From positions 1-38,522 of the forward strand of contig JANTHB010000030.1 of NCBI GenBank assembly GCA_024762655.1: DNA of 38,522 nucleotides, given 5' to 3'. The notes below the pieces were generated by a model, which saw nothing but the letters and a program-made list of their open reading frames with translations, ran no database searches and was not told where the DNA came from. Both the position numbers and the translations under genes were made by a program. Positions 1 through 38,522 of the stretch are shown piece after piece; the stretch's first letter is position 1; each line of letters opens with the position of its first letter. Origin of the DNA: Bacteroidales bacterium (lineage in GTDB: Bacteria > Bacteroidota > Bacteroidia > Bacteroidales > VadinHA17).

Positions 1-509
1 ACTCCGCCGTAGCGTTTTACCATTTCAAAGTAGTTGTAAGCCCTTAACCATCTGGCTTCAGCCAGATATTGTTTTTTAACATCATCTTTAAAAGGAGTGG
101 AAGGCATCTTTTGTATCAAGACATTCAATTTCCGGATAACACTGTAAGCATGATCCCACCATTCCAATAACCCTCCATCAATTTTCAGAAGGCCCAGTTT
201 GTACCAGTAACCATCAGCAGGGAAATCCGCCCAGACACCTTTTGATTCATCGCTGACATTGTTTATGGTCATCGGCCCCACCCCGGCATCACCCCACCAG
301 AGATTTGCCCACGAATTATCTGTTCTGACATTTTGAAAAACATAAGTTGTAGCATAACATTCTGCCAGATAAGCTTCGGTGAGATTTTGGTCGTTCCAGA
401 CATCTTCATCAGAAATAATATCCAATGGTTTCTTATCCAACACCTCTTTCATACAGGATGTAAAAACCGGGATTAACGCGATCAGGAAAAGATATTTTAT
501 ATATTTCAT
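1..509 (-). CDS. SusD/RagB-like outer-membrane glycan-binding lipoprotein, partial (C-terminus outside window)
   Basis: This is the N-terminal 169 residues of a SusD-family protein, the surface lipoprotein that caps a SusC channel and binds oligosaccharides. Reading starts at the ATG complementary to 507-509 and runs open to the window edge. The first 20 residues form a lipoprotein signal with lipobox-like IPVFTSC, so the mature protein would be anchored at Cys19. SusD-type features follow: an early KKPLDIISDEDVW stretch, a helix with AYSVIRKLNVLIQKM, and the helical-repeat motif QYLAEARWLRAYNYFEMVKRYGG near the cut end. It lies 20 bp downstream of susC in the same direction, the usual SusC-SusD order, so the two are almost certainly co-transcribed. 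The ligand cannot be inferred from this fragment. The family call is firm; the end is missing only because the window begins here. Confidence 0.93.
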   Translation of the reverse strand, partial: MKYIKYLFLIALIPVFTSCMKEVLDKKPLDIISDEDVWNDQNLTEAYLAECYATTYVFQNVRTDNSWANLWWGDAGVGPMTINNVSDESKGVWADFPADGYWYKLGLLKIDGGLLEWWDHAYSVIRKLNVLIQKMPSTPFKDDVKKQYLAEARWLRAYNYFEMVKRYGG

Positions 510-529
510 GATTGTTTTTTTAATAGTTG

Positions 530-3500
530 CTAGAAAGACATGTCAATTCCAAACGAAAGGGTCCGCTGTTGCGGATAATAATATCCTGCCCTGCCCGAAG
601 GGGACTCAGGGTCAATATGATATTTTCTGAGTTTATCAAAAGTCAGCAGATTTACCCCTGAGAAATAGATCCTTACTTTCTCAATATTGGCACTCTCCAA
701 CCAGTGTTTGGGAAGGTTATATCCCAGCGACATATTTTTCAATCTCATATAACCTGCTTTTTTATAGTAGAAATCCGAAACCAGATTATTTGTAGCAGCG
801 CCTCCCAACCGTGGGACAGAAGCATGGGGATCATTGTTTTCTTCTGTCCATCTCAAATCATACATGATTGCGGGAGGAACGTTTCCATGGAGTAACGTAA
901 CATAATTATAATATCCGAACGCTCCCTGGAACAGAGTATAAAGATCAAAATTCCGGTAACTTAAACTCACATTGAAACCCACCATCCAATGTGGAACTAC
1001 ACCTTTACCAATCTCCACCTGGTCTTTCCAGTCCAGTATGCCATCTTTATTTACATCTACGTAACGAATATCACCCGGCCTTAAACTGATATTTCCCTGC
1101 TGATCCTGGTCAAAGTCCAATGCATCGATCTCTTCCTGGCTGGTAAACAGTCCATCGGAGATATACCCGTACTGCCGGTCGGTCCACCTTCCTGAGTTTT
1201 TATAAATTCTTTTCTGATCCGGATCATCATATTCTGGTTCCTCATAATGCATCCATTGGGCTCTAGACCAGGAGAGTTGACCATTGATATCATAAGTGAG
1301 CCCATGGGTGTTTCCGGATGTTCCTAACTGAAATTCGAATCCTCTGTTATTCAGACTGTTGATGTTTTCAGGAGGGAGGCTTGCGCCAAATGAAGAGGGT
1401 AATGAAGTGATCCTTGTAGCCGGAATGCCTTCACGGATACGATAAAACACATCTCCCGAACCATAAATTTGTTTATTGAAGAATGAGAAATCCAGGCCTG
1501 CATTGTAAACAGAAATATTTTCCCATGTAAGGTCGGGATTGGGCAGGCCTGTCGAAACAAGTCCCTGCAGTACCTGGTTATTCAGGATATACAAATGACC
1601 CAGTTTATACCCGCTGAGGTATTGGAAATTACCCACTCCGTCATTACCGGATCGTCCGTAACTGAGTCTCATCTTCAGATTATCGAGTTTATCAAGTTTT
1701 TGCATAAAAGGCTCTTCTGATAATCTCCAGCCCACCGAAACGCTGGGGAAATAGCCCCATCTTCTGGATGGCGGGAATTTGGCAGAAGCATCGGCTCTTA
1801 AGATGGTTTCCACTAAATATCTGTTTTTATAGGAGTAATTGATCCTGCCCACATAACTTTTCCTACCCATCTCACTGGCAGCACCATAATTTGTCATGCC
1901 CTCCGTACTTCCGGCAAATAGCTGATCAATGGATGGTGTGAGGAAATCCCTCCTGTAAACGGAAATATAATCGGAATAATAATCGATAACCTCATACAGG
2001 GCAAGGGCAGTCAGATGATGATTGGGAGCGATCTGGTTATCATACATCATGGAAAATTGCCCGGTAATAACTCTGCTCTGACCCCTGCGCTGCGTCATGG
2101 AAGCTTTCTTCCCCAACGAACCGGCCAACGTATAAGTATCACTTTCGGGATCATACGTATAAAAATCCACCGGTTTGGTAAAGTGTTTGTTCCCTGTAAA
2201 GCTCTGTACCCCGTTTACAAAAGCTTTTGCTGATAATCCCTTCATGAACTTATCAAAGGAATAATTCAGTGAAATCGTACCTTTCAGGTTATGTGTCTTG
2301 GTATCACTGTATCCTGAAATGGCTCTGTTTGTAGTAACATGTGCTCCTCCTGTTCCTGCACCGTCGGCGTAAGAAATTTTTGTCTGATCCGGCAGCGTGG
2401 CCGGATAGATAGGCCATGTATTCCAGAAATCCTGCCAGACGTCACTGTTTTGCGGACGCCACGGGAAAGCGCGGTTTTCGTAGATGTAGGTCATATCAAA
2501 CCGTAATTTTAAATTATCCGTGATCCTGGCATCCAGATTAGACTGAAAGTTATATCTGCCATAATTTCCACCATTCCTCTTCCAGATGGTTTCCTGGTTC
2601 AGGTAACCCACATATCCATAATATTTGATACGGTTACTTCCACCCCTTACCGACATACTGTAATTTTGCTGGGGAGCCCAATCCCTGATCAGATAATCAT
2701 ACCAATCGGTATTAGGATATAACGGATCCGTTCCGTCATAATATTTTTGTATTTCTTCTTCGGTGTAAGGTACCTGATCCGGTGGTTTCCCTGACTGAAG
2801 CCAGGCTTCGGCTTTCATTTCAGCAAATTGCCCGGCACTGGCAGGTTTTGGCATCATTGTGATCCCCTGCAACGTGTAAGACATATTTAAATTGATCGTT
2901 GGTTTCTCATTCGCACCCCGTTTGGTTGTAACCAGGATCACACCATTGCCGGCCCGGGATCCGTAAATAGAAGCTGAGGCATCTTTAAGAATAGTAACGG
3001 ATTCAATCTCACCTACATCGATATTATTAAAATCCGATTCCACCCCATCTACGATCACCAGGGCATTGCCAAAACCACGTATGCTTAATGAAGCCTGGTC
3101 ATATCCCGGCTGCCCGCTGGATTGTAAAGAGATCAGTCCGGGTAATTTTCCTGCCAAAGAATTGCTTGCACTGGCTATGGGAGCAACAGCCAGTTTTTCC
3201 GACTTAACGGTTGCCACAGACCCACTTATCGTAGCTTTTCTTTGCGTGGTATATCCTACCGCCACTACCTCACCAAGCGTCGTGGTCTCCTCCTTAAGCA
3301 CGAGGTTTAGGGTCTTCTGGCCATTATACACAACTTCCTGTGTCTTATACCCAATGAATGAAAAGACGAGCGTTTGACCGGTTTTAACATGAATGGAATA
3401 TTTTCCATCAATATCCGTCGCTGTACCCTGCGTCGTCCCTTTTATTAAAATGGAAACACCGGGCAACGCTTTGCCATCTGTATCCGTAACTTTCCCCGTA

Positions 3501-3640
3501 AGGGTTACAGCCTGTTGTCGGGCATAAACAGAACCGGCCATTATAAAAAATAATAAGACCAGCCCCAATCTGAGCATAATGCCCGCAAATTTCAACATGG
3601 ACTTCATTAGACATTGTTCCATTGCTACAGCTTTTTTCAT
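530..3640 (-). CDS. SusC/RagA-family TonB-dependent outer-membrane transporter
   Basis: A 1036-residue TonB-dependent receptor that imports oligosaccharides across the outer membrane together with its SusD partner. Visible order: signal peptide in the first 41 residues (hydrophobic LGLVLLFFIMAGSVYA), a carboxypeptidase-regulatory-like domain at about 45-125 (VTDTDGKALPGVSILIKG), the SusC/RagA junction GEVVAVGYTTQRK at about 127-139, a plug domain (SLSIRGFGNALVIVDG, TILKDASASIYGSRAG), then a long beta-barrel ending in LSFGIDMSF with the terminal aromatic expected of outer-membrane barrels. The length is normal for the family. The start could also be Met7 or Met12; all leave a usable signal peptide. 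It is preceded 33 bp upstream by the GH99-like gene and followed 20 bp later by susD, forming one operon. I see no N-terminal STN (sigma-signalling) domain, so control is more likely through the divergent two-component protein. Confidence 0.97.
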   Translation of the reverse strand: MKKAVAMEQCLMKSMLKFAGIMLRLGLVLLFFIMAGSVYARQQAVTLTGKVTDTDGKALPGVSILIKGTTQGTATDIDGKYSIHVKTGQTLVFSFIGYKTQEVVYNGQKTLNLVLKEETTTLGEVVAVGYTTQRKATISGSVATVKSEKLAVAPIASASNSLAGKLPGLISLQSSGQPGYDQASLSIRGFGNALVIVDGVESDFNNIDVGEIESVTILKDASASIYGSRAGNGVILVTTKRGANEKPTINLNMSYTLQGITMMPKPASAGQFAEMKAEAWLQSGKPPDQVPYTEEEIQKYYDGTDPLYPNTDWYDYLIRDWAPQQNYSMSVRGGSNRIKYYGYVGYLNQETIWKRNGGNYGRYNFQSNLDARITDNLKLRFDMTYIYENRAFPWRPQNSDVWQDFWNTWPIYPATLPDQTKISYADGAGTGGAHVTTNRAISGYSDTKTHNLKGTISLNYSFDKFMKGLSAKAFVNGVQSFTGNKHFTKPVDFYTYDPESDTYTLAGSLGKKASMTQRRGQSRVITGQFSMMYDNQIAPNHHLTALALYEVIDYYSDYISVYRRDFLTPSIDQLFAGSTEGMTNYGAASEMGRKSYVGRINYSYKNRYLVETILRADASAKFPPSRRWGYFPSVSVGWRLSEEPFMQKLDKLDNLKMRLSYGRSGNDGVGNFQYLSGYKLGHLYILNNQVLQGLVSTGLPNPDLTWENISVYNAGLDFSFFNKQIYGSGDVFYRIREGIPATRITSLPSSFGASLPPENINSLNNRGFEFQLGTSGNTHGLTYDINGQLSWSRAQWMHYEEPEYDDPDQKRIYKNSGRWTDRQYGYISDGLFTSQEEIDALDFDQDQQGNISLRPGDIRYVDVNKDGILDWKDQVEIGKGVVPHWMVGFNVSLSYRNFDLYTLFQGAFGYYNYVTLLHGNVPPAIMYDLRWTEENNDPHASVPRLGGAATNNLVSDFYYKKAGYMRLKNMSLGYNLPKHWLESANIEKVRIYFSGVNLLTFDKLRKYHIDPESPSGRAGYYYPQQRTLSFGIDMSF

Positions 3641-3673
3641 AACAAATTAGTTAAGTCAATGATATTGTTCCTT

Positions 3674-4987
3674 CTATTTAAATACTTCCAGGATCGCTTT
3701 CAGATATTTCATACCATTCTTTTTATCTGGTTCAAGATAACTGCCTTCGGTCCATTCATTCCAGCAATTGATCGTCACTATTCTGTGACCATCGGGTTCG
3801 GATAACAGTTTGTCTTTTGTCATTTGCAGTGCTGTTCTGAAGTTCTCCGGTGTATTGTTTCCAATGATGTTCATACACGGATAACCTACATTTTCCCATT
3901 TCGTACCAGGATCACACCTCGGGGTCGGGTCCCAGCCCATGGATACATTCGGATAATAAGGAACATCAAATTCTTTTCTTGCCTTATCCCAATAGGTAAA
4001 ATATTTATCACGTACCCAGTTGTAGTCGGTGATGGTATCGGGAAGGCTTACATAATGGACCCACACATAAGAGGTAACCGAATTAAATCCGAGTTTCTTA
4101 ACCATTTCCCTGTTGTCCATGGGCGTTTTTTCCGATGGTAGAATAGCCTTTTCCCACGAAACGAGGTTCCAGTGTACTCCCGTGAAACCTGCGGCAATGG
4201 CTTTTTTATTAAACCGGTCCATTGCCTTTTTGGTAGCCTCTATACTTCCAAAACTCTGAATAAAATTGTTGATATCATAGATCGAGAAATAGGGTTTCCC
4301 GTCTATTTTCCAGTAGTTGGGTTGTTTAAAATATTTTTTGATCAGCAGATCGCAGATCTCATCGTACCGTTCCGGAGTCACTTTTCCGGGGAAAAGCAAT
4401 TTTTTGGGTCTTCCTATCTTATAAGGGTGTATATCGATCCAATCATGGTTGGCCCACATGAAAGCGAACTTAAGCTTCTGGCGGTTTTTTGCCTTTAGAA
4501 AACCATCATCCACCGCCCCGTTCAAAAAAGGACCATCATTGTACATGTACCAGTCGAACAAAAACACATCAATGCCATTATCGACTGCTGCTGCTATCTT
4601 TTGTGCCATTTGTACGGGATCCGCTTCATCCGTATAGCCCCATGCCGGCACTTTGGGCTGGTACTGACCCGGAAATCTTGGTACCGCTTCTTTTAAAAGT
4701 TCCCATTCCGTCCATCCTTTGCCATGAATAGCCACATTTCGCTTGTCCACATGATAATCGGGAAAATAATAGGACACCACCGTTATTTTATCCTTTGTCC
4801 GGCGGCTCTTTTTATCAATCATGCCATAAACGGGATACAACAGGATCAATACCAACAGTATTACTAATGCAACAAAATAAAATCCGTATTTTTTCTCAAT
4901 TTTCATTGCAAAATTTTTGATAAAATTAAATAAGCCCGACGGAGACATGATATTGTATCTATCCAAATAGTTTTGCCCATGTTCCAT
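3674..4987 (-). CDS. Membrane-anchored GH99-like / WbsX-family glycan-active protein
   Basis: A 437-residue protein of the WbsX (glycoside hydrolase family 99-like) group. Residues 34-55 are one hydrophobic segment (YFVALVILLVLILLYPVYG) without a clear cleavage or lipobox motif, so the catalytic part is probably tethered to a membrane. Family motifs are YYFPDYH at about 73-79, GWTEWELLKE at about 91-100, the strand FLFDWYMYNDGPFL, FAFMWANHDW, and CWNEWTEGSYLEP near 408-420; the acidic residues in the last are candidate catalytic or substrate-binding positions. GH99 enzymes are known to cleave alpha-mannosidic linkages internally, but the WbsX-like branch is poorly characterised, so the substrate is unproved. 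It is the first gene of a minus-strand operon with susC and susD. Met28 (4906) is an alternative start that keeps the membrane segment. The family call is firm; the reaction is inferred. Confidence 0.85.
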   Translation of the reverse strand: MEHGQNYLDRYNIMSPSGLFNFIKNFAMKIEKKYGFYFVALVILLVLILLYPVYGMIDKKSRRTKDKITVVSYYFPDYHVDKRNVAIHGKGWTEWELLKEAVPRFPGQYQPKVPAWGYTDEADPVQMAQKIAAAVDNGIDVFLFDWYMYNDGPFLNGAVDDGFLKAKNRQKLKFAFMWANHDWIDIHPYKIGRPKKLLFPGKVTPERYDEICDLLIKKYFKQPNYWKIDGKPYFSIYDINNFIQSFGSIEATKKAMDRFNKKAIAAGFTGVHWNLVSWEKAILPSEKTPMDNREMVKKLGFNSVTSYVWVHYVSLPDTITDYNWVRDKYFTYWDKARKEFDVPYYPNVSMGWDPTPRCDPGTKWENVGYPCMNIIGNNTPENFRTALQMTKDKLLSEPDGHRIVTINCWNEWTEGSYLEPDKKNGMKYLKAILEVFK

Positions 4988-5022
4988 TTTTTCTTTAAAA
5001 CATCAAAAAGGTTTTTATTTTT

Positions 5023-5030
5023 TAATTTTG
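5023..5030 (+). promoter_or_regulatory. Bacteroidota -7 promoter box upstream of the hybrid regulator
   Basis: TAATTTTG matches the TAnnTTTG -7 consensus of the Bacteroidota primary sigma factor. It would place transcription start near 5037, about 47 nt before the regulator's ATG. I do not see a convincing -33 TTTG at the expected distance, so this is tentative. It sits in the 96-bp divergent gap shared with the GH99-like/susCD operon. Confidence 0.4.
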
Positions 5031-5083
5031 TAGTAATCAAAAAAAACCGGAACGATCCAATCAGGAATTACAGCTCCAATTGA

Positions 5084-8000
5084 ATGAAAATAAAGATGAT
5101 TACATACCATTCAATAACATTGTCCATTTTTATTCTGTTTTTCAGTGTTCCCCTTTGTGCTCAAAACGCTGAATTGCCTGCGGAAAATATAGCATTCCAT
5201 CATATTACTATAAAAGACGGTCTGGCAAACAACCGGGTAGATTGTATGCTTCAGGATCATGAGGGATATCTCTGGTTTGGTACCAAACGAGGCTTGTGCA
5301 GGTACAATGGGTATGAATTTAAAATATTCAAGTCCCGGCCCGGGGATACCTTATCCCTGCGTTACCATCAGATCTCTTCTCTTTTTGAAGATATCAATCA
5401 TACCCTGTGGATCGGGACTACAGGAGGCGGGTTGCATTATTACAACAGGTCAGACAATACCTTCCACTATGTTGGGTTGCTTCCCCGGTCAAATGATGAG
5501 GTGGAAGTACCAAACGTTTATGATATTACAATATTTTCCGGAGACGAAATACTGGTAACGCATTTACGGGGAATAACAAGGATAAATATTAATACGAAAA
5601 AAGCAGTGTCATTTAAAGATATCAATTCACCGGATGATCTGCCCGGTGATGTTTCCTCTTTTTTCCGGGATAAGTCCGGGATATTTTTTATTGCTGTTCA
5701 AAATGATCAATTACTCTATTGCTATGACACGACGGATGACCGGATCATCCCTTATCCCTGGCATTCTGAGGGAAATATTTCCCCGGCTGTTATACATCAA
5801 TTTTTTCCATTTGACAATGACAATTTGTGGCTGGCTACCGACAAAGGCTTGTTCAACTTAAATAAAAAAGAGAAGAAGGTCGAATGGATAAGGAGTAAAA
5901 ATGCACCCGGCCGGAATGCGAGTCTGAATTTCATCTTACGGGATTACCATAAGAACCTGTGGATGGGTGGAGAGGGACTTTTCCTTTATAATAAGGGCGG
6001 CCATAGATTTTACCATTTCAAAAACGATCCTGTCGATCCTACTTCTTTCGTAGGGAACATTATCACTTGCGGGTTACTGGACGATCAGAAGAATTTATGG
6101 TTCGGGACTTTCTCAAGAGGTGTGAACGTGTACTATTACAACAACAAACATTTCAATCCGGACAGAACCCTCACGGATCTGATCGAGAATTTAAGCAAGA
6201 ATATTACGGCTATATATAAAAGCCGCAGTGGTTTACTCTACCTGGGAACATGGGACAAAGGCCTGATCATAATTGACAACAATAACCATTTGGTTGATAT
6301 TGAGCGTATGTTCCCCGGTCTGGGTTTTCTCAAAAGTAAGATTATAAGAACAATAAAGGGAGAGGTAAACGGAGATATCTGGATAGGCACCAATGACGGT
6401 TTACTGATAACATTTAATCCTACCGGTAAAATGGTAACAAGATATAAAACTAATCCAGACATAAATAATTCAGCTATTACAACCATTTTGTTTTCCGGTC
6501 GGGACACAGTGTGGATTGGCACAAATGACGGAATATTGGTATTTGACCGGAAGTCAAATACTTTTACGGAAAAGAAATATGATAACACCTCGATTCCCAA
6601 TGTACTGGATATGGTTGGGGATAGCAGTGGCAATATCTGGGTTGCCAGCTATGCAACAGGCCTGTTTCGTATCCTTCATAATGGTAAAGTCACAAAATTT
6701 GAAACGGAAGGAAAATTAAATTACCATATTCCCGGAAACAAAATCGTGACCCTTTTCAGAGACAAAAGAAACAGAATGTGGGTGGGGACAGAGTTTAACG
6801 GTCTGTATCTTTATCTCCCTGAAAAAGACATATTTCAGCACTTCACGGTACAAGAGGGGCTTCCGTCAAATGATATATGTTCTATTCAGGAAGATGATAA
6901 AGGCCGGCTCTGGATAGGAACCAATCATGGTCTCTGCAGGTTCAATTACAACCTGCATGATTTCAAGAATTATTACTGGAGTGACGGAATGAATGTGGAT
7001 GAGTTTCATTATAATTCAAATTTTGTTGATCCTGATAATAATATACAATACTTTGGGGGTACCAGTGGCATTGTCGTTTTTGATCCTGATGAAATACAGG
7101 ATAGTTACATTACCTATCCGGTGAAAATAGAAGATATCTCGGTTAATAACAGCACTGTAGGTAAAGATACCAAAGGTACTTCAATACTGGAAGCGCTGAG
7201 AACAGGGAAAAACATAAAGTTAAAATACAACCAAAATACCATAAGTTTCAGATATACCGCACTCAATTATTCCCTGGCAAAGAAAAGCAACTATGCCTAT
7301 ATGTTACAGGGCCTGGATGACAAGTATCATTATGTCAAGGAACAAAGACAGGTTACCTATACAAAGCTTCCTTCCGGTCATTACATTTTTAAGGTAATCG
7401 CATCAAATAATGATAATATATGGGATAAAAAAGGGGCTGAGTTTACATTTATCATAAACAAGCCACCCTGGGCCACGTGGTGGGCATTTCTTATATATGT
7501 TGCATTAATCCTGTTGATCATTTATGCCCTCATATCGCAGATTCGTCATACGGAAAAAATGAAACATGCCATTGAAATAGAGAGGATAGAAAAGGAAAAG
7601 CAAAAGGAGTTAACTCAGATGAAGCTCCGGTTCTTTACCAATATCTCACACGAATTTAAAACCCCTCTTACCCTGATCATTGGATATATTGAACAAATGA
7701 TATCCGAGCAACACGGAAATTCAAAAATAAAACAGAAACTCTCGCAAGTACATGAAAATTCCCACAGGCTTCTGAAATTAATAAACCAGCTTATTGATTT
7801 CAGAAAAATGGAACAGGATGTACTCCCGCTGAATAAAACAAAAAACGACCTTGTGCATACCGTCAGGAAAACGATGAATCTGTTCAATGAACTTGCAGTT
7901 AAACAAGAGATCCGGTATAGCCTGGTAACCGATCATAAACAACTTATACTTAACTATGATGTTGATAAAATTGAGAAAGTTTTAAACAACATTTTGTCAA

Positions 8001-9178
8001 ATGCCTTCAAACATACCGGGAAAGGTGGAAGTATCAGTATAGGCATTGACCTAGATGATAAAAAAAAGAATGTGTTGCTGACACTTTCTGATACAGGCTC
8101 CGGCATGACAAAAGAAAAGGTAAAAAAGATATTCAACCGCTTTAACACCGATGCAGAAAATACCGGCGATGATCTTGAAATACGCGGTTCGGGTATTGGC
8201 CTTGCCTATTCAAAAAAACTGATCGAGCTTCAAGGAGGTAACTTGTATTTGGACAGTATTGTTTCGGAAGGGACTACCGTGACCATAACTTTGCCTTACG
8301 ATATCGGTCCTGTTCCAAAAGGAAAAACGGATAGGGAACAACCATTCGTAATTGAAACAGAAAGAACCATTCCATCATCACATGCTGACAAAAAGGAGCA
8401 TGCGAAACTGCCGGATGAAGCCCCCCGTATTCTGATCGTGGATGATAATGATGAGCTCAGGGATTATGTAAGGTCAATTTTAAAAGACTATTACCGGATC
8501 GAAGAAGCAAAAGATGGCCAGGCAGGTTTGGAGATGGCCATGAATAATGATTATGATCTGATCGTCAGTGATGTAATGATGCCCAAATTAAACGGGACAG
8601 AGATGTGCAAGAAAATAAAATCCAATATTAAAACAAGCCACATCATGGTACTTCTCCTCACTGCTAAAGATGATGTAGATAGCGTGACCGAGGGGTATAA
8701 ATACGGAGCGGATTCATATATAGCCAAGCCATTTGTACCTGGGCAGCTCACAACGGCCATCTCTAATCTGTTAAAGACCAGGCAACACATTAAGGAATAT
8801 TTCACGGCTTTGGACCAGGAGGGGATAGAATCCATTGGGATCCTGACACAGGATAAGGTGCTGATCGACAACGCAACAAAGATCATCACGGATAATCTGG
8901 ATAATGAGGACTTCAGTGTTGAAAACCTGGGAAAAGAGCTGGGCCTCAGCCGCACCCATTTATACCGGAAGATCAAATCACTCACCGGATTATCCCCCAA
9001 CGAATATATCCGGCAGGTCCGCTTAAAAAAGGCGGCCCAATTGTTAAGAACCGGTTCCCTTAATATTTCGGAAGTTGCCTATGAAACAGGATGGCAATCC
9101 CCGGCCAATTTTTCCACTGCATTCAAATCAGTTTTCGGTATATCTCCAAAAGAATACAAAGCAAAAATGAAAAAATAA
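5084..9178 (+). CDS. Hybrid two-component system regulator (periplasmic propeller sensor, histidine kinase, receiver, AraC output)
   Basis: A 1364-residue one-protein signalling system of the kind that detects glycan breakdown products and activates a neighbouring utilisation locus. Order: signal peptide to about residue 27 (SIFILFFSVPLCAQ); many two-component-propeller repeats ending in LWFGT, LWIGT, DIWIGT or LWIGTNHGL; a Y_Y_Y-like immunoglobulin domain around 720-790; one membrane segment at about 795-820 (WWAFLIYVALILLIIYALI); a histidine kinase with phospho-acceptor His856 in NISHEFKTPL; ATP-binding motifs NILSNAFKHT, DTGSGM and GSGIGLA; a receiver domain (ILIVDDNDE) with phospho-acceptor Asp1163 in IVSDVMMPK; and a C-terminal AraC-type helix-turn-helix domain over about the last 100 residues (FSVENLGKELGLSRTHLYRK). 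All key catalytic residues are present. Its divergent position beside the susCD operon indicates that it regulates that operon. Confidence 0.97.
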   Translation: MKIKMITYHSITLSIFILFFSVPLCAQNAELPAENIAFHHITIKDGLANNRVDCMLQDHEGYLWFGTKRGLCRYNGYEFKIFKSRPGDTLSLRYHQISSLFEDINHTLWIGTTGGGLHYYNRSDNTFHYVGLLPRSNDEVEVPNVYDITIFSGDEILVTHLRGITRININTKKAVSFKDINSPDDLPGDVSSFFRDKSGIFFIAVQNDQLLYCYDTTDDRIIPYPWHSEGNISPAVIHQFFPFDNDNLWLATDKGLFNLNKKEKKVEWIRSKNAPGRNASLNFILRDYHKNLWMGGEGLFLYNKGGHRFYHFKNDPVDPTSFVGNIITCGLLDDQKNLWFGTFSRGVNVYYYNNKHFNPDRTLTDLIENLSKNITAIYKSRSGLLYLGTWDKGLIIIDNNNHLVDIERMFPGLGFLKSKIIRTIKGEVNGDIWIGTNDGLLITFNPTGKMVTRYKTNPDINNSAITTILFSGRDTVWIGTNDGILVFDRKSNTFTEKKYDNTSIPNVLDMVGDSSGNIWVASYATGLFRILHNGKVTKFETEGKLNYHIPGNKIVTLFRDKRNRMWVGTEFNGLYLYLPEKDIFQHFTVQEGLPSNDICSIQEDDKGRLWIGTNHGLCRFNYNLHDFKNYYWSDGMNVDEFHYNSNFVDPDNNIQYFGGTSGIVVFDPDEIQDSYITYPVKIEDISVNNSTVGKDTKGTSILEALRTGKNIKLKYNQNTISFRYTALNYSLAKKSNYAYMLQGLDDKYHYVKEQRQVTYTKLPSGHYIFKVIASNNDNIWDKKGAEFTFIINKPPWATWWAFLIYVALILLIIYALISQIRHTEKMKHAIEIERIEKEKQKELTQMKLRFFTNISHEFKTPLTLIIGYIEQMISEQHGNSKIKQKLSQVHENSHRLLKLINQLIDFRKMEQDVLPLNKTKNDLVHTVRKTMNLFNELAVKQEIRYSLVTDHKQLILNYDVDKIEKVLNNILSNAFKHTGKGGSISIGIDLDDKKKNVLLTLSDTGSGMTKEKVKKIFNRFNTDAENTGDDLEIRGSGIGLAYSKKLIELQGGNLYLDSIVSEGTTVTITLPYDIGPVPKGKTDREQPFVIETERTIPSSHADKKEHAKLPDEAPRILIVDDNDELRDYVRSILKDYYRIEEAKDGQAGLEMAMNNDYDLIVSDVMMPKLNGTEMCKKIKSNIKTSHIMVLLLTAKDDVDSVTEGYKYGADSYIAKPFVPGQLTTAISNLLKTRQHIKEYFTALDQEGIESIGILTQDKVLIDNATKIITDNLDNEDFSVENLGKELGLSRTHLYRKIKSLTGLSPNEYIRQVRLKKAAQLLRTGSLNISEVAYETGWQSPANFSTAFKSVFGISPKEYKAKMKK

Positions 9179-9506
9179 AAATACCAATAAATAAACACAA
9201 ACAAGCAGCACCCAGATTCCGACATCCGGAAACTGGTAAATCTTATTCCCTTTGAACTTTTTTACCTGTCTGTGAAATTATTTCATGTATTTTTTTATTT
9301 TTCACTTTTAAACGAGTAAACCCAGACTACCTTGATTTTGTGTCATTAACTATTTGATAATCTAACATATGTTTTATTTTTAATAAGCTCTATTGATGCC
9401 TTAGCTTGCCCAAGACAGGAAATTCCATTTTATAATGTATTTTTACCAAAACATCTCCGGCATTTGAAAGGGCATACCCTTCCATTGTCACGGCTTTAAT
9501 GCTGTC
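9179..9506. other. Non-coding AT-rich gap after the hybrid regulator
   Basis: About 330 bp with no convincing reading frame. It is AT-rich with several short T runs. I see no strong terminator hairpin directly after the regulator's stop codon. The end of the gap runs into the palindrome that precedes the AbrB-like gene. Confidence 0.6.
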
Positions 9507-9524
9507 ATTAATAACGTTATTAAT
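9507..9524. promoter_or_regulatory. Perfect 18-bp palindrome immediately upstream of the AbrB-like gene
   Basis: ATTAATAACGTTATTAAT is identical to its own reverse complement across all 18 bp and ends 9 bp before the ATG at 9534. Small AbrB/MazE-type proteins bind as dimers and often repress their own genes, so this is a natural operator candidate. The symmetry is seen directly; the operator role is inference. It could also be a site for another dimeric regulator. Confidence 0.55.
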
Positions 9525-9533
9525 TCTACGACT

Positions 9534-9719
9534 ATGTCACGCAGAAAATTATCAGACAGACACATACGAAGTCTGACGAAAGTATCGGGCGGAAAAAGCT
9601 ATGCTGTAACCCTCCCCAAAGAATTTGTTCAGAAATTAAAGTGGAGGGCCCGACAGAAACTGAAGATCCACATGTACGGCGACCGGATCATCATCTCCGA
9701 CTGGAAAAATAAGAGGTGA
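9534..9719 (+). CDS. Small AbrB/MazE/SpoVT-type DNA-binding domain protein
   Basis: A 61-residue protein that is essentially one swapped-hairpin AbrB fold from about residue 12 to the end. Recognisable features are the opening KVSGGKSYAVTLPKEFVQKL, in which TLPKE is the typical strand-turn-helix start, and the closing RIIISDWK strand. It is rich in Arg and Lys, fitting DNA binding. No partner toxin gene follows; about 350 bp on each side are non-coding, so an antitoxin role is not supported by context. A solitary regulator, possibly acting on the palindrome before its own start, is the simplest reading. The RARQKLKI plus IISDWK ending resembles short AbrB-like proteins I associate with candidate-phylum bacteria, which could hint at transfer; that is from memory and unverified. 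Confidence 0.72.
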   Translation: MSRRKLSDRHIRSLTKVSGGKSYAVTLPKEFVQKLKWRARQKLKIHMYGDRIIISDWKNKR

Positions 9720-10075
9720 ACAAGGATGCTAAAAGTTGTACGATTTTGTGATCCGGGATCCTGGCTTTAAATTATGATTCCTGATCCTGTACATAAAACA
9801 AAAAGACATCTAGGGTTAAGATATCTGCTGGACCTGAAACGCAAAATTGACACCAACCGGGTAGGCTTTAGTTTTTTCTCCGGTCTCTATTGCGACACTT
9901 CCGAACAGGCTTTGCCCGGGGTATTTTGATCCGGAAAATACATTTTTCCCAATAGTTTGTAAAAGAAAACGCTTTTGTTTAGTTGCCAGGATATTTGTCC
10001 GGACGGGCCGGTAGATTTGGTCTGAAAGGCAGGATATCATAAAATTCTGTTTATTTTTACGAAATTTTATATGGC
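9720..10075. other. Non-coding gap between the AbrB-like gene and the methyltransferase
   Basis: About 355 bp without a credible gene. A 74-codon open frame on the minus strand (9816-10040) has no recognisable domain and is treated as chance. The gap contains an inverted repeat GTATTTT/AAAATAC around 9918-9938 and the string TCTCTATTGCG at 9884-9894, also found in the dispersed repeat at 23605-23666, so it may hold a decayed fragment of that element. Confidence 0.5.
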
Positions 10076-10702
10076 ATGAAGAAAAGAGATCCCGACAGGA
10101 TCATCCATTTTGAGATGAGAAAGATCAGGCCTATTTACCGGAAAACGGAAGCGTTGAAAGCATTCTGGGAAGAACGGTATGAAAATACCTACCGGGAGCT
10201 TCTAGATAGCCGGAACGAAATCGGCCGGCACGGCGTTATCGTCGAATATATCACCAGGGTCATCAGGCAGGGAAACGTACTGGATGCAGGATGCGGTACC
10301 GGTATTTTCGGGGAGTTGCTTAACGCCTCTTCGTTCCGTTACACCGGAATAGACATTGCGGAAAAAGCCATCAATCTGGCACAGAATAAGTTACCCAACA
10401 TGCGGGACAGATTTCTGAATGTCCGGTTTGAAGAATACCGACCGGAAGAAAAGTTCGATGTTATCATTGCCAATGAGATGGTCTATTACATGGAAACGGA
10501 GCTCTTTCTGCAGCAATGTAACCGGATGTTGGCAGAAAACGGTCATTTGGTGATATCCGTATATGATTTTGAAAAAGGCCGTGAAATTTTATCCCGGATC
10601 GAAGAAAGAATAGACCATCCTTTTGAAATTTCGGTTACCAACCCGGGAGCAGGATTAAAATGGAACATTGTGGCCGGGAGACTCATGCATGACAAGCGTT
10701 AA
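10076..10702 (+). CDS. Class I SAM-dependent methyltransferase
   Basis: A 208-residue protein with the Rossmann-type SAM-binding core. Motif I is NVLDAGCGTGIFGELL at about 67-82, motif II is YTGIDIAEKAI with the acidic residue that contacts the SAM ribose, and a later strand is FDVIIANEMVYYM. The N-terminal 60 residues (FWEERYENTYRELL) are a helical cap typical of small-molecule methyltransferases in the Methyltransf_11/25 groups. The substrate cannot be read from sequence. It lies 50 bp before the DUF5916 gene on the same strand, so the two may share a transcript, but there is no functional link that I recognise. The fold call is firm; the specific function is unknown. Confidence 0.85.
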   Translation: MKKRDPDRIIHFEMRKIRPIYRKTEALKAFWEERYENTYRELLDSRNEIGRHGVIVEYITRVIRQGNVLDAGCGTGIFGELLNASSFRYTGIDIAEKAINLAQNKLPNMRDRFLNVRFEEYRPEEKFDVIIANEMVYYMETELFLQQCNRMLAENGHLVISVYDFEKGREILSRIEERIDHPFEISVTNPGAGLKWNIVAGRLMHDKR

Positions 10703-10752
10703 AAAAGGAGTGAAAGATTTACATACAGGAATGTAAGCCAAATTAAAAACAT

Positions 10753-12948
10753 ATGATGATCAGTATTGGTTCAAAGCGCTATTTTTTAATAATAAGCATA
10801 GTTTTTATAGCATTATTATCTCCCTGCAAGGTATCCGGCCAGAATGTAAAAGTCATTAACCGGAACAGGTATAAGATTTCCATTCATACGACCGACAAGC
10901 CCGTAATTATCGACGGGTTATTAGATGATCCTGCCTGGCAATCTGCGCAGAGGGTGGATCATTTTCACCGGGTATTGCCCATGGATACGGGATATGCAAA
11001 GTCGCAAACGGAGGTCATGTTGTCACATGACGATAAGTATCTGTATCTGGCCGTCATTTGTCATGACACGTTACCGGGAAAAAGGCCTGTGGAATCCTTA
11101 AGAAGGGATTTTTCCTTTCCCAAAAACGACAACTTCATTGTCTTTATGGATACCTACAATGATCAGACCAACGGTTTTGCTTTTGGGATTTCCGCTGCGG
11201 GGGTGCAATGGGAAGGGATTCAGGCCAACGGGGGATATGTCACGCTGGAGTGGGACTGTAAGTGGAGATCTGCAGTAAGAAGTTCTCCTGACCGGTGGGT
11301 AGCTGAGTTTGCCATTCCGTTCCGCAGCATAAGATATAAAGTCGGAGTAAAGGAATGGGGAATTAATTTCAGCCGGCTGGATTTGAAAACCGCGGAAAAA
11401 TCGTCCTGGGCGCCGGTGCCCCGGCAATTTCAGACCGCCAACCTGGCTTTTGCAGGGACACTCTTGTGGGACACCCCTCCGCCGGATCTGGGACTGCGTT
11501 ACTCCCTGATCCCATCTGTGATTGGTCGTTATTCTCACGACATGGAGGGGGGAAATGCGGGAGCCTATGATTTTGGGGGCGGGCTGGATGCCAAGATCAC
11601 CCCTTCTACCTCTATGAACCTGGATATCACCATACACCCCGATTATTCACAGGTGGAAGTCGACAGGCAGGTAATCAACCTGGACCGTTACGAATTGTTT
11701 TTTCCGGAGAAAAGAAAATTTTTCCAGGAAAACAGTGATCTTTTTGCCAGTATAGGAAGAGAGCGTCTGCGGCCTTTCTTTTCAAGGCGTATCGGTTTGG
11801 CCACCCCCGTATGGGCGGGCGCCCGTCTTAGCGGGCAGATAGGAAAAAACTGGAGGACAGGCGTCATGGATATGCAGACCGGCAGCCGGGATACGATTCC
11901 CGCGGCCAATTTTGCCGTGGCCGTATTTCAGAGAAAAGTCTTCAGACGCTCAAACATCAGTTTCTTCCTGGTAAACAAACAAGCTACCGGCACCTTGTCC
12001 GCGGAAGATCCCTCTTCCCTGCGTTACAACCGTGTGGCCGGGATCGAATACAACCTGGCCAGCAGTGACAGCCGCTGGACCGGCAAGTTTTTTTATCATC
12101 AGGCTTTTTCTCCCGGCATTCATCATCATGCTTTTTCACTGGCAGAAAAACTCATGTACGATAACGGCAAAGTTCAGGCGACCATGGAACACGCCTGGGT
12201 CGGCCAGAATTTCATGGCTGAAACGGGATATGTTCCCCGCACCGGTTTTCAGGAGCTTACACCGGGTATTCAGTACAAGTTTTATCCTTCTTCCCGTCAT
12301 CTGGCCAACCATGGTCCTTTTCTGAAATCCGACCTGTTCTTTTCAACCGATTTTCATATTAACGACTCGAGGACAGAAGTGGGTTACGGGCTGGAATGGC
12401 TAAACAGAAGCAAGCTTAAGTTCGATCTGTCCGACAACTATATTCTTCTGCTGCAGAATTACGATCCAACACATACAGGAGGTGTCCCCCTGTCTTCAGG
12501 TTCCGATTATCACTGGCAGGAAGCCGGTTTTTCCTATCTTTCCGATGTGCGCAGACTTTTCAATTTCAGCGTATCCGTGATCGCCGGGGAGTATTACAAC
12601 GGGCACCGTACAGGTTTTGAGAGTCAGTTTTCATACAGGGTCCAGCCTTTTGCGAACCTTACCATGGACCTGGCCTATAACCGGATAACCTTACCGGAAC
12701 CCTATAGCAGCGCTGATCTTATCCTTGTGGGACCGAAACTGGATCTAACCTTTACGGATAAGCTATTCCTGTCGACCTTTGTTCAGTATAATAACCAGAT
12801 TGACAACATAAATGTCAATATCCGGTTTCAATGGCGGTATGCACCTGTATCCGATCTGTTTATTGTTTACACCGATAATTCCTATCCTGACGGATTAACA
12901 CCCAAAAACAGGGCACTGGTATTGAAATTATCCTATTGGTTTCATTAG
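10753..12948 (+). CDS. DUF5916 outer-membrane protein with N-terminal CBM9-like domain
   Basis: A 731-residue exported protein. A signal peptide covers about residues 1-30 (FLIISIVFIALLSPCKVSGQ). A carbohydrate-binding family 9-like domain follows at about 45-210, opening with KPVIIDGLLDDPAWQSAQ and including LYLAVICHD and FIVFMDTYNDQTNGFAFGI. The rest matches the DUF5916 family: DYSQVEVDRQVINLDRYELF, FFPEKRKFFQENSDLF and a long series of alternating hydrophobic strands ending in VLKLSYWFH, compatible with an outer-membrane barrel with a C-terminal aromatic. Family function is not established; the CBM9-like part suggests contact with glycans or another surface ligand. Its nearest functional neighbours (methyltransferase, converging sulfatase) do not fix its role. 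Domain recognition is confident; function is not. Confidence 0.88.
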   Translation: MMISIGSKRYFLIISIVFIALLSPCKVSGQNVKVINRNRYKISIHTTDKPVIIDGLLDDPAWQSAQRVDHFHRVLPMDTGYAKSQTEVMLSHDDKYLYLAVICHDTLPGKRPVESLRRDFSFPKNDNFIVFMDTYNDQTNGFAFGISAAGVQWEGIQANGGYVTLEWDCKWRSAVRSSPDRWVAEFAIPFRSIRYKVGVKEWGINFSRLDLKTAEKSSWAPVPRQFQTANLAFAGTLLWDTPPPDLGLRYSLIPSVIGRYSHDMEGGNAGAYDFGGGLDAKITPSTSMNLDITIHPDYSQVEVDRQVINLDRYELFFPEKRKFFQENSDLFASIGRERLRPFFSRRIGLATPVWAGARLSGQIGKNWRTGVMDMQTGSRDTIPAANFAVAVFQRKVFRRSNISFFLVNKQATGTLSAEDPSSLRYNRVAGIEYNLASSDSRWTGKFFYHQAFSPGIHHHAFSLAEKLMYDNGKVQATMEHAWVGQNFMAETGYVPRTGFQELTPGIQYKFYPSSRHLANHGPFLKSDLFFSTDFHINDSRTEVGYGLEWLNRSKLKFDLSDNYILLLQNYDPTHTGGVPLSSGSDYHWQEAGFSYLSDVRRLFNFSVSVIAGEYYNGHRTGFESQFSYRVQPFANLTMDLAYNRITLPEPYSSADLILVGPKLDLTFTDKLFLSTFVQYNNQIDNINVNIRFQWRYAPVSDLFIVYTDNSYPDGLTPKNRALVLKLSYWFH

Positions 12949-12955
12949 ATGAAAC

Positions 12956-13019
12956 AATGAATGATAGAATGAGTAAATGATGGAATGAGTGAATGCATGA
13001 ATGCATAAATAATTGAATG
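12956..13019. repeat. Eight degenerate tandem 8-bp units (consensus near ATnGAATG)
   Basis: Directly after the DUF5916 stop codon the sequence divides exactly into eight 8-mers: AATGAATG, ATAGAATG, AGTAAATG, ATGGAATG, AGTGAATG, CATGAATG, CATAAATA, ATTGAATG. Seven of the eight end in AATG. It lies between two converging genes and is followed by a pyrimidine-rich stretch (about 13040-13150) containing CATTCATC-like words, the reverse-complement flavour of the same motif. Confidence 0.7.
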
Positions 13020-13150
13020 GCGGTATCATGTGCCCTGAGCTCTGTGCTATTTCTTCCTTATTACTTTTGCCTTTATTTTATTTTCTTTTCCCCTCATTCA
13101 TCGTTCAACGTTCGACGATCATCCTTCATCCTTTCTTCTTCCTTCTGCCT

Positions 13151-14650
13151 TTAAAACGGACCCGGCCGGGTGATGGTATCCGCTCCTCCGGATCTGCCGG
13201 GCATCTCGCCCCAATGGAAACCTTTCAGTATTCTCTTACCTGTTTTGCGGTCAAAATGATCGGGTGTGATATGTTCCGGGCAGGTCTCCCCTGTTTCCTG
13301 CATCCATCGTTCCAGTACTTTTTTCATATCTTCCTTTTGTTTTTCAAAACGCGGGTCATCGGCCAGATCGTAAAACTGAAAGGGATCATTGACACAATCA
13401 TACAGTTCTTCTGCCGGCCTGGGTTTTTTGAACACATCTTCCTGCAGTTTATCGGTATTTCCGTCTAGCCATGCCTGGTATAATTCTTTCATGGAAGGGC
13501 TGGCGACAGCATCGGCAGGTCCCCAGGCATCGAATTGCGGTCTTTTATTGATCAGGTAAAGAAAATCCTTGGTACGCACCTGGCGTTCACAGGCCTCGTA
13601 GTCATGCCAGTTGTGTTCCGAGAAAGTATATTGCCGGAATTCTTTATCCGGATGGGTAAAGAGAGAGGCGAAACTGTGTCCCTGAAAAGTGGGGCCGGGT
13701 TGTATCCCTGCCACCTCGAGCAGGGTGGGTGCCAGGTCGATGATGCTCACCATCGCGTCTATCGTGCTTCCGGCAGCGATATGACCGGGCCACCGGATGA
13801 GCAACGGCGTTTTTATTCCGCTGTCGTACATCCGCGTTTTGCAGCGGGGGAAAGGACGGCCGTTGTCGGAGGTGAAGATCAGGATGGTGTTCTTAGCGAT
13901 CCCTTGTTTTTTCAGCTCCTCCATCACCCGGCCCACATAATAATCAAGGCGGGTGATCTCATTGTAATAAGATGCAAGGTCCCTGCGTGTCCTTTTACCG
14001 TCATACAGGAAAGCCGGCACCCACACTTTTCCGGGGGTATTTGTTATTTTAAAGGTATCGGCGCCCCAGGGACGGTGGGAGTCGTAGGAAGCGAACCACA
14101 TAAAGAAAGGTTTGTCTTCGGGACGTTCGCGCAGGAACTGCAACCACCTGTTCTCTCCGCCGTCACCATTATCTTTCCAGGAAACGGAGAAACGGTCAAA
14201 GGCCCTGACGGCAGGTCCCAGCCCGGTCGTATCGTTATTTCTCTTTCCGGCCGTATGTCCGAAATGCCACTTGCCGGCCTGGGCCGTATAATAGCCGTGG
14301 GCCCGGAGGATCTCCGGAAACAGGATCTGGTTGGCAGGAAGCGGCGAATGCAGTTCTGCCGCTCCCGTATTGTGCGGATAACGTCCTGTGATGATGCTGC
14401 AGCGGCTGGGACTGCATGAGCTGGTAGTCAGGTAGGCATTGCCGAAAAGCAGCCCGTCGCGGGACAGTTGGTCCAGGTTGGGTGTTTTGATCCCTTTGTT
14501 GCCATAACAACCCAGATCGTTCCAGCCCACATCATCCCCGATGATGAAAATGATGTTAGGGCGTTTGTCAACCGGGTTCTTCTCACTAGTACAGGAAGAA
14601 AATGTAATAAAAGTGAAGATTACCGCTATCAAAAAGAAAAATGTTTTCAT
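13151..14650 (-). CDS. Formylglycine-dependent sulfatase, lipoprotein (S1 family, SGSH-like)
   Basis: A 499-residue type I sulfatase that would remove sulfate from a sugar or related ester. The chosen start (14650) begins the lipoprotein signal MKTFFFLIAVIFTF ending in the lipobox FSSC; an in-frame ATG 15 codons earlier adds a non-signal extension. The modification motif is CSPSR at residues 79-83, whose Cys is converted to formylglycine by an anaerobic or aerobic maturase not seen here. Metal ligands are in FIIGDDVGWND near the start and FTSDNGRPFP further on. The DNGRPFP..KTRMYDSGIKTPLL region resembles N-sulfoglucosamine sulfohydrolase-type sulfatases (subfamily S1_8), a tentative subfamily call. 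The C-terminal ELYDCVNDPFQFYDLADDPRF is the usual sulfatase ending. A remnant of a second sulfatase lies just upstream. Confidence 0.93.
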   Translation of the reverse strand: MKTFFFLIAVIFTFITFSSCTSEKNPVDKRPNIIFIIGDDVGWNDLGCYGNKGIKTPNLDQLSRDGLLFGNAYLTTSSCSPSRCSIITGRYPHNTGAAELHSPLPANQILFPEILRAHGYYTAQAGKWHFGHTAGKRNNDTTGLGPAVRAFDRFSVSWKDNGDGGENRWLQFLRERPEDKPFFMWFASYDSHRPWGADTFKITNTPGKVWVPAFLYDGKRTRRDLASYYNEITRLDYYVGRVMEELKKQGIAKNTILIFTSDNGRPFPRCKTRMYDSGIKTPLLIRWPGHIAAGSTIDAMVSIIDLAPTLLEVAGIQPGPTFQGHSFASLFTHPDKEFRQYTFSEHNWHDYEACERQVRTKDFLYLINKRPQFDAWGPADAVASPSMKELYQAWLDGNTDKLQEDVFKKPRPAEELYDCVNDPFQFYDLADDPRFEKQKEDMKKVLERWMQETGETCPEHITPDHFDRKTGKRILKGFHWGEMPGRSGGADTITRPGPF

Positions 14651-14720
14651 AGTATTTATTTTTTCAGGCAATGACCGCAGAATAACCGGCACCATAGAGC
14701 GCTAAAACATCATACTCATT

Positions 14721-14879
14721 TCAATCACAGAAACGTTTTTTCGTATCGTGCAGGGCTATGCCTCCGGTGAAAGGATGCGGATGATGTTTATGCAGGAATA
14801 TCCGGAGTTTCTTCACGGTTTCAGCATAGCGGGGGGCATCCGCTCAATTATGCAACTCATGGGGGTCATTGATCTTATC
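14721..14879 (-). pseudogene. Decayed 3' end of a second sulfatase gene
   Basis: Read on the minus strand from 14879, the sequence translates as KINDPHELHN, stop, ADAPRYAETVKKLR, then about 27 further residues to a natural stop at 14721. The first part matches the standard sulfatase ending (compare VNDPFQFYDLADDPRF in the intact neighbour), and the in-frame TGA at 14844-14846 falls where a leucine is expected. No ATG, catalytic CxPxR motif or other sulfatase sequence lies upstream, where the patatin gene begins. This is therefore a vestige of a formerly tandem sulfatase gene, transcribed in the same direction as the intact one at 13151-14650. Its identity rests on about 25 aligned residues. 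Confidence 0.7.
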
Positions 14880-15008
14880 ATTTTAAAAATTTAAATCATG
14901 ATCAAATATAATACATTATGGAGTTGATTGTCTCCGGGTTTAAATCATTTTCAGGACATATCCTGGTAAGAAGTTTTTTAATGTATCCGCGATTTAGGAT
15001 GAAATGCT

Positions 15009-15016
15009 TATTTTTG
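15009..15016 (+). promoter_or_regulatory. -7 promoter box for the patatin gene
   Basis: TATTTTTG fits TAnnTTTG and ends 18 bp before the ATG at 15035. Transcription would begin near 15022, which excludes the longer reading frame starting at 14918 and supports 15035 as the true start. A -33 TTTG is not evident. Confidence 0.45.
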
Positions 15017-15034
15017 ATTTTTCATTCAGGGAAT

Positions 15035-17218
15035 ATGGCAAGAACAAAATTCATTTTCCACTTTTTATTGCTTGTATCGTTCTCTGTTGTGTCCGTTTTT
15101 GCCCAGAAGGGAACGGTCAGCCATTCTCCTAAAATCGGGCTTGTGCTTAGCGGTGGCGGCGCCAAGGGATTTGCGCATCTTGGAGTGATGAAAGTGTTAC
15201 AGGAAGAAGGTATTCCCTTTGACATCATCGGAGGCACCAGTATGGGAGCTATTGTGGGGGGGCTGGTAGCTTCGGGAATTCCGGTGGATACCCTTATATC
15301 TTTTTTAAAGGAACAGGATTGGAGTTATTTGTTATCTGATTTTATCCGAAGGGCGGATTTGTCTATTACCGAAAAAAAAGACCGGGATCGGTTTATGGTG
15401 TCCTTTCCTTTCAATAACAAGGGAATCAAACTTCCTGCCGGTTTAATACGTGGGCAGCATATAGAAAATTTGCTCCACGCTTTGGCAGCACCTGTGTATC
15501 GAATCCGTGATTTCAACAAACTTCCCATACCGTATTTGTGTGTAGCGTTGGATCTGGATAATAACAAAGAGATCGTTTTTCGGCAGGGCGATCTTGCCGA
15601 TGCTATGCGTGCCAGTATGTCCATACCTTCGATTTTTGAGCCGGTTGTGGTCGATGGCAGCAGAATGGTAGACGGAGGTGTGGTAGATAATTTTCCCGTC
15701 AGACATGTATTGGATGCAGGTGCTGACATTATCATAGGGGTAGATGTAGGGCATCAGAAAAAAAATCCGGATGTACCGCCCAATTTGCTGTCGGTGATGG
15801 AAGATGCTGTATTTTACTATTCCAATATTGTCCGGCAGGAAAATCTCAAGAAAGTAAATATTTATATACATCCGGATTTGAAAGGGCTGGGGGTTTCAAG
15901 TTTTACCGATTACGATTCTTTGATTGCCTACGGTAAAGAGGCGGCTCTGGCAAAGTTACCGGAAATACGTCATTTGGCAGACTCTATACACCGTCTGGGG
16001 AGAACAGTTCCGGAACCGGGAAAAACCCTATACAGACAAGATTCCATATACGTAAGGTCCATAAAAATGGTCGGTTTAAAGCAGCTCTCCAGGCGTCTCA
16101 TTAATTCTTCCCTGAATTTTCATGTCATGGAATGGGTGAAACCTTCGACATTACAGCAGGCTGCCGAAGATTTTTATGCTTCCGACTATTTTGATAAAGT
16201 AACTTTCGCCCTGATGCCTGAAGGAGACGGTGCGCAGGTTGTTTTCAACTTCAAAGAAAAAGATGGGAACCGGTTCAATGTAGGTTTTTATTATGATTCT
16301 GACTACAAAACCGTTTTTTCGCTCAACACAACATTTTTGAATGTGCCTTTTAAAGGATCGAAGTTATCCATGACGGGAAAGCTTGGAAAAAATCCCGGAA
16401 TTGACATAAATTATTTTCTGGATAAGGGGGCCGTGCTGGCACCGGGGTTTGAGATCTCGGGAAATTTTCTTGAAGCGTATAATTATGATGAGTCCAGAAA
16501 TCGCGAAGCCAGCTATACCTATTTTATATCTTATCTTCGGGTCTTTCTTCAGTCTAAATTCAACAATGCGGTTTTATTCAGGCTCGGCGGTGAAATGAAT
16601 CATACTGCGATCCAGCCAAAGATATCGGAGATAGATTTCGGCAGAGTCAAAGATAATTTCTGGGGTATATTTACCGACATCCATATGGACACACGCAATC
16701 GGTCTGTTTTTCCCACCTCCGGGATCAGGTTGAGAGGCAATGGGAAGTTTTCCGGTAATCGTTTCTTTCATCCGGTGACGCATGTTAATCTGGATATTCA
16801 GAAACCTATGTCTTTTTCCGATCGTTTTTCGATGATCCATGAGTTGTTCGGAGGTATAAATTCCGGAGACTCCCTGCCTTTTCAGTGTAATTACTGGATA
16901 GGTGGTCAGACGGACTTCACCAGTTACGGAAATGTCCCTTTTCCCGGCTATAAATTTCTTGAGGCCGGAAGCAGGACGCTGTTTTATTACAGGATGGATC
17001 TGCAATATAACCTGAATAACTTATTCATTGTTGTAAACGGGAACCTGGGAACGATGAATCCTATTACTCCGGAAATATGGGAGAATTCTTCCATGATATC
17101 GGGTTTCGGCATTTCAATTGGATATATAACTCCTATCGGTCCTGTAAAAGTATCTTTAACAAAATCCGGAGAACTAAGGGGAACGATGGGGTATCTTCAA
17201 ATCGGCTTTGCGTTCTGA
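15035..17218 (+). CDS. Patatin-like phospholipase fused to POTRA and outer-membrane barrel (PlpD/type Vd-like)
   Basis: A 727-residue exported protein. The frame is open from 14918, but the start at 15035 gives a proper signal peptide (FHFLLLVSFSVVSVFAQ, cleaved near residue 24) and follows a promoter box. The patatin domain covers about 33-240: glycine-rich oxyanion loop GGGAKG at 40-45, nucleophile Ser69 in GGTSMGA, and the second dyad residue Asp213 in VDGGVVDNFP, so it should be an active lipid acyl hydrolase. A single POTRA-like segment follows (SIKMVGLKQLSRRLINSSL, about 345-425), then a Bac_surface_Ag/BamA-type 16-strand barrel ending in MGYLQIGFAF with terminal Phe. This matches type Vd patatin autotransporter-like proteins. 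There is no operon partner. The substrate lipid and whether the domain faces the periplasm or the surface are unknown. Confidence 0.93.
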   Translation: MARTKFIFHFLLLVSFSVVSVFAQKGTVSHSPKIGLVLSGGGAKGFAHLGVMKVLQEEGIPFDIIGGTSMGAIVGGLVASGIPVDTLISFLKEQDWSYLLSDFIRRADLSITEKKDRDRFMVSFPFNNKGIKLPAGLIRGQHIENLLHALAAPVYRIRDFNKLPIPYLCVALDLDNNKEIVFRQGDLADAMRASMSIPSIFEPVVVDGSRMVDGGVVDNFPVRHVLDAGADIIIGVDVGHQKKNPDVPPNLLSVMEDAVFYYSNIVRQENLKKVNIYIHPDLKGLGVSSFTDYDSLIAYGKEAALAKLPEIRHLADSIHRLGRTVPEPGKTLYRQDSIYVRSIKMVGLKQLSRRLINSSLNFHVMEWVKPSTLQQAAEDFYASDYFDKVTFALMPEGDGAQVVFNFKEKDGNRFNVGFYYDSDYKTVFSLNTTFLNVPFKGSKLSMTGKLGKNPGIDINYFLDKGAVLAPGFEISGNFLEAYNYDESRNREASYTYFISYLRVFLQSKFNNAVLFRLGGEMNHTAIQPKISEIDFGRVKDNFWGIFTDIHMDTRNRSVFPTSGIRLRGNGKFSGNRFFHPVTHVNLDIQKPMSFSDRFSMIHELFGGINSGDSLPFQCNYWIGGQTDFTSYGNVPFPGYKFLEAGSRTLFYYRMDLQYNLNNLFIVVNGNLGTMNPITPEIWENSSMISGFGISIGYITPIGPVKVSLTKSGELRGTMGYLQIGFAF

Positions 17219-17360
17219 CAGTCTATGCCGGCATGTTTCCCAACATATTTAGGTTTGGTTAACAATGTGCAAATACCGATGGAACAATTATTTACGAACA
17301 TCTTATTATATTAGGAAAAATGTAACTATTTAGAATCAATGCATTGAATAGTTTTTTTTC

Positions 17361-17368
17361 TAATTTTG
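17361..17368 (+). promoter_or_regulatory. -7 promoter box upstream of nfnA
   Basis: TAATTTTG matches TAnnTTTG, 52 bp before the nfnA ATG, giving a leader of about 45 nt. No clear -33 element is seen at the consensus spacing. Confidence 0.4.
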
Positions 17369-17420
17369 TCGGCTTAATCAGAGAAGTTGTTATTTCATAA
17401 ACAAATAGAATCTAAGAGGA

Positions 17421-18248
17421 ATGAATAAAATTGTTGAAAAGGAATTTTTTTCCGAGAATGTTTGCAAGTTTATTATTGAAGCTCCTGATATTGCCAAGAG
17501 CAGGAAGCCGGGGAACTTTGTCATTATCCGTTTGGATGAAAAAGGGGAGCGCATTCCTTTGACCATCGCTTCTTCGGACGAAGGAAAAGGAACGATCACG
17601 CTGGTGGTTCAGCGAGTAGGGGTTACCACGGCCAAGTTGTTGTCCATGGAAGCCGGCGAGAACATCCATGATGTGGTCGGACCGCTGGGAAAAGCCACAC
17701 ACATTGAGAATGTAGGTACTGTACTTTGTGCGGGAGGGGGTGTTGGTGTTGCTCCTTTATTACCCATTGTAGAAGGTTTTAAGAAGGCCGGTAACAAGGT
17801 GGTTACGGTTCTTGCGGCCCGCACCAAAGATCTTGTGATCCTGGAAGAACAGATGCGTGCGTTTTCCGATGAGGTGATTGTCATGACCGACGACGGTTCT
17901 TACGGAAAGAAGGGACTGGTAACCGCCGGCATGGAAGAAGTGATACAACGGGAAAAAGTGAATCTTTCCGTGGTAATCGGGCCGGCCATTATGATGAAGT
18001 TCGCCGCTCTGACCACCCAAAAGTACAACATTCCCACGATTGCCAGTCTGAACACGATCATGGTGGACGGCACGGGTATGTGTGGAGCCTGCCGGGTTTC
18101 TGTGGGAGGCAAGACCCGTTTTGTCTGTATCGACGGTCCTGAATTTGACGCACACCAGGTAAATTTTGATGAAATGCTTCAGCGCCTGGGATCTTATAAA
18201 AAAGAAGAAGCTGAAGCATATGAACGATATCTAAAAACCGTACAATAA
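17421..18248 (+). CDS. nfnA: NfnA: ferredoxin-NADP/NADH oxidoreductase small subunit
   Basis: A 275-residue FAD/NAD-binding reductase of the ferredoxin-NADP reductase superfamily, often annotated as sulfide/dihydroorotate dehydrogenase-like FAD/NAD-binding protein. The N-terminal FAD barrel runs to about residue 95 (RKPGNFVIIRLDEKGERIPL, with the PLT-type flavin motif). The nucleotide-binding domain starts at VLCAGGGVGVAPLLPI. The [2Fe-2S] site near the C-terminus is D216-GTGM-C221-GA-C224 and C236. Known NfnA/NfnS proteins bind this cluster through three Cys and one Asp, and the Asp is present here instead of the Cys of PyrK. It is followed after a single base by nfnB. Together they form the cytoplasmic bifurcating complex that couples NADH and reduced ferredoxin to NADP+ reduction. 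The Asp ligand and the pairing make this more specific than a generic reductase call. Confidence 0.88.
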   Translation: MNKIVEKEFFSENVCKFIIEAPDIAKSRKPGNFVIIRLDEKGERIPLTIASSDEGKGTITLVVQRVGVTTAKLLSMEAGENIHDVVGPLGKATHIENVGTVLCAGGGVGVAPLLPIVEGFKKAGNKVVTVLAARTKDLVILEEQMRAFSDEVIVMTDDGSYGKKGLVTAGMEEVIQREKVNLSVVIGPAIMMKFAALTTQKYNIPTIASLNTIMVDGTGMCGACRVSVGGKTRFVCIDGPEFDAHQVNFDEMLQRLGSYKKEEAEAYERYLKTVQ

Positions 18249-18249
18249 A

Positions 18250-19737
18250 ATGGAAAATATTGCTGAATATCTGAAAGAAGAAAGAAGCCAGCCCTGGCGT
18301 GACGAACTGCGCAAGTCCATGAAAGCCAAAGAAAGGACCTCTCTAGAGCGGATTCATATGCCGGAACAGGATCCTGAAGAGCGGAGTCACAACTACCTGG
18401 AAGTTAATCTGGGACTCACGGAAGAGCAGGCCCTGGTCGAATCTCATCGCTGTCTGGACTGTCCCGATCCTACCTGTATCACAGGATGTCCCGTAGGGAT
18501 TAATATTCCTAAATTCATTAAGAAAATAGAGGCAAAGGATTATCTGGGAGCTGCTGTTGTCCTGAAAGAGACCAATGCCTTGCCGGCAGTATGCGGACGG
18601 GTCTGTCCCCAGGAAGTTCAATGTGAGGCCAATTGTTTTTATACGGTAAAACTGAAAAAGACTCCTGTTGCCATCGGGAACCTGGAAAGATTTGCGGCTG
18701 ACTACGAACGTAACAGCGGAAAAATATCCGTACCTGAGATTTCCGAACAGAACAGCATCAAGGTTGCCGTAATCGGTTCCGGCCCTGCCGGACTGGCTGC
18801 TTCCGGCGATCTTGCCAAATTCGGTTATGATGTTACGGTTTTCGAGGCGCTTCATGAAATCGGCGGTGTATTGAAGTACGGAATCCCCGAATACAGGCTG
18901 CCTAACGAAGTGATAGACGTAGAAATTGAGAGTTTGCGTAAGATGGGAGTAAAATTCCGCACCAATTTCGTTGTGGGAAAAACCGCTTCCGTGGATGATC
19001 TGAGAAAAGAAGGTTTCGAAGCTTTCTTTGTAGGGAGTGGCGCCGGTCTTCCCCGCTTTATGGGTATTCCAGGAGAAAATCATATCGGTATTTATTCATC
19101 CAATGAATATCTTACACGTATCAACCTGATGCATGCTGCCGATCCTGATTATGATACCCCCATTTTACGTGGGAAAACGGTAGCTGTTATCGGAGGGGGG
19201 AATACAGCCATGGACTCGGTCCGCACAGCCAAGCGTATGGGAGCGGAAAGAGCCATCCTCGTTTACCGGCGGTCGGAAAAAGAGATGCCTGCCCGTATCG
19301 AAGAAGTAAAACATGCGAAAGAAGAAGGCATTGAATTTCTTACGCTGCACAACCCTCTCGAATACTTTGCAGATGAGCAGGGACGGGTAAACAGAATGAA
19401 GTTGCAGGTAATGGAACTGGGCGAACCTGACGCTTCAGGCAGAAGACGTCCTGTGCCGGTTAAGGGTTCAGAATTTGATATAGATGTTGACCTGGTAGTT
19501 GTAGCCATCGGAGTATCTCCCAATCCTTTGATACCTCATGCTTTGCCCGGTTTGGAAATGTCGAAATGGGGAACGATTGTAGTAAATAAAGACACGATGC
19601 AGTCTTCCATTCCTGATCTTTTTGCCGGCGGAGACATTGTTCGTGGCGGAGCTACCGTGATCCTAGCCATGGGCGACGGAAGAAAAGCCGCTGCCGGTAT
19701 GCATAAATACCTGCAGGAAAAAGTCAAATCCAGATAA
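18250..19737 (+). CDS. nfnB: NfnB: glutamate-synthase-small-subunit-like flavoprotein
   Basis: A 495-residue protein of the GltD-like family. The N-terminal ferredoxin-like region carries two four-cysteine sets: C68, C71, C76, C80 (CLDCPDPTCITGC) and C115, C119, C125, C129 (CGRVCPQEVQCEANC), consistent with two [4Fe-4S] clusters. FAD-binding VIGSGPAGLAASG follows at about 172-184 and a second dinucleotide motif VIGGGNTAMDSV further on, ending with the GDIVRGGATVILAMGDGRKAA flavin motif. There is no glutamate synthase large subunit nearby, and the gene directly follows nfnA, so a role in NADH-dependent ferredoxin:NADP+ oxidoreductase is preferred over glutamate synthesis. Databases commonly label such genes gltA. 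The start ATG is one base after the nfnA stop, implying translational coupling. Confidence 0.88.
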   Translation: MENIAEYLKEERSQPWRDELRKSMKAKERTSLERIHMPEQDPEERSHNYLEVNLGLTEEQALVESHRCLDCPDPTCITGCPVGINIPKFIKKIEAKDYLGAAVVLKETNALPAVCGRVCPQEVQCEANCFYTVKLKKTPVAIGNLERFAADYERNSGKISVPEISEQNSIKVAVIGSGPAGLAASGDLAKFGYDVTVFEALHEIGGVLKYGIPEYRLPNEVIDVEIESLRKMGVKFRTNFVVGKTASVDDLRKEGFEAFFVGSGAGLPRFMGIPGENHIGIYSSNEYLTRINLMHAADPDYDTPILRGKTVAVIGGGNTAMDSVRTAKRMGAERAILVYRRSEKEMPARIEEVKHAKEEGIEFLTLHNPLEYFADEQGRVNRMKLQVMELGEPDASGRRRPVPVKGSEFDIDVDLVVVAIGVSPNPLIPHALPGLEMSKWGTIVVNKDTMQSSIPDLFAGGDIVRGGATVILAMGDGRKAAAGMHKYLQEKVKSR

Positions 19738-19780
19738 ATTTATATCTTGCAAAAAACATTCATCTTAAAAGAATTTCAAA

Positions 19781-20779
19781 ATGGCTGAATTACATACAAA
19801 ATACCTGGGATTAAGTCTCCGGAATCCTATTGTTATAGGCAGTTCCGGATTGACCTCAACTGTTGATTCCGTTAAAAAACTGGAGGAGAACGGTGCTGCT
19901 GCCGTGGTGTTAAAATCTCTGTTCGAAGAACAAATCCTGCTTGAGGCAGAACACAATCTGAAGGAGGCCGCCCAAGACAACATGATCTATGATGCCTACT
20001 CAGAAACCCTGGATTACATTGATATGCACATCAAAGAACAGGAACTGGGAAATTATCTTAATTTAATCCGTACCCTCAAGTCGGAGGTGATGATTCCTGT
20101 TATTGCCAGTGTGAATTGTGTAACCTCCCAGGAATGGACCTCTTTTGCACGAAAAATAGAAGAGGCAGGTGCCGATGCGCTGGAGTTGAACATTTTCGTG
20201 ATGCCGTTTAACTTTGATAAAAGCTGCAATGACAATGAGCAAATCTATTATGACATTCTGCAGGAAGTAAAGAAACAGGTAAGCATTCCCGTTTCTGTAA
20301 AAATCAGCCCCTATTTCTCCAATCTGGGACAGATCATCCGGAATTTATCCGGTAAAGGAGCTGACGGGATTGTTTTATTCAATCGTTTTGCCGGTCCTGA
20401 CATTGATGTGGAAAATATGAAGGTTACCGTAGCCAATCGTTTCAGTTCTCCCTCAGACCTGACAAACACTTTGCGTTGGGTGGCTGTTTCTGCTCAACGT
20501 GTCAATTCTGATCTGGCCGCCTCGACAGGTGTCCACGACGGAGATGCCGTTATTAAGCTTTTGCTGGCGGGAGCCACTGTTGCGGAAGTGACTTCCGCTA
20601 TTTATCAACACGGTCCAGAATATATTCCTACTATGCTAAACCGTCTCTCCCAGTGGATGGAAAACAAAGGGTTCAATTATATTGATCAATTCCGCGGTAA
20701 GTTAAGTCAGGCTTCCAGTGAGAACCCGGATGCCTATGAACGTTTGCAGTTCATGAAATATTTCAGTGAGATCAAGTAA
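19781..20779 (+). CDS. Dihydroorotate dehydrogenase-like flavoprotein (DHOD_1 fold, function unknown)
   Basis: A 332-residue TIM-barrel protein clearly related to dihydroorotate dehydrogenase: start YLGLSLRNPIVIGSSGLT, strand MIPVIASVNCVTSQEW, EEAGADALELNIF, IPVSVKISPYFSN, GADGIVLFNRF, and ASTGVHDGDAVIKLLLAGA. However, where true enzymes have NISCPN, whose Cys or Ser is in the active-site loop region, this protein reads NIFVMPFNFD, so normal orotate production is doubtful. It starts 44 bp after nfnB and is followed by a strong terminator, so it is the third gene of that operon. An FMN enzyme drawing electrons from the Nfn pool is possible but inferred. The family is confident; the reaction is unknown. 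Confidence 0.82.
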   Translation: MAELHTKYLGLSLRNPIVIGSSGLTSTVDSVKKLEENGAAAVVLKSLFEEQILLEAEHNLKEAAQDNMIYDAYSETLDYIDMHIKEQELGNYLNLIRTLKSEVMIPVIASVNCVTSQEWTSFARKIEEAGADALELNIFVMPFNFDKSCNDNEQIYYDILQEVKKQVSIPVSVKISPYFSNLGQIIRNLSGKGADGIVLFNRFAGPDIDVENMKVTVANRFSSPSDLTNTLRWVAVSAQRVNSDLAASTGVHDGDAVIKLLLAGATVAEVTSAIYQHGPEYIPTMLNRLSQWMENKGFNYIDQFRGKLSQASSENPDAYERLQFMKYFSEIK

Positions 20780-20801
20780 GTAAGTTTCAAAAACTTTTAT
20801 A

Positions 20802-20832
20802 AAAAAAGAGTCTTTTGCAAAGACTCTTTTTT
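20802..20832 (+). terminator. Rho-independent terminator of the nfnAB operon
   Basis: A perfect 14-bp inverted repeat (20802-20815 with 20819-20832, core AAGAGTCTTT/AAAGACTCTT) with a 3-nt loop and a run of six T at its end, 22 bp after the DHOD-like stop codon. Confidence 0.9.
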
Positions 20833-21052
20833 GTTGATAATCAATTATTTACCGTATATTCTCAAGTAAATAATATTATTTTCACAAAAATACGCAACCA
20901 TTCAGGGGTAAGAAACATCTACATTCTGAGGTTTGACTCAGTGTTAGTCCATTTTGCTCTTGATGTTACCAAAAAATGCCGGTTGATCTTCAAAATGGTT
21001 GTATGGTTTTTATTTAACCGGCATAAGAAAAAGTGTACTAGGGTTAGTGGAG
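20833..21052. other. Non-coding stretch with a long-spaced inverted repeat
   Basis: About 220 bp without a credible gene between two terminators. It contains a perfect 9-bp inverted repeat, ATGCCGGTT at 20976-20984 and AACCGGCAT at 21016-21024, separated by 31 nt. This could be part of a small structured RNA ending at the terminator at 21053-21080, but no promoter is evident and I do not recognise a known RNA family. Confidence 0.4.
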
Positions 21053-21080
21053 AAAATGCCCCCGGAATCGGGGGCATTTT
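21053..21080. terminator. Strong, probably bidirectional terminator
   Basis: AAAATGCCCCCG at 21053-21064 pairs perfectly with CGGGGGCATTTT at 21069-21080 around a GAAT loop. The T-ended arms appear on both strands. It lies 17 bp beyond the stop of the minus-strand small gene, so it most likely ends that transcript. Confidence 0.8.
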
Positions 21081-21097
21081 GTTATACCCCCCTGTCC

Positions 21098-21256
21098 CTA
21101 GGAGTGACCTCCGACAATAATACGCATAATCTTAAGATTCAGGACAATAAACCGGACAAACTGCCAGAAAATATTTTTTCTTGTAAAGCGTGTCCAACCG
21201 GTTGGTAACGGAGGATAAGCCTCTTCATAATAAGCTTTTATCTTTTTGTATCCCAT
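21098..21256 (-). CDS. Small hypothetical protein, 52 residues
   Basis: The frame is open from 21307, but the ATG at 21256 gives a compact protein beginning MGYKKIKAYYEEAYPPLP. It has a mixed amphipathic and hydrophobic second half (NIFWQFVRFIVLNLKIMRII) and ends VGGHS. The basic, aromatic and hydrophobic pattern suggests membrane association without a typical full transmembrane helix. It sits downstream of the SQR-like gene (158 bp gap) on the same strand and directly before a strong terminator, which supports it as a real last gene of that group. I do not assign a function. The composition and terminator placement argue against a chance frame, but conservation has not been tested. Confidence 0.55.
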   Translation of the reverse strand: MGYKKIKAYYEEAYPPLPTGWTRFTRKNIFWQFVRFIVLNLKIMRIIVGGHS

Positions 21257-21309
21257 AAGAATAAAATTAAGTGAGAAAGTAGAAGTAAGAAAGCAGAAGT
21301 AACCCACTT

Positions 21310-21357
21310 CCGTTCCCTTCGGTACGATCCCGGCGCACCTTAGCCCTCAGGGAACGG
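21310..21357. repeat. Inverted repeat between the SQR-like and small-protein genes
   Basis: CCGTTCCC at 21310-21317 and GGGAACGG at 21350-21357 form a perfect 8-bp inverted repeat with a GC-rich 32-nt interior, followed by GCAATAGCGGACGG. Its base composition differs from the AT-rich flanks, which suggests an inserted intergenic repeat unit. Confidence 0.5.
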
Positions 21358-21414
21358 CAATAGCGGACGGAGAAAGGCAGAAGTATTACTTGTTGTGTTT
21401 TCATGGTTAAAAAA

Positions 21415-22872
21415 TTATTCAGGCAGGAGCCACCAGAAAGGATATCCTTTGGCTTTATGCAGGAACATATAATGCAGGAACAGTTTAATCCAATGACCTG
21501 CAAGGCCCACCTCTCCTACGGTATAGCTAATATCACGACCATATTCGGGATATTTCTCCCAGTCGGGGACTACCGGAAAAACCGTCATGGTTGCAGCCAT
21601 CCCGTTTTTCAGGCCGTAACCGGCTGAAACAATACAAGCAGCTCCCATTTTTCCCATAGAAGCTTTATGTTTCAAGTCCTTTTTTCCTTTCTTTATCAGT
21701 CTTACCAGATTGAGGGCCACCACTTTCCCCATAACTCCCGAAGGCATTCCCGTTCTCGGCGGCGCCGGAAATATGGGGGTTCCATTTTTGCTTAACATGG
21801 GTTTGGATATGGAATGGGGGGGTGCAAAAGCGATACCCGGGGCAAAAATATTTTCATACACGGGAGACTGGTAGACGGAAGGCCAGTCATGAACACTCCA
21901 TTCCTCAAAAGGTTTTTTAGTGTAATCCGCATCAACTTTCATGAGGCCGTTCGGAGCAAACAGTTTCTCCGTAATTTCTTCGTCATTTCTTCCATAAGCT
22001 TTTATGCCTGCCCCACCGAAAGCAGGAATCAGCATGGCAAAGTCATAATCCAAAGTATGTTCTTCCCCTTCCAGGTTTTCATAATAGATTTTATGGTCAT
22101 CCACTTTTTTGACCCCTGCTCTTTTTACCCATTTTATTTCAGACTCGGCAAGGATGGATTCGGTAAATATTTTTGTAGGGGTTACATATCCTCCCCTTTT
22201 GATAAACGCGCCGCCCATGCCGAAATCACCCAGTTCGTATTCATTGGTAAGCCAGGTAATATCAGCCATATCCATGAGTTTTCTTTTTTTGAGTTCATAG
22301 GCTACATTCAGCGTATATTCAAAAGCTGCGCCCTGACAGGTCGCCGCAGGATGTCCCATACCGATGACGATTTTTTGCTTTTCTCCTTTTTCCATTTTCC
22401 GGATGGTTTCCTGTAGTTTCTCCCAGGCATGTACGGCGTGTTGCCACGAGCAAACAGAAACCGTACGATTTACAGGATCAAGGCCTTCCGTAGCTTCAAA
22501 ATTAAGTTTGGGTCCGGTGGCATTGACCAGATAATCATAGGGAATATCTTCCACCTGATCCCTCCGTCCCTGATCGGTGTAACGAATTCTGACGAATGGA
22601 CTTTTCCGGGTGTTGTTCCCTTCGGGATGAATAGATTCGGCTACAGCCTGATGGAAGTCAATTTTCCATCTCTTATAAACCTTTCGTAATTCGAACGTCA
22701 CTTGAGAGGGTTTCATACGGCCTACCCCAACCCATATGTTTGAGGGAATCCATTGATATTTGCTATTTGGGCTGACTACGGTCACACTATGTGATTTACC
22801 CAGTTTTTTCCGGATGAAAGCGGCAGCGGTATGGCCTGATATTCCGGCACCAAGGACGACAACTCTTGCCAT
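21415..22872 (-). CDS. Sulfide:quinone oxidoreductase-like FAD flavoprotein
   Basis: A 485-residue pyridine nucleotide-disulfide oxidoreductase-type flavoprotein. The FAD-binding start is VVVLGAGISGHTAAAFI; YDYLVNATGPKLNF and later NIFAPGIAFA are typical of the sulfide:quinone reductase / type II NADH dehydrogenase group. Three Cys are placed as in sulfide oxidisers: C141 (VSVCSWQHA), C179 (AATCQGAAFEY) and C413 (GAACIVSAG). The last two are candidates for the redox-active pair that handles polysulfide. The C-terminal KLFLHYMFLHKAKGYPFWWLLP is an amphipathic membrane-binding tail expected for quinone reduction at the cytoplasmic membrane. It follows the SRPBCC gene by 46 bp in the same direction. 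A dehydrogenase with another donor cannot be excluded. Confidence 0.8.
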   Translation of the reverse strand: MARVVVLGAGISGHTAAAFIRKKLGKSHSVTVVSPNSKYQWIPSNIWVGVGRMKPSQVTFELRKVYKRWKIDFHQAVAESIHPEGNNTRKSPFVRIRYTDQGRRDQVEDIPYDYLVNATGPKLNFEATEGLDPVNRTVSVCSWQHAVHAWEKLQETIRKMEKGEKQKIVIGMGHPAATCQGAAFEYTLNVAYELKKRKLMDMADITWLTNEYELGDFGMGGAFIKRGGYVTPTKIFTESILAESEIKWVKRAGVKKVDDHKIYYENLEGEEHTLDYDFAMLIPAFGGAGIKAYGRNDEEITEKLFAPNGLMKVDADYTKKPFEEWSVHDWPSVYQSPVYENIFAPGIAFAPPHSISKPMLSKNGTPIFPAPPRTGMPSGVMGKVVALNLVRLIKKGKKDLKHKASMGKMGAACIVSAGYGLKNGMAATMTVFPVVPDWEKYPEYGRDISYTVGEVGLAGHWIKLFLHYMFLHKAKGYPFWWLLPE

Positions 22873-22918
22873 AAAGTTTGTTTTTATTAAGTTAACGGTT
22901 ACATATTATTTCAGGTAG

Positions 22919-23443
22919 CTACATTTTCTTTTTTTCCATCATTTCCCTAAATCGGTTCATCCCATTTTCCAGTTTCTTTTTGATAAAAGGCTTCATCCAG
23001 GGAAGTAGGATCCGGGTTACCGGATCATTCCCCGAAAGGGTGAACGTCCCGGCGATCTCAGAATATTTATCCATCTGGAAAAAGTACATATCGGCCGTAA
23101 CATGACCCCGGGACATTTCAACGTCAATCATCAGGTGTTTTTTCCAGTCGACTTTTATGATTTCCTCAACGGCCGACATTTTTTTATCTCCAATCCTAAA
23201 AGTAAGACGGTATTTACTTCCCTCAGAAAAAGGCAACCCATAGATATGTTCAATTTTCTCAAACCCTTCGATCCATTCCCGGAGCCTGACCGGGTCACCA
23301 AAAGTCACAAAAACCCTCGCAAGGGGTTGACGGATATGTGTAACGGTTTTAATTTTCACATTTCGCGTAACCAATCCGGGAAGAATAAACACCAGCAGGA
23401 GCAAAACAAATACACCTATGATTATTTTCCATGTTTTTTTCAT
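22919..23443 (-). CDS. Membrane-anchored SRPBCC (polyketide cyclase/START-like) protein
   Basis: The start at 23443 is chosen because it begins an N-terminal membrane anchor (KIIIGVFVLLLLVFILPGLV); the frame extends 15 codons further without benefit. The remaining 150 residues fit the SRPBCC helix-grip fold: THIRQPLARVFVTFGDPVRLREW is the classic first strand and helix, followed by KYRLTF, AVEEIIKVDWKKHLMIDVEM and a long amphipathic C-terminal helix (MKPFIKKKLENGMNRFREMM). Such proteins bind hydrophobic ligands, but the ligand is unknown here. It is 174 residues long, normal for the family. It precedes the SQR-like gene and probably shares its transcript. Confidence 0.82.
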   Translation of the reverse strand: MKKTWKIIIGVFVLLLLVFILPGLVTRNVKIKTVTHIRQPLARVFVTFGDPVRLREWIEGFEKIEHIYGLPFSEGSKYRLTFRIGDKKMSAVEEIIKVDWKKHLMIDVEMSRGHVTADMYFFQMDKYSEIAGTFTLSGNDPVTRILLPWMKPFIKKKLENGMNRFREMMEKKKM

Positions 23444-23604
23444 CCCTGCTCCGGTTATTCCACTTTTTAGGGCTGATAAAAATAGCAAATAATCCCAAAT
23501 TCCGCAACAGAAAAGCCAAAGGGCTTTCTATTGCGGAACGACAAAGGATTTCATCTGTTTTGGCTTTCACCAAAACAGTGCATTCCTAAGTCGGGAATTA
23601 CCCG

Positions 23605-23666
23605 GTACCCGACCGCAGGCGGGTGCACAATAGAAGATTTTTTCGAAATCTCTATTGCGCAATCCG
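23605..23666. repeat. Dispersed intergenic repeat, copy 1
   Basis: Shares an identical 22-bp start (GTACCCGACC then GCAGGCGGGTGC) and then about 80 percent of the following 40 bp with 37537-37598. This copy contains an inverted repeat, CAATAG..AGATTT paired with AAATCT..CTATTG, that is eroded in the other copy. Both copies lie in intergenic DNA. Confidence 0.75.
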
Positions 23667-23788
23667 GGATAATATTAAAATGATAATGAATTTTCTGGTT
23701 CAACCGCATAATACATATTTGATATATATAGCAGCAACCACCGGTTACCGGACCGTAAGATGAGAAGGACGCAAGTTTTAAAAAGGAG

Positions 23789-23815
23789 CAATCCCCGGGA
23801 CTACTCCGGGGATTG
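23789..23815. terminator. Hairpin terminator downstream of the lipoprotein gene
   Basis: CAATCCCCGG at 23789-23798 and CCGGGGATTG at 23806-23815 form a perfect 10-bp stem with a 7-nt loop. TTTTT follows on the plus strand; on the minus strand CTCCTTTTT follows, so it may end the minus-strand lipoprotein transcript, which stops at 23840. Confidence 0.7.
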
Positions 23816-23839
23816 TTTTTATAAAACCTGGAAAAAAAG

Positions 23840-24718
23840 CTAATCTCTCCTTTTTCTTCTTTTCTTTTTTTTCTTTTTTTTCTTTTTCCCGGACGTCTCC
23901 TTCTTTATTACAGGTTCCTTCGGCAAAGGTTCATAAACAAATATCTCCTGCAGTTTTTCAAGCTGATCCTCATATTGTTCAAGGAGTTGTTTTTCCCGTA
24001 TCAGTTTCTGCTGTAGTTGCTGCTTATCTTCCAGGAGCATTCCCTTTCCATTCATCTCCCATTCATTCAGCATTTGATTAAGGGTATCAATCAAAGCAAG
24101 CAGTTTTTCCCGGGTAGCCGGATGCATCTCTGTCCACGTTTCAGGATATATTGTTGTATCCATTCCAGGTTGATTCTCCTCCATAAGTCTTTCCTGTTCC
24201 TGCTCGAGTGAGACTTTCAGACTGGAAGTGTTTCCCTCTTGCAAAACCTCTATCAGGGTGGGTCCTGCTTTCTTGTCAAAAGCAATAATCTCATTGAGTA
24301 AGGGTCTGATTCTGGTTTTCCGAACCGTATCCAATTCATAGGCAAAGGAAGTATCCTCTTCTGTGGAGAGAAGCTGTTGTTGTATTTCTTCTATCTGTTT
24401 TGTAGTATGATTTATATCCTCTTTAAGCTGCTGCTGATGAAGGATCGGTTCGTAAATGTCTCCTTCATACAGGGGATACTCTTCTTCCGGGATTACTTTA
24501 CCGTCCAGCTCAACAGATACGACCGTATTACCGGTAAAACGAACCCTGAGAGGGACTTTCCGTCCCATACTATCCGGGACATATGTTTCAAACCTTTGCA
24601 AATAATCATTCCGGGCAGTATCCTGTCTCAGGCGATAAGCGTTTTGGGGAGGAATGGCAGACAAGCATCCTGACAGGGAAACAAGCAGCATAAGGATCAA
24701 ATAGAATCTGGGTATCAT
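23840..24718 (-). CDS. Hypothetical lipoprotein with coiled coils and a poly-lysine C-terminal tail
   Basis: A 292-residue protein of no family I recognise. The signal is lipoprotein type (YLILMLLVSLSGC, anchor Cys18). The middle is rich in Glu, Gln and Leu with two predicted coiled-coil stretches: about 95-115 (QQLKEDINHTTKQIEEIQQQ) and about 225-262 (LEDKQQLQQKLIREKQLLEQ). The last 15 residues are nine consecutive lysines followed by RRKRRD, coded by a 27-bp near-homopurine run at 23861-23887 whose length may vary by slippage. It begins 4 bp after the butyrate-kinase-like gene, so the two are co-transcribed. The tail would make the exported protein bind polyanions such as lipopolysaccharide or nucleic acid; that is inference only. 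Confidence 0.75.
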   Translation of the reverse strand: MIPRFYLILMLLVSLSGCLSAIPPQNAYRLRQDTARNDYLQRFETYVPDSMGRKVPLRVRFTGNTVVSVELDGKVIPEEEYPLYEGDIYEPILHQQQLKEDINHTTKQIEEIQQQLLSTEEDTSFAYELDTVRKTRIRPLLNEIIAFDKKAGPTLIEVLQEGNTSSLKVSLEQEQERLMEENQPGMDTTIYPETWTEMHPATREKLLALIDTLNQMLNEWEMNGKGMLLEDKQQLQQKLIREKQLLEQYEDQLEKLQEIFVYEPLPKEPVIKKETSGKKKKKKKKKRRKRRD

Positions 24719-24722
24719 AGTG

Positions 24723-25835
24723 TCAGGATCCGGCAGGGTTATATTCCTGTAATTCTATTTCTCCTTTTAGGTATAAGTAGGCATAATAAGCCAAACCTTC
24801 CAGTTCATCATCTCCGGGGTACACATGAACCTCCGACACTTTCGGCAGTCTTTCCATCAGGTAACGCATGAGTGTACGACTGTTGGCCATAGGGCCGGTA
24901 ACCAGGATCGAGTCGATGGGATCGGTAACGGTCATACACATGGCGCCCACTTCTTTGGCAACCTGATAGGCCATTGCTTCAAAGATAAACCGGGCTTTTT
25001 CATTTCCTTCTTCCACCATTTTTTCCGCATTGTAACCGCTGCTGGTATTCAGGTAAGCCACCATGCCACCCCGGCCACGTACCATTTCCAGCATTTCTTC
25101 CAGGGTGTATTTTCCGCTGAAGCATGCTCTGATAACATCCCCGGCAGGTAAAGAGCCGCTTCCGATGACCGAAAAAGGGCCGTCTCCGTCATAACCATAT
25201 GTAGCGTCGATAACTTTTCCGTGATTATGCATACCCACCGTGATGCCTCCTCCCAGATTTACCACAATCAGATTCAGGTCTTCATATTTCTTTCCTATGG
25301 ATTTGGCATACATCCTGGCTACATATTTTTGGTTCAGAGCATGAAAGATCGACTTTCTCTCAAACAGAGGATGACCGGAGACACGGGCCAGCTCGTCAAA
25401 TTCATCGACAACTACGGGATCTGCAATATAGGCTTTGGCATGGGGAAAGTGCATCGCCAGGTTATCCGCAATAAGACCTCCCAGGTTCACGACATCCTGC
25501 ACCTGTTCATTGAATGTTTTCAGGTCTCTCTTCATCTTGTCATTTACCTCATAAATCCCCGACTTAACAGGATGTATAAGGCCTCCCCTGCCCATTACCA
25601 TCATAATATCGTTGAAGTCAATTTCGTTTTCCTTCAACGCTTGCAAAACCGTATCAGCCCTAAACTGTTCCTGTTCTATAATGCTGCCGAAGCGGTTCAG
25701 TTCTTCTTCCGTATGGCGGATCATTTTAAGAAAGATCGTTTTCTCCAGCCTGTAAACGGCAATCTTGGTATAGTCCACCCTGGGATTTACCGTTAACACC
25801 AATATTCTGGAAAGATCAATACCTTTTTTGTTCAT
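24723..25835 (-). CDS. buk: Butyrate kinase-like ASKHA-family acyl kinase (diverged)
   Basis: A 370-residue homologue of butyrate kinase, the enzyme that makes ATP and butyrate from butyryl phosphate. Family landmarks include KIAVYRLEKTIFLKMIRHTEEEL, DPVVVDEFDELARVSGHP, NLGGGITVGMHNHGKVID, CFSGKYTLEEML and YPGDDELEGLAYYAY. Two normally invariant places differ: the first phosphate loop, usually NPGSTSTK, reads NPRVDYTK at 17-24, and the GPFSPERAG-type motif reads GPFSVIGSG near 220-228. No phosphate butyryltransferase gene is beside it. It may be a paralogue with altered acyl substrate or lost activity. It has its own short upstream gap after the trpB terminator, with a near-consensus TAACTTTA box. 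Family membership is certain; butyrate as substrate is not. Confidence 0.78.
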   Translation of the reverse strand: MNKKGIDLSRILVLTVNPRVDYTKIAVYRLEKTIFLKMIRHTEEELNRFGSIIEQEQFRADTVLQALKENEIDFNDIMMVMGRGGLIHPVKSGIYEVNDKMKRDLKTFNEQVQDVVNLGGLIADNLAMHFPHAKAYIADPVVVDEFDELARVSGHPLFERKSIFHALNQKYVARMYAKSIGKKYEDLNLIVVNLGGGITVGMHNHGKVIDATYGYDGDGPFSVIGSGSLPAGDVIRACFSGKYTLEEMLEMVRGRGGMVAYLNTSSGYNAEKMVEEGNEKARFIFEAMAYQVAKEVGAMCMTVTDPIDSILVTGPMANSRTLMRYLMERLPKVSEVHVYPGDDELEGLAYYAYLYLKGEIELQEYNPAGS

Positions 25836-25867
25836 GATGTGCTATTTTACCCGTAAAGTTAAAAAAA

Positions 25868-25905
25868 AAAGCTTTTCACAGATGCACCTGTCTGTGAAAA
25901 GCTTT
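25868..25905 (-). terminator. Rho-independent terminator after trpB2
   Basis: A perfect 15-bp stem (AAAGCTTTTCACAGA at 25868-25882 with its complement at 25891-25905), an 8-nt loop, and a run of ten T on the minus strand. It lies 20 bp after the trpB2 stop codon and separates that gene from the butyrate-kinase-like gene. Confidence 0.93.
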
Positions 25906-25924
25906 ACAAATACCGCTTTTTTAG

Positions 25925-27304
25925 CTATGGTTGAGGGGGTGTAGGAAACTGCATAATATCCTCGGTGTATTTTTTTAGTTCTTCTTCGCTAAGGGCATAA
26001 TCATGCAGGCGTCCATGGATAAAGTTATCGTATCCTACCAAGTCCATCAGGCCATGTCCGCTGAAATTAAAGACGATAACTTTTTCCTTGCCTTCTTCTT
26101 TTGCTTTCTTCGCTTCCCTGACAGCTGCAGCAATGGCGTGACTGGTTTCCGGAGCGGGAATAATTCCTTCCGTTCTGGCAAACAGCATGGCCGCTTCGTA
26201 GCATTCCAGTTGATGCAGGGCGATGGGGCTGGCCAGCCCCAGGTTAACGGCATGGCTTATCAAGGGAGATACGCCATGGTAGCGAAGCCCGCCGGCATGT
26301 ATGGGAGGCGGGATAAAACCATGTCCCAGGGTATGCATAGCCAGCAGAGGGGTCAGCCCGGCATTATCTCCATAATCGTAATGATAGGGTGCCCGGGTAA
26401 GGGTCGGACAGGAGGCGGGTTCAACAGGGATGATGTCTATGTCTTCTCCGTTGATCTTATCCAGCATAAAAGGAAAAGCCAGGCCTGCGAAATTGCTGCC
26501 TCCGCCGACACAACCGATGACGGTATCCACTTTCTTTTCATTGGCTATTTTAAGTTGTTTTTTGGTTTCCAGTCCAATGATGGTCTGATGCAGGAGGACA
26601 TGGTTCAAAACACTACCGAGTGAATATTTGGTCTGCCCCGATTTATCAGCTACGGCTTCTTCGACGGCTTCACTGATGGCGATACCCAGGCTTCCCGGGG
26701 TATCCGGGTCTTTTTCCAGCACGGCTCTTCCGGCAGCTGTTTCGTTGCTGGGACTGGCCACACAGTTGGCACCCCAGGTCTGCATCATCATCTTCCGGAA
26801 AGGTTTCTGGTCAAAACTGATACGTACCATAAAAACTTTTGCTTCAAGGCCCACCAGTGAGCAGGCAAAAGCCAGGGCACTCCCCCACTGACCTGCCCCG
26901 GTTTCAGTAGTCAGTTTCTTTACTCCGGCTTGCTTATTATACCAGGCTTGTGCTACAGCCGTATTAGGTTTGTGACTGCCGGCCGGAGAGACACTCTCAT
27001 TTTTGAAATAAATACGTGCCGGAGTCCCCAAGGCTTTCTCAAGCGCTCTGGCCCTATGCAAGGGTGCAGGCCTCCAACGTACCAGCATCTCCAGAATCCC
27101 TTCGGGAATGTCTATCCAGCGTTGCGTGGAAACTTCCTGTTCGATCAGATTCATCGGAAAAATAGCACTCAGCATCTCCGGTCCGACAGGTTTACCATCC
27201 GGGCCCAGTGGCGGAGGCGGGGGTTTGGGCAGGTCGGCTGCCAGGTTATACCACTGCCTCGGCATCTCTTTTTCGTCCAAAAAAATCTTTACTCTTTTTG
27301 CCAT
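25925..27304 (-). CDS. trpB: TrpB2-type tryptophan synthase beta chain
   Basis: A pyridoxal-phosphate enzyme of the TrpB2 branch, about 459 residues from the chosen start. It condenses indole or an indole source with serine to give tryptophan. The TrpB2-specific N-terminal region is seen in [20 protein letters not shown] and [18 protein letters not shown]. The cofactor lysine is about residue 112 in [11 protein letters not shown]. The phosphate-binding glycine loop is [14 protein letters not shown], and the C-terminal [11 protein letters not shown] is typical. The ATG at 27304 (MAKRVK) or the one codon earlier at 27307 is preferred over 27346, because the latter lies inside the attenuator hairpin. 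There is no trpA or other trp gene here, so it may serve indole salvage. Expression appears to be controlled by a tryptophan-codon leader directly upstream. A strong terminator follows. Confidence 0.92.
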
Positions 27305-27341
27305 CATTTTAGTTTTTAGAAGTTGAAATTTTAAAAAAAGA

Positions 27342-27363
27342 GGCATGCTGTAACCAACATGCC
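27342..27363 (-). terminator. Attenuator terminator hairpin of the trp leader
   Basis: A 9-bp stem (one G-U pair) with a 4-nt loop, followed on the minus strand by TC and seven T. It lies between the leader peptide and the trpB2 start, 35 bp upstream of the ATG. Confidence 0.87.
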
Positions 27364-27392
27364 CCGGAATATTTTCATTTTATCCTTCCTGT

Positions 27393-27470
27393 TTACCTGA
27401 CATACGGGTTACAGCAACTGTGTTTCAGTTGCCAGCACCACCAATATGTCCGGTTCATTGTTTTCATCAT
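27393..27470 (-). CDS. trpB2 leader peptide (Trp-rich, 25 residues)
   Basis: A short open frame with start complementary to 27468-27470 (alternatives at 27467 and 27458) and stop TAA at 27393-27395. It begins MMKTMNRTYWWCWQLKH and ends NPYVR. Three of its 25 residues are tryptophan, as WWCW, coded at 27432-27443; random occurrence of such a cluster in so short a frame placed exactly ahead of a trp gene is unlikely. It is a sensing device and not expected to act as a protein. An in-frame stop precedes the first ATG. The promoter is uncertain: a TATATTTT box at 27481-27488 would leave almost no untranslated leader. Confidence 0.82.
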   Translation of the reverse strand: MMKTMNRTYWWCWQLKHSCCNPYVR

Positions 27471-27528
27471 TCAGGTTGCTAAAATATAAAATTTCTTAAT
27501 TACAAAAAATTTATACGAAAAAAAAGAA

Positions 27529-27550
27529 CCTGATTTTTTCCAAAATCAGG
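27529..27550 (-). terminator. Minus-strand terminator hairpin antisense to the sensor kinase leader
   Basis: CCTGATTTT at 27529-27537 pairs perfectly with AAAATCAGG at 27542-27550, followed on the minus strand by TTCTTTTTTTTT. On the plus strand no T run follows. It therefore ends a minus-strand transcript arriving from above 27550, although the DNA there codes on the plus strand. Confidence 0.75.
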
Positions 27551-27612
27551 CAAATGGACGCTCAATCTTGTTTGGGAGAAAGTACCAAAAGTACCATGAG
27601 CTGTTTTTTTCT

Positions 27613-27620
27613 TATCTTTG
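27613..27620 (+). promoter_or_regulatory. -7 promoter box for the hybrid sensor kinase
   Basis: TATCTTTG matches TAnnTTTG exactly. Transcription would begin near 27626, about 50 nt before the ATG at 27677 and after the longer frame's start at 27554, supporting the shorter protein. Confidence 0.5.
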
Positions 27621-27676
27621 CTTATCCATTAAAAGTTTTAGTGGACTTTTTTCACACAGAATCCATACCCCGCCCC

Positions 27677-30600
27677 ATGCATACAAAAGTCATTAAGGTG
27701 CTATTTCTGGAAAACCGTGTTCCCGATGTGCAACGGATAATATCGGAGCTGGAAAAAGAAAATTATGCGGTTGAGGAAAAGATTGTGAAAACCGAACAGG
27801 ATTTTATCCGGGCGCTGGAAAGCTTTCATCCGGACCTTGTTATCTGTAGCAATGATCTGCCCGGGTATGACGGGATCTCGGCTATCAAGTATGTTGTAAA
27901 AAAATATGATAATTTACCGGTTATCATGGTAACGGGATACATGGAGGAAGAGCGGGCTGTTGAGGCAATGAAAAACGGTGCCTGGGACTATGTTTTGGAG
28001 AAACACCTCTCCCGTCTTGGTCCTTCCGTCAACAGAGCACTTCAGACCAGGGATGAGAGGAAGCTAAAGGCTCGTGCACTAAAACAACTGAAAGAAAGTG
28101 AGATGCAGTACCGGTCCCTGTATGAACATGCAGGTACCGGTTTGTTTCAGTCCACCCTTGACGGAACCCGTTTCACGGCCTTCAATCAGACTTTTGCGAG
28201 AATACTGGGATACCCCAAAGAGCAGTTGCTCAACATGCGGCCGGCCGATATGTGGTATAGACCGGAAGAAAGGGAGTTTTTCACCCAGAAGATCCGGGAA
28301 AGCAATGAAGTTTCGGGGTATAAAGCTCGTCTGAAACATGCCTCCGGCCAGAATATTTACGTGCTTATTTCGGCTCGGTATTTTTCGCAGGACGGATGGA
28401 TCGAAGGTTCGATCATAGACATTACACAAGCACAGCGTGACGAGCTATTGCGAGATATCATTTACAGTATATCGGAAGCTGCTACCACCAAAGGCTCTCT
28501 GAATGAATTGTTGGTTACCATCAATTTCGAACTGAATCGTCTGATAAAAAGTAAAAACCTGCTGATAGGCATAGTAAATAATGTAACCGGAATACTGGAA
28601 TTACCATACATGCGTGATACGCAAAAGACCGTACGAAAATTTCCTCTGGAACTTTCCATCTCCAGGCTAGTCATAGACTCCGGTCAGGCCATGTTTCTGA
28701 AAAAAGACCAATTGAACCGTTTAAAAAATGAAGGAACAATAAAACCAATACGGAAACTCCCTGAAGTATGGCTTGGAGCTCCGCTTACCGTAGGAAGGAA
28801 TGTTTTCGGGATACTGGCACTTCAGGATTATGAAAATCCGGATGCTTTTTCCGAAGAAGATCTGCGGCTGTTGAATTATGTAGCCAGGCAAGCGTCCATG
28901 GCTATACACAAGAAAAAATATGAAGAAGATAACCGCCGGCTGAGAATGGGTGTGGAACAAAGCCCCATTTCTATTGTTTTTACCGATCCGGAGGCAAATA
29001 TTGTGTATGTCAATCCTTTTTTTGAAAAACTTACCGGATATTCCCTGCATGAGGTGAGAGGGAAAAATCCCCGGGTACTCAAGTCTGGGCAAACGCCCGG
29101 AAGCACATACAAGGAACTCTGGGATAAGGTAACACAGGGAGAAGTTTGGAAGGGAGAATTTCTGAACCGTAAAAAAAACGGAGAATTGTACTGGGAATCT
29201 GCCGTAATCAGTCCGGTATATGATGAACACGGCACATTGATAAACTATATTGGCCTGAAGGAAGACATTACCCAGAAGAAGCAGGTTGAAGAAGCGTTAC
29301 AGGAAAGCGAAGAGCGGTTTAAGACCTTGACAGAACAGGCCAATGACGGCATTATTATGCTGGATCCGGAACTGCGCATTGTTTTCTGGAACAAGGCTTT
29401 TGAGAAACTGGTCGGTTATTCAGGAGAAGAACTGGAAAACAAACCGTTACCGGACATTGCCCGGTATGAAGACCATAGTGCTATCACAATGTCTGCAGAA
29501 AAGAAAAAAAGATTCAAAGAATCCGGGCAGGCCAACTCGATAGGAAAAACCTTGCAGTTACAACTCAGAACCAGGGATGGAATATGGATTGATACGGAAA
29601 CCTCTCTGGCATCCCTGAAACTGCATAATCGATGGTATGCCGTTTCCATCATCCGGGACATTACCCTGCGCAAGAAGTATGAAAATGAGCTTGAGGAAGC
29701 GCGGAGAAAAGCGGAAGAATCCGACCGGCTTAAAAACACTTTCCTGACCAATATTTCCCATGAGTTGAGAACGCCTCTCAATGCCATCATCGGGTTTTCA
29801 GAGATTATTGAACATTCTTTCATGAACCCTGAAGTGTATGAGCATGCCAATAACATTCATCATAGCGGTATTCAGCTTTTGCGCATTATTGAAGATATTC
29901 TGAACCTTTCCCTGATCGAAAGCGGCAGCCTGAGTCTTGTCAACAAAGAGTTTCCGGTGAGTGAGCTGGAAAAGGATATCATGGATCATTTCGACATGAG
30001 CAATAAAAAGTATAAGAAGGAAGATGTTGAGTTTGTTCTGCATTTTCAGGAAGAGCTCAAACAAAAAAAAATGATATCCGACCGGCATTATCTTAATTAT
30101 CTTACCAATATATTAATAGACAATGCCGTGAAATTTACCCAGAAAGGCAGCATAAAGGTATCCCTTGAGATGGAAGATGAGAACCTGGTTATTAAAGTAA
30201 AGGACACGGGCATTGGCATTGCCCGGGAGAAAAAAGATGTTATCTTTGACAAATTCAGACAGATAGAGGAAACACTGACCCGCAGATACGGAGGTACCGG
30301 TGTCGGGCTGACCATTGTAAAGAATTTTGTTGACCTTATGGGGGGTAAGATTTCTGTAAATTCAAAGAAGGGAAAAGGTTCTGAATTTATTATGAAGATT
30401 CCCGGTTTACTAAAAGAAAAAGCCATTTTGACCCAAAAGAAAAAAAGTCAATTTCAGCCAGAACTTCTTAACGGAGTGAAGATTCTTGTTGCCGAAGATG
30501 AGGAGCTGAACTATTTGTTGTTAAAGGGTTTATTATCCAGGTATGGAGCCCAACTGATTCGTGCCGGAAATGGCCAGGAAGCCATAGATCTGTACCAACA

Positions 30601-30835
30601 ACACAGAGATACCCGGCTGATTCTTATGGATATCCGTATGCCAGTCATGAACGGGCTTGAAGCCACGGAGAAATTAAAGCAAATTCGTTCTGATCTACCG
30701 GTGATTGCCATAACTGCCTACAGCATGCAGGAAGATAAAACGAGAGCTCTGCAAGCTGGTTGTGACGAATTTCTTACCAAGCCTGTTGACAAGGACAAAC
30801 TAAATGAAGCTATCGGGAAGTTTTTGTCCGACTGA
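27677..30835 (+). CDS. Hybrid sensor histidine kinase (REC-PAS-GAF-PAS-PAS-HisKA-HATPase-REC)
   Basis: A 1052-residue cytoplasmic signalling kinase without membrane segments. Order: N-terminal receiver-like domain (about 4-125); PAS (about 148-260, YRSLYEHAGTGLFQSTLDG); GAF (about 280-420); PAS (about 430-545, NPFFEKLTGYSLHEVRGKNP); PAS (about 555-670, WNKAFEKLVGYSGEEL); coiled linker; HisKA with His695 in NISHELRTPLNAIIG; ATP-binding motifs DNAVKFT, DTGIGI and GGTGVGL; C-terminal receiver with Asp985 in LILMDIRMPVMNG and the conserved Lys in LTKPVD. In the first receiver the acceptor position is Ser58 (VICSNDLPGYDG), so that domain probably cannot be phosphorylated. The start at 27677 is chosen over 27554 because the added 41 residues lack domain content and the promoter box lies between. 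The input signal is unknown. Confidence 0.93.
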   Translation: MHTKVIKVLFLENRVPDVQRIISELEKENYAVEEKIVKTEQDFIRALESFHPDLVICSNDLPGYDGISAIKYVVKKYDNLPVIMVTGYMEEERAVEAMKNGAWDYVLEKHLSRLGPSVNRALQTRDERKLKARALKQLKESEMQYRSLYEHAGTGLFQSTLDGTRFTAFNQTFARILGYPKEQLLNMRPADMWYRPEEREFFTQKIRESNEVSGYKARLKHASGQNIYVLISARYFSQDGWIEGSIIDITQAQRDELLRDIIYSISEAATTKGSLNELLVTINFELNRLIKSKNLLIGIVNNVTGILELPYMRDTQKTVRKFPLELSISRLVIDSGQAMFLKKDQLNRLKNEGTIKPIRKLPEVWLGAPLTVGRNVFGILALQDYENPDAFSEEDLRLLNYVARQASMAIHKKKYEEDNRRLRMGVEQSPISIVFTDPEANIVYVNPFFEKLTGYSLHEVRGKNPRVLKSGQTPGSTYKELWDKVTQGEVWKGEFLNRKKNGELYWESAVISPVYDEHGTLINYIGLKEDITQKKQVEEALQESEERFKTLTEQANDGIIMLDPELRIVFWNKAFEKLVGYSGEELENKPLPDIARYEDHSAITMSAEKKKRFKESGQANSIGKTLQLQLRTRDGIWIDTETSLASLKLHNRWYAVSIIRDITLRKKYENELEEARRKAEESDRLKNTFLTNISHELRTPLNAIIGFSEIIEHSFMNPEVYEHANNIHHSGIQLLRIIEDILNLSLIESGSLSLVNKEFPVSELEKDIMDHFDMSNKKYKKEDVEFVLHFQEELKQKKMISDRHYLNYLTNILIDNAVKFTQKGSIKVSLEMEDENLVIKVKDTGIGIAREKKDVIFDKFRQIEETLTRRYGGTGVGLTIVKNFVDLMGGKISVNSKKGKGSEFIMKIPGLLKEKAILTQKKKSQFQPELLNGVKILVAEDEELNYLLLKGLLSRYGAQLIRAGNGQEAIDLYQQHRDTRLILMDIRMPVMNGLEATEKLKQIRSDLPVIAITAYSMQEDKTRALQAGCDEFLTKPVDKDKLNEAIGKFLSD

Positions 30836-30861
30836 CAAAACCCGCATAATTCCTGCACTTC

Positions 30862-31314
30862 TCAGAATACGTCCAGGATTTTAAACTTCTGACCGTTAAA
30901 CTCGTAGATATCCCCTTTTTTCAGGCCCTGCATAACATTAAAAAGCGGGACCTTAGGAGAAATGGCATAATAGGTTTCACCACAGCAGGAAAATTTTCCC
31001 AGCCCTATGGACACAAACATTTTCTGTTTGTCTGTGATCACCACAGAACCCACATCTACATAATTACGGGATTTGAGGTCAGATAGTTTCTCCAGGGTCT
31101 GCTTATCCTGCAAAGCTTTTTCATATTGTGCGGCCAGCAGGTCTCTTTTGCTCAACAATTGGGTACGGTACGGATCATAAAGGTCCCTGGTCTGGTCATC
31201 TTCGTTGGCGCTTTCCTGTATATCAAGGATGGCCTGTCGGGCTGTCTGGATAACATTTTCCTGTCTTTCAAGACAAACCTTTATCATTTCTTTTTTCAGT
31301 TTAGCTTTATCCAT
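30862..31314 (-). CDS. GreA/GreB-like transcription elongation factor
   Basis: A 150-residue protein of the Bacteroidota Gre-like family, often mislabelled in databases as 3-oxoacyl-ACP synthase. The N-terminal 80 residues form a helical hairpin (CLERQENVIQTARQAILDI, then LLAAQYEKALQDKQTLEKL). The C-terminal FKBP-like domain contains VDVGSVVITDKQKMFVSIGL, GETYYAISPKVPL and KKGDIYEFNGQKFKILDV. Gre factors enter the RNA polymerase secondary channel and stimulate cleavage of backtracked RNA; the acidic tip expected between the helices is represented by ANEDDQTRD. It is a single gene converging on the sensor kinase with a 26-bp gap and no visible terminator between them. Confidence 0.85.
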   Translation of the reverse strand: MDKAKLKKEMIKVCLERQENVIQTARQAILDIQESANEDDQTRDLYDPYRTQLLSKRDLLAAQYEKALQDKQTLEKLSDLKSRNYVDVGSVVITDKQKMFVSIGLGKFSCCGETYYAISPKVPLFNVMQGLKKGDIYEFNGQKFKILDVF

Positions 31315-31408
31315 TTCCTTAGTTGTTAAAAAACAAAATCCCCTTGTTTCCTGTTCTTAAACCTTAAAATAAAATACTTCGGAAATTTATCCTTTCTGAA
31401 ATAAATAA

Positions 31409-31437
31409 TTTCCGGATAGATTCACTCCGTCCGGAAA
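31409..31437. repeat. Hairpin in the gap before the threonine aldolase
   Basis: TTTCCGGA at 31409-31416 pairs with TCCGGAAA at 31430-31437 around a 13-nt loop. It lies about 125 bp upstream of the aldolase ATG in a divergent gap. Role unknown; it could be a regulator site or an RNA hairpin. Confidence 0.4.
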
Positions 31438-31561
31438 ATATGATTATTTTTCCAACTGCTTATAAAAATAAAAAAAAATAATGAAACAACCTCATTTAAG
31501 AGTAAATTTATTCCAAATATTTCTTTTATGTATTTTAACAATAATTTGAAAGACATTTGCT

Positions 31562-32593
31562 ATGAAAAGAATAAGAGGCTTTGCCAGTGATAATAATGCG
31601 CCTGTTCATCCGGACATATTCAGGGCGATGGAACAGGTAAACAAAGGTCATGTGGTAGGGTATGGTGATGATCCGTATACTGTCCGTGCCACTGAAAAGT
31701 TAAGCACCTTGTTCGGAGAAAATGCAGGTGTATATTTTGCTTTTACCGGAACAGCAACCAATGTTTTGGGATTAAGTACGGCCCTGCGGTCGTGGGAATC
31801 GGTCATCTGTGCCGAGACATCTCATATTCATGAAGATGAATGCGGAGCACCCGAAAAATTTACCGGAGGAAAACTGATTCCTGTGGAGCCTGTCCACGGA
31901 AAACTGACACCCGAAAGAATTTCGGAACATTTATATGGTTTTGGGTTTGAACATCATTCTCAGCCCCGTATTATATCATTTGCCCAGGCAACAGAAACAG
32001 GAACGGTTTATACCCTTGATGAGATCCGGGAGATTACCGGTCTGGCTCATAAACATGGAATGGTGGTACATATGGACGGCGCACGTATTGCCAATGCGGC
32101 AGCGTACCTAAATTGTACGTTCCGGGAAATGGTAACCGATACCGGAGTGGATATTCTTTCTTTCGGGGGGACGAAGAACGGCATGATGTATGGAGAAGCT
32201 GTGGTAATCCTCAATCCTGATCTGGATAAGAATTTCAAATATATCAGAAAGCAGGGCATGCAACTGGCTTCCAAAATGAGGTATATTGCAGCACAATTTG
32301 AAGCTTACCTGGAGAATGACCTCTGGCTTAAGAATGCACGGCATGCAAACAGAATGGCTCAGTTATTGGCAAAAGAAACCAGTATCATACCTGGGGTCAC
32401 CCTGGTTGAGGAAGTACAGGCAAACGGTCTTTTTGTCAAAATTCCGGAGAAAATCATCAAACCTTTGCAGGAGGAGTTTTTCTTTTACGTGATGGAAGGG
32501 AGAAATCCGTTGGTGCGCTGGATGACGTCCTGGGATACGACAGAAAAAGACATCCATGATTTTTCTTCTCTGATCAAAGAAATGCTGACCTAA
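31562..32593 (+). CDS. ltaE: Low-specificity threonine aldolase
   Basis: A 343-residue pyridoxal-phosphate enzyme that splits threonine (and often allo-threonine) into glycine and acetaldehyde. Family features: FASDNNAPVHPDIFRAM at the start, GHVVGYGDDPYTVRATEKL, the cofactor-stacking region VYFAFTGTATNVLGL, HMDGARIANAAAYL with the Asp that contacts the pyridine nitrogen, and the Schiff-base lysine K205 in SFGGTKNGMMYGEA. The length is typical. It is monocistronic: a divergent gap precedes it and a bidirectional terminator follows. Stereospecificity cannot be determined by eye, so the ltaE symbol denotes the family only. Confidence 0.9.
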   Translation: MKRIRGFASDNNAPVHPDIFRAMEQVNKGHVVGYGDDPYTVRATEKLSTLFGENAGVYFAFTGTATNVLGLSTALRSWESVICAETSHIHEDECGAPEKFTGGKLIPVEPVHGKLTPERISEHLYGFGFEHHSQPRIISFAQATETGTVYTLDEIREITGLAHKHGMVVHMDGARIANAAAYLNCTFREMVTDTGVDILSFGGTKNGMMYGEAVVILNPDLDKNFKYIRKQGMQLASKMRYIAAQFEAYLENDLWLKNARHANRMAQLLAKETSIIPGVTLVEEVQANGLFVKIPEKIIKPLQEEFFFYVMEGRNPLVRWMTSWDTTEKDIHDFSSLIKEMLT

Positions 32594-32786
32594 AGGAATG
32601 ATCGGCATATGTGATTGTTAAATATCAGGGTAGTTCCCGAATAAAGAAATTTACTAAACGAATCCTCCCCGTTGGATTCTATAGAATAAAAAAAATGAAA
32701 AAATCATAACTTTTTTCTGTTCCTTCCGTAATAGATAACAAACAGTTTTGAAAGTTAAGTTTTAGTTAAATAGTTAGTTTAGTTAG

Positions 32787-32813
32787 AAAAAGGTCAAGAT
32801 CGTTGACCTTTTT
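32787..32813. terminator. Bidirectional terminator between the threonine aldolase and LysM genes
   Basis: AAAAAGGTCAA at 32787-32797 pairs perfectly with TTGACCTTTTT at 32803-32813, loop GATCG, with T runs on both strands. It sits between two converging genes and can serve both. The 30 bp to its left are a run of TTAGTTA-like words (TTAGTTAAATAGTTAGTTTA). Confidence 0.88.
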
Positions 32814-32839
32814 TATTTTTAAATCCTCTGAACAAAAAA

Positions 32840-34813
32840 CTAACGGGGGATGTCTGCTTCCGGAAAAGGCTCCACCGAAATGGTATAATCGTTATTATAC
32901 CGGATTAACTGAAAAGATTGATTCATGAACCCACTGAACCATCCTGTTCTTCCGAACCGAAACTCCCTGATACTTACCGGAGCGTGATAAGTTGCAGCAC
33001 AGTCGGGAAAAGAATTTCCGTAACGGTACAGGGCTGTCAGAAACCAGGTGGTTATGTCGTAACCATCCCATGCGAAACTTAACGCGGAAGGATCGGCGTA
33101 ATATTTAGAACGGTATTTTTTAATAAACGACTTTTCTTTTCCTGCCGTAAAATCCACAAAATGCGGAGTGAACAGACGCAGGTTCAATCTGAAAAAATAA
33201 TCCAGTTCAATATTTTTGAAGTATCTCCAGGCAGAACAACCCACCAGATCGATGGGATAATCTTTATAAACGGTATTGAGTCTGGAGGACACCTCACTGA
33301 CAAAACCTTCCCGGTCGGAAAAAACCCAAACGAGATTTTCCCGGTCTTTATCCAGGGAAAGAAGGATGTTGTTCATGGTATCCGTCGGGGAGATGATACT
33401 GGGCACGATCACCTCCTTGATCCCTATGATTTCAGGGTGAGCATAATGCGAAATATCTTCCAGCAACTGTCCTTTGACCCATTCGTAGTTTTTTTGCACC
33501 ACCGTATCTTCAGCGTGTATGATTACGATATTTTTATCCAGGTTTTGTGCAAGATAACGGATGATCCGGAGCCACTCGGTTTTTTTTGAAGGTCTGCATT
33601 CAAACGTATAGGGATTAAAATGGAGGAACTCCTCTTTTCTGGACAATGGAGACACCACCGGAATCTGCCTGCTCCTTGCCCACTCTGCCACCAGCGACAG
33701 GTTGGAAGGATAAACAGGTCCGATAATCAAATCCATTTTGTCCAGGGCCCCGGACCTGAGCAAAGAATCAACCACCGAAGCATCCCTGTCGGTATCAAAC
33801 ACCGTAACCTCTGCATGGACCCCTCTTTTTCCCAGTGTATCCAGTCCCAGCATCACCCCCTCATAGAAAGAGAGAATATTCAACGTGGGAGGATAGATCC
33901 AGTCCCGTTCGCGACGGATCAATTTTCTGATTCTTTTTCCTGTGGACGGATCAATACGGCTTGAGTCAATATAGCTTCTTTCATTGTTTTTATCGAGGTA
34001 TAAAGGAAGCAATAGCGCGACATGCCATTCTGTTTCCGCCCCCAACAGCGGGATGGTATCGCAGGATATCGGTTGTTCAAAATACACGGGAGAGACCACC
34101 ATGGTATCCTGAACTTGTTCTTCCGGCTGTGAAGCAATGGATTCCTTTTCCGGTATTCGTATTTCCTGTCCCGGATGAATGGCTTCCTGCAGATTATCAT
34201 TGGCTTTCAAAAGGTCGTCCACCGTGACCTGATACTGTCTTGCAATGCTATACAGGGTCTCTCCCGTGAGGACACGGTGTGTTCTGAATTTTTCCTGTCT
34301 GGGCGTAAACTCAATATGTTCGGGAGCCACCCGGTTTCCAGGAATTTTGATTTCCATACCGATGGGAATATCATCGGGCTTGATGCCCGGGTTTGCTTTC
34401 AGGATATCTTCAACGGATACATTGTATTTTTTAGACAACGAATATAATGTTTCCCCTTCTCCGAAATTGTGATAAATATAGTGTCCCGTATCGTGTTGGT
34501 GGGTTACCGGTTGATTTCCAGTGTCAGATTCGGGAGCATAGGGTATTTTCAGGACCATCCCTTCCTGCAGCCCTGTAACGAGGATGGGATTCTCGCGGGA
34601 GATCACCTTTTGGGGAACATTATAAGCTTTACTGATAGAATAAAGGGTTTGTCCTTTTTTGACCACATGAATATAATATACTTTTCCTCCGATGATCACT
34701 TTTTCGGAAGACCTGTGAATGGGTTGTGGCACTTCCTGACCTGTTACCGTTAAAACGGTAATAAAAGAAACTATGAATAAAGAGAACAATCTGTATATCA
34801 GTTTCTTTGTCAA
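32840..34813 (-). CDS. Three LysM domains fused to a type 1 periplasmic-binding-protein domain
   Basis: A 657-residue exported protein. The start codon is TTG at 34811-34813: no ATG precedes the signal peptide (KKLIYRLFSLFIVSFITVLT), and an in-frame stop lies six codons upstream. Three LysM repeats follow at about 47-91, 110-155 and 178-220, each with a GQTLYSISKAYNV, GETLYSLSKKYNV or GETLYSIARQYQV start; LysM binds peptidoglycan. From about 260 onward the protein resembles ligand-binding domains of the Leu/Ile/Val-binding type (WHVALLLPLYLDK, MDLIIGPVYPSNLSLVAEWA, SFAWDGYDITTWFL). No transporter genes accompany it, so a wall-bound sensor, scaffold or amidase-activator-like role is more likely than import. 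A good promoter precedes it and a terminator follows. Confidence 0.88.
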   Translation of the reverse strand: MTKKLIYRLFSLFIVSFITVLTVTGQEVPQPIHRSSEKVIIGGKVYYIHVVKKGQTLYSISKAYNVPQKVISRENPILVTGLQEGMVLKIPYAPESDTGNQPVTHQHDTGHYIYHNFGEGETLYSLSKKYNVSVEDILKANPGIKPDDIPIGMEIKIPGNRVAPEHIEFTPRQEKFRTHRVLTGETLYSIARQYQVTVDDLLKANDNLQEAIHPGQEIRIPEKESIASQPEEQVQDTMVVSPVYFEQPISCDTIPLLGAETEWHVALLLPLYLDKNNERSYIDSSRIDPSTGKRIRKLIRRERDWIYPPTLNILSFYEGVMLGLDTLGKRGVHAEVTVFDTDRDASVVDSLLRSGALDKMDLIIGPVYPSNLSLVAEWARSRQIPVVSPLSRKEEFLHFNPYTFECRPSKKTEWLRIIRYLAQNLDKNIVIIHAEDTVVQKNYEWVKGQLLEDISHYAHPEIIGIKEVIVPSIISPTDTMNNILLSLDKDRENLVWVFSDREGFVSEVSSRLNTVYKDYPIDLVGCSAWRYFKNIELDYFFRLNLRLFTPHFVDFTAGKEKSFIKKYRSKYYADPSALSFAWDGYDITTWFLTALYRYGNSFPDCAATYHAPVSIREFRFGRTGWFSGFMNQSFQLIRYNNDYTISVEPFPEADIPR

Positions 34814-34839
34814 TTCTTTCAGTATATTTTATTTACGTG

Positions 34840-34870
34840 CAAAGGTAGTAAATTATCAATCAGCTCAAAA
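34840..34870 (-). promoter_or_regulatory. Bacteroidota promoter for the LysM fusion gene
   Basis: On the minus strand, TTTTG (34866-34870) is followed after 18 bp by TACCTTTG (34840-34847), an exact TAnnTTTG with close to consensus spacing. Predicted start of transcription is near 34834, about 20 nt before the TTG start codon. This is the best promoter in the window. Confidence 0.65.
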
Positions 34871-34882
34871 TAGTAATCATAA

Positions 34883-34908
34883 AAAGGGCCGGCATGTACC
34901 GGCCCTTT
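34883..34908 (-). terminator. Terminator of the Spy-like gene
   Basis: AAAGGGCCGG at 34883-34892 pairs with CCGGCCCTTT at 34899-34908, loop of 6 nt, with TTTTT following on the minus strand. It lies 27 bp after the stop codon at 34935. Confidence 0.9.
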
Positions 34909-34934
34909 GAAAGTATAACGGAAGTTGCATAAAA

Positions 34935-35459
34935 CTATTTTTGAAAACCTCCCATATTCCGGGGTCCCTGACCCTGCATCGGACCGCAGGGTCCCTGTTG
35001 TCTGAACCCTCTGTGCATGCCCTGGCCTTTATGAGGTCCCATCATCCCTTTATGGCTCTGTATCATCAACCACTGTTCTTCGGTTAATATGTTCCGGAAT
35101 TTAAGCTTATAAGCTGTATTCTTTTTCATAATCTCGTTCATCAGTTTTGTACGAGCATCAATGTTATTATTGATGGCTTTCATATCCGGTTTTTCAGCGG
35201 ATACCAGTTCCCGGTATTCTGCGAGCAGAACTTTCATCCTGTTTTGTAAAGGAAGCATTTCCCTGGTTTTGTCCAGACGCAAATCTTTCATTTTGGATTG
35301 TTGCTCTTCTGTCAGATTAAGCATATTCTGCATTTGCATTTTGTGATACCCCGGCTTTTGACCCATTTTATTTCCTGCCGGAGGCTGGCTAAAAGAGGCC
35401 ATGCCCGCAATAAGAAAAACCATGATAGCTGTTCCTGTTTTTAAAATTGTTGTTTTCAT
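34935..35459 (-). CDS. Spy/CpxP-family periplasmic protein with LTxxQ motifs
   Basis: A 174-residue periplasmic protein. The signal peptide ends near residue 24 (TAIMVFLIAGMASFSQ). The helical body carries two LTEEQ motifs, LTEEQQSKMKDL and LTEEQWLMIQSH, the hallmark of the Spy/CpxP chaperone family, which forms an all-helical cradle that buffers misfolded envelope proteins. Both termini are rich in Met, His and Gly (KMGQKPGYHKMQMQNM; HKGMMGPHKGQGMHRG), suggesting metal contact, although this is inferred from composition. It is bounded by terminators on both sides, so it is transcribed separately from the upstream sigma-factor genes, though it may belong to their regulon. Confidence 0.85.
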   Translation of the reverse strand: MKTTILKTGTAIMVFLIAGMASFSQPPAGNKMGQKPGYHKMQMQNMLNLTEEQQSKMKDLRLDKTREMLPLQNRMKVLLAEYRELVSAEKPDMKAINNNIDARTKLMNEIMKKNTAYKLKFRNILTEEQWLMIQSHKGMMGPHKGQGMHRGFRQQGPCGPMQGQGPRNMGGFQK

Positions 35460-35549
35460 TGTTTTTACGTTTTAATTGGTTAAAATCAAATTTTCTTTTT
35501 ACACCCTTTTGACAACGAGCAGTAAACTTTTATTCCACAGACATAAAAA

Positions 35550-35575
35550 AATCCGCAACCGTGAAGTTGCGGATT
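35550..35575 (-). terminator. Terminator of the sigma/anti-sigma operon
   Basis: AATCCGCAAC at 35550-35559 pairs with GTTGCGGATT at 35566-35575 around a 6-nt loop, followed by TTTTT on the minus strand. It lies about 90 bp after the last gene of the operon. A second, weaker stem (CCTCTCC/GGAGAGG around 35619-35636) lies between. Confidence 0.82.
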
Positions 35576-35662
35576 CCTAACCTGAACCTTACCTAAACTT
35601 TGCCGGAAAGTTTTGACCTCTCCTCAGGGAGAGGGATGAGCGATACCCGGAAAATCCTTTGA

Positions 35663-36133
35663 TTAAAAATAATATGGAAAAGGCCTGTCGGCCGGTTTGT
35701 TTCCGGGGCCTCCCGCAGGAGGGGGCGGTGCATTCCCACGGCGGGGAGAAACTCTTTTCCCTGACGAGTGATGCCAACCCGGCCGGGCATGCGTCATGGT
35801 TTCGAGGCGTTGTATCTGTTCGGGAGTAAGAAGAGGATATAATTCCTTTTTATACTCTTTCATCAGTTCCAGGAAGTCTTTTCTGTATTTCTTCCTCAGT
35901 TCCAGATTTTTCCCTGCATATTTTTTTATAACGGGCATCAGTTGCTGTTTCTGTTCAGGGGTCGGGTTTACCACATGAAGCGTCCATCTGCCGAATCCTT
36001 CCTGGGAAGCGAAAGATCTGAACTTTTTTAATTGTGCATGTCGTATCTGTACGGATGTCAACATACCCAAAACAAAACCGATGATAAGTGTTCCGGCCAG
36101 TACAAGTATGGTTCTAATTTTGGATTTTTTCAT
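35663..36133 (-). CDS. Membrane-anchored Spy/CpxP-like (heavy-metal-sensor-type) protein
   Basis: A 156-residue protein with one N-terminal membrane helix (ILVLAGTLIIGFVLGMLTSV, about residues 9-28) and a periplasmic helical domain containing NPTPEQKQQLMPVIKKY and LTPEQIQRLETM, the LTxxQ-type motifs of the Spy/CpxP/CnrX group. The C-terminus is low-complexity Pro, Gly and Arg (NAPPPPAGGPGNKPADRP). It follows the anti-sigma-like gene by 28 bp and is last in the operon before a terminator. By analogy with CnrX/ZraP-like sensors next to ECF sigma factors, it may modulate the anti-sigma factor; this is inferred from context. Confidence 0.75.
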   Translation of the reverse strand: MKKSKIRTILVLAGTLIIGFVLGMLTSVQIRHAQLKKFRSFASQEGFGRWTLHVVNPTPEQKQQLMPVIKKYAGKNLELRKKYRKDFLELMKEYKKELYPLLTPEQIQRLETMTHARPGWHHSSGKRVSPRRGNAPPPPAGGPGNKPADRPFPYYF

Positions 36134-36161
36134 GATCTGTGTCTATTATAGTTATTATTAT

Positions 36162-36587
36162 TTATTCTCCGATATCTTCATATAAGAGGTAACTTACCAG
36201 GTTGTCATCCGAAAAGGAATCCACTCCCAGCACCGAATTTTTATTCAGGGTTCCTGAAGTAAGATAGATGGACAGCAGGAGGATCACAATAGCGGCTACA
36301 CCAGCCATGGCAATTTTGCGAAACAGGTTTATCATTTGTGACGACACATCCATTTCGACAACACCTCCCCCTTCTTCTTTAATTCTCTTCATCACCCTGC
36401 CTGCGAAACCTTTCTGAAAGCGGAAAGAAGTCGTTTTCAGAAGGCTTCTTACTTCCTGCAGATCCTGTTTTTCCTTTCTGAGATCCGGATCTTCGGCCAG
36501 GGCTTTTTCCAGCTCAGCCTTTTGCCCAGAAGTAAGCTCCCTGTCGAAGGAAGCATACAGCCAATCATATGTATTGTTGTTATCCAT
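36162..36587 (-). CDS. Anti-sigma-factor-like single-pass membrane protein
   Basis: A 141-residue protein. The cytoplasmic part (about 1-90) begins YDWLYASFDRELTSGQKAEL followed by EKALAEDPDLRKEKQDLQEV, a short helical unit typical of Bacteroidota anti-sigma proteins though without a zinc-binding HxxxCxxC motif. One membrane helix follows at about 93-112 (IAMAGVAAIVILLLSIYL), then a short periplasmic tail of about 30 acidic residues. It starts 2 bp after the sigma factor stop, the usual arrangement for an anti-sigma partner. It would hold the sigma factor inactive until an envelope signal arrives. The role is assigned from context and topology more than from motif. Confidence 0.75.
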   Translation of the reverse strand: MDNNNTYDWLYASFDRELTSGQKAELEKALAEDPDLRKEKQDLQEVRSLLKTTSFRFQKGFAGRVMKRIKEEGGGVVEMDVSSQMINLFRKIAMAGVAAIVILLLSIYLTSGTLNKNSVLGVDSFSDDNLVSYLLYEDIGE

Positions 36588-36589
36588 AT

Positions 36590-37165
36590 TTATAAATTTG
36601 CGGTTTCCAATATTTTCTTTAACTGTTTCTGTGCTCTTGCCAGGCGTGACAGGACCGTACCCAGAGGAACGTCCAGTATTTCGGCGGTTTCTTTGGTACT
36701 ATACCCTTGTATCAGACGCAAGACCACCACTGATCTGAATTTTGGCTCAAGCATATTCAAGGCGCTGTGCACAATCTCATTCGTATCTTTTATCTCCTGT
36801 TCTCTTCCCTGGTCCGACAAATCATCATACCCGGCATCCTGCTGACCCTGGGTAAAAAGCGAAACAGCTCGTTTTTTCCTTTTCAGTTCATTCAGGGAGA
36901 GATTTATAGCAATGCGTGTCAGATAAGTACCCAGGCCCGAATCTCCCCTGAAATCATTCAACGCTCTGTAAAAACGTATAAACACCTCCTGTCCCACGTC
37001 ATCCGCTTCTGCGGTATTCCCCAACATCCCGATCACTGTGTTTGCCACCACAGGTTCATATTTCTCAACAATACGGGCAAAAGCCGTATGATCTCCCTCA
37101 CGCGCCTGCTTCAGTAATTTCAGATCCTCGTTCTGTTGAATCACACTATTAATCTTTTTTAACAC
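36590..37165 (-). CDS. ECF-family RNA polymerase sigma factor
   Basis: A 191-residue extracytoplasmic-function sigma factor. Region 2 spans about 22-90 (FARIVEKYEPVVANTVIGML, ADDVGQEVFIRFYRAL, GLGTYLTRIAINLSLNEL) and region 4 about 130-185 (LEPKFRSVVVLRLIQGYST, then KETAEILDVPLGTVLSRLAR as the helix-turn-helix that reads the -35 site). Length and domain spacing are normal. It heads a three-gene operon with an anti-sigma-like protein and a Spy-like membrane protein, pointing to envelope stress or metal response. ECF operons of this kind usually activate themselves, but I could not identify a matching promoter upstream. Confidence 0.95.
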   Translation of the reverse strand: MLKKINSVIQQNEDLKLLKQAREGDHTAFARIVEKYEPVVANTVIGMLGNTAEADDVGQEVFIRFYRALNDFRGDSGLGTYLTRIAINLSLNELKRKKRAVSLFTQGQQDAGYDDLSDQGREQEIKDTNEIVHSALNMLEPKFRSVVVLRLIQGYSTKETAEILDVPLGTVLSRLARAQKQLKKILETANL

Positions 37166-37277
37166 TGTTTTGACAATCCGGAGACAGGGTTTATTCCTGA
37201 CAGTAACAAAAATACGATAAATATTTTCTCTTGGGATAAAACAGAATCAATGAATAAATTTCTTAAAACGAACGATA

Positions 37278-37491
37278 CACGGGGCGGGCCCGTGCGGCTG
37301 AACGAAACCATTCGGCCGGTCCAGAGGCTTCTCATTTTGCACCTGCCACGAAGTGGCGGAACATGAATAACCACCCCGGTACGGGGTGGTACACAACTAA
37401 ACAGATGCTGATCCCCGGAGGGGGTCAACCGTTCATCCCAAGCCCGGTTATCACCCCGCCCCCATGCCCCCTCCCCTGGCGTGGGAGGGGG
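37278..37491. repeat. Cluster of five GC-rich hairpins
   Basis: From left to right: CACGGG/CCCGTG (37278-37294), GCCAC/GTGGC (37345-37357), ACCACCCCG/CGGGGTGGT (37370-37390, perfect 9 bp with a 3-nt loop), TGATCCCC/GGGGGTCA (about 37408-37426, one wobble), and CCCCCTCCC/GGGAGGGGG (37467-37491, perfect 9 bp). Such clusters resemble REP-type palindromic elements, but no associated transposase is in the window. Confidence 0.7.
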
Positions 37492-37536
37492 AAAACCATC
37501 CATCACTTTCCGAATTTAATTTACCCCAAATTCCGA

Positions 37537-37598
37537 GTACCCGACCGCAGGCGGGTGCGTAATAGAAGAATTTTTAAAAGTCTCTATAGCGCAATCCG
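37537..37598. repeat. Dispersed intergenic repeat, copy 2
   Basis: Begins with the same 22 bp as copy 1 at 23605 (GTACCCGACC then GCAGGCGGGTGC) and continues with AATAGAAGA, TCTCTAT and GCGCAATCCG in matching positions. The internal hairpin of copy 1 is only partly preserved. Confidence 0.75.
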
Positions 37599-37653
37599 CG
37601 TTAAATCATTCCACCATTGAGCTGTAAAATATACTTCTTTGAGGTTTTCCGTA

Positions 37654-37661
37654 TATCTTTG
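37654..37661 (+). promoter_or_regulatory. -7 promoter box directly before the uracil-DNA glycosylase start
   Basis: TATCTTTG is an exact TAnnTTTG box and ends 5 bp before the ATG at 37667, so transcription would begin at or beside the start codon. This suggests a leaderless or nearly leaderless messenger. Confidence 0.45.
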
Positions 37662-37666
37662 CAGGC

Positions 37667-38260
37667 ATGCAACCGGTTTCAGATCATAAAGTTTTGTATC
37701 ATGCCATTGCCACCTGTACAAAGTGCGATCTGGCCCGGGGACGGATCAAGGTGGTATTACCGGAAGGAAATTCCCGCTCCGGCATTATGATGATCGCCCA
37801 GTCACCCGGAGAGGTGGAGAACCGGACCGGCAAAATGTTTGTCGGACCTTCCGGAAAACTTTTTGATGAACTGCTGGAGGCTGCCGGTGTAAGCAGAAAC
37901 GATTTTTACCTTACCAACCTGATCAAATGCATGCTTCCGAAGTCACGCCGGCCTTCCCGGTTACAATGGGATGCCTGCACTCCCTGGCTGGAAGAAGAGA
38001 TCCGGATGGTTTCGCCCCGGATTGTGGTTTCGCTAGGTTTCCAGGCATTAAAGTTCCTGTTGATCCGTGCCGGCATTCCCCGCCCCCCACGCAAAGAATA
38101 CCGTTTCTTATTCGGTACGTTTATTCAGACCGATGACTACCTGATCTATCCCCTGAGACATCCTACCGCTTTGCTGTTTAATCCGGAAAAAAGAGAGATC
38201 ATGACGAAGCACTACTCCATGCTGAAAGAGATCGTCTGTGGGAAAGTTTCAAACACATGA
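37667..38260 (+). CDS. Uracil-DNA glycosylase, family 4-like, iron-sulfur type
   Basis: A 197-residue base-excision repair enzyme that removes uracil from DNA. Four cysteines match the iron-sulfur ligands of family 4 enzymes: C17 and C20 (CTKC), C88 (NLIKC) and C104 (DACTPWL), with the 16-residue spacing between the last two that the family shows. FVGPSGKLFDELLEAAG and YLTNLIKCMLP are family motifs, and HPTALLF supplies the conserved His of motif C. Motif A, usually GEAPG followed by ED, reads AQSPGEVEN at 44-52, a variant that may alter catalysis or substrate choice. It stands alone between repeat-rich non-coding segments. Family membership is confident; uracil as the only substrate is inferred. 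Confidence 0.85.
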   Translation: MQPVSDHKVLYHAIATCTKCDLARGRIKVVLPEGNSRSGIMMIAQSPGEVENRTGKMFVGPSGKLFDELLEAAGVSRNDFYLTNLIKCMLPKSRRPSRLQWDACTPWLEEEIRMVSPRIVVSLGFQALKFLLIRAGIPRPPRKEYRFLFGTFIQTDDYLIYPLRHPTALLFNPEKREIMTKHYSMLKEIVCGKVSNT

Positions 38261-38287
38261 TATCTTAATCTATAGTTTTAACATCCC

Positions 38288-38402
38288 ATAAAGATATTTC
38301 TTAAAACGAACGATCCCCGGGGGATTGAAGAATATCGAACAAGGATTATCGATTTATGATTTAAGAAGTTGAAGACCTTCGGATACAATAAAGATATTTC
38401 TT
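38288..38402. repeat. 15-bp direct repeat spaced exactly 100 bp
   Basis: ATAAAGATATTTCTT occurs at 38288-38302 and again at 38388-38402. The first overlaps the 19-bp word (38296-38314) shared with 37258-37276. The interval contains no reading frame of note. Confidence 0.6.
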
Positions 38403-38425
38403 TTTATGAACAATTCACAGCGCAA

Positions 38426-38500
38426 CCCGTACGGGATAATTCTGCCACCCCTCCGGGGTGGAATTTTATTGGATGCTTTATACCACAGGTGGAACTGTGG
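38426..38500. repeat. Palindrome cluster at the window end
   Basis: Contains CCCGTACGGG (38426-38435, perfect), CCACCCC/GGGGTGG (38445-38461, 3-nt loop) and CCACAG/CTGTGG (38483-38500). The window ends in GACCCCTCCG, which looks like the first half of another such hairpin. Together with 37278-37491 it brackets the glycosylase gene. Confidence 0.65.
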
Positions 38501-38522
38501 CTACTTTCGTCCGACCCCTCCG

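Follow-up and report, generated by a model that had tools for sequence, protein, structure and literature searches.

The attenuator that precedes the trp operon in enterobacteria contains a leader peptide with adjacent tryptophan codons, three alternative helices (1:2, 2:3, and 3:4), and an intrinsic terminator. In the classical trp leader, arm 2 pairs with either arm 1 or arm 3. Tryptophan peptide leaders have also been described in the Bacteroidota, where Rfam family RF01692, Bacteroid-trp, is listed as the Bacteroidete tryptophan peptide leader RNA (Weinberg et al. 2010, Table 1, PMC2864571). Candidate attenuators whose leader peptides carry doubled or tripled UGG codons have been presented for actinobacterial trp operons, including that with trpB2A of Corynebacterium diphtheriae (Seliverstov 2005, PMC1262725).

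Described here is a leader located in front of a trpB2 gene on a contig of a Bacteroidales bacterium. The entire stretch of 38,522 nucleotides analyzed is referred to as the window. We consider it highly likely that this leader is a classical ribosome-mediated transcription attenuator, which senses charged tRNA-Trp and controls trpB2. As in the enterobacterial trp attenuator, there are adjacent tryptophan codons, a 1:2/2:3/3:4 logic, and an intrinsic terminator. It differs in that the target is trpB2, the antiterminator traverses the terminator loop and enters the 3' arm, and there is no Rfam match at the gathering score. The actinobacterial attenuators likewise have leader peptides with tryptophan codons, but they belong to another phylum and, in the cited portions of that report, their "trpB2" is the copy before trpA, which may not be a TrpB2 of the TIGR01415 type. 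The type of switch is thus classical, and the open-access literature (most subscription journals lie outside of it) yielded no report of a trpB2 attenuator in the Bacteroidota. The first-pass annotation had regarded attenuation in this phylum as noteworthy; this stands for trpB2 as the target in the literature searched, but not for tryptophan peptide leaders as such, given RF01692.

Bacteroid-trp is the closest of the described systems. Its Trp-rich frame similarly lies inside the 1:2 hairpin, and positions 27368-27490 of the window align to model positions 1-131. The window scores only 24.2 bits (E 1.5 in a search with the Rfam library), however, against a cut-off of 49, and the Rfam consensus ends within what is here the 5' arm of the terminator (GGCUUGUC). 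At the gathering score there were no Rfam matches, to RF01692 or otherwise, in the window or in 19 trpB2 relatives, and a search of the window's own genome with RF01692, in which 150 of 278 first-look candidates were scored, gave nothing at E<=1. On the basis of the 24.2-bit score and this last search, the leader is a look-alike rather than a member of the family, and it is probably a relative of it. Among 149 genomes of the class, six contain RF01692 matches (five above the cut-off), three before trpE and three before trpB1, with none before trpB2. Conversely, R1, a covariance model built from an alignment of trpB2 leaders (A2, below), recovers all six of these loci with 23.0-43.6 bits. Given that leaderless matches to R1 in the window's own genome reach 29.0 bits, four of the six exceed background. 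The RF01692 cut-off is reached by two of 20 R1-derived loci.

Provided in Table 1 are the features of the trpB2 leader and of the related loci.

Table 1. Features of the trpB2 leader in the window, its target gene, and leaders found elsewhere.
Feature	Position	Strand	Remarks
Leader peptide frame	27393..27470	-	MMKTMNRTYWWCWQLKHSCCNPYVR*, 25 residues; ATG 27470, stop TAA 27395-27393; second ATG at 27467
Regulatory Trp-Trp-Cys-Trp codons	27432..27443	-	read from the sequence; present in alignment A2
Arm 1	27441..27451	-	GGACATATTGG; pairs with arm 2, resembles arm 3 GGGCATGTTGG
Arm 2, antiterminator core	27407..27415	-	GCTGTAACC; 9 perfect pairs with 27355-27347
Arm 2, antiterminator extension	27399..27404	-	TATGTC; pairs with 27363-27358, also with arm 1
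Arm 3, partner of arm 2 extension	27358..27363	-	GGCATG; within terminator 5' arm
Arm 3, partner of arm 2 core	27347..27355	-	GGTTACAGC; covers the whole terminator loop, the final base of the 5' arm, and the four initial bases of the 3' arm
Intrinsic terminator	27340..27365	-	11-bp stem including two G-U pairs; loop GTTA 27351-27354
U7 tract of terminator	27333..27339	-	read from the sequence
Promoter-like -7 element (putative)	27481..27488	-	TATATTTT; TTG upstream
trpB2, TrpB-like PLP enzyme, 460 aa	25925..27307	-	TIGR01415 / PRK12391: 642.2 and 713.7 bits, curated cut-offs 518.85 and 366
trpE-operon Trp leader, same genome	G000:C5:51415-51533 (L083 about 16416-16534)	-	MNRTHTCWWWLNENRMLS; R1 match E 3.1e-8
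Cys and Trp leaders of L179 (G418:C131:10500-18500)	record 15465-15600 and 13494-13633	-	CCWCC leader before cysK; Trp leader before trpB2

The 25-codon frame with three tryptophan codons in the order Trp-Trp-Cys-Trp is present as the first-pass annotation had read it, and the arm at 27347-27355 indeed overlaps the terminator loop and both arms of the stem, such that the two folds are mutually exclusive. Two elements proved larger than had been described. The 9-bp perfect antiterminator is exact, but after a short internal loop it continues for six more pairs (27404-27399 with 27363-27358), and the terminator, with its U tract, has a stem of 11 rather than 9 bp. Because arm 1 resembles arm 3, arm 2 can choose between them. 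The terminator hairpin, which the U7 tract follows, ends 32 nt before the trpB2 ATG at 27307. The calculated fold energy of the 138 nt from 27333 to 27470 is -49.2 kcal/mol (z -5.5 versus dinucleotide shuffles, with 0/200 equally low). The putative promoter element upstream of the frame is presumably a -7 element of the Bacteroidota TAnnTTTG type; the combination of TTG and TAnnTT[TC] occurs in 21 of 39 leaders versus 96 of 780 shuffles. A scan of the genome for the pattern TGGTGGTGBTGG returned 14 sites versus eight for the reversed control, and the pattern was therefore dropped as evidence.

The proposed mechanism is as follows. When tryptophan is ample, a ribosome would read the WWCW codons through to the stop at 27395 and thereby cover arm 2; alternatively, it would be released at the stop, and the 1:2 hairpin would form. 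With arm 2 masked or held in 1:2, arm 3 would pair with arm 4, and transcription would stop at the U tract. When tryptophan is scarce, the ribosome would stall on the tryptophan codons, covering arm 1 and leaving arm 2 free to pair with arm 3. Such pairing would start in the 5' arm and the loop of the terminator and extend into the 3' arm while the latter is being synthesized. With 2:3 formed, RNA polymerase would proceed into trpB2, a gene that very probably is transcribed only under a shortage of tryptophan.

Blocked-arm folding of the full-length transcript, as suggested in the first-pass annotation, gave no antitermination in any of five ribosome states, with P(3:4) at 0.99-1.00 throughout. 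Folding of the growing transcript, on the other hand, produced a ribosome-dependent antiterminator. In these simulations the ribosome footprints were assumed: for the tryptophan-codon states, the RNA was kept unpaired from its 5' end to a point 13 nt beyond the first base of the A-site codon, and for the stop-codon state over a stretch running from 17 nt behind through 13 nt in front. When the ribosome occupies either the first or the third tryptophan codon, the probability of the 2:3 core is 0.88 at an exposed end of 27348, 1.00 at both 27346 and 27344, and 0.89 at 27342. In the absence of a ribosome, or when it sits at the stop codon, the value exceeds 0.01 at none of the ends tried, with the terminator forming instead (0.81 at 27342). 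When the RNA end reaches 27340, the terminator prevails in all ribosome states (0.98-0.99). A ribosome on the tryptophan codons thus frees arm 2 and one at the stop masks it in the growing-transcript simulation only, the effect being absent from the full-length equilibrium. Since the terminator wins once transcription is complete, the switch has to be kinetic, with the antiterminator acting before the 3' arm is complete. The model would require the 15-bp antiterminator to persist while the polymerase crosses the U tract.

Conservation was assessed with a detector that calls a frame of 7-45 residues having at least two tryptophans within six, followed by a hairpin of <= -11 kcal/mol before a T-rich stretch. 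One scan of genome contigs supplied 80 trpB2 loci, the best 80 of 394, of which 23 are titled Bacteroidota and 57 otherwise. Another 45 loci came from genomes of the same class or order (two more matches without a locus were left out, and L117 apparently repeats L015). The leaders of these relatives bear out the expectation of a Trp-rich frame and a terminator: among the best 80 of 394, the pair is found in 20 of the 23 Bacteroidota-titled loci, as compared with 0/230 shuffles and 0/23 opposite strands. It is missing from L045, L046, and L070 of that set; L046 has a terminator and no Trp cluster. For the other-titled loci among the best 80, the count is two of 57 (L007 and L028) versus 1/570 shuffles, and for the same-class loci it is 16 of 45 versus 1/450, with the pair lacking in the remaining 29. 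Locus L115 is called by the detector, yet its pairing is worse than that of shuffles (p 0.865); it was retained in the counts. The peptides themselves diverge widely (YWWCW, WRWRWW, WRWWW, KWCW, and NWWW, for example), and the in-frame tryptophan codons are kept.

The TrpB2 relatives with 86-95% identity (L003-L007) are titled Bacteroidales or Bacteroidetes, with the exception of L007, titled Chlorobiota, whose TrpB2 groups with that of the window. In a TrpB2 tree of 126 rows, built by a quick method with SH-aLRT support only, all 20 rows of the window's clade, the window included, carry the attenuator. The attenuator label requires six changes on this tree versus a shuffled mean of 9.3 (3/500 shuffles equally low, with 78 leaderless rows left out). 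Outside of the Bacteroidota, a leader with WQAWGW and a terminator lies upstream of trpB2 in a member of the Spirochaetota (L028, 2830-2971). In addition, an Aminicenantes trpB2 (L018) is preceded by a Trp-rich frame, LWRW, with no terminator called by the detector, and could work on translation.

A Trp-cluster frame is present in 48 of the 125 loci, and in 10 of these, L018 among them, no terminator was detected. Such loci would be expected if the leader controlled translation of trpB2, through ribosome access or coupling, rather than its transcription. For the window we regard this as very improbable, in that its hairpin is followed by U7 and ends 32 nt ahead of the trpB2 ATG, and the terminator stem is the best conserved of all the helices.

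Compensatory changes were counted on two alignments, namely A2, which contains 15 sequences aligned without structure, and A3, which contains all 27 rows first aligned. The A2 rows were picked after the arm 2 pairings were known, with the helix structures taken from the window row, and for this reason all 27 A3 rows were counted too. A2 omits 12 of the 27, including most of the WRWRWW/WRWWW group, and of the 39 loci that have both a leader and a terminator, 12 are in neither alignment. In A2, 95.1% of the cells of the 3:4 helix are paired and seven of its 11 pairs have changed on both sides; the corresponding values for 2:3 are 84.8% and seven of 15. For both helices, the percentage paired and the covariation score were reached by 0/500 shuffles; one of the controls (control a) is inflated by related sequences. 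The number of 2:3 pair types was not above shuffles in A2 (79/500) or in A3 (277/500). Slid controls on A2 reached at most 57.4% (3:4) and 48.1% (2:3) paired. In A3, the 3:4 helix is 85.9% paired with eight of 11 pairs changed on both sides (0/500 shuffles), and the 2:3 helix is 70.2% paired with nine of 15 changed (37/500), its covariation score and percentage paired again at 0/500. The 2:3 values are thus lower in A3, but still well above the slid controls, which reach at most 51.6% (3:4) and 43.6% (2:3). Weak spots in 2:3 are A2 columns 65/136 and 66/135, which are unpaired in six and seven of the 15 sequences, respectively. Conservation is poorer for the 1:2 helix (67.8% paired in the 15 sequences of A2), and its pairs changed on both sides are not above shuffles (127/500).

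The clearest column is A2 128, a terminator-loop base that is unpaired in 3:4 and covaries with its arm 2 partner (CG 6, AU 4, GU 3, other 2; in A3, CG 8, GU 6, AU 4, other 9). Locus by locus, the duplex between arm 2 and the terminator has p <=0.05 in 23 of 39 cases and is no better than shuffles at that level in 16, the shuffles behind these values being lightly mixed. In the WRWRWW/WRWWW group, arm 2 pairs mainly with the 5' arm of the terminator, and the duplexes often fail to surpass shuffles (L008, L011, L012, L019, and L022).

These data also bear on whether a frame and hairpins might have come to surround an ordinary terminator by chance. Trp-cluster frames alone are not rare, arising in 29 of 230 shuffled leaders, and four weaker R1 matches elsewhere in the genome of the window (L146-L149, 17.7-29 bits) lack a Trp leader, with a terminator-like hairpin in three of them. 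Against this stand the far rarer joint occurrence of leader and terminator in shuffles given above and the compensatory changes in both of two mutually exclusive helices. Moreover, the neighboring gene on the 5' side, which encodes a hybrid histidine kinase (27554-30835, + strand), is transcribed away from the terminator, so that the terminator does not end that gene. The conservation across loci in practice refutes a chance arrangement, to which we give very little credence. Equally hard to credit is a terminator worked by a trans-acting factor or another class of riboswitch (T-box, TRAP) with an incidental peptide, for nothing positive supports it, no T-box or other described riboswitch appears at the gathering score or in the E<=10 list for the window, the sole bacterial amino-acid leader in that list is Bacteroid-trp, itself a peptide leader, and the in-frame tryptophan codons persist while the surrounding peptide changes. 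Ribosome-mediated attenuation of trpB2, as proposed from the first reading of the sequence, is supported by the kept tryptophan codons, the compensatory changes in 2:3 and 3:4, and the ribosome-dependent simulation.

The TrpB2 of the window, which lies far below the TrpB1 cut-off, had been termed "lone". This holds for its position, but the genome also encodes a complete trpEGDCFBA operon, including TrpB1, with its own Trp leader and terminator. When R1 was run on this genome, it matched the trpE-operon leader with E 3.1e-8 in addition to the window itself, whose match (E 8.9e-28) follows by construction. Across the order, R1 matches at 0.01 occur in 83 of 198 genomes. Of 35 loci sorted, 15 precede trpB2, five trpE, six trpB1-led operons, one trpG, one a broken-looking trpB2, and one cysK, with no trp gene at six; at L166 another frame intervenes between the leader and the trpB1-led operon. 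At least five of the 15 trpB2 loci (L144, L150, L152, L153, and L155) are in the model alignment and hence do not constitute independent support, nor does L151, whose peptide is identical to that of the aligned L077. Independent support is provided by the trpE, trpB1, and trpG loci. Weak R1 matches outside the 35 sorted loci are likely terminators. At L171, trpB2 is apparently broken early, and an attenuator-like terminator lies in front of it.

One R1 match (E 1.6e-11) is a cysteine leader, MKISAYISINCCWCCENTSKCKQFVNM, with the codon order CCWCC. In this genome (G418), the Cys leader and cysK are succeeded by a gene for serine O-acetyltransferase (scoring above the cut-off of NF041874 and below that of TIGR01172), the Trp leader, and trpB2. 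The two leaders align with a score of 134 versus 48 +/- 9 for shuffles and, with the terminator part removed, 73 versus 41 +/- 7 (0/200 shuffles equally high). With a homologous CCWCC leader so near to a Trp leader, it seems that the amino acid read by the scaffold can change, and the Cys leader would apparently be an attenuator re-aimed from one amino acid to another. Five other genomes of the family gave no such match at E<=1e-4, and the case therefore rests on one genome. A Cys-rich leader with a terminator precedes cysK in four of 30 loci, that of G418 included, versus 0/300 shuffles; Trp leaders precede none of the 30. Upstream of cysK in L194, L204, and L212 of the same order, Cys-rich frames (CCC, CCCC, and CCC) are followed by terminators and are candidate Cys attenuators. 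A Cys leader before cysS has been described in Rhodobacterales (PMC8632094, in the portion cited), and the open-access literature searched yielded nothing on cysK leaders for the Bacteroidota.

A gene for butyrate kinase (24723-25835, - strand) lies 89 nt downstream of trpB2. The same order is seen in four (L003-L006) of 18 relatives examined, which include L019, whose sequence stops at trpB2, and L010, whose sequence stops shortly beyond it, and thus the neighborhood looks local to the close clade.

The "extra" trpB2 genes, whose carriers include Bacteroides, are usually located away from trpA, and what they do is a matter of discussion in the cited parts of these reports (PMC2395257, PMC1854888); for Thermoplasma, an additional function was inferred from the separation of trpB2 from other trp genes (PMC1854888). 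Use of O-phosphoserine and a high affinity for indole have been noted for TrpB2 proteins (Busch 2014; Hettwer and Sterner 2002, both as cited in PMC11917138). A tryptophan-sensing switch fits on-demand synthesis of tryptophan from indole, although another product under the same control would also be compatible. Here TrpB2 would convert indole to tryptophan, acting as a second synthase in addition to TrpB1, and there are good grounds to infer that it serves tryptophan supply, as had been argued from the leader at the outset.

We lean slightly toward a broader reading, in which one modular Bacteroidota scaffold has been copied between genes and re-aimed by rewriting of the leader codons, for tryptophan before trpB2 and the trp operon and for cysteine before cysK in one genome; trpB2 would then encode a second synthase induced by tryptophan starvation across much of the phylum. 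RF01692 at its cut-off misses a set of similar Bacteroidota Trp leaders. The G418 pair offers a natural case of an attenuator apparently switched between tryptophan and cysteine. The retention of the switch before trpB2 in many members of the phylum provides regulatory evidence that the enzyme is called on when tryptophan is scarce, even in the presence of a complete trp operon with TrpB1. If the scaffold is indeed modular in this way, the old puzzle of trpB2 function would narrow to tryptophan supply.
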